A stretch of 50,415 nt of DNA, from assembly GCA_902802795.1 (NCBI GenBank), contig CADCNI010000031.1, positions 1-50,415 on the forward strand, read 5' to 3'. How positions within the stretch are numbered: position 1 is the stretch's first letter; every line of letters starts with the position of its first letter. Both the position numbers and the translations under genes were made by a program. This DNA is from an uncultured Ruminococcus sp. (lineage in GTDB: Bacteria > Bacillota > Clostridia > Oscillospirales > Acutalibacteraceae). This document shows, one piece after another, positions 1 through 50,415 of this stretch. Under the pieces are notes generated by a model, which saw only the letters and a program-made list of their open reading frames with translations, was not told the origin of the DNA and made no database searches.

Positions 1-643
1 ACGTCTTTTGCAAAGTTCATTTTTACCACCCTATTATATTTTAGCATATTGGTTTTGCTTTGGCTATATGAATTTTAAGTTAGTGCTTATGGGGCAGGGC
101 CCTGCTGGGGAGTGGGGCAAGGCCCCATAAGCGCCGCAAACGGCGCGAGCAAGACGCGCTAAGATCCAAGACGGAGCTGGGCGAATTCGGACAGGCAACC
201 CATCTGTATTCGCCCATCCCCGTCGCAAATCTGAGCGCGTTCCGCTCGTTCGGCTTCGCCTCACTCGTGGGGCGCTGCCCACTCCCCGCTGGTGGCGCTG
301 CCCCCAGACCCCTGCCAGGAGGAACTATAGCAATCCAAACAAACAAAAAGACAAGTTCGGCGCGCTGGTGAGCACATGGCTGCGTTGTCGTCCTAGGTGG
401 GCGCCAGCCCACCGTCGTCCTTGATTATTTGGATTGCTATAGTTCCCAGATGACGCTTGTCGTCATCGGCTGGACTCCCACGCTCGCATTCGCTCGCTAG
501 TTACGCTTCGCTTTTTCTTCTTTTTTCTTTTTCTCTCCACTCCCCACTTCCCACTCCCCACTAAATTCTCATTTATCTCCTTAATGATGGATTGAACAGA
601 CCAATTTATGAACAAAAACAGAAAAATAAAATATTGCTTGTAC
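1..643. other. Gene-poor, repeat-rich left edge
   Basis: I see no convincing gene here. A minus-strand ATG at 18-20 preceded by a GGGTGG-like site and a TATAAT could be the start of a gene running off the left edge, but only six codons are visible. Positions 90-320 are very GC-rich and contain a degenerate inverted pair (GGGGAGTGGGGCAAGGCCCC near 116 against its reverse near 270-290), so this may be another intergenic repeat. Positions 449-467 form a small hairpin (GATGACG/CGTCATC). Positions 535-562 carry the short tandem motif CCCACTCCCCACT. The ORFs crossing this stretch are repeat-derived and have no coding character. Confidence 0.5.
328..439 (+). mobile_element. TA-flanked palindromic mini-element, copy 1
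   Basis: This 112-bp element begins TAGCAATCCAAAC and ends ATTATTTGGATTGCTA, so the ends are inverted repeats of about 15 bp with one mismatch. It is flanked by TA at 326-327 and 440-441. The interior holds the family's core hairpin GGTGGGC-GCCA-GCCCACC between two GTCGTCC direct repeats. Compared with the copy at 26191 it lacks about 18 bp near the right end. The flanks GGAAC and GTTCC imply that the empty target was the palindrome GGAACTAGTTCC. It encodes no transposase, so it resembles a MITE of an IS630/Tc1-mariner-like transposase (inference from the TA duplication). Confidence 0.85.
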
Positions 644-683
644 AAAATGACTTGATATTTTAAAGAAAATGACTTGATATTTT
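644..683 (+). repeat. Tandem 18-bp direct repeat upstream of promoter
   Basis: AAAATGACTTGATATTTT occurs at 644-661 and again at 666-683, a 22-bp period, that is two helical turns. The second copy overlaps the -35 region of the promoter at 674-702. The arrangement suggests a dimeric regulator site or a promoter duplication; the factor is unknown. Confidence 0.7.
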
Positions 684-702
684 CGGGATTAGGGAGTAAA
701 AT
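674..702 (+). promoter_or_regulatory. Promoter of the 736-3697 gene run
   Basis: TTGATA at 674-679, a 17-bp spacer, and TAAAAT at 697-702. Transcription would begin near 709, which places the GTG at 715 too close to the RNA start to be a ribosome-bound start. This favours starting the first gene at 736 or 742. Confidence 0.65.
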
Positions 703-735
703 AATACATCAGTAGTGAATACCCTTTCGGGAGTG

Positions 736-1257
736 ATGGTTTTGTCAGAGCAGTTAAATATCAATAAGGAATACAGCCGGTTGTCGGAGCTGTTTTTTGC
801 CGTGTGGAATGTAGAACCGCCTATCAATTATATCTGGGTGGATTTTGACAATGAACAGGTGATGTGCGGTCAGCATGACGAAATCTGCGATCTGGCGGGC
901 GAACGCCGCAATCTACGGGCGCAGGGCGGCAAATTTGTGGAGCTGATCTCCTACGATGAAAACGGCGAAGCCATCCGGAATTTCGACGCCTTTTCCTTTG
1001 AGGAGGAAATCCCCTTTCTCAAAGCCAACCGCGCCGATCTCATGCGCTTTCTCGGCGTGCTGCAAAAAATAGATATTCTGAGCTGGCGCAGCAGCTTTCC
1101 CTCCCAGCGTGAGGGCATCAGCTGGCGTATAGATATCTATTCCGGCAACGGCAGTGAGAAACATTCCAAGGGACAGGCGAGATTCCCCGTGGAATGGGCG
1201 GAATTCGGCAAATCCATCAGTATGCTGGTGCAGTCGGTGCAGGCCGACAACAAATAA
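736..1257 (+). CDS. Hypothetical protein, about 173 aa
   Basis: I do not recognise the family. It is a soluble, acidic protein without signal peptide or membrane segment. It is rich in aromatic residues (WNVEPPINYIWVDFDNEQV near the N-terminus) and ends with a Gln/Asp/Lys tail. The frame is open from a GTG at 715. However, the GGGAG site at 729-733 suits the TTG at 742 (8-nt spacing) or, less well, the ATG at 736. It is the first gene after the 674-702 promoter and is followed 21 nt later by a membrane-anchored L,D-transpeptidase, so a shared transcript is likely. A cell-envelope role would be guesswork from position. Confidence 0.75.
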   Translation: MVLSEQLNINKEYSRLSELFFAVWNVEPPINYIWVDFDNEQVMCGQHDEICDLAGERRNLRAQGGKFVELISYDENGEAIRNFDAFSFEEEIPFLKANRADLMRFLGVLQKIDILSWRSSFPSQREGISWRIDIYSGNGSEKHSKGQARFPVEWAEFGKSISMLVQSVQADNK

Positions 1258-1278
1258 ATTCTCCCCCGGCCAAGAGGA

Positions 1279-2403
1279 GTGATGATGATGGCAGACAAGG
1301 ACAGAAACAACCAAAACGTCAATCAGCCCAGCCCGTTTGATGTGCTCAACAGCGCGTTTGCGGAGCAGGATGAGGAAATCAAAAACCGCGCGGAAGTCGA
1401 AAGAATGCGCAAGATATACGATATGCAACAGACCAAAAAAGCCGCTGCCACCGCCGTGGCCGCCGAGAAGGCGGAAAAGGCGGGACAGGAGGAGGACGAC
1501 GAAGCCTCCGGCGGAAGCTGTCTGGGCTGGTTTTTTAAAGGATTGCTGGTTCTCTTTTTAGCGGCTGTGCTGGCTTGGATTATTTTCATGCCCAGCGGCA
1601 GTCTGAAAGAATTGTGGAGCTACATAGAGGGGCAGATTGCCACGGTTTCGCATGGCCTGACCCATTCGGAACAGGCGACGGATGCGGGTACCGCCTCCAC
1701 GCTGCCCACCACGAATGTAGTCAATGACGACAGAACTCCTGCCACGACCGAAGCGCAACCCACCGAAATCGCTTCCGTTACCGAAGCGGTGACCACTACC
1801 GCCGCGACCACAGCCGCCGCAGTGACGACGGCTAAGAAAACACAGACAGCCACGACCACGGCGGCGCAGGCGGAAAGTGATACGGACGAGCAGGAAGATA
1901 TCGTGGACGAAGCGTCGCGGCATATCGTCGTTTATCTTAAAAGTCAGTTGGCGGTGGTATATGAGCCGTCGGGCGAAATTGCCAAGGCGTTCATCTGCTC
2001 CACAGGCAAGGCCTCCACACCTACCCGTACAGGCAATTATAAGATTCGCGCCAAATACCGTTGGCGGCTCATGATCGGCAACTGCTACACGCAGTATGCT
2101 TCCTCTTTCAGTTCGGGCTATCTGCTGCATTCTATTCCTTACAACAAGCGCAATGCGGGTACCATGTCCAACGCTTCCTACGACAAGCTCGGAAATCCGG
2201 CCTCCTCCGGATGTGTGCGGTTGTGTTTCCGCGACTCCAAGTGGATTTATGACAATTGCCCCATAGGAACGAGCGTCAGAGTGACGGATGATTTTGCCCC
2301 CGTCGGTGTGGAGGGAGAAGCGATTCCCTCACGCATTGACGATGCGGCACACAGCGGGTGGGATCCCACCGATGACGCGCCGGAGAGTCCTTACAACAAT
2401 TGA
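1279..2403 (+). CDS. Membrane-anchored L,D-transpeptidase (YkuD domain)
   Basis: Layout of the 374 residues: a charged Ala/Lys/Glu-rich cytoplasmic part (1-80), one transmembrane helix at about 83-107 (LGWFFKGLLVLFLAAVLAWI), a Thr/Ala/Glu-rich low-complexity spacer (about 130-215) that could span the wall, and a C-terminal YkuD catalytic domain (about 217-340). The catalytic signature reads LLHSIPYN, then SSGCVRL, with Cys312 as the expected nucleophile. The usual SHGCxR histidine is replaced by Ser. YkuD enzymes form 3-3 peptidoglycan cross-links or attach proteins to peptidoglycan. The start follows AGAGGAG; ATGs at 1279 and 1282 are about equally possible. The TM plus Thr-rich linker design recurs in the two NlpC/P60 proteins at 44-46 kb. 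Confidence 0.9.
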   Translation: MMMMADKDRNNQNVNQPSPFDVLNSAFAEQDEEIKNRAEVERMRKIYDMQQTKKAAATAVAAEKAEKAGQEEDDEASGGSCLGWFFKGLLVLFLAAVLAWIIFMPSGSLKELWSYIEGQIATVSHGLTHSEQATDAGTASTLPTTNVVNDDRTPATTEAQPTEIASVTEAVTTTAATTAAAVTTAKKTQTATTTAAQAESDTDEQEDIVDEASRHIVVYLKSQLAVVYEPSGEIAKAFICSTGKASTPTRTGNYKIRAKYRWRLMIGNCYTQYASSFSSGYLLHSIPYNKRNAGTMSNASYDKLGNPASSGCVRLCFRDSKWIYDNCPIGTSVRVTDDFAPVGVEGEAIPSRIDDAAHSGWDPTDDAPESPYNN

Positions 2404-2470
2404 ATGTATAGTATAAAATCCCCATGGGTGCAGACACTATATTGATAAAACTTTTTGAGAGGTGATCAAT

Positions 2471-3181
2471 TTGAGAGCGCTGCGCGGATGGATAAAATTG
2501 GCTTTTCGTCAGGCAGAGGGCAGATATGCGGAAATCACGGCTCTCTGCCTGAAATATTTGACAGCGGCGGCGGTTGGTTCCATGATGACAGTGTTGTGGT
2601 TTCACAACGGCGACACGCCGTATCACGGAGTAACGGCGGTCAGTGCGGTGGGAGCCGCGGTACTCGCCGTATATTTCCGCACAGCCGCCCGTTATCGCCT
2701 CTATGTCATTTCTGGCCAATATCTGTGCTCATCCGAGAAAGTTGCTTCCCCACAACCCACTATCATGCAGCTCCTTGGTTTTGGGCTGGGCTATTGCGCG
2801 GCAGTCTGCTCGGTGTGGACGTTGCTGCTGACGCCTGCCGTGCTGTGTTTTTATGCCGGGGTGGATTTTTACGCCATGAGCGGCAATCGGCAGCAATTTA
2901 TGCTGCTGCTGTGCGCTTTCTTCTGTTTGTTGGTGGGCGGCTTGCTGACGGCGGCGGTGACTGCGGCGCGCATGGGCTGCGCCGAATATCTCTATTTCAG
3001 TGGTGAATGCGGCACGGTTATGGAAGCGCTTGACCTTTCCCGACAGATCACGCGGGAGGATGGAGGTGACCTGCTGACACTTTCGCTGCTTACGGCGCCC
3101 TGCGGCATGGGCATTGCCGCGATTTCCCGTTTTAACTTTTCTCAGACCCTCTTGCTGCATGATGAAAGGATGTGTGAATAA
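2471..3181 (+). CDS. Hypothetical multi-pass membrane protein
   Basis: About 236 residues with four or five hydrophobic segments: near 30-50, 58-75, 105-135, 145-170, and a weaker one near 205-225. No domain is recognised. I prefer the TTG at 2471 because AGAGGTGAT lies just upstream at 2458-2466; the in-frame GTG at 2462 sits inside that Shine-Dalgarno site. The stop codon TAA (3179-3181) directly abuts the nrdG ATG at 3182, which points to translational coupling. Function unknown. Confidence 0.75.
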   Translation: MRALRGWIKLAFRQAEGRYAEITALCLKYLTAAAVGSMMTVLWFHNGDTPYHGVTAVSAVGAAVLAVYFRTAARYRLYVISGQYLCSSEKVASPQPTIMQLLGFGLGYCAAVCSVWTLLLTPAVLCFYAGVDFYAMSGNRQQFMLLLCAFFCLLVGGLLTAAVTAARMGCAEYLYFSGECGTVMEALDLSRQITREDGGDLLTLSLLTAPCGMGIAAISRFNFSQTLLLHDERMCE

Positions 3182-3697
3182 ATGTCACGAATACGCGTTG
3201 CGGGAATCGTTCCCGAATCGGTGGTGGACGGCCCCGGCTTTCGTTACGCGATTTTTACGCAGGGCTGCCGTCACAACTGCCCCGGCTGCCAGAATCCCCA
3301 GACCCACGATTTTGAAGGCGGCTATGTGGTCGATACCGACGATCTGTTTGCCGAGATGATGGAGGACCCGCTGATCAAGGGCATGACCTTTTCGGGCGGC
3401 GATCCTTTTGAGCAGCCGGCTCCGCTCGCGGAACTGGCAGTCAGAGCGCATGCGGCAGGCAAGGATATTGTGGCCTATTCAGGCTATACCTATGAACAAT
3501 TGCTAGCCAAGGCTGCGCAGGAACCGGCAGTGATGGATTTGCTGAGGGAAACCGATGTTCTGATCGACGGCCCCTTTATTCTGGAGCAGCGCAATCTGGA
3601 ACTCAAATTCCGCGGCTCCGACAACCAGCGTGTCATTGACGTTAAGCAATCGCTGGCCAGCGGTGAAGTCGTTACGTTTGAATTTGAAGAAATCTGA
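3182..3697 (+). CDS. nrdG: Anaerobic ribonucleotide reductase activating protein NrdG
   Basis: A 171-aa radical-SAM enzyme of the usual NrdG length. The iron-sulfur ligands are Cys29, Cys33 and Cys36 in GCRHNCPGC (CX3CX2C). TFSGGDPFEQ follows near residue 70, and SGYTYEQL near 100. NrdG reduces S-adenosylmethionine to install the glycyl radical on the class III ribonucleotide reductase NrdD for anaerobic dNTP synthesis. The gene starts immediately after the stop of the membrane gene before it. No nrdD lies nearby, although the two are often adjacent, so the partner must be encoded elsewhere. Confidence 0.93.
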   Translation: MSRIRVAGIVPESVVDGPGFRYAIFTQGCRHNCPGCQNPQTHDFEGGYVVDTDDLFAEMMEDPLIKGMTFSGGDPFEQPAPLAELAVRAHAAGKDIVAYSGYTYEQLLAKAAQEPAVMDLLRETDVLIDGPFILEQRNLELKFRGSDNQRVIDVKQSLASGEVVTFEFEEI

Positions 3698-3745
3698 ACG
3701 CGAAACGCTTCATGAAAAAAACACGTATATTTTCGGCACTTCCGC

Positions 3746-3771
3746 AAATGATAGTATTGCTACTATCATTT
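3746..3771 (+). promoter_or_regulatory. Perfect 11-bp inverted repeat just before a ribosome-binding site
   Basis: AAATGATAGTA, loop TTGC, TACTATCATTT: an exact palindrome ending 3 nt before the GGGAGTG Shine-Dalgarno of the next gene. It may be a repressor operator or an mRNA hairpin near the translation start. A long A/T-rich stem followed by no U-tract argues against a terminator. Confidence 0.7.
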
Positions 3772-3790
3772 GACGGGAGTGTTTTTATTG

Positions 3791-4270
3791 ATGGAAAATA
3801 CAGAACATTCGGCAGCCATGGAACATGGGGCAGACAAGAGACAGAGCGACACACAAAAGCTGCTGCGTGAATGCAACGCAGGCATCAAAATGGGTATCAG
3901 CTCCATCGACGAAGTCATGCCTTCGGTCGAGGATGACCGCCTCAGGCGCACCCTTGAGCGAAGCCGCAAGGAGCATGCCGATCTGGGCGATGAAACGCAC
4001 GAATTGCTGCTGGAATGCGGCGGCGACACCAAAGACCCGCATCCTATCGCCAAGGGTATGTCGTGGCTCACCACCAATGTCAAGCTGCAATGGGGACAGA
4101 GCGACAAGACCGTGGCGGGTATCATGACCGACGGCTGCAATATGGGCGTCAAATCCCTTAACGGCTATCTCAACGAATATTCCTCCGCGGACAGCCAGTC
4201 CCAGCGCATTGCCAAAAAGCTCATTGACATCGAGGAGCGCATGGCGGAACAAATGGCAGCATATCTGTAA
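3791..4270 (+). CDS. Small helical protein, ferritin-like bundle suspected
   Basis: About 159 aa, almost entirely predicted helix. It has charged heptad-like stretches (DTQKLLRECNAGIKMGISSIDEVM; RRTLERSRKEHADLGDETHELLLE) and a C-terminal helix ending EERMAEQMAAYL. Glu and His residues recur along the helices as in four-helix ferritin-like/DUF2383-type proteins, but I cannot assign metal ligands, so this is a fold guess. ATG 3791 (or TTG 3788) follows GGGAGTG at 3775-3781; the frame stays open from TTG 3770. It stands alone between a palindrome and a strong hairpin. Confidence 0.75.
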   Translation: MENTEHSAAMEHGADKRQSDTQKLLRECNAGIKMGISSIDEVMPSVEDDRLRRTLERSRKEHADLGDETHELLLECGGDTKDPHPIAKGMSWLTTNVKLQWGQSDKTVAGIMTDGCNMGVKSLNGYLNEYSSADSQSQRIAKKLIDIEERMAEQMAAYL

Positions 4271-4275
4271 GTGTA

Positions 4276-4332
4276 AAATGTGAAGTGTGGAGTGTGAAGT
4301 TTTCGCAATTTCACACTTCACATTTCACATTT
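4276..4332 (+). terminator. Long hairpin after the helical-protein gene
   Basis: The arms AAATGTGAAGTGTGGAGTG (from 4276) and its near-complement ending at 4332 form a stem of about 23 bp with G-U pairs, followed by C6 and T6. It probably ends the upstream transcript and may itself be a dispersed repeat, since the arms consist of GTGAAGTGT-like units. Confidence 0.6.
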
Positions 4333-4374
4333 CCCCCCTTTTTTAAAGATTAACACATTATTCACATTCCCCTC

Positions 4375-4403
4375 TTGACAAGAGCGGCTGGAAGTGGTAA
4401 ATT
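4375..4403 (+). promoter_or_regulatory. Promoter of hrcA-grpE-dnaK
   Basis: TTGACA at 4375-4380, a 17-bp spacer and TAAATT at 4398-4403. The CIRCE operator begins 12 bp further on and covers the expected start of transcription, the classical geometry for repression by HrcA. Confidence 0.85.
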
Positions 4404-4414
4404 ATTATCATAAA

Positions 4415-4441
4415 TTAGCACTCTGACATCGAGAGTGCTAA
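4415..4441 (+). promoter_or_regulatory. CIRCE operator (HrcA binding site)
   Basis: TTAGCACTC, nine bases, GAGTGCTAA: an exact match to the CIRCE consensus. HrcA binds it as a dimer and is released when GroEL or HrcA folding capacity is titrated by heat damage. It is the only CIRCE I found in the window; none precedes dnaK or dnaJ. Confidence 0.97.
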
Positions 4442-4492
4442 TTTACAAAAATCCAAAGGGTCACACCCTTGATAAGGATGGTTTGATTATAC

Positions 4493-5563
4493 ATGGAGCC
4501 GAGGGCAAGGAAACTCAAAATTTTGGCTTCGATAATCGAAAGTTACGTTCTCACGGGCGAACCGATCGCCAGCAAGGCCTTGGCGGCGGCTATGGAAAAC
4601 GCCGTGTCCTCCGCGACCATCCGCAACGACATGGCGGAGCTGGTGGCGAGCGGCTATCTGGAGCAGCCGCATACGTCCTCCGGCAGAATCCCATCCCAGC
4701 GAGGCTATCGGCTGTATGTCGATCACCTGATGATGGGCAGTCACGAGCTTCCTCTGGAATTGCAGGGGGAGATTGACCGCAGGCTGTCGGCGTTCAGCTA
4801 TGATCCCAATAAGTTTCTGGAAGTCACCGCTTCACTGATTGCGGAGCAGACAGGGCTGCTGGCGGTTGTCACCAATCCGGTGGATCAGCACCCCCAGATC
4901 ACCAACGTGGAGCTGATGCACGTCGGCGGATGCAGCGTGATGCTGTTGCTTATGATTTCACCCGCCAACCTCAAAACGCGCATCTGCCGTCTCAAAGGCA
5001 CGGTCAACGGTGAGGTTCTGGAGCGATGCCGGATGGCCATTCGCGACAGACTGCTGAACCTGCCCACCGAAAGCATGACCGACGCTTTCATCATCGAAAC
5101 GGCCGACCATCTGGGAAGCCTTTGGGACACGCTGCGGCCTCTGATTCTGGCGGCGCGGGAGTGCGTAGAGGAATCGGGCGACATGCAGGTGATCATGGAA
5201 GGCCAGTCCAGCATGCTGGCGCGCGGCGTGTTTGCCGAGTGGCAGCTCGCGGGCATCATGGACTTCATGGAAAAGCGCGGCGCGATTGCGGATTTGCTGG
5301 GGGAGGGCAACGGGTTTGCCAACAGCGGCAGGACGTGTATTCTCATCGGCAACGAGTCCCACCGTCCCGAGCTGGAAGGGACGGGCATGATTACCGAGCG
5401 GTATTACGGCGGAGGGCAGACGGCCGGATGGATCGGCGTTGTCGGGCCTACCCGCATGAATTACGCCAAGCTCATTCCTTACATCGACTACTTCGCGGAC
5501 GCGGTGGGGACGATGCTGCGGGATGTGCTGGGTCATCAGGACGATCCACATACAACATTTTAG
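4493..5563 (+). CDS. hrcA: Heat-inducible transcription repressor HrcA
   Basis: 356 aa, typical HrcA length. The N-terminal winged helix is clear (RKLKILASIIESYVLTGEPI; SSATIRNDMAELVASGYLEQ; HTSSGRIPSQRGYRLYVD), followed by the GAF-like and dimerisation domains. HrcA represses its own operon through the CIRCE at 4415-4441, so the cluster is autoregulated. The ATG at 4493 has only AAGGATGG some 11 nt upstream; a small hairpin (AAGGGT/ACCCTT, 4456-4470) lies in the leader. grpE follows after 16 nt. Confidence 0.96.
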   Translation: MEPRARKLKILASIIESYVLTGEPIASKALAAAMENAVSSATIRNDMAELVASGYLEQPHTSSGRIPSQRGYRLYVDHLMMGSHELPLELQGEIDRRLSAFSYDPNKFLEVTASLIAEQTGLLAVVTNPVDQHPQITNVELMHVGGCSVMLLLMISPANLKTRICRLKGTVNGEVLERCRMAIRDRLLNLPTESMTDAFIIETADHLGSLWDTLRPLILAARECVEESGDMQVIMEGQSSMLARGVFAEWQLAGIMDFMEKRGAIADLLGEGNGFANSGRTCILIGNESHRPELEGTGMITERYYGGGQTAGWIGVVGPTRMNYAKLIPYIDYFADAVGTMLRDVLGHQDDPHTTF

Positions 5564-5579
5564 AAAGGGGCTGCTGATT

Positions 5580-6203
5580 TTGTTCAACAATAAGAAAAAG
5601 GCAGAAGAAAACAAGCCCGAGGAGGCAAAAACCACTCCCGAGACCAAGGAAGAAGAAAAGGCACAGGCAGCGACTGAGACGGCCGAGGCAAAAAACGCCC
5701 AGCCGGAAAAGACCGCTGCGGCGGACGATTCCTCTTTGCAAAAGGCGCTGGACGACGTCAAGACAGAGCTGGAAAAGATCAAGGGCGAACTCGCCAATGT
5801 CACTGATCTTCGCATGCGGCTGGCGGCGGAATACGACAATTTCCGCAAGCGTTCACAGCGCGAAAAGGACGCGCTTTACGCGGACGTCACCGCTTCGAGC
5901 GTGGCAGCGCTGCTTCCCATCGTCGATAATGTAGAGCGTGCCCTTGCCGCGGAGAATGCTTCCGCTGAGGATATGCGCAAGGGCGTGGAGATGATCAACA
6001 CGCAGGCGGCGCAGGCGTTTGAAAAACTGGGTGTTGCATCTTTCGGCGCTGTCGGAGAGGACTTCGACCCCAATCTTCACAACTGTGTCGGCACGGCACC
6101 CGCGGAAGGTGTGGAATCCGGCAAGATCGCGCTGGTGCTGCAAAAGGGCTACAAGCTCGGCGACAAGGTCATCCGACCCGCCATGGTGCAGGTCGCTGAA
6201 TAA
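5580..6203 (+). CDS. grpE: Nucleotide exchange factor GrpE
   Basis: About 207 aa. A Lys/Glu/Ala-rich disordered N-terminus (1-50) leads into the long coiled coil (LQKALDDVKTELEKIKGELA) and the four-helix/beta-wing region, with MRLAAEYDNFRKRSQREKD and the C-terminal signature VLQKGYKLGDKVIRPAMVQV. It releases ADP from DnaK. The start is the TTG at 5580, nine nt after GGGG at 5567-5570. The upstream in-frame ATG at 5523 lies inside hrcA and would add an unrelated peptide. It is co-transcribed with hrcA. Confidence 0.95.
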   Translation: MFNNKKKAEENKPEEAKTTPETKEEEKAQAATETAEAKNAQPEKTAAADDSSLQKALDDVKTELEKIKGELANVTDLRMRLAAEYDNFRKRSQREKDALYADVTASSVAALLPIVDNVERALAAENASAEDMRKGVEMINTQAAQAFEKLGVASFGAVGEDFDPNLHNCVGTAPAEGVESGKIALVLQKGYKLGDKVIRPAMVQVAE

Positions 6204-6326
6204 CCGTTTCCTTTCTTTGCATAAAAAAAGAAGACGGTACGGAGCAATCCGTTTGACATAGATTTGATTTCAACGCAAACTATCACACAATCCATAACAG
6301 AATGAAATTTTCAGGAGGAATTTATT

Positions 6327-8150
6327 ATGGCAAAGACAATCGGTATTGATTTAGGTACAACCAATTCATGCGTAGCAGTTATCGAAGGCGGCGAAGCCGT
6401 CGTTATCCCCAACAGCGAAGGAGCGAGAACCACTCCTTCCGTTGTGGGTTTCAGCAAGACAGGCGAGAGAATGGTAGGTACTGTCGCAAAGCGTCAGGCC
6501 ATCACCAACCCTGACAGAACCGTTTCCTCCATCAAGAGAGAAATGGGTACCAATCACACCGTTTCCATCGACGACAAGAAGTACACCCCGCAGGAGATTT
6601 CCGCAATGATTCTGCAAAAGCTCAAGGCAGACGCGGAAGCCTACCTCGGCGAAAAAGTTACCAGTGCGGTTATCACCGTTCCGGCCTACTTCACCGACTC
6701 CCAGCGTCAGGCGACCAAGGATGCCGGCAAAATTGCGGGTCTGGACGTCAAGAGAATTATCAACGAGCCGACCGCAGCCGCTCTTTCCTACGGCATTGAC
6801 AAGGAAACCGACCAGAAGGTCATGGTTTACGATCTCGGCGGCGGTACGTTTGATGTCTCCATCATCGAAATGGGCGACGGCGTGCAGGAAGTGCTCGCTA
6901 CCGCCGGTAACAACCGTCTGGGCGGCGATGATTTCGACGCGAGAATCATCAACTGGATCTGCGAAGAGTTCCGCAGAAGCGACGGAGTGGATCTTTCCCG
7001 CGACAAAATGGCCATGCAGAGATTGAAGGAAGCCGCTGAAAAGGCGAAGATCGAGCTTTCCGGCATGACCACCGCGCAGATCAACCTGCCTTTCATTACT
7101 TCTGACTCCACCGGCCCGAAGCATCTTGACCTCACGCTTTCCAGAGCGAAGTTCAACGAGCTGACTGCCGATCTCGTAGAAAAGACGATGGGTCCTGTCC
7201 GTCAGGCGCTCTCCGACAGCGGACTTTCCGTCAGCCAGATCGACAAGGTTCTCATGGTAGGCGGTTCTTCCAGAATCCCCGCCGTGCAGGAAGCTGTCAA
7301 AAAGATCATCGGCAAGGAGCCTTTCAAGGGCATCAACCCCGATGAATGCGTGGCGCTCGGCGCTGCCATTCAGGGCGGTGTTCTTGGCGGCGAAGTAGAA
7401 GGCCTGCTCCTGCTTGACGTCACCCCGCTTTCGCTGGGTATCGAGACGATGGGCGAAGTCTGCACCAAGATCATCGAGAGAAACACCACCATCCCGACCA
7501 AGAAGTCGCAGGTATTCACCACCGCTGCCGACAACCAGACTTCCGTGGAAGTCAAGGTGCTCCAGGGTGAGCGTGAATTCTCCAGAGACAACAAGCTGCT
7601 CGGCGTGTTCCACCTCGACGGTATTGCACCCGCACGCAGAGGCATTCCGCAGATCGAAGTTACCTTCGACATCGACGCCAACGGCATCGTGAATGTTTCC
7701 GCAAGAGATAAGGGCACCGGCAAGGAGCAGCACATCACCATTACTTCTTCCACTTCCATGGATAAGGCGGACATCGAGAGAGCCGTCAAGGATGCCGAGA
7801 AGTACGCGGCGGAAGACGCCAAGCGCAGAGAAGAAGTGGACATCCGCAACAATGCCGATCAGATCATCTACCAGACCGAGAAGCTGCTTGACGATCTGGG
7901 CGACAAAGTGGATTCTTCCACCAAGTCCACCGTGCAGTCCAAGATCAGCGATCTCCGCGCGGTCAAGGATACCGCTTCGGCTGACGAAGTCAAGTCCAAG
8001 ACCGACGCGCTCCAGCAGGAGCTTTACAAGCTGAGCGAACAGCTTTACAAGGACGCGGGCGCGCAGGGCGGCGCACCTCAGGGCGGCGCGTATGACGCGG
8101 GCTTTGAGGATGCGGGCAACGGCGGCTACAATGACGTTGACAACAACTGA
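6327..8150 (+). CDS. dnaK: Molecular chaperone DnaK (Hsp70)
   Basis: 607 aa, the usual length for Gram-positive DnaK. N-terminal ATPase signature [13 protein letters not shown], then [13 protein letters not shown] and [13 protein letters not shown]. The linker [15 protein letters not shown] leads to the substrate-binding beta-sandwich, and a helical lid ends in a Gly/Ala/Gln-rich tail ([15 protein letters not shown]). With DnaJ and GrpE it folds and refolds client proteins. ATG 6327 follows CAGGAGG. The 123-nt gap after grpE has no second CIRCE and only a weak promoter candidate, so expression probably comes from the hrcA promoter. Confidence 0.98.
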
Positions 8151-8202
8151 TTTGTTTCCGCGTCAAGCGGTTTAAACCTTGACAAATAATCACTTGTAAA
8201 AG

Positions 8203-8239
8203 ATGATTGGGGCGGTGGATTGCCATTCGTCCCAATCAT
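8203..8239. repeat. Hairpin between dnaK and dnaJ
   Basis: ATGATTGGG at 8203-8211 pairs with CCCAATCAT at 8231-8239. There is no T-run, so it is not a standard intrinsic terminator. It may stabilise the dnaK mRNA end or help separate dnaK from the dnaJ transcript. Confidence 0.5.
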
Positions 8240-8302
8240 TGTTATGCGTATCTCTCTGTTCTGTTTGTTGGATAAGTCGGTGCGGATTGTGGATAATCGG
8301 TA

Positions 8303-8331
8303 TTGACTGTACGGATAGAATGGTTTATAAT
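8303..8331 (+). promoter_or_regulatory. Separate promoter for dnaJ
   Basis: TTGACT at 8303-8308, a 17-bp spacer and a perfect TATAAT at 8326-8331. No CIRCE lies near, so dnaJ can be transcribed without HrcA control in addition to any read-through from dnaK. Confidence 0.8.
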
Positions 8332-8404
8332 AATGCATGCTGCTGTAAGCCTTCCGGGGAATGGATGTATCCGCCAACTTCAAGGCAGCGAAAGGACGAT
8401 CATT

Positions 8405-9535
8405 TTGGCAGACACAAAAAGAGATTATTATGAAGTTCTGGGGCTGCAAAAGGGAGCTTCGGAAGAGGAAATCAAAAAAGCCTATCGGCAGATGGCGAAG
8501 AAATATCACCCCGACCTCAATCCCGGTGACAAGGCCGCCGAGGAGAAATTCAAAGAGGTCGGCGAGGCGTATGAAGTATTGTCCGACAGTGAGAAGCGCG
8601 CGCGTTATGACCAGTTCGGTCACGCGGGCGTAGACCCGAATTTCGGAGCCGGACCGGGCGGCGGCGCGTACAACGTCGATTTCGGTGATCTGGGCGATAT
8701 TTTCAGCAGCTTTTTCGGAGGCGGCTTCGGAGGCGGCGGACGTGCCAACCCCAACGCGCCGCGCAGGGGAGCCGATATCCGTCAGTCGGTTATGCTGTCC
8801 TTTGAGGACGCGGCCAAGGGCTGCCGCAAGGAGGTCAGCTACAAGCGTGTGGAAACCTGCAGCGAATGCAACGGTTCCGGCGCGAAGCCGGGTACTTCTC
8901 CCAAGACCTGTAGCGATTGCGGCGGCACGGGCTATGTGCGCGTCAATCAGCGCACTCCGTTCGGCGTGATGCAGTCGCAGCATACCTGTGAGAGATGCCG
9001 CGGCACCGGAAAAATCATCGAGCAGAAATGTACCAAGTGCAGCGGACTGGGCAAGGTGCGTGTCACCAGCTCCAAGACGGTGGAATTCCCGGCGGGCATC
9101 GACGAGGGCATGCAGGTGCGCGTTTCGGGCGCGGGCGATCAGGGCAGCAACGGCGGCAGTTCCGGCGATCTGTTTGTAGAGGTTGGCATTCGTCCTCATC
9201 CTGTTTTTGAGCGCAACGGATGTGATGTGCATATGAATCAGCCCATTACATACGGTCAGGCCGTGTTTGGCGCGGAAATCGACGTTCCGACGCTGGACGG
9301 CAATGTCAAGGTGAAGGTGCCGGCGGGAACCCAGCCAGGCGACATCAATCGTATGCAGGGCAAGGGGATCCAGCGCCTCAATTCCCGTGCCAAGGGCGAT
9401 CAGTACGTTCATTTTACCGTGTCTGTGCCCAAGGAAATCACCCCTGAGCAGCGCGATCTCATCATGCAGCTCGAACAGTCCTTTGGAACCGACGTTTCCA
9501 AGCTCGCCAAGAAGAAAAAAGGGAAGCTGTTCTGA
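8405..9535 (+). CDS. dnaJ: Molecular chaperone DnaJ (Hsp40)
   Basis: 376 aa. J-domain first ([13 protein letters not shown] tripeptide in [10 protein letters not shown]), then a Gly/Phe-rich segment ([12 protein letters not shown]). Four zinc-finger repeats follow: [24 protein letters not shown] and CTKCSGLG. The C-terminal substrate-binding domain completes it. It stimulates DnaK ATPase through the HPD motif. The start is the TTG at 8405, seven nt after AAAGGACG; the frame is open further upstream but the J-domain begins here. It shares the TTG start with grpE, whereas hrcA and dnaK use ATG. Confidence 0.97.
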
Positions 9536-9724
9536 TTGAATAAAAAACAGATTGTCCAATGCGGATGATCTGTTCGCAAGAGAATATAATAAACGTCAAT
9601 CAAAAGCAGACAAACATAATTATGAGAATATTATGTATTATGCTAGGGATTTTTAGCCCGAAACTGGTATATACTGTTTTCTGCATTATTATCTCATCTG
9701 CATTAAATAAGTCAATAAGAATAT

Positions 9725-9772
9725 AAAATCGGCTGCTCCGCATTGGGATATGCGTGAACAGCCGATTTTTTT
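9725..9772 (+). terminator. Terminator after dnaJ
   Basis: AAAATCGGCTG and CAGCCGATTTTTTT form a strong stem with internal GCAT/ATGC pairing, followed by seven T. The middle of the stem (CTGCTCCGCAT ... ATGCGTGAACAG) recurs in the hairpin at 10698, which suggests that both came with related element ends. Confidence 0.85.
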
Positions 9773-9855
9773 GCATCATAAACACCATATAAACGGCGAA
9801 AACCACTTTGGATTCATAAAAACCGCGTATTTTAGGCGTTTTCGAGGTCTTAACT

Positions 9856-9870
9856 TTATCTCTTGGAGAA
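9856..9870 (-). other. att-like core copy A
   Basis: An exact 15-bp copy of the rpsI 3' end (TTCTCCAAGAGATAA on the minus strand), outside the rpsI gene. Its flank AGTTAA is shared with copy B. About 45-70 bp away lie GTGTTTAT repeats on one side and CACAACACACATGCAACA on the other, as expected for recombinase arm sites. Confidence 0.75.
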
Positions 9871-9967
9871 TTTTTCCCACCGCGCAAAGCCCTGATTTAC
9901 GCGGTTTTTGTGTAGGTTTGTTGCATGTGTGTTGTGTGCTGAGGACGGCGCAGGACGAGCGGGGACT

Positions 9968-10381
9968 TTATTCAGCCAAATCATCAAGCAATTCCTGAGG
10001 AGTTTTGACAGGAATTTCTGACTGTGTGAAATCAGAGATATTTCTGGTAATAATATAATCTACCGCGTTTGACTTGGCACATTTGGATTGTATGCAATCC
10101 TCAAAATCCCTAAATGCAGCGGTATCAATCGCTTTTACAACTTCTTCATGTGTTGTTCCGACCACCTCAAGCAGCTCACAGATTGATTTCAGGGCAGCTC
10201 GCCTTGTTTGTTCAGGAACCTTGCGCAGAATATACCACAGGTTTGTAACCGTCGGCAAAGCAATACAGCCGGACACATCATTCTGACTGCACAGTGCCAA
10301 GATACGTTTGGCATCATCATAGAAAGGCTCACGCTTTAGCAGATAATCCAGAATAATATTGGCGTCAATCAGTAGTACCAT
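9968..10381 (-). CDS. PIN-domain ribonuclease toxin (VapC-like)
   Basis: 137 aa with the PIN fold layout: LLIDANIILD (Asp6), FEDCIQ (Asp95) and TRNISDF (Asp117), the acidic residues that hold the catalytic metal. PIN toxins cleave RNA when their antitoxin is degraded. The ATG overlaps the end of the upstream antitoxin gene by 17 nt, the usual coupled arrangement. The pair sits alone between att-like copies A and B, so it may have been kept as an addiction module that preserved this island fragment. Confidence 0.88.
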   Translation of the reverse strand: MVLLIDANIILDYLLKREPFYDDAKRILALCSQNDVSGCIALPTVTNLWYILRKVPEQTRRAALKSICELLEVVGTTHEEVVKAIDTAAFRDFEDCIQSKCAKSNAVDYIITRNISDFTQSEIPVKTPQELLDDLAE

Positions 10382-10610
10382 ATTTTTCCTCCAATGCGCT
10401 CATTAATTCTGCGTCGGTATCAAAGCCGTCCGGCAGATCAAAATGCAACTGCTCCAGTCTGGCAAAGGCACTCTGCTTTTTTGTTATCTGCTCCTGTTCC
10501 TGAAAATCCATCAATCGCAGTTCGTCAACAGCCAATGTGATAATCGCTTTGATTTTTTCATCCGGAAGCTGATAAATCAGCTGAACCGCCTGCTGTTGAA
10601 TTGCTGTCAT
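10365..10610 (-). CDS. Antitoxin partner of the PIN toxin
   Basis: 81 aa. The N-terminal helix pair (AIQQQAVQLIYQLPDEKIKA) resembles DUF2281/RelB-like antitoxins, and the acidic C-terminal half (LEQLHFDLPDGFDTDAELM) would wrap the toxin. The start ATG is preceded by AAAGGGG. Transcription from the promoter at 10658-10686 would give a short leader. Assignment rests mainly on its position and overlap with the PIN gene. Confidence 0.82.
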   Translation of the reverse strand: MTAIQQQAVQLIYQLPDEKIKAIITLAVDELRLMDFQEQEQITKKQSAFARLEQLHFDLPDGFDTDAELMSALEEKYGTTD

Positions 10611-10657
10611 AGAATCATCCCCTTTCCATCTTATTTTGTCCGGTTATCCCTATGCTT

Positions 10658-10686
10658 ATTTTACCACCGGTATGAATAAAAGTCAA
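10658..10686 (-). promoter_or_regulatory. Promoter of the toxin-antitoxin operon
   Basis: On the minus strand TTGACT (10681-10686), a 17-bp spacer and TAAAAT (10658-10663). The spacer includes the short palindrome ACCGGT, a possible autoregulation site. Confidence 0.75.
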
Positions 10687-10697
10687 CAAAATAAAAA

Positions 10698-10740
10698 GTG
10701 GCTGCTCCGCATGAAATATGCGTGAACAACCACAATTTTT
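10698..10740. terminator. Terminator-like hairpin inside the island
   Basis: GTGGCTGCTCCGCAT pairs with ATGCGTGAACAACCAC and is followed by a T-run on the + strand. The loop-side sequence matches the dnaJ terminator at 9725, supporting the idea that each att-like copy carries the same flanking segment. Confidence 0.65.
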
Positions 10741-10824
10741 TGACAAATAAACACCAAATAAACACCAAAAACAGATTTACAATCTTTAAAGCCGCATAAT
10801 TTAGGCGTTCGTAAGGCTTTAACT

Positions 10825-10839
10825 TTATCTCTTGGAGAA
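10825..10839 (-). other. att-like core copy B
   Basis: The same 15 bp as the rpsI 3' end; identity with the rpsI copy extends to 17 bp (to 10841). It is flanked on one side by tandem GTGTTTATTTG units (10743-10770, minus strand) and on the other by ACACAACACACAAGCAACA (10885-10910, minus strand). Confidence 0.78.
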
Positions 10840-10974
10840 CTTTTCAAACGCAAAGATTGGCTTGTTTACAGGGCTTTTACATTATTTTGTTGCTTGTGTG
10901 TTGTGTATGGAGGACAATCAATTACATCATAAACAAACTGCTATGTTCTCATATGTGTAGATGTTGTTCCTAAA

Positions 10975-11091
10975 ATGTTGGCATATGGATTAACAATTGA
11001 TCAAATTGAGGAAAACTTTGAAAGTCTGTTCGAAGGTTCTTCAAAACCAAACCCATTAGAACAACAAATCTATTCTCATTCATTTACGTGA
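10975..11091 (+). pseudogene. Possible gene remnant in the island
   Basis: The + frame from an upstream TAA near 10933 to TGA at 11089-11091 is open and AT-rich. From ATG 10975 it would encode 38 residues (starting MLAYGLTIDQIEENFESLFE). It has no clear ribosome-binding site, lies next to att-like copy B, and overlaps the 3' end of the convergent acyltransferase by 16 nt. It may be the tail of a disrupted gene; I do not recognise it. Confidence 0.25.
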
Positions 11092-12197
11092 AGTTTTTTC
11101 AGAATTTTATCTTCAACCGAATAAAACTTCAGGTAGATTTGTTGAGATTTTTTGTCATAAAATCTAAAGAAAGGCTTTTCTAAAAGGTATATTCTCATTA
11201 AATCAATAGCTGTACAAATAAAATAGATTCCTAATACCGAACAAGCAAAATGCAAATAACACAACGGTGTGTTAAATACTACTGCATTTTGTAGCATATC
11301 CCTCCACAGCCACTGCCTCATAGTATCGCTGTTTGCGTGAATAAGAAGAACACCAAAGGATGCGCTTGCAATAATATTAATTACTTGTATATATGGCATT
11401 CTAACGTTCTTAAAAAATACAAATGCACAAAATGCAGTTGTAACAGCGAGCACTTTATTTGAATCAGCAATGAAACCATATGCGGATTTACCAAGTTTTA
11501 AGCATACAATAATACTCGCTATTGAAACAACAAGACTCACAAGAGCGGCAATGCCCCAAAATTTTGTTTTGTCAAACAAAGCTTTGGGGTATAAGCGGAT
11601 AAAAGAAGTAACAAAGTAAATGGTGATAAACCACGAAACATAGTTCATTGTTACTCTAAATCCCGGAACGGTACCTAAAAAGGTGTATAGAAACAAGCAA
11701 AGAATAATCAACCGTAAGTGCATTTTCTCTGTTAAGTTTCTTAATAGAACATTGATAAAGGGAATAAACAAAAAGAAAACTATAAAAGCAGATGTAAATC
11801 CGTCACTTATATTTCTAACAGGGATGAGTAGTTCAAAAAATGATAAAAATGAAAATGATTCATATCCAGAAATTGTAAAGATAAAGTAAATGATAATTCT
11901 GTAAAACATTATTTGTAATAACAGCTTCAAGAATTTTTTCACTGTTATATGGGACTTGCACATAAAATAGCCTGTTATCATTACAAAACAATTTATTCCC
12001 GTTTTGCCCCATGCGCCAAACAAATAAAAAAACAAAGAATTTCCAGCAAATGGATGTGTAGCCATTTCAGCCATCATTCCAGAATTCACCACATAGTGGT
12101 GTGCAACAATAAGTATCATAGAGATTATTCTGAATAATTCTAAATTTGTATTTCTTGGCTTTGTCTGTCTGTTTGTTATTGTGGAGTCCAATTTCAT
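11076..12197 (-). CDS. Acyltransferase family 3 membrane protein
   Basis: 373 aa with about ten transmembrane helices. The N-terminal signature NLELFRIISMILIVAHHYVV contains the conserved Arg/His region of acyltransferase-3 proteins, followed by GKTGINCFVMITGYFMC. Such enzymes O-acylate cell-surface sugars; the substrate cannot be told from sequence. Codon use is far more AT-rich than in neighbouring core genes, which fits transfer with the island. Its own promoter lies at 12270-12298. The ATG is 13 nt after AGAGGA. Confidence 0.88.
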   Translation of the reverse strand: MKLDSTITNRQTKPRNTNLELFRIISMILIVAHHYVVNSGMMAEMATHPFAGNSLFFYLFGAWGKTGINCFVMITGYFMCKSHITVKKFLKLLLQIMFYRIIIYFIFTISGYESFSFLSFFELLIPVRNISDGFTSAFIVFFLFIPFINVLLRNLTEKMHLRLIILCLFLYTFLGTVPGFRVTMNYVSWFITIYFVTSFIRLYPKALFDKTKFWGIAALVSLVVSIASIIVCLKLGKSAYGFIADSNKVLAVTTAFCAFVFFKNVRMPYIQVINIIASASFGVLLIHANSDTMRQWLWRDMLQNAVVFNTPLCYLHFACSVLGIYFICTAIDLMRIYLLEKPFFRFYDKKSQQIYLKFYSVEDKILKKLHVNE

Positions 12198-12269
12198 ATA
12201 ATAATATCATTCCTCTTATTATCATTTTCTTTGAGTTTTTTATGGATATATATCATAGCATATATTTAT

Positions 12270-12298
12270 ATTATAGCATACATAATTCTAAAATCCAA
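12270..12298 (-). promoter_or_regulatory. Promoter of the acyltransferase gene
   Basis: On the minus strand TTGGAT (12293-12298), a 17-bp spacer and TATAAT (12270-12275), in a strongly AT-rich stretch 72 nt before the start codon. Confidence 0.7.
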
Positions 12299-12302
12299 TA
12301 GT

Positions 12303-12335
12303 TTAGCGCCCTAAAATTTATCTTTCGGGCGCTAA
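12303..12335 (-). terminator. Hairpin after tnpV
   Basis: TTAGCGCCC and GGGCGCTAA form a 9-bp stem directly after the tnpV stop. There is no strong T-run, so termination would be moderate. It separates tnpV from the acyltransferase promoter. Confidence 0.55.
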
Positions 12336-12340
12336 GTCAC

Positions 12341-12718
12341 TTATTGGTAAATCAACTCTGTATTTACAATCTCCGTTGCACGGTTGCGGATATTGTTCAT
12401 CTTCTGCACCCACAACATTGGGTTCTCTGCTTTGAGCTGCTCGGTAACCCCTTCCTGTTCGGCGAGTTGTTTTACTATCCGAAAGAACATCTCCTCTGCC
12501 TGTTCATCAATATCGGCGAGGTATACGGTGAGCTTACAGCTTGTCAGCAGATTGGTATAGCGGATTTTATGTTGCTGCTTGATGTACCGCAAATGCCGCT
12601 TTCCCCAAACGCCGATTTCAACTTTTGGCTGTTCTGGGAGTTCCAAACACGGCAGATAATAATCGCCTTGCAGCTCGTAGTGAATACCGGTCTTTTTGTC
12701 GTAAATTCTCTTTTCCAT
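12341..12718 (-). CDS. tnpV: TnpV-like transposon-encoded protein
   Basis: 125 aa. The profile matches the TnpV proteins of clostridial mobile elements: MEKRIYDKKTGIHYELQGDY at the start, GVWGKRHLRYIKQQHKIRY in the middle, and VTEQLKAENPMLWVQKMNNI then RNRATEIVNTELIY at the end. Its biochemical role is not established; it usually accompanies mobilisation genes, as here with the MobV fragment 24 nt upstream. Start ATG follows AAAGGTTGATGAACA. Confidence 0.85.
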   Translation of the reverse strand: MEKRIYDKKTGIHYELQGDYYLPCLELPEQPKVEIGVWGKRHLRYIKQQHKIRYTNLLTSCKLTVYLADIDEQAEEMFFRIVKQLAEQEGVTEQLKAENPMLWVQKMNNIRNRATEIVNTELIYQ

Positions 12719-12742
12719 TGTTCATCAACCTTTCATAATATA

Positions 12743-13510
12743 TTAGCGTGCGTCACGCTGTTTTGACTTTTTGAAACCTCTCGCCTGCTCGATAATCTCA
12801 TTGAGCTTGCGCTTACCGAAAACCTTTTCCAACAGGCAGTAGGCTTTGTTCTGCTCTCGCAGCATATCGTTGACCTCTCTGAGCCGGGAATTTTCAGATT
12901 TCAGATGTTTGTTTTCGCTGTACAATCTGCCGTTCAGATTGTTGATACGGTGATAGTTTTCCCAGCCCAAATAGCTTTTTGCTACCGCAGATCGTACAAG
13001 ATTTTTCAGCCGCTGTATTAACGGATCTACAAACTTTTTCTTGTAGCTCTTCGCCGACATCAAGCCCTGTGGCTCCGGTAGTTGAAGCTCGGGATTATTG
13101 TCAAGCTGATGTTCTATGCTGTCGAGTGAATCCGTTGCTTCTTTGATTTTTTCAGCCGTCGCTTTCAGTCCCTTGACCTCCAACTGCTTTTCCTCAATCT
13201 CCCGGTCGAGCTCGGCGACCTCTTTGGCTCGCTCCTGTTTTTTGTAATCAAGTACGGACAAGTGCTGCTCGTGGGTACCCTTCTGTTCCCACTCTATCCC
13301 GTGCCTCTCCATAATCTGAGCAAGGACTTTCTTTTCGGAAAGTATCCAGCGATTCCATTCCGTATCGCTGCGACCATTCCCTTTAAAGCCTTGATTAGCA
13401 AGCGCCTGTTTGAGAGAAACTCTTGTCTCCAAACCACGCTGACTGCCGGTTGTGAACGGTACAAAGTCAATATGGATATGCGGCGTCGCTTCGTCCATAT
13501 GAATAGGCAA
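12743..13510 (-). pseudogene. MobV-type relaxase, N-terminus missing
   Basis: 255 residues remain of a Mob/Pre-type relaxase. The metal-binding motif HMDEATPHIHIDFVPF stands at the very start, followed by RVSLKQALANQGFKG, WNRWILSEKKVLAQIMERHG and a long coiled-coil C-terminus. Motifs I and II, including the catalytic N-terminal part (probably 130-180 residues), are absent. Upstream the frame stays open only to a TAG near 13560 and runs through a hairpin (13516-13553). It therefore should not nick DNA. The break lies close to the rpsI att-like core, as expected for a deletion that removed the element's left part. Confidence 0.85.
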
Positions 13511-13515
13511 AACAA

Positions 13516-13553
13516 AAAGAGATGTCTTTCCATACTTAGAAAAACATCTCTTT
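13516..13553. terminator. Hairpin at the truncated relaxase boundary
   Basis: AAAGAGATGT (13516-13525) pairs with ACATCTCTTT (13544-13553). It may be a bidirectional terminator inherited from the element. It lies between the rpsI 3' end and the relaxase fragment, and so limits read-through from rplM-rpsI into the island. Confidence 0.6.
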
Positions 13554-13698
13554 AACTACATAGTTGATTGAGAACTGTTGTTACTTATGTGTTGCTTGCT
13601 TGTTGCTTATCTAACACATTTAAGCACATCTCAAACCGTCTGAATACTCCAAAAACCCTGTAAACAGTAGCCTTGAAGCGTGCTGAAAAGCACAAAGA

Positions 13699-13713
13699 TT
13701 ATCTCTTGGAGAA
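13699..13713 (-). other. att-like core copy C (native rpsI 3' end)
   Basis: TTCTCCAAGAGATAA on the minus strand encodes FSKR-stop of S9. Downstream in the island are repeated AAGCAA/GCAACA units (13570-13620), resembling recombinase arm sites. Confidence 0.8.
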
Positions 13714-14100
13714 CTGAGGCGCACGTCTTGCAGCTTTCAAGCCGTACTTCTTTCTTTCCTTCATTCTGGGATCTCTGGTGAGGAAACCTGCGCTCTTGAG
13801 CATAGGACGGAGGTTTTCGGTGTCATACTGGAGCAGCGCTCTGGCGATGCCGTGACGAATCGCGCCAGCCTGACCGGTCACGCCGCCGCCGCTGACATTG
13901 CAAACCACGTCAAAACGGTCGGTCAGACCTGTCAGCTCGAGGGGCTGACGAACGATAACCTTCAGTGTATCCAAACCGAAATAGTCGTCGATGTCTCTGT
14001 TGTTGATGACAACCTTGCCGGTACCCTTGTAGAGTCTGACTCTGGCAACAGAGCTCTTTCTTCTGCCTGTGCCATAGAAAAACGGTGTCTTATCGTACAT
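13699..14100 (-). CDS. rpsI: 30S ribosomal protein S9
   Basis: 133 aa, full length, from [20 protein letters not shown] to the typical C-terminus PQFSKR, whose Lys/Arg tail contacts P-site tRNA. The last 15 nt, including the stop, are the att-like core that is repeated at 10825 and 9856; integration there leaves the protein intact. ATG 14100 follows AAGGAGG and lies 21 nt after the rplM stop, the standard rplM-rpsI operon. Confidence 0.98.
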
Positions 14101-14121
14101 AATTCATTTCCTCCTTCCGAA

Positions 14122-14493
14122 TTACATTGCCCAGGTTTCAGCAGATCTGCCGATGGTGGTTTTGGGAACCATGCCCTTGACGGCAAGCTCCATGACCTTG
14201 GTGGGATTGCTCTTCATAAGAGTGCCCGCCTTGGTTTCCTTGAGATGTCCGATGTAACCGGTATGACGGTAATAGATCTTCTTTTCCAGCTTGGCACCGG
14301 TGAGAACTGCCTTGTCGCAGTTGATGATGATGACATGATCGCCGCAGTCCACATGGGGAGCAAAGGTCGGCTTTGTCTTGCCTCTGAGAATATCGGCTGC
14401 CACAACGGCAACGCGTCCGACAGGCAGACCTGCAGCGTCGATCACATACCACTTGCGGTCGATCTGACCTGCTTTGGGCATAAATGTTGACAT
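14122..14493 (-). CDS. rplM: 50S ribosomal protein L13, short C-terminus
   Basis: The start MSTFMPKAGQIDRKWYVIDA follows GGAGG, and the body is clear L13 (APHVDCGDHVIIIN, YYRHTGYIGHLKET, ELAVKGMVPKTTIGR). The protein then ends SAETWAM after 123 residues. Usual L13 is about 142-145 aa and continues after GR with a segment like RKLKVYAGxEHxHAAQxP. The last residues ETWAM look like a normal L13 tail, so about 19-20 codons seem to have been deleted in frame. It is either a real variant or an assembly error. rpsI follows after 21 nt. Confidence 0.93.
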   Translation of the reverse strand: MSTFMPKAGQIDRKWYVIDAAGLPVGRVAVVAADILRGKTKPTFAPHVDCGDHVIIINCDKAVLTGAKLEKKIYYRHTGYIGHLKETKAGTLMKSNPTKVMELAVKGMVPKTTIGRSAETWAM

Positions 14494-14507
14494 AGCATTT
14501 TCCTCCA

Positions 14508-14600
14508 TATCTTTTAATAAAAAAATTTTTGAAACGGTTGAGGCATGTGGGCTGAGTCAACAAAAAGCACATCACACACCTTTCGAGCGTTCGCAAGGAG
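14508..14600 (-). promoter_or_regulatory. rplM leader, possible L13 autoregulatory RNA
   Basis: About 100 nt of transcribed leader lie between the promoter and rplM. It contains GAACGCTCGAAAGGTGTGTG and a purine/pyrimidine-rich tract just before the start. Firmicutes often have an L13 leader RNA bound by L13 itself; I cannot confirm the fold by eye, so this is suggested by position only. Confidence 0.35.
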
Positions 14601-14601
14601 T

Positions 14602-14630
14602 ATCTTACCACATTCTGAACGCCTTGTCAA
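14602..14630 (-). promoter_or_regulatory. Promoter of rplM-rpsI
   Basis: On the minus strand TTGACA (14625-14630), a 17-bp spacer and TAAGAT (14602-14607). This is the only strong promoter upstream of the ribosomal operon. Confidence 0.85.
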
Positions 14631-14767
14631 CACCTTTTTGCGAAAAATTCATTTAGAAATATCAAATCTCATTTATTCTCTTTTTTTCTTCTGTTTCCTC
14701 GCTTATTCTCTCACGCTATTTTTAAAAAATATCCTTTCCCATTTGCATTTCTCAGGCAACAACCCAC

Positions 14768-14796
14768 TTGACCCGCACCGCGGCTTGTATTATAAT
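14768..14796 (+). promoter_or_regulatory. Promoter of the lipoprotein gene
   Basis: TTGACC at 14768-14773, a 17-bp spacer and TATAAT at 14791-14796, with the start codon 41 nt downstream. Confidence 0.82.
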
Positions 14797-14836
14797 AAGG
14801 GTTAGAAAATGATTGTATTCTGGAGATGAGTTACGA

Positions 14837-15772
14837 ATGAAACGTACTGCGCCAATCATCCTGCTTTTGGCGGCGGCCTTCATGATCGCCGTATGCTTAT
14901 TGACCTCCTGCGGTTCGGCAGGAGGACGAAGAGCTTCTGACTGGAGAGGCACCTGGTACCGGGAAGGCGATTCGGTCTTTTCCCGCTGCTACGCGGAAAT
15001 CAAGAACGTCAATTCCAAGGGCTTTGATTTCAGCATCACGGTCTACAACGGAAATAAGGCAGGTGAATTAAGGGACTGCCACGCCGACTTTGACGCTAAA
15101 ACAATTTCCTATCCCGAGAATGAGGATGGGGAGAACGATTACGGCCTTGAACAGCAATATTTTGAAAAAAACGCAGCCTATTATTATGCTGAAGATCCCC
15201 GCTGCTACATCATGTTTTATTTTGACAGTCCTGAAAGCAAGGAACTCAACATTGTATTTTGCACCACAAACGACTACATTGCCGTAGAATGGACGGCATT
15301 TGAAGGCTTCGGGGAAAACGCGCAGATTACCGGTATCTTCTCACGCACGGAAAGCTACATCAATACCAGTCTTAACGAGATGGGCGTTCTCAGCAAAAAA
15401 ACAGACGACGCGCTGCAAAAAATGATGGGTGACACCGTTTATATGCGTCTGCTCTGCTGCTTCCAGATGCACACATCGGAACGCAGCGACACCACCGGTA
15501 CCGTTACTCCTTACGAATACGGCGGTTCTGTCCATAACCATGACGGTATCGGCGGAACGGTTCACTATGGGTCCATGGTGGGGCAGCAGTATGCCGCCTG
15601 TGTGATTGAATATGATGACGGCAGCGTCAGCGCGGCGCTGTCGCTCGAAAATGGTTCGCTTGCCTACTATTCCAATAACTGGGTCTATGAAAAAGACCAG
15701 CCCTATCCTATTGTTATCTGGGTGGAAAATTACACCAGAGAACAAAACGGCGAAATCGTAACGTCAGGTTAA
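14837..15772 (+). CDS. Lipoprotein of unknown function
   Basis: 311 aa. A signal peptide with lipobox (ILLLAAAFMIAVCLLTSC, Cys25) marks it as a membrane-anchored lipoprotein. The first 110 residues after the anchor (WRGTWYREGDSVFSRCYAEI ... NSKGFDFSITVYNG ... LRDCHADFDAKTI) resemble the small beta-barrel seen in many clostridial lipoproteins that test tissue of unknown role. I do not recognise the C-terminal half. ATG 14837 is favoured over the upstream ATG 14813 because the signal peptide begins there and GGAG lies at 14822. Confidence 0.82.
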   Translation: MKRTAPIILLLAAAFMIAVCLLTSCGSAGGRRASDWRGTWYREGDSVFSRCYAEIKNVNSKGFDFSITVYNGNKAGELRDCHADFDAKTISYPENEDGENDYGLEQQYFEKNAAYYYAEDPRCYIMFYFDSPESKELNIVFCTTNDYIAVEWTAFEGFGENAQITGIFSRTESYINTSLNEMGVLSKKTDDALQKMMGDTVYMRLLCCFQMHTSERSDTTGTVTPYEYGGSVHNHDGIGGTVHYGSMVGQQYAACVIEYDDGSVSAALSLENGSLAYYSNNWVYEKDQPYPIVIWVENYTREQNGEIVTSG

Positions 15773-15800
15773 TTCGGAATGAGTGAAAATCCAAGTGCAG

Positions 15801-15842
15801 AAAAACACGTTGCCCGCATGTGTTGGGCAGCGTGTTTTTTTT
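15801..15842. terminator. Bidirectional terminator between lipoprotein gene and glnN
   Basis: AAAAACACGTTGCCC and GGGCAGCGTGTTTTTTTT form a strong stem with A-run and T-run on opposite sides, suitable for stopping the lipoprotein transcript and the convergent glnN transcript. Confidence 0.88.
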
Positions 15843-15890
15843 GCATATTATCACATCTTTTTTGACATCGCAGATGAGCGTTGTTTTTTG

Positions 15891-16013
15891 TCAATCCACC
15901 TGACCGCGCAGCGCGTCGGCAATATTTTCAGCAGTCATGACCCTCAATTTAAAAATGACGTGCAGAGAACGCGCCTTTTCTTCCTTCATGCCGGATTCAA
16001 GCCAGTCGATCAT
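15891..16013 (-). CDS. Possible 40-aa protein downstream of glnN
   Basis: The minus-strand frame MIDWLESGMKEEKARSLHVI and onward to ADALRGQVD has codon use like the neighbouring genes and an amphipathic helical look. The nearest GGAG is only two nt before the ATG, too close for normal initiation, and I know no homologue. It lies between the glnN stop and the terminator, so it would be on the glnN transcript. Confidence 0.3.
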   Translation of the reverse strand: MIDWLESGMKEEKARSLHVIFKLRVMTAENIADALRGQVD

Positions 16014-16041
16014 TACTCCAAAACAGACGCATTTATATAGA

Positions 16042-18135
16042 TTACACGCCGAAGAGCAGCTCGCCGTAGGAAGGATACGGCCAATATTTTGCCGCCGTCT
16101 TTTTCTCCATCGCGTCGCCCAATGCGCGCAGCTCATCCATCAGAGTGAGTACCGTCTCACGGTAATACTGCGCGGATTTCAGATTGTTGCCCTTATACTG
16201 CTTGGCATTCTCCACCGCTGCTTCCAGCTCGGCGGTCTTTTTAACGAAGGCTTCTAGTTTGTCAGACAGCGTTTCAATCAGTGTCATTTCCGCATAAACC
16301 GAAAGCTTGGCGGAAAGCTGCTGCTTGGCAAGCGCACCCTGCGTCAGTTCATTGACAAATGTAATCACGGCAGGCGTGATATTCTTTTCCGCCATGTCGA
16401 TCATGGTCAGTGCCTCGATGTGCAGCCGCTTGACATAATGCTCCAGTTCGATTTCATAGCGGGCGCGCACCTCCGCCTCCGAGATAATGCCGTTTTTGAC
16501 GAAGAGGTCGATGTTCTTCTGATCGACATAATGCGCCATGGCTTCCGGCAGCGATTTGTAATTGCACAGTCCGCGGCGTGCCGCTTCCGCGACCCATTCT
16601 TCGGAATAGTTGTCGCCGTTGAAGATGATGTTCTGGTGTTCGGTAAAGGTTTTTTTAATCAACGCTTTCAGCGCGTTTTCCAGATCGTCCACGCCTTCGA
16701 GCGCGTCACAGAACTGGGAAAGCTCCTCCGCCACCATCGTATTGAGCATATAGTTGGGACAGCCTATATTTAAGGATGAACCGAGCGCACGGAATTCAAA
16801 TTTATTGCCTGTGAAAGCAAAGGGCGAGGTGCGGTTGCGGTCAGAGGTGTCCTTCTTGAAATCGGGCAGCACATCCACGCCGGTGAGCATTTTCGCCTTT
16901 CCCTTGCTCTCGTATTTTTCGCCCTTAATGATCGCGTCCACCATCGCGCCGAGATCGTCGCCCAGATACATGGAAATAATGGCGGGCGGCGCTTCGTTCG
17001 CGCCTAAGCGGTGATCGTTGCCCGCCGTCGCCACGGTAATACGCAGCAGGTCTTGGTATTCATGCACCGCCTTGATGATCGCGGCGAGGAAGAGCTGGAA
17101 TTGCAGATTATTCTCCGGCTGCTTACCGGGGTCGAGGAGGTTTTCGCCCGTACTGGTGGAAAGCGACCAGTTGTTGTGCTTGCCGGATCCGTTGACCCCT
17201 TCAAAGGGCTTTTCGTGCAGCAGGCAGACCAGACCGTGCTTCTCGGCAGTCTTTTGCATGACCTCCATGGTCAGCTCGTTGTGATCATTGGCGACGTTGG
17301 AGATGGTGAAAATGGGAGCCAGCTCGTGCTGCGACGGGGCCACTTCGTTATGTTTGGTTTTGGCAAGTACCCCCAGTTTCCAAAGCTCGTTGTCAAGGTC
17401 TTTCATAAAGGCGGCGACTCTCGTTTTGATGGAGCCGAAATAATGATCGTCAAGTTCCTGTCCCTTGGGAGCGGGAGCGCCAAAGAGGGTGCGTCCCGTA
17501 TAAATCAGGTCAGGGCGCTTATCGTACATCTTCTTATCAATCAGAAAATATTCCTGTTCGGGCCCGACGGTGGTGATGACTCTCGTCACGTCGTTCTTGC
17601 CGAGGATGTGGAGCATCCGGACGGCTACCGAGCTGAGCCGTTCCATGGAACGCAGCAGCGGGGTCTTCTTGTCAAGCACCTCGCCCGTGTAGGAGCAGAA
17701 CGCCGTGGGTATGTAAAGCGTGGTGTCGCGGATGAACGCGGGAGACGTGGGATCCCATGTGGTGTAGCCTCTCGCCTCAAAGGTGGCCCGGATGCCGCCG
17801 GAGGGGAAGCTTGACGCGTCGGGTTCGCCCTTGATGAGTTCCTTGCCGGAAAATTCCATAATCACGCGGTCGTCGCCGGAGGGGGTGATGAAACTGTCGT
17901 GCTTCTCGGCGGTAATGCCCGTCATCGGCTGGAACCAATGGGAGTAATGCGTGCAGCCCATCTCCACCGCCCAGTCCTTCATCGCGTTGGCGACAACATT
18001 GGCCACGGTGATATCAAGCGGTTCGCCGTTCTGAATGGTCTTTTTGAGTGCCTTATAGGTCGCGCGGGGAAGGCGTTCCTGCATCTTCTTGTCGTTAAAT
18101 ACCATGCTGCCGAATAATTCCGGAACATTTGCCAT
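16042..18135 (-). CDS. glnN: Glutamine synthetase, type III
   Basis: 697 aa, the length of type III (GlnN) enzymes rather than the roughly 450 aa of GlnA. Characteristic stretches: HYSHWFQPMTGITAEKHDSF, SSFPSGGIRATFEARGYTTW, TTVGPEQEYFLI, KTKHNEVAPSQHELAPIF, GSGKHNNWSLST and TAGNDHRLGANEAPPAIIS. It makes glutamine from glutamate, ammonia and ATP. The ATG follows GGGAGAG. Upstream are a strong promoter (18245-18273) and a 5'-UTR hairpin (18191-18226) that may regulate elongation. No nitrogen regulator or transporter is adjacent. Confidence 0.97.
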   Translation of the reverse strand: MANVPELFGSMVFNDKKMQERLPRATYKALKKTIQNGEPLDITVANVVANAMKDWAVEMGCTHYSHWFQPMTGITAEKHDSFITPSGDDRVIMEFSGKELIKGEPDASSFPSGGIRATFEARGYTTWDPTSPAFIRDTTLYIPTAFCSYTGEVLDKKTPLLRSMERLSSVAVRMLHILGKNDVTRVITTVGPEQEYFLIDKKMYDKRPDLIYTGRTLFGAPAPKGQELDDHYFGSIKTRVAAFMKDLDNELWKLGVLAKTKHNEVAPSQHELAPIFTISNVANDHNELTMEVMQKTAEKHGLVCLLHEKPFEGVNGSGKHNNWSLSTSTGENLLDPGKQPENNLQFQLFLAAIIKAVHEYQDLLRITVATAGNDHRLGANEAPPAIISMYLGDDLGAMVDAIIKGEKYESKGKAKMLTGVDVLPDFKKDTSDRNRTSPFAFTGNKFEFRALGSSLNIGCPNYMLNTMVAEELSQFCDALEGVDDLENALKALIKKTFTEHQNIIFNGDNYSEEWVAEAARRGLCNYKSLPEAMAHYVDQKNIDLFVKNGIISEAEVRARYEIELEHYVKRLHIEALTMIDMAEKNITPAVITFVNELTQGALAKQQLSAKLSVYAEMTLIETLSDKLEAFVKKTAELEAAVENAKQYKGNNLKSAQYYRETVLTLMDELRALGDAMEKKTAAKYWPYPSYGELLFGV

Positions 18136-18190
18136 AAAAACATCTCTCCCATGATGAATTTGTTTGGATGGTGATTGTGTCGATAAGGAG

Positions 18191-18226
18191 AAAAGCGCCG
18201 TAAGCTCTGCTGCTTACAGCGCTTTT
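18191..18226 (-). promoter_or_regulatory. Terminator-like hairpin in the glnN leader
   Basis: On the minus strand AAAAGCGCTGTAAGC, loop AGCAGA, GCTTACGGCGCTTTT: a 15-bp stem with one G-U-type mismatch, ending in CTTTTCTCC. It starts only about 12 nt after the predicted transcription start and precedes the glnN start codon by about 55 nt. It could be an attenuator or a 5' stabilising stem. Confidence 0.65.
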
Positions 18227-18244
18227 GCTGTACCTGTTGATGCA

Positions 18245-18273
18245 AGTATACCCTATTTTCACCCGTTTGTCAA
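18245..18273 (-). promoter_or_regulatory. Promoter of glnN
   Basis: On the minus strand TTGACA (18268-18273), a 17-bp spacer and TATACT (18245-18250). Confidence 0.85.
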
Positions 18274-18292
18274 GTAGGGATTGCAACTTTGC

Positions 18293-18385
18293 AGGGAAAT
18301 CAATTTTTGATTTCCAGCTATTAGCCATTAGCGATTAGCTGTTAGCTTTTTTCAAACTTGGTATTGCATATCTTGGTATTGCATA
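18293..18385 (+). repeat. Dispersed repeat B, uninterrupted copy
   Basis: It contains the palindrome GGAAATCAATTTTTGATTTCC, then TTAGC-spaced units (AGCTATTAGCCATTAGCGAT, TAGCTGTTAGC), a T-run and TTGGTATTGCATAT twice. The same sequence at 26148-26353 is interrupted by the TA-flanked element. This copy shows the empty target AGCGAT-TA-GCTGT (TA at 18336-18337). Confidence 0.85.
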
Positions 18386-18433
18386 TATTGTATTAGTATA
18401 AAGATGAAATCATTGGCAGAAACAAAAAACTAC

Positions 18434-18483
18434 TTGACAATGCATAGTAGATGTGATATTATGATTTTGCAAACTACTATGCA
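18434..18483 (+). promoter_or_regulatory. padR promoter with flanking operator
   Basis: TTGACA at 18434-18439, a 17-bp spacer and TATTAT at 18457-18462. TGCATAGTAG (18441-18450) lies between the hexamers and its exact inverse CTACTATGCA lies at 18474-18483 near the start of transcription. The arms flank the -10 box, a layout suited to autorepression by the PadR protein encoded downstream. Confidence 0.85.
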
Positions 18484-18520
18484 AAATCAAGTAGCTACTT
18501 TTTTGGAGGGAAGTGAAGCT

Positions 18521-18841
18521 TTGGACGATACCCAATTGCTGAAAGGGGTGTTGGAAGGATGTGTGCTTTCCGTTATCAGCAGGGGTGAAACATACGGGTA
18601 CGAGATTTTATCCGTGCTGATTGAAAACGGGTTTGATAATTTGATTGAAGGAACGCTGTATCCTGTACTCACCCGACTACAAAAAAAAGGACTCATCGCC
18701 TGCCGCATCGGGAAATCCCCGCTCGGACCCTCGCGCAAGTATTTCTCCATCACGCCGGACGGAGAAGCCTACCTCGCGGCGTTTACGGAAAATTACGCGA
18801 GAATCACGCAGGCAGCAAGGAATATTTTAGACAATGAATAG
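18521..18841 (+). CDS. PadR family transcriptional regulator
   Basis: 106 aa from the TTG at 18521, which follows GGAGGG at 18505-18510; longer in-frame starts would cross the promoter. A winged helix is evident: LLKGVLEGCVLSVISRGETY, GYEILSVLIENG, EGTLYPVLTRLQKKGLI and GPSRKYFSITPDGEAYL. PadR proteins repress small-molecule responsive exporters or membrane partners, usually with their own gene. The next gene, 11 nt on, encodes a DUF1048 membrane protein, the common partner of this subfamily. Confidence 0.93.
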   Translation: MDDTQLLKGVLEGCVLSVISRGETYGYEILSVLIENGFDNLIEGTLYPVLTRLQKKGLIACRIGKSPLGPSRKYFSITPDGEAYLAAFTENYARITQAARNILDNE

Positions 18842-18852
18842 GAGTATGTGAC

Positions 18853-19983
18853 ATGAAAGAGAAAAAACAGGAAGAAATCAGAACAGGGCTTTATTCCGAT
18901 TACAGAAGCAGACTGGATGAGGAATACGGTCAGACCTTTGACAAAGTGGAGGAATGGTGTCTCACGCAGACACTCAGCAGCGCCGAACTCAATGAAAGCC
19001 TCGGTTACCTGATGGATGTATTTCTGGAGGCACAAACTAACGGCGTACCGGTGCGGAAAATTACAGGCAGCGATATCGGCAGCTTTTGCCGCGGATTTCT
19101 CAGCGACGTGTCGCCTCTATCCCGTGTCAGAGGGGTGCTGGAATACGGTCGCTCCATCGCGTGGATTTTTCTCGTGATCGACGCCGTCATGCTGCTTCCG
19201 TCGCTGGGCGATGGAAAGGGGCTGTGGGCGGCGTTGTGCGAGGAATCTGCTCAGTTTTATGGTACCGTCATCGGACTGGTGCTCGGCAGTTTGCTGACTG
19301 TTATCTCCAATGCTGTCGTGCGGCAGATGGTTTGCAGAATGAAAAAATACCGTAAGATTTATCGTGCCATTGTTTATGTCATCGTGAATACCGTCGGCAT
19401 CGGCGTGCTATGGCTGATTCCCGATTTCGAACTTGATGTTCCCGGCGTACCCTTCGGCATCTCGCCGCTGGTATGCGTGGTGTGGCTCACCATCACGCGG
19501 CTCGTCATGGGTTTGATGAATGTGGCGGCAGGCAGACGCTTCTTTGCCAAAGAAGATAAGCGAGGTACAGGACAGCTCTCGTTCCGCGCCTCCGTCCTGC
19601 ACAGCATGGTGGAGGAAAGTCGGAAGATGTATGAAAAAGACAATGCCAAGCGTGAGAAAAAAGGGCAGTCCGCCTTTACGCAGGAAGAATATCTGGAGAA
19701 ATACCGCGAAGATACCAAAAACTCCTTTCTATTTATGTGGATCGAATTGGTGTTCTGCGCTGCTGTTTACCTCGGTTTCATTGTTTCCGTGGCCTTGACC
19801 AGCGCTCTGATGGACACGCTCATCTTTACGCTGATTCTGGCGGTGATATTTATGCTTTTCTCACTGACGCTGTTCATCTATCCGGTCAGAATCCGCAGGC
19901 AATTCCAACAGATCATGGACGAGAGCGGCAAGTCTTTCTTTGATGACGATATTTACACGATAATTGATGAAACGTTTTTGTAA
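18853..19983 (+). CDS. DUF1048-type membrane protein, PadR partner
   Basis: 376 aa. The N-terminal cytoplasmic domain (1-95) carries the DUF1048-like pattern ending RKITGSDIGSFCRGFL. Six or so transmembrane helices follow (about 100-120, 130-155, 170-190, 200-225, 300-320, 325-345), with a charged loop at 235-295. Such genes are regularly paired with PadR regulators; their function is not known, with envelope stress proposed. It is followed by the BceAB-RS-like operon but separated from it by a hairpin and a new promoter. Confidence 0.8.
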   Translation: MKEKKQEEIRTGLYSDYRSRLDEEYGQTFDKVEEWCLTQTLSSAELNESLGYLMDVFLEAQTNGVPVRKITGSDIGSFCRGFLSDVSPLSRVRGVLEYGRSIAWIFLVIDAVMLLPSLGDGKGLWAALCEESAQFYGTVIGLVLGSLLTVISNAVVRQMVCRMKKYRKIYRAIVYVIVNTVGIGVLWLIPDFELDVPGVPFGISPLVCVVWLTITRLVMGLMNVAAGRRFFAKEDKRGTGQLSFRASVLHSMVEESRKMYEKDNAKREKKGQSAFTQEEYLEKYREDTKNSFLFMWIELVFCAAVYLGFIVSVALTSALMDTLIFTLILAVIFMLFSLTLFIYPVRIRRQFQQIMDESGKSFFDDDIYTIIDETFL

Positions 19984-20018
19984 TGCAAAGGCATAGGAAC
20001 AGGTGCAGGATACTTATA

Positions 20019-20053
20019 ATACTAATTGTCTACTTTTGATTGACAATTAGTAT
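20019..20053. repeat. Hairpin repeat C (TACTAATT family)
   Basis: ATACTAATTGTC (20019-20030) and GACAATTAGTAT (20042-20053) form a perfect 12-bp inverted repeat. Related TACTAATTATCGAC sequences follow gene stops at 30115 and, on the minus strand, at 44390. Confidence 0.75.
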
Positions 20054-20098
20054 AAACACCTATAATATCTGATATACTATAGCAGGCCCTTACAAAAT

Positions 20099-20153
20099 TG
20101 TCACCTGAATGTCACACGATTCGATGTCGGACTGGGTTCTGTTTCGGTATAAT
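20099..20153 (+). promoter_or_regulatory. Activator-type promoter of the Bce-like operon
   Basis: TGTCAC at 20099-20104 and again at 20110-20115 form an 11-bp-period direct repeat. Ten bp further is a poor -35 (TGTCGG, 20125-20130), then a 17-bp spacer and a perfect TATAAT (20148-20153). A good -10, a weak -35 and tandem sites on one DNA face are what an OmpR-type activator, presumably the response regulator at 22994, would need. Confidence 0.75.
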
Positions 20154-20185
20154 GGAATTACCAATTGAAACAGGAGGCAACTGTT

Positions 20186-20950
20186 ATGACCATACTTGAA
20201 GTAAAAGACCTGAAAAAGACCTACACCACCCGTTTCGGCGGCCATCAGGTGCAGGCGCTCAAGGGCGTGACATTCTCGGTGGAAGCCGGAGAATATGTCG
20301 CCATTATGGGCGAATCCGGCTCCGGCAAAACCACGCTGCTCAATATTCTCGCGGCGCTCGACAAGCCCACCGGCGGCAGCGTCATGCTGGACGGCAGGAA
20401 TCTCGCGGAGGTAAAAGACGCGGCGCTGGCTTCCTTCCGCAGAGAAAACCTCGGCTTTGTGTTCCAGGAATTCAATCTGCTGGACACGTTCTCGCTGCGG
20501 GACAACATCTTGCTGCCGCTGGTGCTGAGCGGCAAAAGCGTTTCCCAGATGAAGGCAAGGCTGGGGCCGGTGGCCGAATCTCTGGGAATAGACGGGATTC
20601 TCAGCAAGTTCCCCTATGAGGTGTCCGGCGGTCAGAAGCAGCGCGCGGCAGCGGCCAGAGCCTTGATTACCCGTCCCAAGATCATTCTCGCGGACGAGCC
20701 GACCGGCGCGCTGGATTCACAGTCCTCTTCCGACCTGCTCCGCGTATTTGAAAAAATGAACCGCGACGGGCAGACCATTCTGATGGTGACGCATTCCACC
20801 GACGCGGCCTCCCACGCGGGTCGCGTGCTGTTTATCCGCGACGGCGTTGTCTTCCACCAGATTTACCGGGGCGACTGCACCAACGAGCAGCTTTATCAGA
20901 AAATCTCCGATACGCTCACCATGCTCAGAAAAGGCGGTGAGGGCAAATGA
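20186..20950 (+). CDS. ABC transporter ATP-binding protein (BceA-like)
   Basis: 254 aa. Walker A GESGSGKTT, Q-loop FVFQEFNLLD, signature VSGGQKQRAAAARAL, Walker B IILADEPTGALD, and the H-loop VTHS. The closest known type is BceA, which powers peptide-antibiotic detoxification such as removal of bacitracin from its lipid target. The start is the ATG at 20186 after CAGGAGG; the upstream TTG at 20165 lies in the leader. The gene overlaps the permease by ATGA. Confidence 0.93.
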   Translation: MTILEVKDLKKTYTTRFGGHQVQALKGVTFSVEAGEYVAIMGESGSGKTTLLNILAALDKPTGGSVMLDGRNLAEVKDAALASFRRENLGFVFQEFNLLDTFSLRDNILLPLVLSGKSVSQMKARLGPVAESLGIDGILSKFPYEVSGGQKQRAAAARALITRPKIILADEPTGALDSQSSSDLLRVFEKMNRDGQTILMVTHSTDAASHAGRVLFIRDGVVFHQIYRGDCTNEQLYQKISDTLTMLRKGGEGK

Positions 20951-22977
20951 AACTCTATTCCCGAATGGCTGTGCAGAATATCCGGAACAACGCCCGTTTC
21001 TTCCTCCCGAGAATCGGAACCGAAGCCGGACTGCTCGTCTGTTTTTACATCATGTTCACGCTGGCGATGGATGATAGAATGCAGCGCGTGAAAGGCGGCA
21101 ATTTTCTCTCCGTGTTCATGTGGATGGGGGCAGGCGTCCTCGCCCTGCTTTCGGCGGTGCTGATGCTCTACATCAACCGCTTTCTGATGAAGCAGCGCAA
21201 GCGCGAATTCGGCGTGTACAATGTGCTGGGCATGGAGAAGCGTCATGTCGGAAGGGTGCTGTTTTTTGAAAATCTCATCAGCAGCCTGCTGTCGGTGGCA
21301 GGCGGACTCTGTGCGGGCGTGCTTTTCTATAAACTTTGTTCGCTGCTGATCTGCCGTCTGCTCCAGACCGATATTGTGGCGGGGTTCTATTATGTCACGC
21401 CGGTGACGGTCATTCCCTCGGCAGCCTTCTTCCTGCTGCTGGATGGCTTCATCTTCCTGCTGAACCGTATCAGCATTGCGCTGATGAAGCCAGTGGAGCT
21501 GCTGCAAAGCCGCAGCGTCGGTGAAAAGGAGCCGAAAGTCAAGTGGGTCATGCTGGCGCTGGGTCTTTTGGCGCTCGGCAGCGGCTACGCGATTGCTTTG
21601 GTAACACAGTCTCCGCTGGAAGCGCTGGCGTTCTTCTTTCTGGCGGTGCTGCTGGTGATCGCCGGCACCTATTTTCTCTTTGTCGCGGGAAGCATTTTTA
21701 TACTGAAAACCCTCAAAAAGAGGGAAAATTTCTATTACCGTCCGCAGAATATGCCGGCGGTTTCGGGGCTGCTCTACCGCATGAAGCAGAATGCCGTGGG
21801 ACTTGCCTCCATCGCGATTCTCGCCACCGGCGTGCTGGTCATGATCTCCACCACCGTCACTCTTTACGCGGGGATGGAGGGTGTGCTTGCCAAGAATTAT
21901 CCGCAGGACGTCTATTTTGAAGCGGGATTTTCGGATGAAAACGGCGAAACACAGCCTCTTTCTCCGACAGATCTGGAAAGCATGATGCGCGCTGCCGCTG
22001 ACAAAAACGGCATTGAGATAAAATCAATTGAGCAAAATGAATATCTGTGTACAGCCTATTTGCTCAAAGACAATAGACTGTATGTATCAGGCGAAGTGGA
22101 TGATTTCAATATGATTGACGTTGGAAGCTACTTCTTTATCACGGAAGATACCTACCGCAGACTCACAGGCGAAAGTCTTACCCTCGGCAAAAACCAGATT
22201 GCCGTCTGCTCGATGTACAATCCTTCGGGCATCAAGGACGTCACCGGCAGGCTGACCGTTCACGGCGCAACCTATGAGATCGTGCGGAATCTGTATCATT
22301 TTCCCATTTCCCCGAGCGCCCTTGCGTCATCCTTTGCCTGTTACGGCGTGGTAGTTTCGGATGAACAGACACTTAACAACATTTATCTTGCGCAGAAAGA
22401 AGCCATTGGCAAAAACGCTTCCGAAATGACACGGCGCATTGCCGTGTCCTTTGCCGACCGGGAGAAGGCGGCCAAGGCGGGGGATTCGCTGGATTCCGAT
22501 CTGCGTGAAGCGCTGAGGAAGATGGCGGACGGCAGGGTGGTCGAATACAATCTCAACACCCGTTGGAACGCGAAAGAGGCCATGCTGGGGCTGTTCGGCA
22601 CGCTGCTCTTTCTGGGCGTGCTGCTCGGCGCGGTCTGCCTGTTCGCGACGGCGCTCATTATCTATTACAAGCAGATTTCGGAAGGGTATGAGGACCGAAT
22701 CCGTTTCCAGATCATGGAAAAAATCGGCATGAGCCGACAGGAGGTCAGGCAGACCATCCGCAAGCAGGTGCTGCTGGTGTTTTTTCTGCCGCTGGCGGTC
22801 GCCGGACTTCATATGGCGGTCGTATTCCCGCTGCTGACGAGAATCATGAAAATGCTGATGCTTTTCAGCGTGGAGCTGTTCGCGGTCTGCGCGCTGGGTA
22901 CCTTTGCGGTCTTTGCACTGGTGTACACGCTGATCTATCTCGGCACGTCAAAGACCTATTACAAAATCGTGCAATAA
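20947..22977 (+). CDS. FtsX-type ABC permease (BceB-like)
   Basis: 676 aa with about ten transmembrane helices in the 1+3+2+1+3 pattern of BceB permeases. A large extracellular domain (about 320-530, beginning VTLYAGMEGVLAKNYPQDVY) sits between helices 7 and 8 and is the expected peptide-sensing part. In known systems the permease senses drug flux and activates the cognate histidine kinase directly. Start ATG overlaps the ATPase stop; the regulator gene follows after 16 nt. Confidence 0.92.
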   Translation: MKLYSRMAVQNIRNNARFFLPRIGTEAGLLVCFYIMFTLAMDDRMQRVKGGNFLSVFMWMGAGVLALLSAVLMLYINRFLMKQRKREFGVYNVLGMEKRHVGRVLFFENLISSLLSVAGGLCAGVLFYKLCSLLICRLLQTDIVAGFYYVTPVTVIPSAAFFLLLDGFIFLLNRISIALMKPVELLQSRSVGEKEPKVKWVMLALGLLALGSGYAIALVTQSPLEALAFFFLAVLLVIAGTYFLFVAGSIFILKTLKKRENFYYRPQNMPAVSGLLYRMKQNAVGLASIAILATGVLVMISTTVTLYAGMEGVLAKNYPQDVYFEAGFSDENGETQPLSPTDLESMMRAAADKNGIEIKSIEQNEYLCTAYLLKDNRLYVSGEVDDFNMIDVGSYFFITEDTYRRLTGESLTLGKNQIAVCSMYNPSGIKDVTGRLTVHGATYEIVRNLYHFPISPSALASSFACYGVVVSDEQTLNNIYLAQKEAIGKNASEMTRRIAVSFADREKAAKAGDSLDSDLREALRKMADGRVVEYNLNTRWNAKEAMLGLFGTLLFLGVLLGAVCLFATALIIYYKQISEGYEDRIRFQIMEKIGMSRQEVRQTIRKQVLLVFFLPLAVAGLHMAVVFPLLTRIMKMLMLFSVELFAVCALGTFAVFALVYTLIYLGTSKTYYKIVQ

Positions 22978-22993
22978 AGGAGAGGTAAAGGAT

Positions 22994-23665
22994 ATGTACC
23001 GGATCTTGCTGGTGGAAGATGATACCGCGCTGGCGGCGGCCATTGCAAAAACGCTGTCCGATTACGGCAGCGAAGTGAAAACCGTCTCGGATTTCCGCCA
23101 TGTGACAGAGGAATTTCTCGCGGTTCAGCCGCAGCTCGTGCTGCTGGACATCATGCTGCCCTATTACAACGGATACCATTGGTGCGGCGAGATCCGGAAG
23201 ATTTCCAACGTCCCCATCGTGTTTCTCTCTTCGGCTTCCGACAACATGAACATCGTCACCGCCATCGGACTGGGCGGCGACGATTTCATCGCCAAGCCGG
23301 TGGATTCCATGGTACTGGGCGCGAAAGTGCAGGCGGTGCTGCGGCGGGCCTATGAAATCGGTGAAGCCGGCAGTCTGCCGGAATTTCACGGAGCCAAGCT
23401 CAATCCCGGCGACGCCTCGGTGATCTATGACGGAAAGCACATCGAGCTGACCAAAAACGAACTGCGCATTTTGCAGGTATTGCTCGACCACAAGGGGAAA
23501 ATCGTCAGCCGTGACGATCTGATGAACGCCCTCTGGCAAAGCGACATGTATGTGGAGGAAAACACCCTTACCGTCAACATCGCCAGACTGCGCAAAAAGC
23601 TGAATGAAAACGGGCTGACCGATGTGATTGTCACCAAGCCGGGAAGCGGGTATATCATCGTATGA
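22994..23665 (+). CDS. OmpR-family response regulator (BceR-like)
   Basis: 223 aa. Receiver domain with phosphorylatable Asp52 in LVLLDIMLP, acidic pocket VEDD near residue 8, and Lys in FIAKPVDS near 100. The C-terminal winged helix includes LTKNELRILQVLLDHKGKIV and MYVEENTLTVNIARLRKKL. Expected to bind the TGTCAC repeats at 20099. ATG follows AAAGGAGAGG. The stop overlaps the kinase start. Confidence 0.94.
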   Translation: MYRILLVEDDTALAAAIAKTLSDYGSEVKTVSDFRHVTEEFLAVQPQLVLLDIMLPYYNGYHWCGEIRKISNVPIVFLSSASDNMNIVTAIGLGGDDFIAKPVDSMVLGAKVQAVLRRAYEIGEAGSLPEFHGAKLNPGDASVIYDGKHIELTKNELRILQVLLDHKGKIVSRDDLMNALWQSDMYVEENTLTVNIARLRKKLNENGLTDVIVTKPGSGYIIV

Positions 23666-24672
23666 AAGATACAAGAAAGAGAGCGGTTTTGCTTGACTGC
23701 CTGCGGCAGTTCCGAATGCCCGCGGGCTTGTTCCTGCTCAATACGGTTCTGATTTATGTCATTTTCCGGCTGTATGGGCTGCATACAGAACCGTTCCGAT
23801 ATGCGTTTACCGTTACGTTTTTCTGCATGGCGCTGTATTTCGTGATTTATCTTGTCAAAGAGCAGCGAAAATCCGGACAGCGGCAGCAGAAGCGGATGAG
23901 CATTCTCACCGGATGGAATGATTTTTCCCCTCCGGAAACCCTCGCCGAAGCCGACTACCAGCAGATGATAGAAATTCTCGGGGAGGAAACCGAAAGGCTG
24001 TCTTCTTCCTTTGCGGCGGAACGCAAGGAAACGCAGGATTTTTACACCGCGTGGGTGCATCAGGTGAAAACCCCCATCGCGGTCATGAAGCTGGCGCTGG
24101 GGGCGTCGGAAATCCCCGACAGACGCGCGCTGCAAGAGGAACTCTTTCGCATGGAACAGTACACCGAAATGGTGCTTGCGTACCAGCGTTTAGGCAGCCA
24201 ATCCAACGATCTGTTGATTCAGGAATACGCGTTGGATGAATTGATTCGCGAGGTGATCCGCAAATTCGCCTCTCAGTTTATCTATAAAAAACTCCGGCTG
24301 CAATATGACGGAACTAATCTCAGAATTGTCACCGACAAGAAATGGTTTCTTTGCATGCTGGAGCAGCTCATCTCCAACGCCCTGAAATACACGCCCTCCG
24401 GCACCATCACCGTTTCTGTCCGGGACGGCGTGCTTTCTGTGTCAGATACCGGCATCGGTATTGCACAGGAGGATTTACCCCGTATTTTTGAAAAGGGCTA
24501 CACCGGGATGAACGGCCGGCTCAATGACAAATCCAGCGGTCTGGGACTGTATCTCTGCGCGGAAGCCGCCGCCCTGTTGCATATAACGATACGGGCGGAA
24601 AGCACCCCCGGTGAGGGAAGCTGTTTTGCATTACAGATACACGATAAAATCACGTCGGGCCGTCGTCTGTAA
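23662..24672 (+). CDS. Intramembrane-sensing histidine kinase (BceS-like)
   Basis: 336 aa. Two transmembrane helices (about 21-38 and 46-65) with almost no extracellular loop, the hallmark of Bce-type kinases that sense through the permease. The dimerisation region has the phospho-acceptor His133 in WVHQVKTPIAVMKLAL. The ATPase domain has QLISNALKYTPSG (N-box), SDTGIGIA (G1), IFEKGYTGMNGR (F-box) and SSGLGLYLC (G2). It closes the transporter-regulator-kinase operon. Confidence 0.94.
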   Translation: MKDTRKRAVLLDCLRQFRMPAGLFLLNTVLIYVIFRLYGLHTEPFRYAFTVTFFCMALYFVIYLVKEQRKSGQRQQKRMSILTGWNDFSPPETLAEADYQQMIEILGEETERLSSSFAAERKETQDFYTAWVHQVKTPIAVMKLALGASEIPDRRALQEELFRMEQYTEMVLAYQRLGSQSNDLLIQEYALDELIREVIRKFASQFIYKKLRLQYDGTNLRIVTDKKWFLCMLEQLISNALKYTPSGTITVSVRDGVLSVSDTGIGIAQEDLPRIFEKGYTGMNGRLNDKSSGLGLYLCAEAAALLHITIRAESTPGEGSCFALQIHDKITSGRRL

Positions 24673-24801
24673 GCGAAAAAAACAGCCATTGACGATGCTG
24701 GCTTCCTGTGGTAAAATGGAATCGTACACAAAGCGGTTCTGTCCGTCGGATACTGGACAGCGCTGCCATTCCATCTGATATAGAAAGAGAAAAAAGACAC
24801 T

Positions 24802-25287
24802 ATGGCAAAAAACAAAGAGCTCAAGACCAACGCCATGCGCATTCTTGACAGCATGAAAATTCCTTATGAAACCCAAACCTACGAGTGCAAGGATTTTGTG
24901 GACGGCGTGCAGATCGCGGATATTCTGGGTCTGCCCCACGAAATCGTTTACAAAACCCTTGTCGCGCAGGGAGCCAGCAAGCAGTATTATGTTTTCGTCA
25001 TCCCCATCGAAGCGGAACTCGATATGAAAAAGGCTGCCAGATCAGTGGGAGAAAAATCCGTCGCCATGCTGCACGTCAAAGACATCAATGCTGTGACAGG
25101 TTACATCCGCGGCGGCTGCACTGCCGTCGGCATGAAGAAACAGTATGTCACCCGCATTGCCGGCACCGCGCAGACATTGGACGCCATGATCGTGAGCGGC
25201 GGCAAACTGGGCGTGCAGCTAAGGCTTGCGCCGGACGATCTGCGGGCTGCCTGTCACGGAGAATTTGACGACATCACAAGGGAGTGA
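24802..25287 (+). CDS. ybaK: Cys-tRNA(Pro)/Cys-tRNA(Cys) deacylase YbaK
   Basis: 161 aa, the usual size. NAMRILDSMKIPYETQTYEC at the start, then LPHEIVYKTLVAQG with the conserved Lys, and the Gly-rich end GYIRGGCTAVGMKKQYVTRI plus VSGGKLGVQLRLAP. It clears tRNA(Pro) mischarged with cysteine, protecting translation fidelity. ATG follows an AAAGAGAAAAAAG tract. The stop lies just before the SMI1/KNR4 gene, whose Shine-Dalgarno is within the last codons. Confidence 0.93.
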   Translation: MAKNKELKTNAMRILDSMKIPYETQTYECKDFVDGVQIADILGLPHEIVYKTLVAQGASKQYYVFVIPIEAELDMKKAARSVGEKSVAMLHVKDINAVTGYIRGGCTAVGMKKQYVTRIAGTAQTLDAMIVSGGKLGVQLRLAPDDLRAACHGEFDDITRE

Positions 25288-25292
25288 CGACG

Positions 25293-25733
25293 ATGCTTTT
25301 CAAAGAGTTTTGTGAAGCGGTGGAAAACGCAAGGCGCAGCCATCCGATCTGGTTTGCTCTGTCTTCCGACGGCATTCCCTCCGATGAAATCATCGCCAAA
25401 ATGGAAGAACGCCTGCAAATACCATTGCCCGAAACCTACAAGGCTTTTCTCAAACAATACGGCGGCGGATATTTTGGCTTTGCCCTCGTGTATTCCTGCG
25501 ACTCCAACAGCAGACATTGCCTGACAAAAAATGTTACCGCAGAATGGATCCGTGAGCACGCCTTTCTGCCCGTGGTGGATCTGGAAACCGGCGATCTGGG
25601 CGGTTTTCCTGTGGAAAACGGATTCTGCGCCGGCACGGTCGGCATTTATGACCATGAACAAAATACCGTGCTCCGTCAACCCACTGATTTTTTCACCTTT
25701 TTGACCGCGTATGCATTGCATCAGGCAAACTGA
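25293..25733 (+). CDS. SMI1/KNR4 (SUKH) family protein
   Basis: 146 aa. The SUKH signature begins near residue 30 (DEIIAKMEERLQIPLPETYK, AFLKQYGGG). It ends with the typical IYDHEQNTVLRQPTDFFTFL. SUKH proteins often act as immunity proteins against contact-dependent or polymorphic toxins, but no toxin gene is near, so the role is open. The start is the ATG at 25293, eight nt after AAGGGAG; the GTG at 25284 is within that site. Confidence 0.82.
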   Translation: MLFKEFCEAVENARRSHPIWFALSSDGIPSDEIIAKMEERLQIPLPETYKAFLKQYGGGYFGFALVYSCDSNSRHCLTKNVTAEWIREHAFLPVVDLETGDLGGFPVENGFCAGTVGIYDHEQNTVLRQPTDFFTFLTAYALHQAN

Positions 25734-25772
25734 CAAAATCCCGACAGGTTAAAAATACCTGTCGGGATTTTG
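25734..25772. terminator. Bidirectional terminator
   Basis: CAAAATCCCGACAGGT and ACCTGTCGGGATTTTG form a perfect 16-bp stem around a 7-nt loop, serving the convergent genes on both sides. Confidence 0.92.
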
Positions 25773-25780
25773 CAATGTGA

Positions 25781-26065
25781 TTATTTTTGTGTGTTGAATC
25801 GGTTGAGCCATGCCTCAGCGAGTTCCAGCGCATCGGAAAAGGACCCTTTCGTGCTGGTATCCTTGATCTTGCCCCGGCCTTTAATATCAGGGTCGGTAAA
25901 AAGCAACTGAATCTCAAACTTGGTGCCGACGTCCACATGATTGACCTTTTTGGTAGCCAGCTCCCTGATGAGAATAATGTACTTGTCACTCATGTTGCCG
26001 AAATACATCTCATTGCCGCTGCGAACCAGCGGACGACCTTTATAGCAAAGATAGTTGTTTTCCAT
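25781..26065 (-). CDS. Small conserved hypothetical protein
   Basis: 94 aa, beginning MENNYLCYKGRPLVRSGNEM then YFGNMSDKYIILI. I recognise this opening as that of a short family widespread in Ruminococcaceae-like genomes without known function. No membrane segment or motif is seen. The ATG at 26065 follows AAGGAGG; the longer in-frame ATGs include the ribosome-binding site and are rejected. Confidence 0.82.
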   Translation of the reverse strand: MENNYLCYKGRPLVRSGNEMYFGNMSDKYIILIRELATKKVNHVDVGTKFEIQLLFTDPDIKGRGKIKDTSTKGSFSDALELAEAWLNRFNTQK

Positions 26066-26147
26066 TATAACATCCTCCTTGAATTGCATCATTCTGTAAA
26101 TTACATTATATCATAGAGAAAATAAAATGTAAATACCTTCCAATCAG

Positions 26148-26353
26148 GGAAATCAATTTTTGATTTCCAACTGTTAGCCATTAGCGATTATAGCAATCCA
26201 AACAAACAAAAAGACAAGTTCGGCGCGCTGGTGAGCACATGGCTGCGTTGTCGTCCTAGGTGGGCGCCAGCCCACCGTCGTCCTCGCCTCCTTTTGTCTC
26301 CCTGATTATTTGGATTGCTATAGCTGTCAGCTTTTTTCAATCTTGGCATTGCA
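26148..26353 (+). repeat. Dispersed repeat B, interrupted copy
   Basis: The left half (26148-26190) and right half (26321-26353) match the continuous copy at 18293-18385 almost base for base. They are split at TA by the mini-element at 26191-26320. A third, diverged piece in inverted orientation lies at 26425-26485 (TAATCGCTAATCC ... AAATTGATTTCC). Confidence 0.88.
26191..26320 (+). mobile_element. TA-flanked palindromic mini-element, copy 2
   Basis: 130 bp, the most complete copy of the main subtype. Ends TAGCAATCCAAACAA and TTATTTGGATTGCTA; duplicated TA at 26189-26190 and 26321-26322. Comparison with the empty repeat B at 18336 proves the insertion and the TA duplication. It contains the GGTGGGC-GCCA-GCCCACC hairpin, and a CTCCTTTTGTCTCCC tract near the right end that copy 1 lacks and copy 3 has only in part. 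Confidence 0.93.
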
Positions 26354-26544
26354 TATATTGCATGAAGTCCTATTACATATCATAACGGCGATACTCCTTT
26401 TTAAGGAACTTCTGCATGCAAGAGCTGATGGCTATCGGCTAATCGGCTAATCGCTAATCCATTTTTTTAAAATTGATTTCCGTGCCTTCCAATAAAATCC
26501 CACTGATTCTACTTGGAAAAGCACTTTCCTTTTTTTTGAGAAAA

Positions 26545-26587
26545 GAAAAACGGCAGCTTTACATCATACACCAATGAAAAGCCGCCG
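26545..26587 (-). terminator. Terminator of ireB
   Basis: On the minus strand CGGCGGCTTT pairs with AAAGCTGCCG, followed by TTTTTCTTTT. Twenty-seven nt after the ireB stop. Confidence 0.8.
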
Positions 26588-26614
26588 ACTTGTCCCATTG
26601 TCGCATTTTCCCTA

Positions 26615-26863
26615 TCATGCCTGATCGTCGAGATAGGACTTCACAAGCTCACTGAGCAAATCGTCCCGATCAATCTTGCGAATGATGCTGCGCGCGTTGG
26701 CGTGTGTGGTAATATAGGTCGGATCCTCCGACAGGAGATAGCCGACAATCTGGTTGACCGGGTTATAGCCTTTTTCTTTGAGCGCATCATAAACGATTTT
26801 AAGAAGAGTTTTCATTTCTTCCGCGTGATCCTGTTCAATGGAGAAGGTCATAGTTTCATCCAT
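26615..26863 (-). CDS. ireB: IreB family regulatory phosphoprotein (UPF0297)
   Basis: 82 aa with the diagnostic order TMTFSIEQDHAEEMKTLLKI, ALKEKGYNPVNQIVGYLLSE and DPTYITTHANARSIIRKIDR. IreB is a substrate of the PASTA kinase IreK in enterococci and affects cephalosporin resistance. The Thr residues in the first ten positions are the expected phosphosites. The gene usually precedes ruvX; here it stands alone with its own terminator. Start ATG follows GGAGGTG. Confidence 0.94.
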   Translation of the reverse strand: MDETMTFSIEQDHAEEMKTLLKIVYDALKEKGYNPVNQIVGYLLSEDPTYITTHANARSIIRKIDRDDLLSELVKSYLDDQA

Positions 26864-27121
26864 AAGTAAACACCTCCGTGTAACACTATTTTACATCAAT
26901 TCCCCGTTGTAATCAAGGTGATTTTTGAAAAAAATCATAACTTTTTCCTGTTATTTATTATACACCCAAAAGCATGACAATAATCTGATGAAATTATTAA
27001 CAAAATGAAAAGATATATTAAATAATATGAACCTGACGAAAACAATATGCTTCTTCTTCTCCTGTTTTGCAAAACGGGAAAAGAAAGCACGGTCTTTTCA
27101 TCAAAATATTATAAAAAAATG

Positions 27122-27150
27122 TTGTTTTCAAAAGGGATGTGTGCTATAAT
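27122..27150 (+). promoter_or_regulatory. Promoter of the 27189 gene
   Basis: TTGTTT at 27122-27127, a 17-bp spacer and TATAAT at 27145-27150. Further upstream (27058-27085) is a hairpin CTGTTTTGCAAAACGGG. The rest of 26864-27121 is plain AT-rich sequence in which I see no gene. Confidence 0.7.
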
Positions 27151-27188
27151 GGAAGAAACAATTTTTTATAAGGGAGCTGTTATTTCAA

Positions 27189-27743
27189 ATGTTCAGCGAT
27201 ATCGTTTGCGAATGCTTGGTTAAGAGGAAGCTCAACGTGGTGCAGATCGCCAAAATTGCCGGCGTCTTGACGGCAGGCATTGGATTATCCATCGCTCTTT
27301 TGGCTATAGGAGCGATCGCGGATTTCACCGGCATGCTTCCCTCCATGTTATTCCTTTGCGCCATAGCTGTTACCGTTTATCTGGTGCGTTTTTTGATGAT
27401 GGTGGAATTTGAATACACCTTTGTCAATGGGGAGATGACCATAGACCGAATCCTCGCAAGAAGCAGCAGAAAAAACATGGCTGAGATCAATGTCAAAACC
27501 GTCGAAAAAATGGGAAAATACGACCCCGCCATTGTCAACACACTCAAGGCCAGTGCGGTCAAAGACTATTCCGTCGGCAAGGATGATCCCAACACGATGT
27601 TTCTCTACTGCAAGGATGAGAAAACCGAAGGTAACACGGTGATTCTCTTCACGCCTAATCAAAAGCTGCTCGACGCGATGAAGCCCTATGTCAGCGCCAC
27701 TGTCTATCGCGAGGCGTTCAGAGAAAAAAAGGCCAACCAGTAA
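27189..27743 (+). CDS. Two-helix membrane protein (DUF6106-like)
   Basis: 184 aa. Two transmembrane helices (about 20-43 and 49-70) are followed by a cytoplasmic domain starting EFEYTFVNGEMTIDRILARS, with FLYCKDEKTEGNTVILFTPN near 145. This layout of paired helices and a small beta-rich domain resembles the DUF6106 family of clostridial proteins, function unknown. ATG follows AGGGAGCTG. It is monocistronic from the promoter at 27122. Confidence 0.78.
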   Translation: MFSDIVCECLVKRKLNVVQIAKIAGVLTAGIGLSIALLAIGAIADFTGMLPSMLFLCAIAVTVYLVRFLMMVEFEYTFVNGEMTIDRILARSSRKNMAEINVKTVEKMGKYDPAIVNTLKASAVKDYSVGKDDPNTMFLYCKDEKTEGNTVILFTPNQKLLDAMKPYVSATVYREAFREKKANQ

Positions 27744-27836
27744 TCAGCGCGTTTTTTTCCATAACAGATTTTTTGATTCAACCATTTGGCACCGGGACGG
27801 GCGCTCTGCAAAAGGCGGCTTGTCCCTTCTTTCTTA

Positions 27837-27995
27837 GGAACTGTTCAAAAATAATCTGTACAATCTGGCTTATCTTTTTCGCCTCTGACTTCGTTGTTAA
27901 AGCTTGGAATACACCAAGTATTCCCGCGCTTTTCCGCCTTGTCATAGTCGAAAAATTCTGCACCATCTTTGTACATCTTATTTCTTCACAGTTCC
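27837..27995 (-). mobile_element. Mini-element D with 27-bp imperfect terminal repeats
   Basis: It begins GGAACTGTTCAAAAATAA and ends with the inverse GGAACTGTGAAGAAATAA; 22 of 27 end positions match, and it is flanked by TTA on both sides. On the minus strand it is open for 43 codons (MYKDGAEFFDYDKAEKRGNT onward) almost end to end. In another frame it reads LTTKSEAKKISQIVQIIFEQ, a peptide I associate with repeats in other gut Clostridia. It lies between the 27189 gene and nnr and ends just before the nnr ribosome-binding site. Confidence 0.75.
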
Positions 27996-28016
27996 TTATT
28001 ACGAAGGAGCGTTTTT

Positions 28017-29567
28017 ATGATTATACTCAACAATGAACAGACTAAAAAATTAGAGGATTTTGCCGTCAGCGACGGCGGTTTTGCCCACACCAAGCTCATG
28101 GAGAACGCCGGAACGGCGGTATTTCGTTTTATTAACGACCGTATCGGCGTCAACAACAAATCGGTCGCGGTTGTCTGCGGACGCGGTAACAACGGCGGCG
28201 ACGGATTTGCCGTGGCACGCAGAATGCTTGACGGCGGCGCGAAAGTGCGCGTACTGCTGGCGCTGGGTATGCCCACCACCGAGGATGCCTATCATTTTCT
28301 CGAAGAGAGCGAGGAAGCGGGTATTAAGACTCTTTCCTACATTGAGGAGGACGAAAAGCAGGAATTCCGCAAGACCATTGAGGCCGCCGATATCATCGTG
28401 GACGCCATTTTTGGCGTAGGCTTTCACGGTACGGTTAGCGACACGCTCAAAGATGTGATCGACATGATCAACACCGCCAGAGCCACCGTCATTTCGGTAG
28501 ATGTGCCGAGCGGCGTTGACTCGGATTCGGGCGAAGTGTCGGGCTCCTGCGTGATGGCAAACTATACCGTCACCTTCTCCACCCGAAAACCCGGCCATGT
28601 CATCTATCCCGCTGTGGACTACTGCGGTCATGTGCATGTTTCCATGATCGGCATTGATGAACATATCATTCAGGAGCAGGAGCACCATATCTCCACCATC
28701 GAATACAACGCGGTGCGCGCCTGTTTTCCGTCACGTGAAAGAAACACCCACAAAGGCTCCTTTGGCAAGCTGCTGTGTGTCTGCGGCAGCTTAGGAATGG
28801 CGGGTTCCGCCACCTTTGCAGGGAAAGCCGCTGCCATGTCGGGTGTGGGTATGGTGGAAATGGCCGTTACCAGGGAAGTATATCCTATCGTGGCAGCAAA
28901 TTTGATCGATCCCGTTTACACGCTTCTGGAGAGCAGCAAAACAGGCACCATCTCTGCCAATGCCATCCCGCAGATTCTCGATAAATTGAAGAGTGCCACC
29001 GCCGTGATGATCGGTTGCGGCATGGGCAAAGGAGAAGATGTGACAGCCGTAGTGGAGGCGGTCATCCGCAGTGCGGAAGTGCCAATCATCATCGACGCGG
29101 ACGGTCTTAACGCCATCAAGGACAATCTTGGTGTGCTGGGTGAGGCAAAAGCTCCCATTGTCATGACCCCTCACCCCGGAGAAATGGCACGGTTGGTTGG
29201 CAAGACCAATGACGAGGTGCAGTCGCAACGCTTGGAAGTCGCTTCCTCTTTTGCCATGACCTATGGCGTTTACATGGTGCTGAAAGGCGCCAACACCGTT
29301 TGCGCCACACCTGACGGACGCATCCTGATTAACCTCACCGGCAACCCCGGCATGTCCAAATCGGGCAGCGGTGACGTACTGGCGGGTCTGCTCGGTTCGC
29401 TGCTTGCACAGGGCATGGATCCCGAAAACGCGGCCGCCTGTGCGGTACATATCCACGGCAGAGCAGGTGACAAGGCGGCGGAGGATTATTCGCAGCACTC
29501 CATGACCGCCAACGACATTATCATCGAGTTTTCCGATATCTTTGCCGATATCGAGGGGGACAATTAA
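28017..29567 (+). CDS. nnr: Bifunctional NAD(P)HX epimerase / ADP-dependent dehydratase
   Basis: 516 aa. The N-terminal YjeF domain (1-215) has VCGRGNNGGDGFAVARRMLD and VDVPSGVDSDSG. The C-terminal ribokinase-like dehydratase (about 230-505) has GSLGMAGSATFAGKAA, IGCGMGKGED, MTPHPGEMARLVG and NPGMSKSGSGDVLAGLLGSL. It repairs hydrated NADH and NADPH. ATG 28017 follows AAGGAG; the longer frame runs back into mini-element D and is rejected. No promoter is visible between the upstream gene and the start outside element D. Confidence 0.95.
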   Translation: MIILNNEQTKKLEDFAVSDGGFAHTKLMENAGTAVFRFINDRIGVNNKSVAVVCGRGNNGGDGFAVARRMLDGGAKVRVLLALGMPTTEDAYHFLEESEEAGIKTLSYIEEDEKQEFRKTIEAADIIVDAIFGVGFHGTVSDTLKDVIDMINTARATVISVDVPSGVDSDSGEVSGSCVMANYTVTFSTRKPGHVIYPAVDYCGHVHVSMIGIDEHIIQEQEHHISTIEYNAVRACFPSRERNTHKGSFGKLLCVCGSLGMAGSATFAGKAAAMSGVGMVEMAVTREVYPIVAANLIDPVYTLLESSKTGTISANAIPQILDKLKSATAVMIGCGMGKGEDVTAVVEAVIRSAEVPIIIDADGLNAIKDNLGVLGEAKAPIVMTPHPGEMARLVGKTNDEVQSQRLEVASSFAMTYGVYMVLKGANTVCATPDGRILINLTGNPGMSKSGSGDVLAGLLGSLLAQGMDPENAAACAVHIHGRAGDKAAEDYSQHSMTANDIIIEFSDIFADIEGDN

Positions 29568-29601
29568 CGCAAATACAGCACAAAAACAGGAGGACACTGC
29601 C

Positions 29602-30114
29602 TTGATTTTGACGGATTTTTCCCGCCTGCTGCTCGGTGACAACGAATTTCAAAACGTGTTGCGGTTGCTCACCCTTCTGCAGTCCCATGATGTGGCAGCT
29701 TATGACGAACTGAGCCATATCATAAAAATCATTGCGCCCGTTTTTTCCGCGGAGGAATATGCGGATTGTCTGGTAGAAGGCAGTTGTGTTTCGGACGAGC
29801 TGTTTCTATTGGGCTGTCTGACGGCACACGGTCAATGTCTGGAAATCGGCGCTTACGATGAGGATTTATGTGAGACGGTCGCTGCATTTACGGCGCGGCT
29901 CTCTCGCGTAACACTTGATAATACCCACGCGTTTGACGCGGAAGAACCCGAGGTCTTTTTTGAATCGCTGCAAGAGGCTGTGGAACCTCTTGCCTATTCC
30001 TTGCTGGTGTTTGCCTCTGAGGATTTCTTTGATCAGTTTTTTGTGTTTCTTGTTCCCACGGATAAGCTGCAAGGAGATACCGTTGCCAGCGAATACCGGA
30101 TGACATGGGACTGA
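29602..30114 (+). CDS. Hypothetical acidic protein (DUF6630-like)
   Basis: About 170 aa, acidic and soluble, rich in Phe and Glu: SDELFLLGCLTAHGQCLEIG in the middle and VFASEDFFDQFFVFLVPTDK at the end. The pattern may fit the DUF6630 family, but I am not certain. The start is the TTG at 29602 after CAGGAGG, with the intergenic gap to nnr only 34 nt, so co-transcription is likely. The stop TGA runs straight into repeat C (TACTAATTATCGAC). Confidence 0.72.
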   Translation: MILTDFSRLLLGDNEFQNVLRLLTLLQSHDVAAYDELSHIIKIIAPVFSAEEYADCLVEGSCVSDELFLLGCLTAHGQCLEIGAYDEDLCETVAAFTARLSRVTLDNTHAFDAEEPEVFFESLQEAVEPLAYSLLVFASEDFFDQFFVFLVPTDKLQGDTVASEYRMTWD

Positions 30115-30160
30115 TACTAATTATCGACTAAAATCAGTATGACGCGTAAATCCTACTAAT
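30115..30160 (+). repeat. Repeat C variant after a stop codon
   Basis: TACTAATTATCGACTAAAA followed by CCTACTAATCGAC 33 bp on: two related units in direct orientation. TACTAATTATCGAC also occurs on the minus strand immediately after the nlpC-type gene at 44390. Confidence 0.6.
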
Positions 30161-30167
30161 CGACAAA

Positions 30168-30205
30168 CAAAAAGTGGCTGTTCCATGCGGAGCAGCCACT
30201 TTTTG
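30168..30205. terminator. Bidirectional terminator
   Basis: CAAAAAGTGGCTG and CAGCCACTTTTTG with inner CTCC/GGAG-type pairing form a strong stem with runs on both sides. It serves the convergent 29602 gene and sbcC. The stem core resembles those at 9725 and 10698. Confidence 0.9.
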
Positions 30206-30213
30206 TTGTGTAT

Positions 30214-33200
30214 TTATGAGAAGAATCCTACATTGACCTTTGAACCGTCATGTGATTTCAGTACTTCGATGCCGTAGGGAATGCGTTCCTTTAGCTCTGA
30301 AACGTGAGAGATAATGCCGAGCAGCTTGTTTTCACGCACCTGTGTGATGGCTTCCATCGCAATGTCAAGTGTTTCGCTGTCGAGTGAACCAAAGCCTTCG
30401 TCGATGAAAAGCGAGTCCAGACGGATGCCTCCCGCAAAGCTCTGTACTACATCAGAGAGACCAAAGGCAAGAGACAGCGAAGCGAGGAACATTTCTCCGC
30501 CGGAAAGGGTGGAAACAGGGCGCACTTTGCCGGTGCTGCTGTCGAGAATTTCAATATCCAGCCCCTGCCGTTTGGCACGCCCCCCTATGGAATCCCGATC
30601 TTTGCGCTGCATGGCGTACTGTCCTCCGGAAAGGCGGCTAAGATAGAGGTTGGCGTTTGCCAATACCTCGTCCATTTTGATACCGATAACATATTCATGA
30701 ATCGAGGTGCGCATTTCGTTCCTGCCGGAGAAGAGGCGGTTGAGTCTTGCCGCGGTGTCGTAGATTTTTTGCAGCTTGTCAAGCGCTTGCTGTTCTCTGG
30801 CTGTCGTTCGGTCGGTGTCGCGCAGAAAATTCATTCGTTCGGTTGCGTTTCCGATAGCCTGAGAAATGCGGTGTCCTTCCGCAAGCGTGGCGACGTGATC
30901 AGCGCGAAGCGTATCAAGCAAAGGGGGGGTTTGTTCTTTGAGCGTTTGGGAAAGCTGGGCGATACGGGTGCGCACAAAGGAAATACGGCTATTATATTCG
31001 GAGATACGGCGCTCATAGTCTTTCTCGGTCTGATCCGGCAGTACGCCGTCGCGAATGTCCGCGTTTTCGTCTACACGCAGAGCGGCACATCTGGCGTGAA
31101 ATATTTCCTGACGCTGGACGTATTCGGCACGGGCGGCAGTCATTGCTTCCTCCGCAGCATGCAGGGTGGCCTGTGTACTGCTGCGGAGGCCAGTGGCTTG
31201 CGTTAAAGCGTCAGTGTACGCTTTGATCTTCCGTTCGATCTCCGAAAGGGCGGCGCCGGCCTCTGTGAGCTTTTGGTCGAGAGCGGCGTAATCATCTATC
31301 CCCTGTGCCGTCAGGCGATCCCGGAGGGATTGCAGTTTTTGCCGGTCAGCGGCGATGGCGACGTTAAGATTATTGCAGTGCGTGGTCACGTTTTGGGTAT
31401 CTTCGCGGTTTACAGTGAGAGCACGTTCCAGTTCGCCCAGGCGTTCCTTTGCTTTTTCGGTCTGCCGGGAGAGCTTGCGCAGATTGGTTTCCTCCGCGCT
31501 TGCCGCGTCCAGTTCGGTTTTGACGGATGCGGCGGGACGCTCCAATGGATCGCCTGCCTTTTGAATAAGTGTCTGCCTGTCGTTTTGCAGCAGGCGGTAA
31601 TTGGCCAGAAGAGCCGCGTGATCGGCGCGTGCCGATTCCAAATGTCTGGCATGTTTTTCCACACCGTTTCGGCAGGCAGTCAGTTCCTGCGCGGTGGGAG
31701 TGTTATCGGAAGGGGGAGCGAGGCGGGGGTGATGGGTTGCGCCGCAGACCGGACAGGGGATGCCTTCTGCAAGTGTAGCTGCCAGCGAGTATGCCTTGTC
31801 GGCGGTGATGGCCTGTTCGACGGATAGAACCGTCTTTTGCAATGCTTCATATTCGGCTTCTTCTTCTTGGATGGAGGCTTCGGAGGCGGTGATTTGTCTG
31901 TGAAGGATTTCTGCCTGTCTGCCTTTTTCTTCATATTCCGACGTGGTTATGTAAAGCTGTTCGAGCGTGTGGCGCTGCTGCATGATGCTGTTGAGCTTTT
32001 CTGTGGCGGCGCGGCAGCTTTCCAGATATTCGCTGCCTTTTTGCATTCTCGTTTCAGTGTCGGTTTTTTCTTTTGCCAATTCCTGTAAACGCCGTTCAAG
32101 ATCTGCCAGCGATTGCCGACTGCTATTCAGATTTCGGGAGGCTGTGCAAAAGGCGGCCCGATCGGAGGCAAGGTCCTTCCATCCGGCGATACGGGTGAGG
32201 TGATCGCGCTTTTGTTCCTCCAATGACGGCAGAATATTGGCATTTTTCTCTGCTTCCCGCCACTGCGTTTCCGCGTTTGCTGCCGCCCGCTGTGCGGTTT
32301 CCAAGGCGGCAGTCTGTTTTTTGACGGCCTCTGCCGCGGCCTCCTTGAGGTTGTATTCCGACAAAACGCTGCGAAGTGTTCTGCTTTGTGAAAGTGCCGC
32401 TTGCAGCGTATCCACCTCCGTTGCCTGTGAATTCAACTGGTTGAGATCAGCTTGCATCTGCTCCTGTTCCGCAAAAAGAGCGGCTGTGGCTTCCGCTGCT
32501 CTCAATGCGGCTGATGCTTGTTCGGTCTGTCGGGCGTTTTGTTCTTTTTGCTTTTGCAGTTCTTCCAGTTCGGATTGGCAATCGGTTATTTTTTTCCGCA
32601 GTTCCTCCAAAGTTTCGCATTGTACCGCTTGCAGAGCGCTGGATAAACGGGCGGTGTGTTCGGCACAGCTTTTTTCGGTTGTGTGGTATTCCTCCGCGAT
32701 GCGGTCGGTGATGTGTTCCCAGCGTTCGGTATCAAAGAGCTTTTTGAAGATCGCGGCTTTTTCATCGCTTGATGCGGTGAGAAGTTCACGGAATTCCCCT
32801 TGCGGCAGCATAATAACTTTGACGAACTGGGTCTGGCTGAGTTTCAGAATATCCTCGGCCGCCCTGTTGACCGCATTGGATGTGCCGGAGGCAATCAGTT
32901 CCCAGTCCTCGTCTTTCCGGGCATGGTAGCAGGCGTTTTCCGTGTCGTTGATTTTGAATTCGCCGTTTTTGGTGTTGGGTACGTGCCAGCGGCGATAAAA
33001 CTTGTATTTCGTTTCTCCGAGAGAGAAAATATATTCCAATTCGGTATCCACACTGTTGGGCGCACTGCCGCAGCGAAGCTGTCGCCATTCCTTGGCGCGT
33101 TCGCTTCCGGTGGCTTTGCCGTAAAGAGCGACGCACATCGCGTCGAGAATGGTGGTCTTGCCGCCCCCGGTTTTGCCCGTGATGAGAAAAATGCCGTTGT

Positions 33201-33279
33201 CATAGAGCTTGGTAAAGTCAATTTCGGCGGTGGAACAGTAGGAGCCGAAAGCCGTCATTTTGAGATAAATCGGTTTCAT
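30214..33279 (-). CDS. sbcC: Exonuclease subunit SbcC
   Basis: 1021 aa. Walker A GKTGGGKT at residues 35-42, long coiled coils, and the zinc hook CPVCGATHHP near the middle (about 510). The C-terminal ABC signature TLSGGEMFLASLSLAFGLSD and Walker B LDSLFIDEGFGSLD complete the head. With SbcD it forms an ATP-dependent nuclease that cuts hairpins and palindromes and processes protein-blocked ends. This is relevant in a genome carrying many palindromic elements. The ATG overlaps the sbcD stop by 4 nt. Confidence 0.95.
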   Translation of the reverse strand: MKPIYLKMTAFGSYCSTAEIDFTKLYDNGIFLITGKTGGGKTTILDAMCVALYGKATGSERAKEWRQLRCGSAPNSVDTELEYIFSLGETKYKFYRRWHVPNTKNGEFKINDTENACYHARKDEDWELIASGTSNAVNRAAEDILKLSQTQFVKVIMLPQGEFRELLTASSDEKAAIFKKLFDTERWEHITDRIAEEYHTTEKSCAEHTARLSSALQAVQCETLEELRKKITDCQSELEELQKQKEQNARQTEQASAALRAAEATAALFAEQEQMQADLNQLNSQATEVDTLQAALSQSRTLRSVLSEYNLKEAAAEAVKKQTAALETAQRAAANAETQWREAEKNANILPSLEEQKRDHLTRIAGWKDLASDRAAFCTASRNLNSSRQSLADLERRLQELAKEKTDTETRMQKGSEYLESCRAATEKLNSIMQQRHTLEQLYITTSEYEEKGRQAEILHRQITASEASIQEEEAEYEALQKTVLSVEQAITADKAYSLAATLAEGIPCPVCGATHHPRLAPPSDNTPTAQELTACRNGVEKHARHLESARADHAALLANYRLLQNDRQTLIQKAGDPLERPAASVKTELDAASAEETNLRKLSRQTEKAKERLGELERALTVNREDTQNVTTHCNNLNVAIAADRQKLQSLRDRLTAQGIDDYAALDQKLTEAGAALSEIERKIKAYTDALTQATGLRSSTQATLHAAEEAMTAARAEYVQRQEIFHARCAALRVDENADIRDGVLPDQTEKDYERRISEYNSRISFVRTRIAQLSQTLKEQTPPLLDTLRADHVATLAEGHRISQAIGNATERMNFLRDTDRTTAREQQALDKLQKIYDTAARLNRLFSGRNEMRTSIHEYVIGIKMDEVLANANLYLSRLSGGQYAMQRKDRDSIGGRAKRQGLDIEILDSSTGKVRPVSTLSGGEMFLASLSLAFGLSDVVQSFAGGIRLDSLFIDEGFGSLDSETLDIAMEAITQVRENKLLGIISHVSELKERIPYGIEVLKSHDGSKVNVGFFS

Positions 33280-34421
33280 TGGTCATCCTCTCCTATCGCG
33301 GTGTTGATTTTGGCGAAAAAGTCGATATCCTCAGGCAGCGGCTCCGCCTGGCAGACGTCGCGCAAAAAAGAAGTCATTATTTCTTCGTCGGTGATAGTGT
33401 GGCTGGCCATCTTTTCGCGTAGCGTGTCGTGATCTCCGTCATGAGAAAGGGTTTGGTGGAAATAGTTCTGACTTAATGCAAGAATGTTGGGATATTTCTG
33501 CCGCAGCCGCGCCATCGGCTCAAAAATCAGCCGTTCGTCGGTAATCAGGGCGGATATGTAATCTTCGGAGCAACTGTCGGGCACATCGAGCAGTTCTTCA
33601 AAGGTTCCCCGCAGGACACGCATTTCGCGGCGGGGATGAATGGGTATGCGGGTAACATTGCTATCGTCGGTATTGATGAGCAGCATGCATTTGTCGCGTT
33701 CATTGGGATCAAAGGAATAGCGAAGGGGAGAGCCACTGTACATTGCAGTCTTGCCGGCTTTTTGGGGGGAGTGGATATGCCCGAGGCAGGTGAAGTCAAA
33801 GCTGGCAAAACGGTCGGATGAGACCTGCTGCACGCCTCCGATCGAGAGACTGCTTTCACTGTCGCAGGTGACGGCACCTGCGACAGTGCAGTGTGTTACC
33901 AGAATATTGGGACGGTCGGAAGCGAGTTTTTCCTGTGCCATTTCAAAGAGCGCAGCATAGGCATCGTCGGGGCATTTCAGATCCTCGTTGTGGGTGAAAT
34001 ATTTCGCCGTGGGAAGATCGAAGTAGGGGAGAAGAAAAAAACGGGCAGAGCTGCCGTCTTTTCCGGTAATATCAACAGGATGGAGAAAATCTTCCAACGT
34101 GCTGGCCAAATGAATGCCGGCCGGACGCATGAGCTTGGACGCAGGTAACAGACGGTCGGCACTGTCATGATTGCCGGAAATGGCAACCAGCGGAATGCCT
34201 CGCTGTGCCACGGCGTAGAGAGTGTCCTCAAAAAGTGCAATGGCGGTCACCGGCGCGATACTGCGGTCATAGATATCCCCAGCCAGTACAATCACGTCGG
34301 GAGCGTATTCATCCAGCGCGGTGAGAAAGACATTTTCGATGAAATAGCGCTGATCGTCAATCATGGACTGCACCGACACAAATTTGCCGAGATGCCAGTC
34401 AGAAGTGTGAAGAATCTTCAA
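33276..34421 (-). CDS. sbcD: Exonuclease subunit SbcD
   Basis: 381 aa. Metallophosphoesterase motifs in order: ILHTSDWHLGK, VLAGDIYDRS, ISGNHDSADR, LVTHCTVAG and CLGHIHSPQ, which bind two Mn ions. It is the Mre11-like nuclease partner of SbcC. It is the first gene of the sbcDC operon; the start ATG follows an AAGGAGCC site. Confidence 0.96.
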   Translation of the reverse strand: MKILHTSDWHLGKFVSVQSMIDDQRYFIENVFLTALDEYAPDVIVLAGDIYDRSIAPVTAIALFEDTLYAVAQRGIPLVAISGNHDSADRLLPASKLMRPAGIHLASTLEDFLHPVDITGKDGSSARFFLLPYFDLPTAKYFTHNEDLKCPDDAYAALFEMAQEKLASDRPNILVTHCTVAGAVTCDSESSLSIGGVQQVSSDRFASFDFTCLGHIHSPQKAGKTAMYSGSPLRYSFDPNERDKCMLLINTDDSNVTRIPIHPRREMRVLRGTFEELLDVPDSCSEDYISALITDERLIFEPMARLRQKYPNILALSQNYFHQTLSHDGDHDTLREKMASHTITDEEIMTSFLRDVCQAEPLPEDIDFFAKINTAIGEDDQ

Positions 34422-34591
34422 AGTGACGGCTCCTTATTTGATGATTTTTTCTCATTATATCATATTTTTTCACTCTGAACAATAGGGATAGAAATTTGTT
34501 TACAAATAGTTACATTCTTCAAAACCGGTTTCTTTTTTTGCTGATTGCGTATATAATTAGAAAAAGATACAAGTATGAGAGGGTGTATGAG

Positions 34592-35212
34592 ATGAGATAC
34601 GGTAAGAAAGGTGCGTTCCTTCTGGCTTTGGCGGCGGTGCTGATGCTGACTGGCTGCGGCGAAGAAAAAAAGGAAAACACCATGATTGAGACAGCCGCAC
34701 AGGCGGTGCAGTCTAAAGTGGCGGCACAACGGGCCGCTGAACAGGCGGAGCAGCGGGAAGAAGAAAACCAGGGAACAAAGCTGGATTTTGGTGAAAAGAC
34801 CGCTTTCGGCGGCATAGAAGTCGAAACAGATGAAAACGGCGAACTGGTTATGATGGAAGAAGACAGTGCGGTTTGGGTTAAGATCACGGATAAGCGATTT
34901 AAAACCTTTACAAAATTCAAAAAGTTTACCACCCAAAAGGCCGACAGCGATTTTTATCAGCAGGTTAATCCTTATTTTTCCTTTAAGGACGGCGCTTTTT
35001 ATTATGTCATTGGAATCAATGGAAGAGGTATTGAATCTTTCAAAAAGTATTATTTTAACGATTATGACGGCGAAGGCGGTTCCAAGATTACGGTGAACGG
35101 TACACACAGCGCTGCGAGCAGCAAAAAATACAGCGTTTACAGAAGTACGACTGCATTTGTGCGTCATGGTAACCAATGGAAACTTGACAGTCTGACACTG
35201 TATAATTCATAA
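34592..35212 (+). CDS. Lipoprotein of unknown function
   Basis: 206 aa. Signal peptide with lipobox ALAAVLMLTGC (Cys22), an Ala/Gln/Glu-rich stretch (32-60), then a beta-rich domain (GIEVETDENGELVMMEEDSA; SFKDGAFYYVIGINGRGIES). ATG 34592 follows GAGAGGG and lies about 40 nt after a TATAAT at 34551. The longer frame from 34496 lacks a ribosome site and spoils the signal peptide. No known domain is recognised. Confidence 0.82.
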   Translation: MRYGKKGAFLLALAAVLMLTGCGEEKKENTMIETAAQAVQSKVAAQRAAEQAEQREEENQGTKLDFGEKTAFGGIEVETDENGELVMMEEDSAVWVKITDKRFKTFTKFKKFTTQKADSDFYQQVNPYFSFKDGAFYYVIGINGRGIESFKKYYFNDYDGEGGSKITVNGTHSAASSKKYSVYRSTTAFVRHGNQWKLDSLTLYNS

Positions 35213-35250
35213 TCTTTTGAAAAAAACGCCGTACAGCGGTGCATAAAAAT

Positions 35251-35325
35251 CAAACTGCGTTGTTTCTTGCCGCCGATGGGCGGTGCTGTTCTCGCAAGAC
35301 AGCATTCAAGAGACAACGCAGTTTG
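35251..35325. repeat. Three-way-junction inverted repeat
   Basis: Outer arms CAAACTGCGTTGTTTCTTG (35251-35269) and its inverse (35307-35325) match at 18 of 19 positions. Inside are two smaller stems: CCGCC/GGCGG (35270-35282) and GCTGT/ACAGC (35285-35303). The result is a cloverleaf-like fold. It lies 38 nt after the lipoprotein gene and before a separate terminator, so it is either an RNA element or another small repeat. Confidence 0.72.
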
Positions 35326-35351
35326 ACGATATTGAGACTGTGTATTGGGAT

Positions 35352-35387
35352 AAGAAGCCGGGGATTGGAGGGAAACCCGGCTTCTTT
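35352..35387. terminator. Terminator between lipoprotein and MATE genes
   Basis: AAGAAGCCGGG and CCCGGCTTCTTT form an 11-bp stem with short A and T runs on either side, serving convergent genes. Confidence 0.85.
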
Positions 35388-35408
35388 GACGTAGTCCGGA
35401 GTGTAGTA

Positions 35409-36836
35409 TTAATTTGTCAATGACTCCGTATCTTCTGATTCGTTTGCCTTGACAACGCTCTTGCCGCGCCATGTGCCGCGCCGCCAGCGAATGGCAACGA
35501 TGACGCCGCGTATGATTTCATCCGCAGCCAGCGCCACCCATATGCCTTTGAGCCCGAAGTCGCAGACGATGCCCAGCACATAGCCGCCAACCACCGAGCA
35601 GCTCCACATGGCAACAATGCCGAGATAGGTGGGGAACTTGACATCCCCCGACGCTTTGAGACTGTTGATGATGACAAGATTACTGGTACGACCCATTTCC
35701 AGAAAAATGGCGATGAACATGATCTGCTGTCCGAGTGCGGTAATCTGTGACGATAAATCCTGAATATCGGGATTGGCAGTGAACAGACTGAAAGTGAAAG
35801 AACTGATCAGGTAATTGAAACAGGCGATCGCTACTGAAACGATCAGCGCACTGCGCATGGTTCTGTTGACACGTCGGTAAGCAAAGTCGTAATCCCCTGC
35901 TCCGACCGCGTGACCCACAATAATGGTAGTCGCCATTGCGACGGAAATGGAATAAAGATAGGCGAAATTGCTCAGAATACCCGCGTAGATTTTTGTGTTG
36001 ATGGCGACGATGCCGAGCGTGTTGACAAATCCTGTCACAAACAGTTGTGAAATGTTGTAGGAGATATTTTCACCTGCGGTGGGAATGCCAAGACGCAGCA
36101 GCGTCCAAAGGATATCTTTTGGGAATGGCCGGAGATACCTGACCGAGATGTGTCCGTCGATAAACAGCCGGAAAAAGACAAATGCCGTAATGAGACCCAC
36201 AATGCGGCTGAACGTGGTGGACACTGCCACGCCCGACGCACCCAGCCCCAGCAAGCGAAACGGCCCATAAAGAAAGAGGTAATTGCCGCCCACATTCAGG
36301 ATATTCATACCGAGTGAGATAATCATGCCGTAAACCGTTTTTCCGTTACTCTGGAAAATACGTGACAGTGTATCCATGACCGCTTGTGTGAAGATGAACC
36401 CGCCTACAATCCGCATATATTGACGTGCGTCGTCCATCATTTCGGCAGGTGTGTGCAGCAGCGTCATCAACAGGTTGCTGCCGACGAATACCAAGAAACT
36501 GATTCCCAGACTCAGCACCAGATTGAAAGCGATACAGACTGTGTAGATCTGATTGATTTTCTCCTTCTGCCCTGCGCCGAGGTATTGCGCGACCACCACA
36601 CCGCTGGCGCTGGAAATGATGGTGAAAGCAAGTGTCAGAAATCCGAGAATCTGATTGGCGTTGCCAATGGCGCCTACCGCTGTCTGATTGTAGCCGCTGA
36701 GCATGAGCGTATCGGCGTAACCCAGAAACATGGACAGCAACGCTTGCACAAAGATTGGCCATGCCAGACGAAACACCGATGTATGAAGAACATCATCGGC
36801 ACCTTGACGGACAGCGCCCGAAGGGGAAATTGGCAT
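35409..36836 (-). CDS. MATE family efflux transporter
   Basis: 475 aa with twelve transmembrane helices in two MATE repeats. RLAWPIFVQALLSMFLGYAD at the start and GASGVAVSTTFSRIVGLITA before the second half are typical of NorM/DinF-like members. It exports drugs or metabolites against Na+ or H+; the substrate is unknown. A short polar C-terminus ends NESEDTESLTN. It is divergent from an AraC-type gene, which may control it. Confidence 0.93.
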   Translation of the reverse strand: MPISPSGAVRQGADDVLHTSVFRLAWPIFVQALLSMFLGYADTLMLSGYNQTAVGAIGNANQILGFLTLAFTIISSASGVVVAQYLGAGQKEKINQIYTVCIAFNLVLSLGISFLVFVGSNLLMTLLHTPAEMMDDARQYMRIVGGFIFTQAVMDTLSRIFQSNGKTVYGMIISLGMNILNVGGNYLFLYGPFRLLGLGASGVAVSTTFSRIVGLITAFVFFRLFIDGHISVRYLRPFPKDILWTLLRLGIPTAGENISYNISQLFVTGFVNTLGIVAINTKIYAGILSNFAYLYSISVAMATTIIVGHAVGAGDYDFAYRRVNRTMRSALIVSVAIACFNYLISSFTFSLFTANPDIQDLSSQITALGQQIMFIAIFLEMGRTSNLVIINSLKASGDVKFPTYLGIVAMWSCSVVGGYVLGIVCDFGLKGIWVALAADEIIRGVIVAIRWRRGTWRGKSVVKANESEDTESLTN

Positions 36837-36922
36837 AAATATGCTCCTTTCTGCGGCAAAACAATGACACCGCTGTGAGGTATGGCGGATTGTATAAATT
36901 CAATAGAAATTTGTAAAAATGA

Positions 36923-36951
36923 TTGACATCTATTGATAATTCCATTATAAT
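36923..36951 (+). promoter_or_regulatory. Consensus promoter upstream of the AraC-type gene
   Basis: TTGACA at 36923-36928, a 17-bp spacer and TATAAT at 36946-36951, a perfect sigma-A promoter. It implies an untranslated leader of about 190 nt (start 37150) or 315 nt (start 37273). The leader has a small hairpin (ACTGT/ACAGT near 37003-37022) but no riboswitch that I recognise. Confidence 0.82.
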
Positions 36952-37149
36952 CGTATCATAGAATAATACAAGCAGTATTGACAAAAATTATTGCACTATC
37001 CGACACTGTAAGGGTTGAAACAGTATGGCGTTTTTACTGTCTGGAAAAAACATTTTGTGCAAGGGTAATTATTCGGGACGGTATATCACTTCACGGTGTA
37101 CGAAACATCATGAACACAGCGATATTTGTTAAATAAAACTGGATGATTT

Positions 37150-38187
37150 ATGGCTCTTTCTCAACAAATCGTTGATTCTGTAAAAAAAGCTATGCTTTTC
37201 GGAACGGATGCGGCTGTGAATAAGACGGAAGAGAATGCTTGCACTATTTTGACAATCGGGGGAGGTCTGGTGATGGAACCGGGAAAATCCGATATTTCAC
37301 GCTATGTAGAAAAGAAGCGGCACGGAGATGTGCTGCTTCCGTTTGTAATTTACGGCACGATGATGCCGACGATTTTCACTTTTTATCCGCTGCACTGTCA
37401 TGAAGAAGTGGAGATGGTGCTGGTGGACTGCGGAAGCTGCTGCTATACCATTTCGGGAAATGACGTGATACTGCAAACAGGGGATCTTCTGGTGATGATG
37501 CCATGGGTGCTGCATTCTTTCCGATTGAGAGAAGCTGACCGCTATTTCCTCGCCAGCACCTATCTCATTTCGCTCGATATGCTCAACAATCGCTCGGTGG
37601 ATATTTGTTCTTCGCGCTATTTTTCTCCCATGCTCAACCGTGTTTGCAGCGACTACTGTGTGATTACGCCGGAAACGGAGCATTATGAGGATTTCAAACG
37701 CATTGCGGTGCAGATGTTCGATGCTTATTTCGACCACCACGTTTTTTTCGAGTTAAAACTGAAAGGTCTGATCGACGATCTGTTTTTTATGCTGTTGAAA
37801 GATGGCCTGATTCAGATTTTTGAAACCACGCCCGAAAGTGACGACGTAAAAGCGGTGCGCAGAGTGGTGGATTACATTGCCGAAAATTACAAAGAAAATA
37901 TTACGCTGGCAGGACTGGCACAACTGGTCAATCTCAGTGAAACGGGATTGTCGCGCCTGTTCCGCAGTGTGACGGGTATGTCGTGTATTGATTATGTCAT
38001 TGAATACCGTTTGTCGCAGGCGATGTCCATGCTGCGCACTTCCGAAAAGCCCATTATTGAAATTGCCTATGAAACTGGGTTTAACAATATTTCTTATTTC
38101 AACCGCACATTTAAAAGGCACTTCGGACAGACTCCTTCCGCCTGCCGCAAGGGGCGGCAGGACGACAAGGAGCCTGCTGCGGAGTGA
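37150..38187 (+). CDS. AraC family transcriptional regulator with cupin domain
   Basis: Up to 345 aa. An N-terminal cupin-like ligand domain (FTFYPLHCHEEVEMVLVDCG; GDLLVMMPWVLHSF) is followed by a C-terminal double HTH (ENITLAGLAQLVNLSETGLS and IIEIAYETGFNNISYFNRTF, ending FGQTPSACRKG). It probably responds to a sugar or small molecule. The start is uncertain: ATG 37150 has a weak site, whereas ATG 37273 has a strong GGGGGAGGT six nt before it and would give 304 aa, nearer the family norm. Neighbours are a divergent MATE gene and a convergent PfkB kinase gene. Confidence 0.92.
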   Translation: MALSQQIVDSVKKAMLFGTDAAVNKTEENACTILTIGGGLVMEPGKSDISRYVEKKRHGDVLLPFVIYGTMMPTIFTFYPLHCHEEVEMVLVDCGSCCYTISGNDVILQTGDLLVMMPWVLHSFRLREADRYFLASTYLISLDMLNNRSVDICSSRYFSPMLNRVCSDYCVITPETEHYEDFKRIAVQMFDAYFDHHVFFELKLKGLIDDLFFMLLKDGLIQIFETTPESDDVKAVRRVVDYIAENYKENITLAGLAQLVNLSETGLSRLFRSVTGMSCIDYVIEYRLSQAMSMLRTSEKPIIEIAYETGFNNISYFNRTFKRHFGQTPSACRKGRQDDKEPAAE

Positions 38188-38198
38188 GAAGGTGACGG

Positions 38199-39119
38199 TT
38201 ACTTTTCGCAGATGCTCGGCGCGGCGGCGGCGTATAGTTCTTCCAGCCCCTCACGCGTGACAAATCCGTTGGACGCGCCGCTTGTCAGAATCTTGGCGGC
38301 GGCGAAGACTTCGGCGCGTTTGAGGCATTCCACAGGCGGCAGCCCTTCGCTATACAGGCTGACAAAGGAGCTGAACAGAGAATCCCCCGCGCCGACCGTG
38401 TTGACGGGTGTGCCGAGACGGGCCGCAGTAAGGCTGTAGAATCTGTCCTCGTCGCGGACGTACATCAAAGCGCCGCGTCCGCCTTGTCCCAGCACGATGA
38501 TGCGGCAGCCGTATGCATCCTCGATAGTACGCAGAAATGCCTGCGGCTCACAGGGGAGTTTTTCGTCACTGAGAAACAGAATGTCGGCGTACCGCATAAA
38601 TTCGCTGTTGTAGTCGTCGTGGATATCGCTGAGCGTGTGGACGTCGACGGCGACGGGAATGCCCGCGTTTTTGGCTTTTTGCAGCAGAGAACGGCTGAAA
38701 TTGATGTTGCAGGCGATGACCGCGTTGAAAACCGACAAATCCACACCGTCAAAATCATACGCGGTTTCTTGGATATCTTTCAGATCACACTCAATCCGAC
38801 GCCTGCCTTCGTGGTCGTAAAGCACCGTGGAGGCGGGCGTTTCTTTGAGAGGGCGCTGCACAAGGGTGCAGTCGATGCCCGCTGTGGTCAGCTCCCTCAG
38901 GGCGATGTCCGCCGTTACGTCCTGCCCCAGCAGGGTGACGAGCGTAACGCGGCCGCCGAGCGTCGAGAGGGCTTTGGCGACGTTGCAGCCCACGCCGGAA
39001 ACGCAGTTGCTCACGCCGAAGAAATTGTAGTGGATGGGGGCATAGTCGATGGGAAAGCGATCGACGCGGCAGTCGGTTTCCCAATTGACCAGACCGGAAA
39101 CAAGAAAATGTTGACGCAT
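38199..39119 (-). CDS. PfkB family carbohydrate kinase
   Basis: 306 aa. SGVGCNVAKALSTLGGRVTL near residue 45 is the PfkB substrate-lid region, and VNTVGAGDSLFSSFVSLY near 250 holds the anion hole and catalytic Asp (GAGD). The substrate is not assignable; ribokinase/fructokinase-like sugars are likely. The start is the ATG at 39119, after a perfect AGGAGG (39128-39133); the longer frame would read into the mini-element. It lies downstream of a TrmB-like regulator and is separated from it by mini-element copy 4. Confidence 0.9.
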   Translation of the reverse strand: MRQHFLVSGLVNWETDCRVDRFPIDYAPIHYNFFGVSNCVSGVGCNVAKALSTLGGRVTLVTLLGQDVTADIALRELTTAGIDCTLVQRPLKETPASTVLYDHEGRRRIECDLKDIQETAYDFDGVDLSVFNAVIACNINFSRSLLQKAKNAGIPVAVDVHTLSDIHDDYNSEFMRYADILFLSDEKLPCEPQAFLRTIEDAYGCRIIVLGQGGRGALMYVRDEDRFYSLTAARLGTPVNTVGAGDSLFSSFVSLYSEGLPPVECLKRAEVFAAAKILTSGASNGFVTREGLEELYAAAAPSICEK

Positions 39120-39135
39120 CAATATGACCTCCTTA

Positions 39136-39291
39136 TAGCAGTCCAAACAAATATCAAGACAAGTTCGGCGTGGCGGTTGGCGCATGACTTCGTTGTCGTC
39201 CTTGACTTGCGCCAGCAAGCCTGCGTCCTCCGCCTCGTCCTGCTCCAACCGCCGCTGCCTCCTTTTGTCCCGCTATTTATTTGGACTGCTA
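39136..39291 (+). mobile_element. TA-flanked palindromic mini-element, copy 4 (variant)
   Basis: 156 bp with ends TAGCAGTCCAAACAA and TTATTTGGACTGCTA, flanked by TA at 39134-39135 and 39292-39293. Both ends carry the matching change CAATCC to CAGTCC. The core hairpin is CTTGC-GCCA-GCAAG, with the same loop but different paired bases, and an outer GGCGGTTGG/CCAACCGCC pairing is added. The last three bases (39289-39291) read TAG on the minus strand and are the stop of the TrmB-like gene. The other end sits 2 nt from the Shine-Dalgarno of the PfkB kinase gene. Confidence 0.9.
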
Positions 39292-40077
39292 TAGATCCTG
39301 TCTGTTTTCATATAGTGTTGAGATATGCAGATGATTGTAAATTTCCCTGCCATATCGGTTGCGCAGTTTGAGCAGATAAATGTCATTGTGGATATGCTCC
39401 GAAATGACCTTGACAAACAGGCGGTTGCCGGATACACTGGCCTGCCAGACCCCTTGACTGTCTGGCCCCGCGATCAGTGCTGTTTCGTTGTCCGACACGA
39501 CCATCAGACGGGAGGGTTCGTGCTCTTGGATGGGTCTGTCGTGGGAATACAGCTCGCAAAGATCTTCGCAGCCTACCTGATAGAAGGAATATACGACTGT
39601 GCGGATGTTCTTTTCGTTATGCAGCAGTTGAAGTTCCTCTTGCAGAGGAGACAGAGGCATATCCGTGTTGAGATAAATCTCGGTGCGGGTGTTTCGCATG
39701 ATTTCCTTTACCTTCTGCAAAATGATTTCGTAGCCTGTCAGATTGGCATATTGCTCGTTGAAAGCAGGCGGTGTGTACTCCCGGAGAAGTTCTTCGGCGG
39801 CGTCCGCGTTTCTGGTGAAATCCTCGCGCAGCTTGCGCAGGAGAAGTGCCGGAGGCTGGGCCGCATAGAGCGCCGTGTCGTTGGGAATCAGCGCGGTCAT
39901 GCCCTTTTCCGTCATTTGTTCCAGCGCGTGATAGACCGACGGTCGGGAGATATCAATTTTTTTGGCGATCTGATAGGCCGACATGGTGCCGCCGCGCAGC
40001 AGCGCCAGATAGATCTTCTGCTCCAGTTCGGAAAATCCCAGTACAGACAGGCACTCGGGCAAGGGGATTTGATTCAT
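39289..40077 (-). CDS. TrmB-like transcriptional regulator
   Basis: 262 aa. The N-terminal winged helix (LGFSELEQKIYLALLRGGTM, SAYQIAKKIDISRPSVYHAL, EQMTEKGMTALIPND) is typical of TrmB-type sugar-responsive regulators. The C-terminal effector domain includes TRTEIYLNTDMPLSPLQEEL and EPSRLMVVSDNETALIAGPD. A perfect 35-nt palindrome overlapping its promoter is the likely autoregulatory operator. The final Leu codon and TAG stop come from the TA duplication and end of mini-element copy 4, so the native C-terminus may have been altered. Start follows GAGGAGGG. Confidence 0.88.
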   Translation of the reverse strand: MNQIPLPECLSVLGFSELEQKIYLALLRGGTMSAYQIAKKIDISRPSVYHALEQMTEKGMTALIPNDTALYAAQPPALLLRKLREDFTRNADAAEELLREYTPPAFNEQYANLTGYEIILQKVKEIMRNTRTEIYLNTDMPLSPLQEELQLLHNEKNIRTVVYSFYQVGCEDLCELYSHDRPIQEHEPSRLMVVSDNETALIAGPDSQGVWQASVSGNRLFVKVISEHIHNDIYLLKLRNRYGREIYNHLHISTLYENRQDL

Positions 40078-40092
40078 CTGAATCCCTCCTCA

Positions 40093-40127
40093 ATATAATA
40101 GTTGTATAATTTATACAACTATTATAT
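40093..40127. promoter_or_regulatory. 35-nt perfect palindrome, likely TrmB-like operator
   Basis: Seventeen bp on each side of a central T are exactly complementary (core TTGTATAATTTATACAA). The left end lies 16 nt before the regulator's start codon and the right end overlaps the -10 box, so a bound dimer would block RNA polymerase. Confidence 0.9.
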
Positions 40128-40149
40128 CATCTCAATTGGAATTTGTCAA
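40121..40149 (-). promoter_or_regulatory. Promoter of the TrmB-like/PfkB operon
   Basis: On the minus strand TTGACA (40144-40149), a 17-bp spacer and TATAAT (40121-40126). The -10 box is inside the palindrome. Confidence 0.88.
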
Positions 40150-40259
40150 CCGTTATCGGAAAATAAAAAATATTAAAAAAATACCTGTTGCAGAAAATGC
40201 CGTAAAAGTGTTACAATAGCAATATCATCCCATTTACCGTTTGCAGAGGTGAATCGCAT

Positions 40260-42110
40260 TTGACCGTTTATTACGAAAATCCCAAACTGCGGGAGCTGCG
40301 GGAAAAATCCATGAAGCTTCCGCTGCTGCCGGGCGTGTATATCATGCACGACAAGAAAGATAAAATTATTTACATCGGCAAGGCCAAGGCGCTCAAAAAC
40401 CGCGTGAGCCAGTATTTCGGCTCGCAGGAGGGACATACCGAAAAGGTGCGGCGTATGGTGGAGAATGTCGATCATTTTGAATACATTATCACCGACACCG
40501 AATATGAAGCGCTGGTGCTGGAATGCAGCCTGATCAAGCTGCACAAACCGAAATACAATATTCTGCTGAAAGACGACAAGGGCTATCATTATATCAAAAT
40601 CACCAATGAGCCGTATCCGCGTGTGGTGGAGGCCAAGAAAGCAGAGGACGACGGGGCGACCTATCTGGGGCCTTATACGGGAAGCTATGCCGTGCGTCAG
40701 TCGGTGGATGAAGCGTGCAAAATCTTCAAGCTGCCCACCTGCCGCCGCAGTTTTCCGCGGGATATCGGCAAGGGCCGCCCCTGCCTGAATTATTCCATCG
40801 GGCTGTGTCTGGCTCCCTGCCGCGGCAAGCTGCCGAAAGAGGTCTATGACGAGGCAATTGCGGAAGCAAAGGATTTTTTGCGCGGCGGCACCAACACCTC
40901 GGTGGCGCGGCTGACCGAACGTATGAACGAGTGCGCCGAACGGCTGGAATTTGAGAAAGCGGCGCGGCTGCGCGACCGCATCAACGCGCTCAAAAAGATG
41001 AGCGAAAAACAGAAAGTCATCATGACCGCGGTGGAGGAACAGGACGTGATCGCCGTGGCACAGGGCGCGGGCGGCACCGCGTTTGAGGTGTTCCGCTTTA
41101 AGGGCGGCCGGCTGTACGACCGCGAACAGTTCCTGATCGACGACATGATGGGTGAGCCGGAGCTGTGCCGCGCGGAATTTATCAAGCAGTATTACGCTAT
41201 GCGGGAAGTGCCGCCCCGCGTCACGGTGGACGGCGCGGTGGACGACAGCGAACTGCTGGAGCAGATGCTGACCGAGAAACGCGGCAAAAAGGCAAAAATC
41301 ACCGTGCCGCAGAAAGGCGAACAGCAAAAGATCGTGGAGATGTGCCGCCAGAATGCCGCCGAATATCTGGCGCAGTCGAAAGGTAGGACGGGGAAAATCA
41401 CCGCCGCAGTGGACGAACTGGGCCGGCTGCTGGGATTGCCCTCACCTCCCGAATATATTGAGTCCTACGACATTTCCAATACGCAGGGGGACGACAATGT
41501 GGCGGGCATGGTCGTCTTTGAAAACGGCCGACCGCTCAAATCCGCCTACCGCCGCTTCAAGATCAAAACGATCGAGGGACAGGACGACTATGGCTCCATG
41601 CGCGAGGTGATCACGCGGCGATTGCTGGAATACAACGAACACAAGGACGAGGGTAAAGGCTTCGGTCGGTTGCCTGATCTGATTCTGCTGGACGGCGGCG
41701 AGGGGCATGTCAACGCCATTCGCCCGTTGATCGAAGCGTCGGGACTGCCTATCGCTCTCTTTGGCATGGTCAAGGACAGCAAGCACAAAACCCGCGCCAT
41801 CGCGGCAGGCGGTCGGGAGATTTCGCTGACACGCAGCCGCGCCGCTTTCACGCTGGTGTCCACCATACAGGATGAAGTCCACCGTTTTGCCATTACCTAC
41901 CACCACGCCAGCCACGGCAAATCGGTCATCAAAACCAGTCTTACCGACATCGACGGCATCGGCCCCGCGCGTGCGAGGGAGCTTCTCAAGCATTTCAAGA
42001 CGATTTCGGCGGTGTTTAACGCCTCTGTGGACGAGCTGGCCGCTGTCAAGGGGATGAACCGGACCGCAGCGGAAGCGGTGGCTGCCTACGCACGCAACAA
42101 GAAACCGTAA
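40260..42110 (+). CDS. uvrC: Excinuclease ABC subunit UvrC
   Basis: 616 aa. GIY-YIG nuclease domain first (LPGVYIMHDKKDKIIYIGKA, KNRVSQYF), then GRPCLNYSIGLCLAPC. The UVR motif (ARLTERMNECAERLEFEKAA), the RNase H-like C-terminal nuclease (YDISNTQGDDNVAGMVVFEN; LPDLILLDGGEGHVNA) and the HhH tail (LTDIDGIGPARARELLKHF) follow. It makes both incisions in nucleotide excision repair. The start is the TTG at 40260 after AGAGGTGA. A TTGCAG/TACAAT pair about 35 nt upstream may be its promoter. Confidence 0.97.
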   Translation: MTVYYENPKLRELREKSMKLPLLPGVYIMHDKKDKIIYIGKAKALKNRVSQYFGSQEGHTEKVRRMVENVDHFEYIITDTEYEALVLECSLIKLHKPKYNILLKDDKGYHYIKITNEPYPRVVEAKKAEDDGATYLGPYTGSYAVRQSVDEACKIFKLPTCRRSFPRDIGKGRPCLNYSIGLCLAPCRGKLPKEVYDEAIAEAKDFLRGGTNTSVARLTERMNECAERLEFEKAARLRDRINALKKMSEKQKVIMTAVEEQDVIAVAQGAGGTAFEVFRFKGGRLYDREQFLIDDMMGEPELCRAEFIKQYYAMREVPPRVTVDGAVDDSELLEQMLTEKRGKKAKITVPQKGEQQKIVEMCRQNAAEYLAQSKGRTGKITAAVDELGRLLGLPSPPEYIESYDISNTQGDDNVAGMVVFENGRPLKSAYRRFKIKTIEGQDDYGSMREVITRRLLEYNEHKDEGKGFGRLPDLILLDGGEGHVNAIRPLIEASGLPIALFGMVKDSKHKTRAIAAGGREISLTRSRAAFTLVSTIQDEVHRFAITYHHASHGKSVIKTSLTDIDGIGPARARELLKHFKTISAVFNASVDELAAVKGMNRTAAEAVAAYARNKKP

Positions 42111-42262
42111 TTTGGTTTTTGTCGATATTTTTATTCACGTTATGTTCTGTCCGGGACTTTTCTGCTGTGTAAAAAAGGGTGACAAAAGAGAAAGGAAAAA
42201 CAGAAACTTTTGTGACATTCGACATTTTTCTCGCAACACACTTTCTATTTCTCACAAAACAC

Positions 42263-42291
42263 TTTACACAGGAAGAATTATGCTGTATAAT
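42263..42291 (+). promoter_or_regulatory. Promoter of rsmD-coaD
   Basis: TTTACA at 42263-42268, a 17-bp spacer and TATAAT at 42286-42291. It lies within the gap between uvrC and rsmD, about 80 nt before the rsmD start. Confidence 0.78.
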
Positions 42292-42373
42292 AAATGACAA
42301 GATCAAAGGAACTGCTGTCGGGGGAGCTTGCTCTAAAGTGCTGCGGTTCACGCGGAGAAAGGAGCGGCTGTCC

Positions 42374-42943
42374 ATGAGAGTTATCACAGGTACAGCGAGG
42401 GGGCGGCGGCTCAAAACCTTAGAAGGCAGTGACGTGAGACCCACCACCGACAGAGTGAAAGAGGCGATCTTCAGCGTCATTCAGTTTGATCTGGAGGGGC
42501 GCAGGCTGCTCGATTTGTTCGCCGGAAGCGGACAGATGGGTATCGAGGCGTTGAGCCGGGGCGCAAAGGAAGCGGTGTTTGTTGACAGCGCGGCAGCGTC
42601 TGTGGCCGTGGTGCGCGAAAATCTGAAAACCTGCGGGCTGCAAAAAGCGGCCGTTGTGGTGCAGGGCGATGCGCTCGCTTATCTGCGTCCCCGCGCAGGC
42701 AGGGCGGAATTTGACATCGCGTTTCTGGATCCTCCTTACGGCAAGGGCGTTTTGCAGTCGGTGCTTCCCGAGGTGGTTTCCGTGATGAAGCCCACCGGCG
42801 TGATCATCTGCGAGTGTCCGACAGACGAAGCACTTCCGCCGCAGATCGGAGCATTTGCCGTTGACAGGGAGTACCGTTACGGCAAGATCAAGGTCACGTT
42901 TTATCGCTCCGTTGACGCTTCTGCCGATCAGAACGCTGACTAA
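42374..42943 (+). CDS. rsmD: 16S rRNA (guanine966-N2)-methyltransferase RsmD
   Basis: 189 aa. MRVITGTARGRRLKTLEGSD and RPTTDRVKEAIFSVI open the protein. LLDLFAGSGQMGIEALSRGA binds S-adenosylmethionine, and LDPPYGKG is the catalytic D/NPPY motif. ATG 42374 follows AAAGGAG. The rsmD-coaD order is conserved in Firmicutes; coaD starts 14 nt after the stop. Confidence 0.95.
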   Translation: MRVITGTARGRRLKTLEGSDVRPTTDRVKEAIFSVIQFDLEGRRLLDLFAGSGQMGIEALSRGAKEAVFVDSAAASVAVVRENLKTCGLQKAAVVVQGDALAYLRPRAGRAEFDIAFLDPPYGKGVLQSVLPEVVSVMKPTGVIICECPTDEALPPQIGAFAVDREYRYGKIKVTFYRSVDASADQNAD

Positions 42944-42957
42944 AGGAGGGACAGGGC

Positions 42958-43452
42958 ATGAAAATTGCGATTTGTCCCGGCAGCTTTGATCCCGTCACGC
43001 TCGGCCATCTCGATATTATTCGGAGAGCGTCGCAGATGTTTGACAAGGTGATCGTTGCCGTTTTGGTCAATCCCGAAAAAAATCCGTCTTTTACCGCTGA
43101 GGAACGGCTGGACATGATCCGCCGTGTGCTCACGGACATCCCTAACGTGGAGGTCGAGTGTTTTGAGGGTCTGCTGGCGGACTATGCGCGGCTGAAAAAC
43201 GCGCATACCATCGTCAAGGGGCTTCGGGCGGTGACGGACTTTGAATATGAATTTCAGATGGCGCTGATCAACCGGAAGCTGAATCCCGAGGCGGACACGG
43301 TTTTTTTGACCACCAGTTCGCAGCACATGTATCTTTCCTCCAGCATGGTCAAATCCATTGCCAGCTTTGGAGGGGATATTTCGGATTTTGTGCCGGAATG
43401 CATCTGTGATGAAATCAGTCGGCGTCTGGGTTCGCAAAACCAATCAGAATAA
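42958..43452 (+). CDS. coaD: Phosphopantetheine adenylyltransferase
   Basis: 164 aa, standard length. CPGSFDPVTLGHLDIIRRAS holds the nucleotidyltransferase HxGH-like motif, KGLRAVTDFEYEFQMALINR the pantetheine site, and YLSSSMVKSIASFGGDIS the C-terminal ISSTxVR-like motif. It adenylates 4'-phosphopantetheine in CoA synthesis. ATG follows AAAGGAGGG. Confidence 0.97.
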   Translation: MKIAICPGSFDPVTLGHLDIIRRASQMFDKVIVAVLVNPEKNPSFTAEERLDMIRRVLTDIPNVEVECFEGLLADYARLKNAHTIVKGLRAVTDFEYEFQMALINRKLNPEADTVFLTTSSQHMYLSSSMVKSIASFGGDISDFVPECICDEISRRLGSQNQSE

Positions 43453-43489
43453 ATGGAACTATCCTAAAAATAAAGGAGTAATTGAAATT

Positions 43490-44026
43490 ATGAAAAGTGT
43501 AGAGGAACTTCTTAGCAGCATTGACGAAATTATGGACAAGGCGAAATCCTTCCCCTTTGGCGGTGACAAGTGCATCGTGGACAGCCGTGAGTTGGCCGCT
43601 GTTCTGGACGAGATCAGAATGAATCTGCCCCAGGAAATCCGCAAGGCGAAAGGTATCGTTTCGGAGCGCGGCATGATCATTGCCGAAGCCAACAAAGAGG
43701 CGGACGAGATCGTGAGCAAGGCGCAGGAGCGAGCCAGAGCGCTGGTCAATCAGGAGGTCATTCTGAAAGAGGCCAAGGAAAAGGCGGACAAGCTGCTCGC
43801 TGCCGCTGAGGAGCAGGCCAATGAGCTGTTGAGAGGAACCTTTGCTTTTTCTGACAATATCCTTTTGGAAACGGAGAACACGGTCAACCAGAATCTTGAT
43901 AGTGTAAGACAGGCACGCAAGAATCTGCGTTCCGCTGCCAAGGCGAAAGCCGCCAGCAACAAAGCGGCGCGGCAGAATGAGTCTGCACCCGCAGCCGCAG
44001 CGGAGGAGGCTTCTGCCGAAGAGTAA
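43490..44026 (+). CDS. Coiled-coil protein downstream of coaD
   Basis: 178 aa, mostly helical. A central heptad-rich section (MIIAEANKEADEIVSKAQER; ILKEAKEKADKLLAAAEEQA) resembles F/V-ATPase peripheral-stalk or DivIVA-like coiled coils, and an Ala/Lys/Glu-rich tail follows. No enzymatic motif. Genes of this kind often follow coaD in Ruminococcaceae-like genomes; a role in scaffolding is only a guess. ATG 43490 follows AAAGGAG; the longer frame begins inside coaD. Confidence 0.85.
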   Translation: MKSVEELLSSIDEIMDKAKSFPFGGDKCIVDSRELAAVLDEIRMNLPQEIRKAKGIVSERGMIIAEANKEADEIVSKAQERARALVNQEVILKEAKEKADKLLAAAEEQANELLRGTFAFSDNILLETENTVNQNLDSVRQARKNLRSAAKAKAASNKAARQNESAPAAAAEEASAEE

Positions 44027-44089
44027 GCCGCACGGTTTTGTTCTAACAAACAGGACGGATGTTTAGGAAATCAAATAACAAACGCAGTA

Positions 44090-44133
44090 AAAAAGCTGTC
44101 GCAACGGAATGATTCCGGATGCGGCAGCTTTTT
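44090..44133 (+). terminator. Terminator after the coiled-coil gene
   Basis: AAAAAGCTG and CAGCTTTTT with inner CGCA/TGCG and CGGAAT/ATTCCG pairs form a strong stem followed by a T-run. Confidence 0.9.
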
Positions 44134-44160
44134 CGGTTTGCGTGTGACGTTCTGTTGTTT

Positions 44161-44390
44161 ATACTAATTTTCGATTGAAAGAAGACAATGATTCGCGAGG
44201 ATATTTTGTGCCATGCAAGGATGACGACGACGGCGGACTGGCGCCCGCCTATAGCAATCCAAACAAACAAAAAGACAAGTTCGGCGCGATGGTGAGCACA
44301 TGGCTGCGTTGTCGTCCTAGGTGGGCGCCAGCCCACCGTCGTCCTCCGTGTCTCCCTGATTATTTGGATTGCTATAGTCGATAATTAGTA
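44161..44390. repeat. Repeat C copy with nested insertions
   Basis: ATACTAATTTTCGATTGAAA at the left end and TCGATAATTAGTAT at the right end are inverse and belong to repeat C. Between them lie a partial inverted copy of the mini-element core (44221-44250; GGCGGGC-GCCA-GTCCGCC on the minus strand) and complete copy 3. The stretch shows stacked insertion of small repeats. The right end touches the stop codon of the nlpC-type gene. Confidence 0.7.
44252..44374 (+). mobile_element. TA-flanked palindromic mini-element, copy 3
   Basis: 123 bp, nearly identical to copy 2 apart from one base (GCGCGAT for GCGCGCT) and a short deletion near the right end. TA at 44250-44251 and 44375-44376. It is nested inside repeat C and directly abuts a partial inverted core of the same family. 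Confidence 0.9.
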
Positions 44391-45098
44391 TTATGCGGCA
44401 GTGTTGTTGAAGAGGCGGTAGTAGACATATTCACTGTTAATGACGTTTATTTCGGTGATGATAACACCCTCTTCCGGATAGGCATGGATGACTTTACTGT
44501 CGCCCATGTAAATCGCGGCATGCCCTGTATATTTGGAGGTGAACAAAGGAGGAGGCGCTACGCAGAGATCGCCGGGAGCTACATCGTAAACAGAAATCAC
44601 TTCTCCAATTCCCCGCTCACTCAATCTAAATTGTGCGCCGGCTGTGCGGGGCAGACTGATGCCAAAATGAGCGTAGACCTGTTGGGTGAAGCCGGAGCAG
44701 TCGATCCCTTTCCTCAGGTCGTTGCCGCCGTAGACATAAGGAGTGCCGAGGAACTGCTGTGCATAAGCGACCACCTCATTGCCGTTCAGTGAGGAAGGCG
44801 GCTGCATTTTGGCGGTAGTGGTGGTGGTTTTGACAGTGATTTCAGCGGTAGTGGCGGTCGTGCTTGTCACGGTTGCTTTGGTTGCGGTGGTGGACGGCGC
44901 GGCGGTTTGTGTGGTGGGGGCAGCGGTGGTTGTGTTGACAGAGGATGCCACAAGGCTGTCTGCGGCGCTGTTTGGGCGAAGATTGTGCGGGCTAACAACG
45001 CCGGTGGAAACCAGTGCAATGAGACTCAACGAAGAAAGTATGACCAGAATGGCGGCAGAGCCGCAGAATATGGCTGTTTTTTTAAGAATGTCCAACAT
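44391..45098 (-). CDS. NlpC/P60 peptidoglycan hydrolase, membrane-anchored (paralogue 1)
   Basis: 235 aa. One N-terminal transmembrane helix (about 9-33), a Thr/Ala-rich linker (50-100) and an NlpC/P60 domain (105-235). Catalytic Cys in GIDCSGFTQQVY, His in YTGHAAIYMG, and a third His in KVIHAYPEEG. Such enzymes cut D-Glu/diamino-acid bonds in wall peptides. It is a tandem paralogue of the next gene upstream, with 37 nt between them. The linker and anchor resemble those of the L,D-transpeptidase at 1279. Confidence 0.92.
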   Translation of the reverse strand: MLDILKKTAIFCGSAAILVILSSLSLIALVSTGVVSPHNLRPNSAADSLVASSVNTTTAAPTTQTAAPSTTATKATVTSTTATTAEITVKTTTTTAKMQPPSSLNGNEVVAYAQQFLGTPYVYGGNDLRKGIDCSGFTQQVYAHFGISLPRTAGAQFRLSERGIGEVISVYDVAPGDLCVAPPPLFTSKYTGHAAIYMGDSKVIHAYPEEGVIITEINVINSEYVYYRLFNNTAA

Positions 45099-45135
45099 GA
45101 TATCTCCTCGTATAAAATATTTGCGACTTTGTATC

Positions 45136-45822
45136 TTATCCCGCAGTATTGTTGAAAATACGGTGGAAGGAATAGTCGCCTATGAGATTATCCAGATTGG
45201 TGATGACAACGCCTTCTCCGGGAAGCGCGTTGATTACCATATTGTTGCCCATGTAAATGGCCGCATGCCCCGTGTATGGCATGGAGGGATCATCATAAAC
45301 CGTTGTGCAGAGATCACCGGGGAGAAGCTCATCATAGGAAATCGGCGTACCCTTTTTGTGCTGGGCGGCAGCGGTACGGGGCAGGCTGATGCCGAAATGG
45401 CCGTAAACGAGTTTGGTGAAACCGGAACAATCGACCCCGTTTCTCAGATCGTTGCCCGCGTAGACATAAGACGTGCCGAGAAATTGCTTGGCGTAAGCGA
45501 CAACTTCGTTGCCGTTCAGGGAGGACGGCGCCTGTTTTTTGGTGGTGGTGGTGGTTTTGACTATGATTTCGGCTGTTGTGGTGGTGCTTTTCACTGCCAC
45601 CTCAGTCGTAGTGGTGGTAGGCGCGGTAGTCTGTGCTGTTTCGACGGTGGCAACGGTTGTGTCGGCAGCGGATACCACAAGGCTGTCCGCTGTGCGGTTC
45701 GGGCGAATCTTGTTCGGGCTTACTACGCCGGTGGAAACCAGTGCGATCAGACTGACCGAGGAGAGTGTGACCACAGCGGCGACGGAACCGAAAAAGATAG
45801 CGGATTTTTTGAGAATGTCCAT
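45136..45822 (-). CDS. NlpC/P60 peptidoglycan hydrolase, membrane-anchored (paralogue 2)
   Basis: 228 aa with the same design as its neighbour: helix at about 8-32, Thr/Val-rich linker, then the catalytic domain. Cys in GVDCSGFTKLVY and His in YTGHAAIYMG are kept, but the third residue is Asn (MVINALPGEG) rather than His; both occur in the family. The loop between the active-site Cys and His differs in length and sequence, suggesting different substrate preference after duplication. Start follows AAAGGAG. Confidence 0.92.
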   Translation of the reverse strand: MDILKKSAIFFGSVAAVVTLSSVSLIALVSTGVVSPNKIRPNRTADSLVVSAADTTVATVETAQTTAPTTTTTEVAVKSTTTTAEIIVKTTTTTKKQAPSSLNGNEVVAYAKQFLGTSYVYAGNDLRNGVDCSGFTKLVYGHFGISLPRTAAAQHKKGTPISYDELLPGDLCTTVYDDPSMPYTGHAAIYMGNNMVINALPGEGVVITNLDNLIGDYSFHRIFNNTAG

Positions 45823-46111
45823 AAAAAAATCTCCTTTGCATGGGGTGAAGAATTAAATAGAAACGATATATGATGTTATTATACACCATCGACGGACACA
45901 AATCAAGAGAATTGTTCTGATGTTTGCCTATGTGTGTTATACTGTTTCTTTATTTATGTTACCGTTTTTTTGAGTGAGAGTCTGACAAAAAGTGAGGAAG
46001 AAAAACAATGACTGTTTTGCAAATGAACTATCTTGATTTTTCTGTAAGATGTGCTATAATGAATGCAAATCACTTTGGCGCAAATTTTACCTGACAAGGA
46101 GAACAGAACAT

Positions 46112-47395
46112 ATGAGTGAAATGAAAATCGGAACCAAATGTGTGCAGGCAGGCTACACCCCCAAGAACGGTGAGCCGCGTGTCTTGCCGATCGCGCAGAG
46201 CACGACCTACAAATATGACTCCTCTGTGCAGATGGCAAAGCTGTTTGATCTGGAAGAGGACGGCTTTTTCTATACCCGTCTCGCCAACCCCACCGTGGAC
46301 GCGGTGGAAAAGAAAATCGCGGCGCTCGAGGGCGGCGTGATGGCGATTCTCACCAGTGCGGGACAGGCGGCTTCCATGTATTCGGTGCTGAATGTCTGCA
46401 AGGCGGGCGATCATCTTATCAGCTCGTCCGCGATTTACGGCGGCACCTACAATCTTTTCAACAAGACACTGCGCGATATGGGCGTTGATGTGGATTTCAT
46501 CGAACCGGACGCGCCGATCGACGAGATCAACAAGCTGTTTAAAGACAATACCAAATGCGTCTTTACCGAGATGCTCTCCAACCCTGCGCTGACGGTGCTG
46601 GATCTGGAAAAATGGGCGGAGGCGGCCCATTCCCACGGCGTTCCGCTGATCGTTGACAACACTTTCCCGACCGCCATCAACTGCCGCCCCATCGAATTCG
46701 GCGCGGATGTGGTGGTGCATTCCACCAGCAAATACATGGACGGTCATGCCTGCGCCCTCGGCGGCGTGGTGGTGGACAGCGGCAAGTTTGATTGGAGAAA
46801 CGGCAAGTTCCCGATGTTTACCGAGCCGGACGAGACGTATCACGGCGTGGTTTATGCCGACCATTTCGGCCCGGCGGCCTACGGCGCGAAAATCCGCGTT
46901 CATCTTATGCGCGATATGGGCGCGATGATGGCGCCGCAGAATGCCTTCCTGCTCAATCTTGGCCTGGAGACGCTCCACCTGAGAATGCCCCGCCACTGTG
47001 AGAACGCGCAGGCGGTGGCCGAGTTCCTGCAAAACGATGAGCGCGTGGCGTGGGTCAATTATCCCGGTCTGCCCGGTAACAAGTATTACGAGCTCGCGCA
47101 GAAATATATGCCCCACGGCACCTGCGGCGTGGTTTCTTTCGGCGTGAAAGGCGGCCGTGAGGCAGCGACGAAGTTTATGGATTCGCTGAAACTCGCGGCG
47201 ATCGTCACGCATGTCGCTGACGCGAGAACCTGCGTGCTGCATCCGGCCAGCACCACCCACCGTCAGCTCAATGACAAGGAACTGGAGGAATGCGGCGTTT
47301 CCGCCGATCTTATCCGCTTCTCGGTGGGCATCGAGGACAAAGAGGACATCATCGCGGATATCGACCAGGCGCTTGCCGCCGCGACTGCGGAGTGA
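46112..47395 (+). CDS. metY: O-acetylhomoserine sulfhydrylase family enzyme
   Basis: 427 aa, Cys/Met-metabolism PLP enzyme. AQSTTYKYDSSVQMAKLFDL near the N-terminus, FYTRLANPTVDAVEKKIAAL, VDNTFPTAINCRPIEFGADV, and the PLP lysine in VVHSTSKYMDGHACALGGVV. HPASTTHRQL near 375 is the C-terminal signature. It makes homocysteine from O-acetylhomoserine and sulfide; a related gamma-synthase activity cannot be excluded. ATG 46112 follows AAGGAG. I see no S-box or T-box in the leader. A TTGATT/TATAAT promoter lies about 50-85 nt upstream. Confidence 0.92.
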   Translation: MSEMKIGTKCVQAGYTPKNGEPRVLPIAQSTTYKYDSSVQMAKLFDLEEDGFFYTRLANPTVDAVEKKIAALEGGVMAILTSAGQAASMYSVLNVCKAGDHLISSSAIYGGTYNLFNKTLRDMGVDVDFIEPDAPIDEINKLFKDNTKCVFTEMLSNPALTVLDLEKWAEAAHSHGVPLIVDNTFPTAINCRPIEFGADVVVHSTSKYMDGHACALGGVVVDSGKFDWRNGKFPMFTEPDETYHGVVYADHFGPAAYGAKIRVHLMRDMGAMMAPQNAFLLNLGLETLHLRMPRHCENAQAVAEFLQNDERVAWVNYPGLPGNKYYELAQKYMPHGTCGVVSFGVKGGREAATKFMDSLKLAAIVTHVADARTCVLHPASTTHRQLNDKELEECGVSADLIRFSVGIEDKEDIIADIDQALAAATAE

Positions 47396-47440
47396 TGTTT
47401 TTGTAAAAATATTGCATCCTCTTATCATTTATGCTACAAT

Positions 47441-47479
47441 AAAAATGCCTGTGCAATGTGCCTTGCGCAGGCATTTTTT
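47441..47479 (+). terminator. Terminator after metY
   Basis: AAAAATGCCTGTGCA and TTGCGCAGGCATTTTTT form a strong stem followed by a T-run. Confidence 0.92.
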
Positions 47480-47620
47480 GAATATCATCCGAAAGAGGAT
47501 TACCGCGTGATGAAAAAGAATCGAGTAAAAGTTGGCATGCACGCTGGCAGTGACAGCCTTGACGCGCGCAGCGGGTTATCCGGCCGGAAAGATAATTCCC
47601 AAAAATATATGGAGGCGACG

Positions 47621-48211
47621 ATGATGAACGAATCAACCAAAAGCTTTGAAGAGATCGCGGAGGGATTCCGTGCGATGGGCGTTGATGTGAGCGATGAGGT
47701 GGTGCGGCAATGTCATAAAAATTTCGACAGTCTGCCCAAGGAAATCCAATCGGAAGCGGAGGGACTGGAACAGGATATTTTTGCGACTGAGTTGATGCTG
47801 GGGGCGGAGTCTCAGCCGATTTCCGGCAAGTTGTACTGTTTTTCTGTGGAGGTAGAGGATATTTCCTGCATGGCGGAAGTTTTCTTTGACGGCGTAACGT
47901 CCATCAGCGGGGGCGCGTTTGAAATTACCGACATTGAAAAGGAAGCCGTCACTCCTGAAATGGAGGAATCAGGCGTTTACCAGCAGAAGATAAGCTACCG
48001 TGTGAACGGCACAAAGTATGAATATGACGCTTCGATTCAGTATGACTGGTTTGACGTCGGCGTCATCTCGGCGCTGAACGAGGCGTTGGCTAGCGAGAGA
48101 TTGGACAAGCGTCTGTTTGGCGACTGTTCGTCCGATATTATGATGATTAGCTATTGCACAAAGGAATGGGCAGAGGAATTCAACGAAAAGACCGGATTTG
48201 ATTTGCATTAA
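47621..48211 (+). CDS. Hypothetical soluble protein
   Basis: 196 aa, acidic. MMNESTKSFEEIAEGFRAMG opens it; SGKLYCFSVEVEDISCMAEV and SYRVNGTKYEYDASIQYDWF suggest a beta-rich middle. The C-terminus SSDIMMISYCTKEWAEEFNE is helical. I do not recognise the family. The ATG at 47621 follows GGAGG; an in-frame ATG at 47510 with AGAGGA upstream would add 37 low-complexity residues and is the main alternative. The patatin gene follows closely. Confidence 0.78.
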   Translation: MMNESTKSFEEIAEGFRAMGVDVSDEVVRQCHKNFDSLPKEIQSEAEGLEQDIFATELMLGAESQPISGKLYCFSVEVEDISCMAEVFFDGVTSISGGAFEITDIEKEAVTPEMEESGVYQQKISYRVNGTKYEYDASIQYDWFDVGVISALNEALASERLDKRLFGDCSSDIMMISYCTKEWAEEFNEKTGFDLH

Positions 48212-48236
48212 TGATGAATGGAAAGGCGGAATGAAT

Positions 48237-49079
48237 ATGAGCGTTGGACTGGTGCTGGAAGGCGGCGCGATGCGGGGACTGTACACCGCGGGCGTGCTGG
48301 ATATTTTTATGGATAACGGTATCAAAGCCGATACGATCATCGGCACTTCGGCGGGGGTACTGTTCGGAGTGAATTACCCGTCGGGACAGCGGGGCAGGGC
48401 ACTGCGCTACAATCTGAAATACGCGCCGAAGGGGTGCTATATGGGAATCCGTTCGCTGCTGACGACGGGCAATATCATCAACAGGCAGTTCGCCTATTAC
48501 GACCTGCCCTCCAAGCTGGATGTGTTTGACGAAGCGGCCTATGAAGCTTCCGGCATGGATTTTTACGCGACGGTCACTAATGTGGAAACGGGCGAAGCGG
48601 AATATATCAAAATCACCGACTGCTTCGGGCAGATGGAAGCCATGCGGGCGACCTCCGCCATGCCGTTTGTGTCGCGCATTGTGGCGTATGAGGGGAAGAA
48701 ATATCTGGACGGCGGCGTGGCGGACAGCATTCCCGTTGACAAATGCCGTGAAATGGGCTGCGACAAGATCATCGTGGTGCTCACCCGTCCGCTTGATTAT
48801 CGCAAATCCCCCTCTGATCCGCGGTTGGCCCAGCGGTTCTACGGGAAGAAATACCCGAAGCTGACAGAGCGCATCAACAACCGCTATGCCGAATATAACG
48901 CCTGCGTAGAGAAGATCATCGGAATGGAACAGCGAGGAGAAATCTTTGTCATTCGTCCGTCACGGACAGTGAAAGTCAAGCACATTGAGCGGGACACCCG
49001 AAAATTGCAGGCCATCTATGATTTAGGCGCGGAGGACTGCGCCGCGAGAATGGATGAGCTGAAAGAATACTTGCAATAA
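48237..49079 (+). CDS. Patatin-like phospholipase
   Basis: 280 aa. Oxyanion loop GLVLEGGAMRGLYTAGVLD, nucleophile Ser in IIGTSAGVLFG, and catalytic Asp in YLDGGVADSIPVD form the Ser-Asp dyad. It is close to the short YjjU-like patatins of Firmicutes; the substrate is unknown, probably acyl lipids at the membrane. ATG 48237 follows AAAGGCGG by seven nt; the ATG at 48231 is too near that site. It lies 25 nt after the preceding gene. Confidence 0.93.
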   Translation: MSVGLVLEGGAMRGLYTAGVLDIFMDNGIKADTIIGTSAGVLFGVNYPSGQRGRALRYNLKYAPKGCYMGIRSLLTTGNIINRQFAYYDLPSKLDVFDEAAYEASGMDFYATVTNVETGEAEYIKITDCFGQMEAMRATSAMPFVSRIVAYEGKKYLDGGVADSIPVDKCREMGCDKIIVVLTRPLDYRKSPSDPRLAQRFYGKKYPKLTERINNRYAEYNACVEKIIGMEQRGEIFVIRPSRTVKVKHIERDTRKLQAIYDLGAEDCAARMDELKEYLQ

Positions 49080-49174
49080 ATGGGATTTGAAGATAAGAAT
49101 AAACAGATTGATTTCTTGACAAGCAAAATAAATAACATTTTTTTGATAACAGAAGAATGTGAGGTATAGTAAAT

Positions 49175-49507
49175 ATGGCTTCCAGCGAGGAATTTGTACG
49201 CTTTGTCTGTGATCAGATGGGTCGCGCGGGAAAGATTTCTTACAGAAAAATGTTCGGGGATTACGGCGTTTACTGTGACGGAAAGATCTTCGCGCTAATC
49301 TGTGACAATCGGCTGTTTGTCAAGATAACCAAGGCGGGCGGGGTGATCTGGCCTGATTTGCCGCAGGAAGCACCCTATGAGGGAGCTAAGCAGCATTTTG
49401 CGGTGGATGATGTGGAGGACGCAGAAAAATTATCCGCATTGGTGACGGCTACCTGTTCGGAGCTTCCGCTGCCAAAGCAGAAAAAGAGCAAGGAGAAAAA
49501 GGAATGA
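49175..49507 (+). CDS. TfoX/Sxy N-terminal domain protein
   Basis: 110 aa. The TfoX-N core is plain: SYRKMFGDYGVYCDGKIFAL, RLFVKITKAG and EAPYEGAKQHFAVDDVEDAE. The C-terminal helical half found in proteobacterial Sxy is missing, and a Lys-rich tail is present instead. Stand-alone TfoX-N proteins are common in Firmicutes and their link to competence is not shown. The stop overlaps the next start by 4 nt. Confidence 0.9.
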   Translation: MASSEEFVRFVCDQMGRAGKISYRKMFGDYGVYCDGKIFALICDNRLFVKITKAGGVIWPDLPQEAPYEGAKQHFAVDDVEDAEKLSALVTATCSELPLPKQKKSKEKKE

Positions 49508-49875
49508 AGCAGCTATTATATGGCGTGAAGCTGATGTACCGATATATGGTAGGCGGAGAAGTCTATTATGAAGAGTCCGTCCTTCGTGTGCGGGCGTCTT
49601 CCTTTGATGATGCGATGGAAAAGGCGGAGGAATATGCCGACAGTCTGATAGACAGGAATCATATCAATCCGTTCGGACTGGAAGTGCGGGAATCGGTGTG
49701 CGATGTGATGGACTGTTTTCTCATGCAGGAAAGCGGCGGCGAGATCGAGGAAGTGTATTCCGCCTTTCACCGGAACCGAACCGATTTGTCAGAGAACGAA
49801 TATATAGAAATGATGTTTGACGAGTGCAGCGAGGAAGAACTGCAAAGTCTGCGCTATTGGGAATTTAACGATTAA
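49504..49875 (+). CDS. DUF4288 domain protein
   Basis: 123 aa. LLYGVKLMYRYMVGGEVYYE, the aromatic-rich opening, followed by SVLRVRASSFDDAMEKAEEY and EVRESVCDVMDCFLMQESGG, fits DUF4288. The function is unknown; such genes sit in varied, often defence-like contexts. The ATGA overlap with the TfoX-N gene suggests coupled translation. Confidence 0.82.
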   Translation: MKQLLYGVKLMYRYMVGGEVYYEESVLRVRASSFDDAMEKAEEYADSLIDRNHINPFGLEVRESVCDVMDCFLMQESGGEIEEVYSAFHRNRTDLSENEYIEMMFDECSEEELQSLRYWEFND

Positions 49876-49969
49876 AAGCGTCGTTGTGCAGGAAGTGGAA
49901 AATAAGTAGAAGAAAAATGGAGTTTCTGCACAAAGATGAAAAATAGGGCGAAAAAACGGAAAATAAAGC

Positions 49970-49998
49970 TTGACAAAGGGGGAGTGGTGTGGTAAGAT
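49970..49998 (+). promoter_or_regulatory. rRNA promoter P1
   Basis: TTGACA at 49970-49975, a 17-bp spacer and TAAGAT at 49993-49998, followed by AAGCTGTCGC. First of three similarly built promoters facing the right edge. Confidence 0.85.
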
Positions 49999-50133
49999 AG
50001 TGAAGCTGTCGCGGAAAGCGAGGCACGAAAAAGAGACTGGCAGCCGCCCAGGAGAGGGAATCGAGCGCAGTTTCGGAAGTCGTGCGAAAGCGGAGTTGAG
50101 CGCAAACAAGATTTGAAAAATCGAAAAAAACAC

Positions 50134-50162
50134 TTGACAAAGCGAGCCGGATGTGATACAAT
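50134..50162 (+). promoter_or_regulatory. rRNA promoter P2
   Basis: TTGACA at 50134-50139, a 17-bp spacer and TACAAT at 50157-50162, again followed by AAGCTGTCGC. Confidence 0.88.
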
Positions 50163-50250
50163 TACAAAGCTGTCGCAAAGAAACGGTTGTCGAAAAGGTA
50201 CGAAAAAAGCACTGATTCAAAAGAAATTTTGAAAAAGATGAAAAAAGGAC

Positions 50251-50279
50251 TTGACAAACGGGATTCGATGTGATAGAAT
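50251..50279 (+). promoter_or_regulatory. rRNA promoter P3
   Basis: TTGACA at 50251-50256, a 17-bp spacer and TAGAAT at 50274-50279, followed by AAAGCTCGCAGGTCGC. Confidence 0.88.
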
Positions 50280-50324
50280 AAAAAAGCTCGCAGGTCGCGA
50301 ACGAAAGCGAGCGAGCGGACAGAA

Positions 50325-50415
50325 CCTTGAAAATTAAACAACGTAAACTAAGAATTAACCTGTAATTCCTTGAGAACCGTTCTGAAAAGAACGGGTACTC
50401 AAAAAAGACGAACAA
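50325..50415 (+). other. rRNA operon leader with BoxA-like sequence and processing stem
   Basis: CCTTGAAAATTAAACA (50325-50340) matches the sequence commonly found just before 16S rRNA genes in Clostridia and resembles an antitermination BoxA. A hairpin follows: TTGAG ... CCGTTCT, loop GAAA, AGAACGG ... CTCAA (50370-50402). The 16S gene should begin shortly beyond the window; no mature rRNA sequence is visible here. Confidence 0.75.

What the first reader, a model, noticed from the sequence alone, without database searches (positions are those of the whole stretch)
26148..26353. Filled and empty sites prove a TA-targeting small mobile element
Repeat B is continuous at 18293-18385 (AGCGAT-TA-GCTGT). 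At 26148-26353 the same repeat is split at exactly that TA by a 130-bp palindrome-ended element, with TA on both sides. Two more copies of the main subtype lie at 328-439 and 44252-44374 and a variant at 39136-39291, each flanked by TA. Ends are TAGCAATCCAAA and its inverse. A TA duplication is the hallmark of IS630/Tc1-mariner transposases; that a transposase acts in trans is inference, as none is encoded here. Four copies in 50 kb suggests hundreds per genome.
Basis: seen in the sequence. Interest (0 to 1): 0.88.

Follow-up and report, generated by a model that had tools for sequence, protein, structure and literature searches.

The report
IS630-type MITE with conserved hairpin core
This is a real small jumping DNA element of about 156 bases that probably borrows the moving enzyme of a larger element found in sister species, and its folded core is shared by related elements in many gut bacteria that have different ends and so probably use different moving enzymes.

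Summary
Confirmed and extended. The TAGCAATCC element is a non-autonomous mobile element (MITE) inserting at TA. Of 62 two-ended copies extracted from this genome, 61 have TA on both sides and 57 sit in Y-TA-R (9% of window TA sites); nine have a paralogous empty site with one TA; one copy splits a gene that is continuous in a sister species. The missing transposase was found: IS630-family elements in the genus end in the same TIR; none was found in this assembly.

Corrections. Lengths of 130, 112 and 123 bp are very probably assembly artefacts: apparent deletions start where a k~99-100 graph would stop. The unit is ~156 bp, as in the variant 39136-39291 and in four consensus-identical copies in sister genomes. 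Copy number is ~110-125.

Beyond the finding: the hairpin belongs to a superfamily in 17 of 135 sampled genera. Length and a core (Watson-Crick pairs alternating with tandem G.A mismatches) are kept while arms covary (45 of 54 pairs), with one strand favoured; no Rfam 15 match. The core also rides on TACTAAT ends with a 3-bp TNA duplication, so it is apparently independent of the transposase. What the core does is inferred, not shown.

The parts
26191..26320 (+). A1-type MITE copy as assembled (130 bp; true length probably ~156 bp, part of the right arm lost in a mis-join)
26189..26190 (.). left TA of the target duplication
26321..26322 (.). right TA of the target duplication
18293..18385 (+). 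paralogous empty site (Repeat B, single TA)
26148..26188 (+). left half of the interrupted Repeat B
26323..26353 (+). right half of the interrupted Repeat B
328..439 (+). A1-type MITE copy as assembled (112 bp; intact left run 94 bp + 5 shared flank bases = 99, the artefact signature)
44252..44374 (+). A1-type MITE copy as assembled (123 bp), inserted at a TA inside a B-type element
39136..39291 (-). A2 subtype (TAGCAGTCC ends), full length 156 bp, folds as one hairpin on the minus strand; abuts an AAGGAGG ribosome-binding-like site of a minus-strand ORF
44162..44390 (+). B-type element (TACTAAT ends, identical 3-bp flanks) with the left half of the same core, interrupted by the A1 copy; its right arm is incomplete as assembled
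20020..20052 (.). 33-bp B-type ends-only element with identical 3-bp flanks

Best explanation
The finding is a ~156-bp non-autonomous element (MITE) moved in trans by an IS630-family transposase that recognises TAGCAATCC ends and inserts at Y-TA-R, duplicating TA (shown: ends, target, duplication, presence/absence, a matching IS in sister species; inferred: that this transposase did the moving). The whole element folds into one long hairpin whose tip region alternates Watson-Crick pairs with tandem G.A mismatches on one strand. That core, not the ends, is the conserved part: it recurs across the bacterial family on elements with other ends, including ends that duplicate TNA. The most likely reading is that the core works as a single-stranded structure (RNA transcript, or less likely an ssDNA hairpin) that either keeps the element tolerated by its host or helps its spread, and has been combined with at least two end/transposase systems.
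For: End count and control; 61 of 62 two-ended copies TA/TA and 57 of 62 YTAR vs 9.3% of window TAs; 9 of 62 with an ungapped single-TA paralogous empty site; the copy at G000:C10:47727-47856 splits a frame whose two pieces align to residues 220-508 and 510-988 of one open frame in G013. IS630 transposase hits in G013 (over the family cut-off) and G004 (below it) end in the MITE TIR; 13 of 15 loci examined (12 distinct places; 15 of the 16 returned) show a GATTGCTA end followed by TA; ~1-kb elements with TATAGCAATCCAA at both ends around a transposase match in 3 of 25 loci scanned. Four consensus-identical 156-bp copies: G013 three, G009 one. Superfamily: 17 of 200 family genomes, 17 of 135 genera, own included. 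22 aligned elements: 45 of 54 pairs with double compensatory changes, all five measures unmatched by 500 shuffles and above every slid control. G.A at columns 60/100, 63/97, 64/96, 66/94, 67/93 in 21-22 of 22 while pairs 62-98 and 65-95 covary; G-U 112 vs A-C 24 cells; that strand folds better in 21 of 22, mean 16 kcal/mol. TACTAAT ends: 25 of 30 with identical 3-bp flanks, each T-N-A; 0 of 30 with identical 2-bp flanks. Rfam 15: nothing in the window at gathering scores, nothing on the elements of 14 loci at E <= 1.
Against: No IS with these ends was found in this assembly (0 matches), so the mover in this very genome is not seen. The MITE interior has no similarity to 11 IS loci, so only the ends tie it to the IS. 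Most family members were collected with a covariance model built on one strand, which favours G-U over A-C and A1-like core letters; A1, A2 and the window B copy were found without it, but the counts are not free of this bias. Template-switch correction within a palindrome can also create paired changes. No orientation bias to neighbouring genes (13 vs 10 in tandem pairs, rough ORF calls). One of 22 elements (g127) folds better on the other strand and g43 hardly differs. Artefact reading: 7 of 80 ends do not fit the sum, the regression slope is -0.77 rather than -1, and 10 of 45 short or long forms also carry an internal variant, one of them (L031) only because the script could not orient it.
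Confidence: 0.88

Rival explanations
1. The varying lengths (105-179 bp) are real: each copy suffered its own deletion starting beside the central hairpin, for example by polymerase stalling or hairpin cleavage during gap repair.
For: The inner breakpoint lies close to the hairpin and outer breakpoints vary; hairpins are known to provoke deletions (recalled). 7 of 80 ends do not fit the artefact sum.
Against: Intact length plus the number of flank bases shared with another copy is 97-101 in 73 of 80 ends (99 in 42), with extremes 98+1, 89+10, 84+17; the 7 contig ends with an uninterrupted run give 97-99 and the 2 N-gaps 99. 0 of 62 copies equals the consensus although 39 differ from it only by one junction (35 short or long forms, 4 of 151-155 bp), while 4 copies in sister genomes equal it. 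Internal variants are found in 13 of 17 copies of 150-157 bp but in 10 of 45 others.
Confidence: 0.05
2. An ordinary palindromic MITE whose arms stay paired only because a DNA palindrome is needed for transposition or is kept by quasi-palindrome correction; nothing acts on the single strand.
For: Long palindromes are usual in bacterial MITEs (PMC2229807 passages); correction by template switching gives paired changes (recalled); the collection was made with a one-strand model.
Against: A DNA palindrome treats both strands alike; here one strand has G-U rather than A-C (112 vs 24 cells), tandem G.A rather than T.C, and lower energy in 21 of 22. Palindrome correction would erase, not keep, the G.A mismatches (inference).
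Confidence: 0.2
3. The core is a binding site of a transposase or another transposition protein on single-stranded DNA, so it serves mobility only.
For: Core and ~156-bp length are kept in most copies seen; hairpin single strands are substrates of some transposases (recalled).
Against: Elements with TA-duplicating ends and with TNA-duplicating ends share the core, which points to unrelated transposases; the MITE interior is not found in 11 IS loci; ends-only elements such as window 20020-20052 (33 bp) have their own 3-bp duplication, so the B type can apparently move without a core.
Confidence: 0.2
4. The movers of family A are IS5-family (YTAR-targeting) rather than IS630 transposases.
For: YTAR target preference is also typical of IS5 (recalled).
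Against: Duplication is TA, not 4 bp; the transposases ending in this TIR match NF033545 transpos_IS630 (E 2.4e-36 over the cut-off, and 5.2e-26 for a fragment below it).
Confidence: 0.03

Closest known systems
RUP of Streptococcus pneumoniae with IS630-Spn1
   Same: Short non-autonomous element, TIRs like those of an IS630 element, TA at the target, 110 copies in one genome, folds on itself (passages of PMC2229807 and PMC3049150 seen).
   Different: 107 bp rather than ~156; sequence not compared here; no conserved tandem-G.A core known to me; here the core is shared by elements with different ends across genera.
Correia/NEMIS of Neisseria
   Same: ~155-bp form, TA at termini, filled/empty sites, hairpin transcripts cut by RNase III (passages of PMC2229807, PMC10969869); TATAG-type ends (recalled).
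   Different: Its ~107-bp form lacks a 50-bp internal sequence; the short forms here are probably assembly artefacts. Sequence not compared; other phylum.
ERIC/IRU of enterobacteria
   Same: Short repeat with TA at the termini and a stem-loop transcript (PMC2229807 passages).
   Different: 127 bp (abstract of PMC2759123 in a search listing); no mover reported in the passages seen; here the mover family is identified.
IS630 family
   Same: TA duplication, TAGCAATCC ends.
   Different: The element codes for no transposase and shares only the ends.

Membership tests
IS630-derived MITE (family A) | short, no transposase, terminal inverted repeats | tested here: met
   156-bp consensus with inverted ends
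IS630-derived MITE (family A) | TA target duplication | tested here: met
   61 of 62 TA/TA; 9 single-TA paralogous empty sites; orthologous empty site
IS630-derived MITE (family A) | TIR shared with an IS630 element encoding a transposase | tested here: met
   in sister species and relatives, not in this assembly
IS630-derived MITE (family A) | mobilised in trans by that transposase | not testable with these tools
   needs a transposition assay
IS630-derived MITE (B-type, TACTAAT elements) | TA duplication | tested here: not met
   25 of 30 have identical 3-bp TNA flanks, 0 of 30 identical 2-bp flanks
IS5-type (TNA-duplicating) MITE (B-type) | ends shared with an IS5-family transposase | not tested
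RUP | 107-bp length | tested here: not met
   156 bp; sequence not compared
known structured RNA (Rfam 15) | match at or above a family's gathering score | tested here: not met
   window: 0; 14 loci with elements: one match of E 0.62, outside the element and far below its gathering score
REP/RAYT | no target duplication (recalled) | tested here: not met
   TA duplication present; RAYT genes not searched

The most novel reading that the evidence does not exclude
A mobile structured-RNA module: a ~156-nt hairpin with a ladder of Watson-Crick pairs and tandem (probably sheared) G.A pairs, absent from Rfam 15, that spreads through a family of gut Clostridia by being combined with the ends of unrelated transposases (IS630-type, TA; another type, TNA), its core and length outliving the ends that move it.
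Probability: 0.45. Interest if true: 0.78.

Novelty: new variant of a known kind. Interest (0 to 1): 0.6.

Why it matters
It joins a MITE family of uncultured gut bacteria to an IS630 mover with the same ends, so trans-mobilisation can be tested directly. It shows how a short-read assembly can produce a convincing series of 'nested deletions' in identical repeats, with a simple arithmetic test (intact run + shared flank = constant) that exposes it. And it suggests that what is conserved in some MITEs is not the ends but a strand-specific folded core, which raises a testable question: do such elements carry a functional RNA from one transposase to another?

Tried and rejected
My first reading was that the copies carry real nested deletions beside the hairpin; rejected. 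The only long IS630 transposase of this genome (C3:50316-51233, L125) was considered as mover and rejected: no TAGCAATCC in its locus, and the stretch shared with its G006 relative has no such ends. Exact paired-TIR patterns gave nothing in 17 other genus genomes or in genome contigs; that was due to the 80-110 gap, as the covariance model then found matches in 10 of 17 other genus members at E <= 0.1, some weak. Orientation to genes: no bias. Plasmids: no match. One viral contig carries the core on other ends. Paper searches (only the top rows of each were listed) showed nothing on this family; the library holds open-licence papers only. In one search the line on A-type elements is wrong (the script took the length of a pattern with brackets), so A-type counts are taken. 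In some searches an early alignment (A1) had two rows on the wrong strand and was replaced.

Full report
OBSERVATION. The filled and empty sites are as described: element 26191-26320, TA at 26189-26190 and 26321-26322, empty copy at 18293-18385. The other copies (328-439, 44252-44374, variant 39136-39291) are there. In the whole genome (G000, 2,817,754 bp, 99 contigs; the window is contig C31) the end TAGCARTCCAAA occurs 103 times forward and 77 reverse, with 0 in the reversed control; the central hairpin sequence occurs 113 times with up to 3 mismatches; a covariance model gives 125 matches, some on both strands of one copy.

LENGTH ARTEFACT. I fetched copies listed (each listed only its first 100 places, so some copies are missing) and extracted 62 with both exact ends and 177 single ends. 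Lengths run from 105 to 179 bp with one breakpoint near the central hairpin and the other variable. The intact run from an end plus the number of flank bases that this copy shares with another fetched copy is nearly constant: of 80 ends with an intact run of 80-100 bases, 73 give 97-101 and 42 give exactly 99. The other 97 ends stop earlier (a variant, or the far side of a joint) or, in one case, later, and were not used. Regression of run on shared flank has slope -0.77 (s.e. 0.14), r -0.54. Extremes: 98+1, 96+3, 89+10, 88+11, 84+17. Ten contigs end inside a copy; the 7 with an uninterrupted run give 97-99, the other three (L091, L092, L124) carry an earlier variant and stop 96, 116 and 97 bases from the end; both N-gaps seen give 99. 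This is what a graph assembler with k about 99-100 would do with identical repeats, followed by joining of contig ends (inference; no reads were seen). None of the 62 copies, and none of 128 own-genome sources, equals the consensus, although 39 of 62 differ from it by one junction only (35 of the 45 short or long forms; 4 of 17 of 150-157 bp). Internal variants occur in 13 of these 17 and in 10 of the 45 others, one of the ten (L031) only because the script could not orient it. In sister genomes with fewer copies, four copies equal the consensus at 156 bp (G013 three, G009 one). I conclude that the unit is ~156 bp and the window lengths 130, 112 and 123 are artefacts. Seven of the 80 ends do not fit (sums 86, 86, 87, 93, 94, 96, 105); I did not trace them one by one.

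MOBILITY. TA stands on both sides in 61 of 62 two-ended copies; the target is Y-TA-R in 57 of 62 against 9.3% of TA sites in the window (binomial p 5e-53). Eleven copies have a paralogous sequence, among the loci fetched, that aligns without gap across the joined flanks; in nine of them the paralogue has one TA. One copy (G000:C10:47727-47856) splits a reading frame; the pieces (291 and 485 aa, scanned apart; one sub-threshold TAXi_C match) align at 50% and 65% identity to residues 220-508 and 510-988 of one open frame in G013:C129, without the element. So presence/absence exists at an orthologous site, and element plus 2 bp account for the interruption.

THE MOVER. Of 18 genus genomes, 6 have an IS630 transposase match at E <= 1e-10. 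Those in G013 (contig C173, cut at its start) and G004 (C47, a fragment below the cut-off) end in ...TGTCTTGCTGATTATTTGGATTGCTA|TA and ...TGTCTTGCTGATTTGTTGGATTGCTA|TA; the MITE ends ...TGTCTCCCTGATTATTTGGATTGCTA|TA. A DNA search with this IS finds 8 of 18 genomes, none in G000; 13 of 15 loci examined (12 places; 16 loci were returned) show a GATTGCTA end followed by TA, many at contig edges as expected for a collapsed multi-copy IS; a decayed copy in G011 shows a left end TAGCAATCAAAAAAATGGAAAGACAA. In named GTDB genomes 30 loci encode relatives; elements of 1012-1023 bp with TATAGCAATCCAA at both ends were found in 3 of 25 loci scanned (L209 uncultured Ruminococcus RUG10904, L212 uncultured Clostridia, L213 Oscillospiraceae); their longest open stretches are 206-217 codons, so the transposase lies in more than one frame there, and activity is unknown. 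The MITE interior has no similarity to 11 of these IS loci. The IS630 of G000 itself has other surroundings.

THE CORE. The element folds as one hairpin (z -7.3 on the C-first strand, -8.8 on the T-first strand, variant -9.9 on the latter). The covariance model built from 14 full copies finds matches in 11 of 18 genus genomes at E <= 0.1 (G008 is marginal) and in 17 of 200 family genomes at E <= 1e-5, from 17 of 135 genera, own included (the two other members of the own genus shown there had none; at most 15 candidates per genome were scored). Lengths are mostly 153-161 bp although ends and arms differ: TAGCAATCC, TAGCAGTCC, TACTAAT, TAGTCGA, AGGCACTGT, GAACGG. In 22 aligned elements (12 of the genus, 10 of other genera) 45 of 54 pairs have double compensatory changes; 94% of cells pair, and on all five measures 0 of 500 shuffles and no slid control reach the observed value. 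A smaller test of the tip stem alone (14 distinct of 16 sequences) agrees: 4 of 7 pairs with double changes. In the core, pairs at columns 59-101, 62-98, 65-95, 68-92 are three apart; between them lie 5'-GA-3'/3'-AG-5' mismatches: 63/97 G.A in 21, 64/96 A.G in 22, 66/94 G.A in 21, 67/93 A.G in 21, 60/100 G.A in 22 of 22, while 61/99 is C.A in 13 and A.G in 9; 62-98 is GC 11, TA 6, AT 5 and 65-95 GC 10, CG 8. That such tandem mismatches form sheared pairs is recalled knowledge. One strand is preferred: G-U 112 cells vs A-C 24, G-U > A-C in 20 of 22 elements (one tie, one reverse), lower folding energy in 21 of 22 (mean 16 kcal/mol). A count by self-alignment on 14 members gave the same direction, weaker (13 of 14, one tie). 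Rfam 15 has no match. Caveat: most rows were found with a model of this strand.

DIFFERENT ENDS, DIFFERENT RULE. Thirty elements with TACTAAT...ATTAGTA ends in the fetched loci have identical 3-bp flanks in 25 cases, all T-N-A, and identical 2-bp flanks in none. Four of the 30 are 31-51 bp and lack the core; of the 26 of 132 bp or more, 22 have the 3-bp repeat. The rows are not all independent: L148 (G009) and L165 (G000) have nearly the same flanks and look like one insertion in two species. TNA is a rule of IS5 subgroups as far as I recall; the mover was not found. So the same core occurs on ends that duplicate TA and on ends that duplicate TNA. In the window the A1 copy at 44252-44374 sits inside such a B element (44162-44390), at a TA in its core.

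MECHANISM. Shown: insertion at TA, ends shared with an IS630 element, conserved folded core. Inferred: that the IS630 transposase acts in trans; that the core acts as RNA (or ssDNA); that it is independent of the mover. Comparison: RUP with IS630-Spn1 is the nearest precedent for the mobility (passages of PMC2229807, and PMC3049150); Correia/NEMIS and ERIC for hairpin transcripts (PMC2229807; PMC10969869, passages). The rows listed held no paper on this family that I could recognise by title or abstract.

Noticed in passing
window 20020-20052: A 33-bp ends-only B-type element (TACTAATTGTC...GACAATTAGTA) with identical 3-bp TNA flanks: a very small mobile element.
   Followed up: partly
L125 (G000:C3) about 883-1135: Another inverted-repeat unit, TATAAATGAGCAT...ATGCTCATTTATA, ~250 bp, near the genome's own IS630; looks like a further TA-type MITE.
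   Followed up: no
window 169-545 and L022, L076, L082, L094, L110, L122, L123: A GC-rich repeat family (GGGGCGCTGCCCCACTCCCCGC..., CGCTCGCTAGTTGCGCTTCGC) that several times holds A1 insertions.
   Followed up: no
G015 (L154, L173, L176, L178, L180, L182, L185): 39 model matches in this genome, most to the hairpin tip only; in the 7 loci read the element is B-type, ~177 bp, with an extra GCTGTCGACGAGTCGACAGC palindrome beside the core.
   Followed up: no
L141, L167: B-type copies whose hairpin tip is inverted (GGGCGCCAGCCC instead of GGGCTGGCGCCC), as if the tip had flipped.
   Followed up: no
L148 (G009:C3) and L165 (G000:C18): Nearly the same flanks around a B-type element in two species: probably one old shared insertion.
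   Followed up: no
L270 6731-6891 (IMG/VR contig): Same core on a further kind of ends (TAGTGGT..ACCACTA, 161 bp) in a contig classed as viral.
   Followed up: partly
window 39114-39135: The A2 element abuts the ribosome-binding-like AAGGAGG of a minus-strand ORF, so it forms its upstream region.
   Followed up: no
window 44779-45873: Direct repeats of 66 and 181 nt (families D2, D3) inside one mechanically listed ORF.
   Followed up: no
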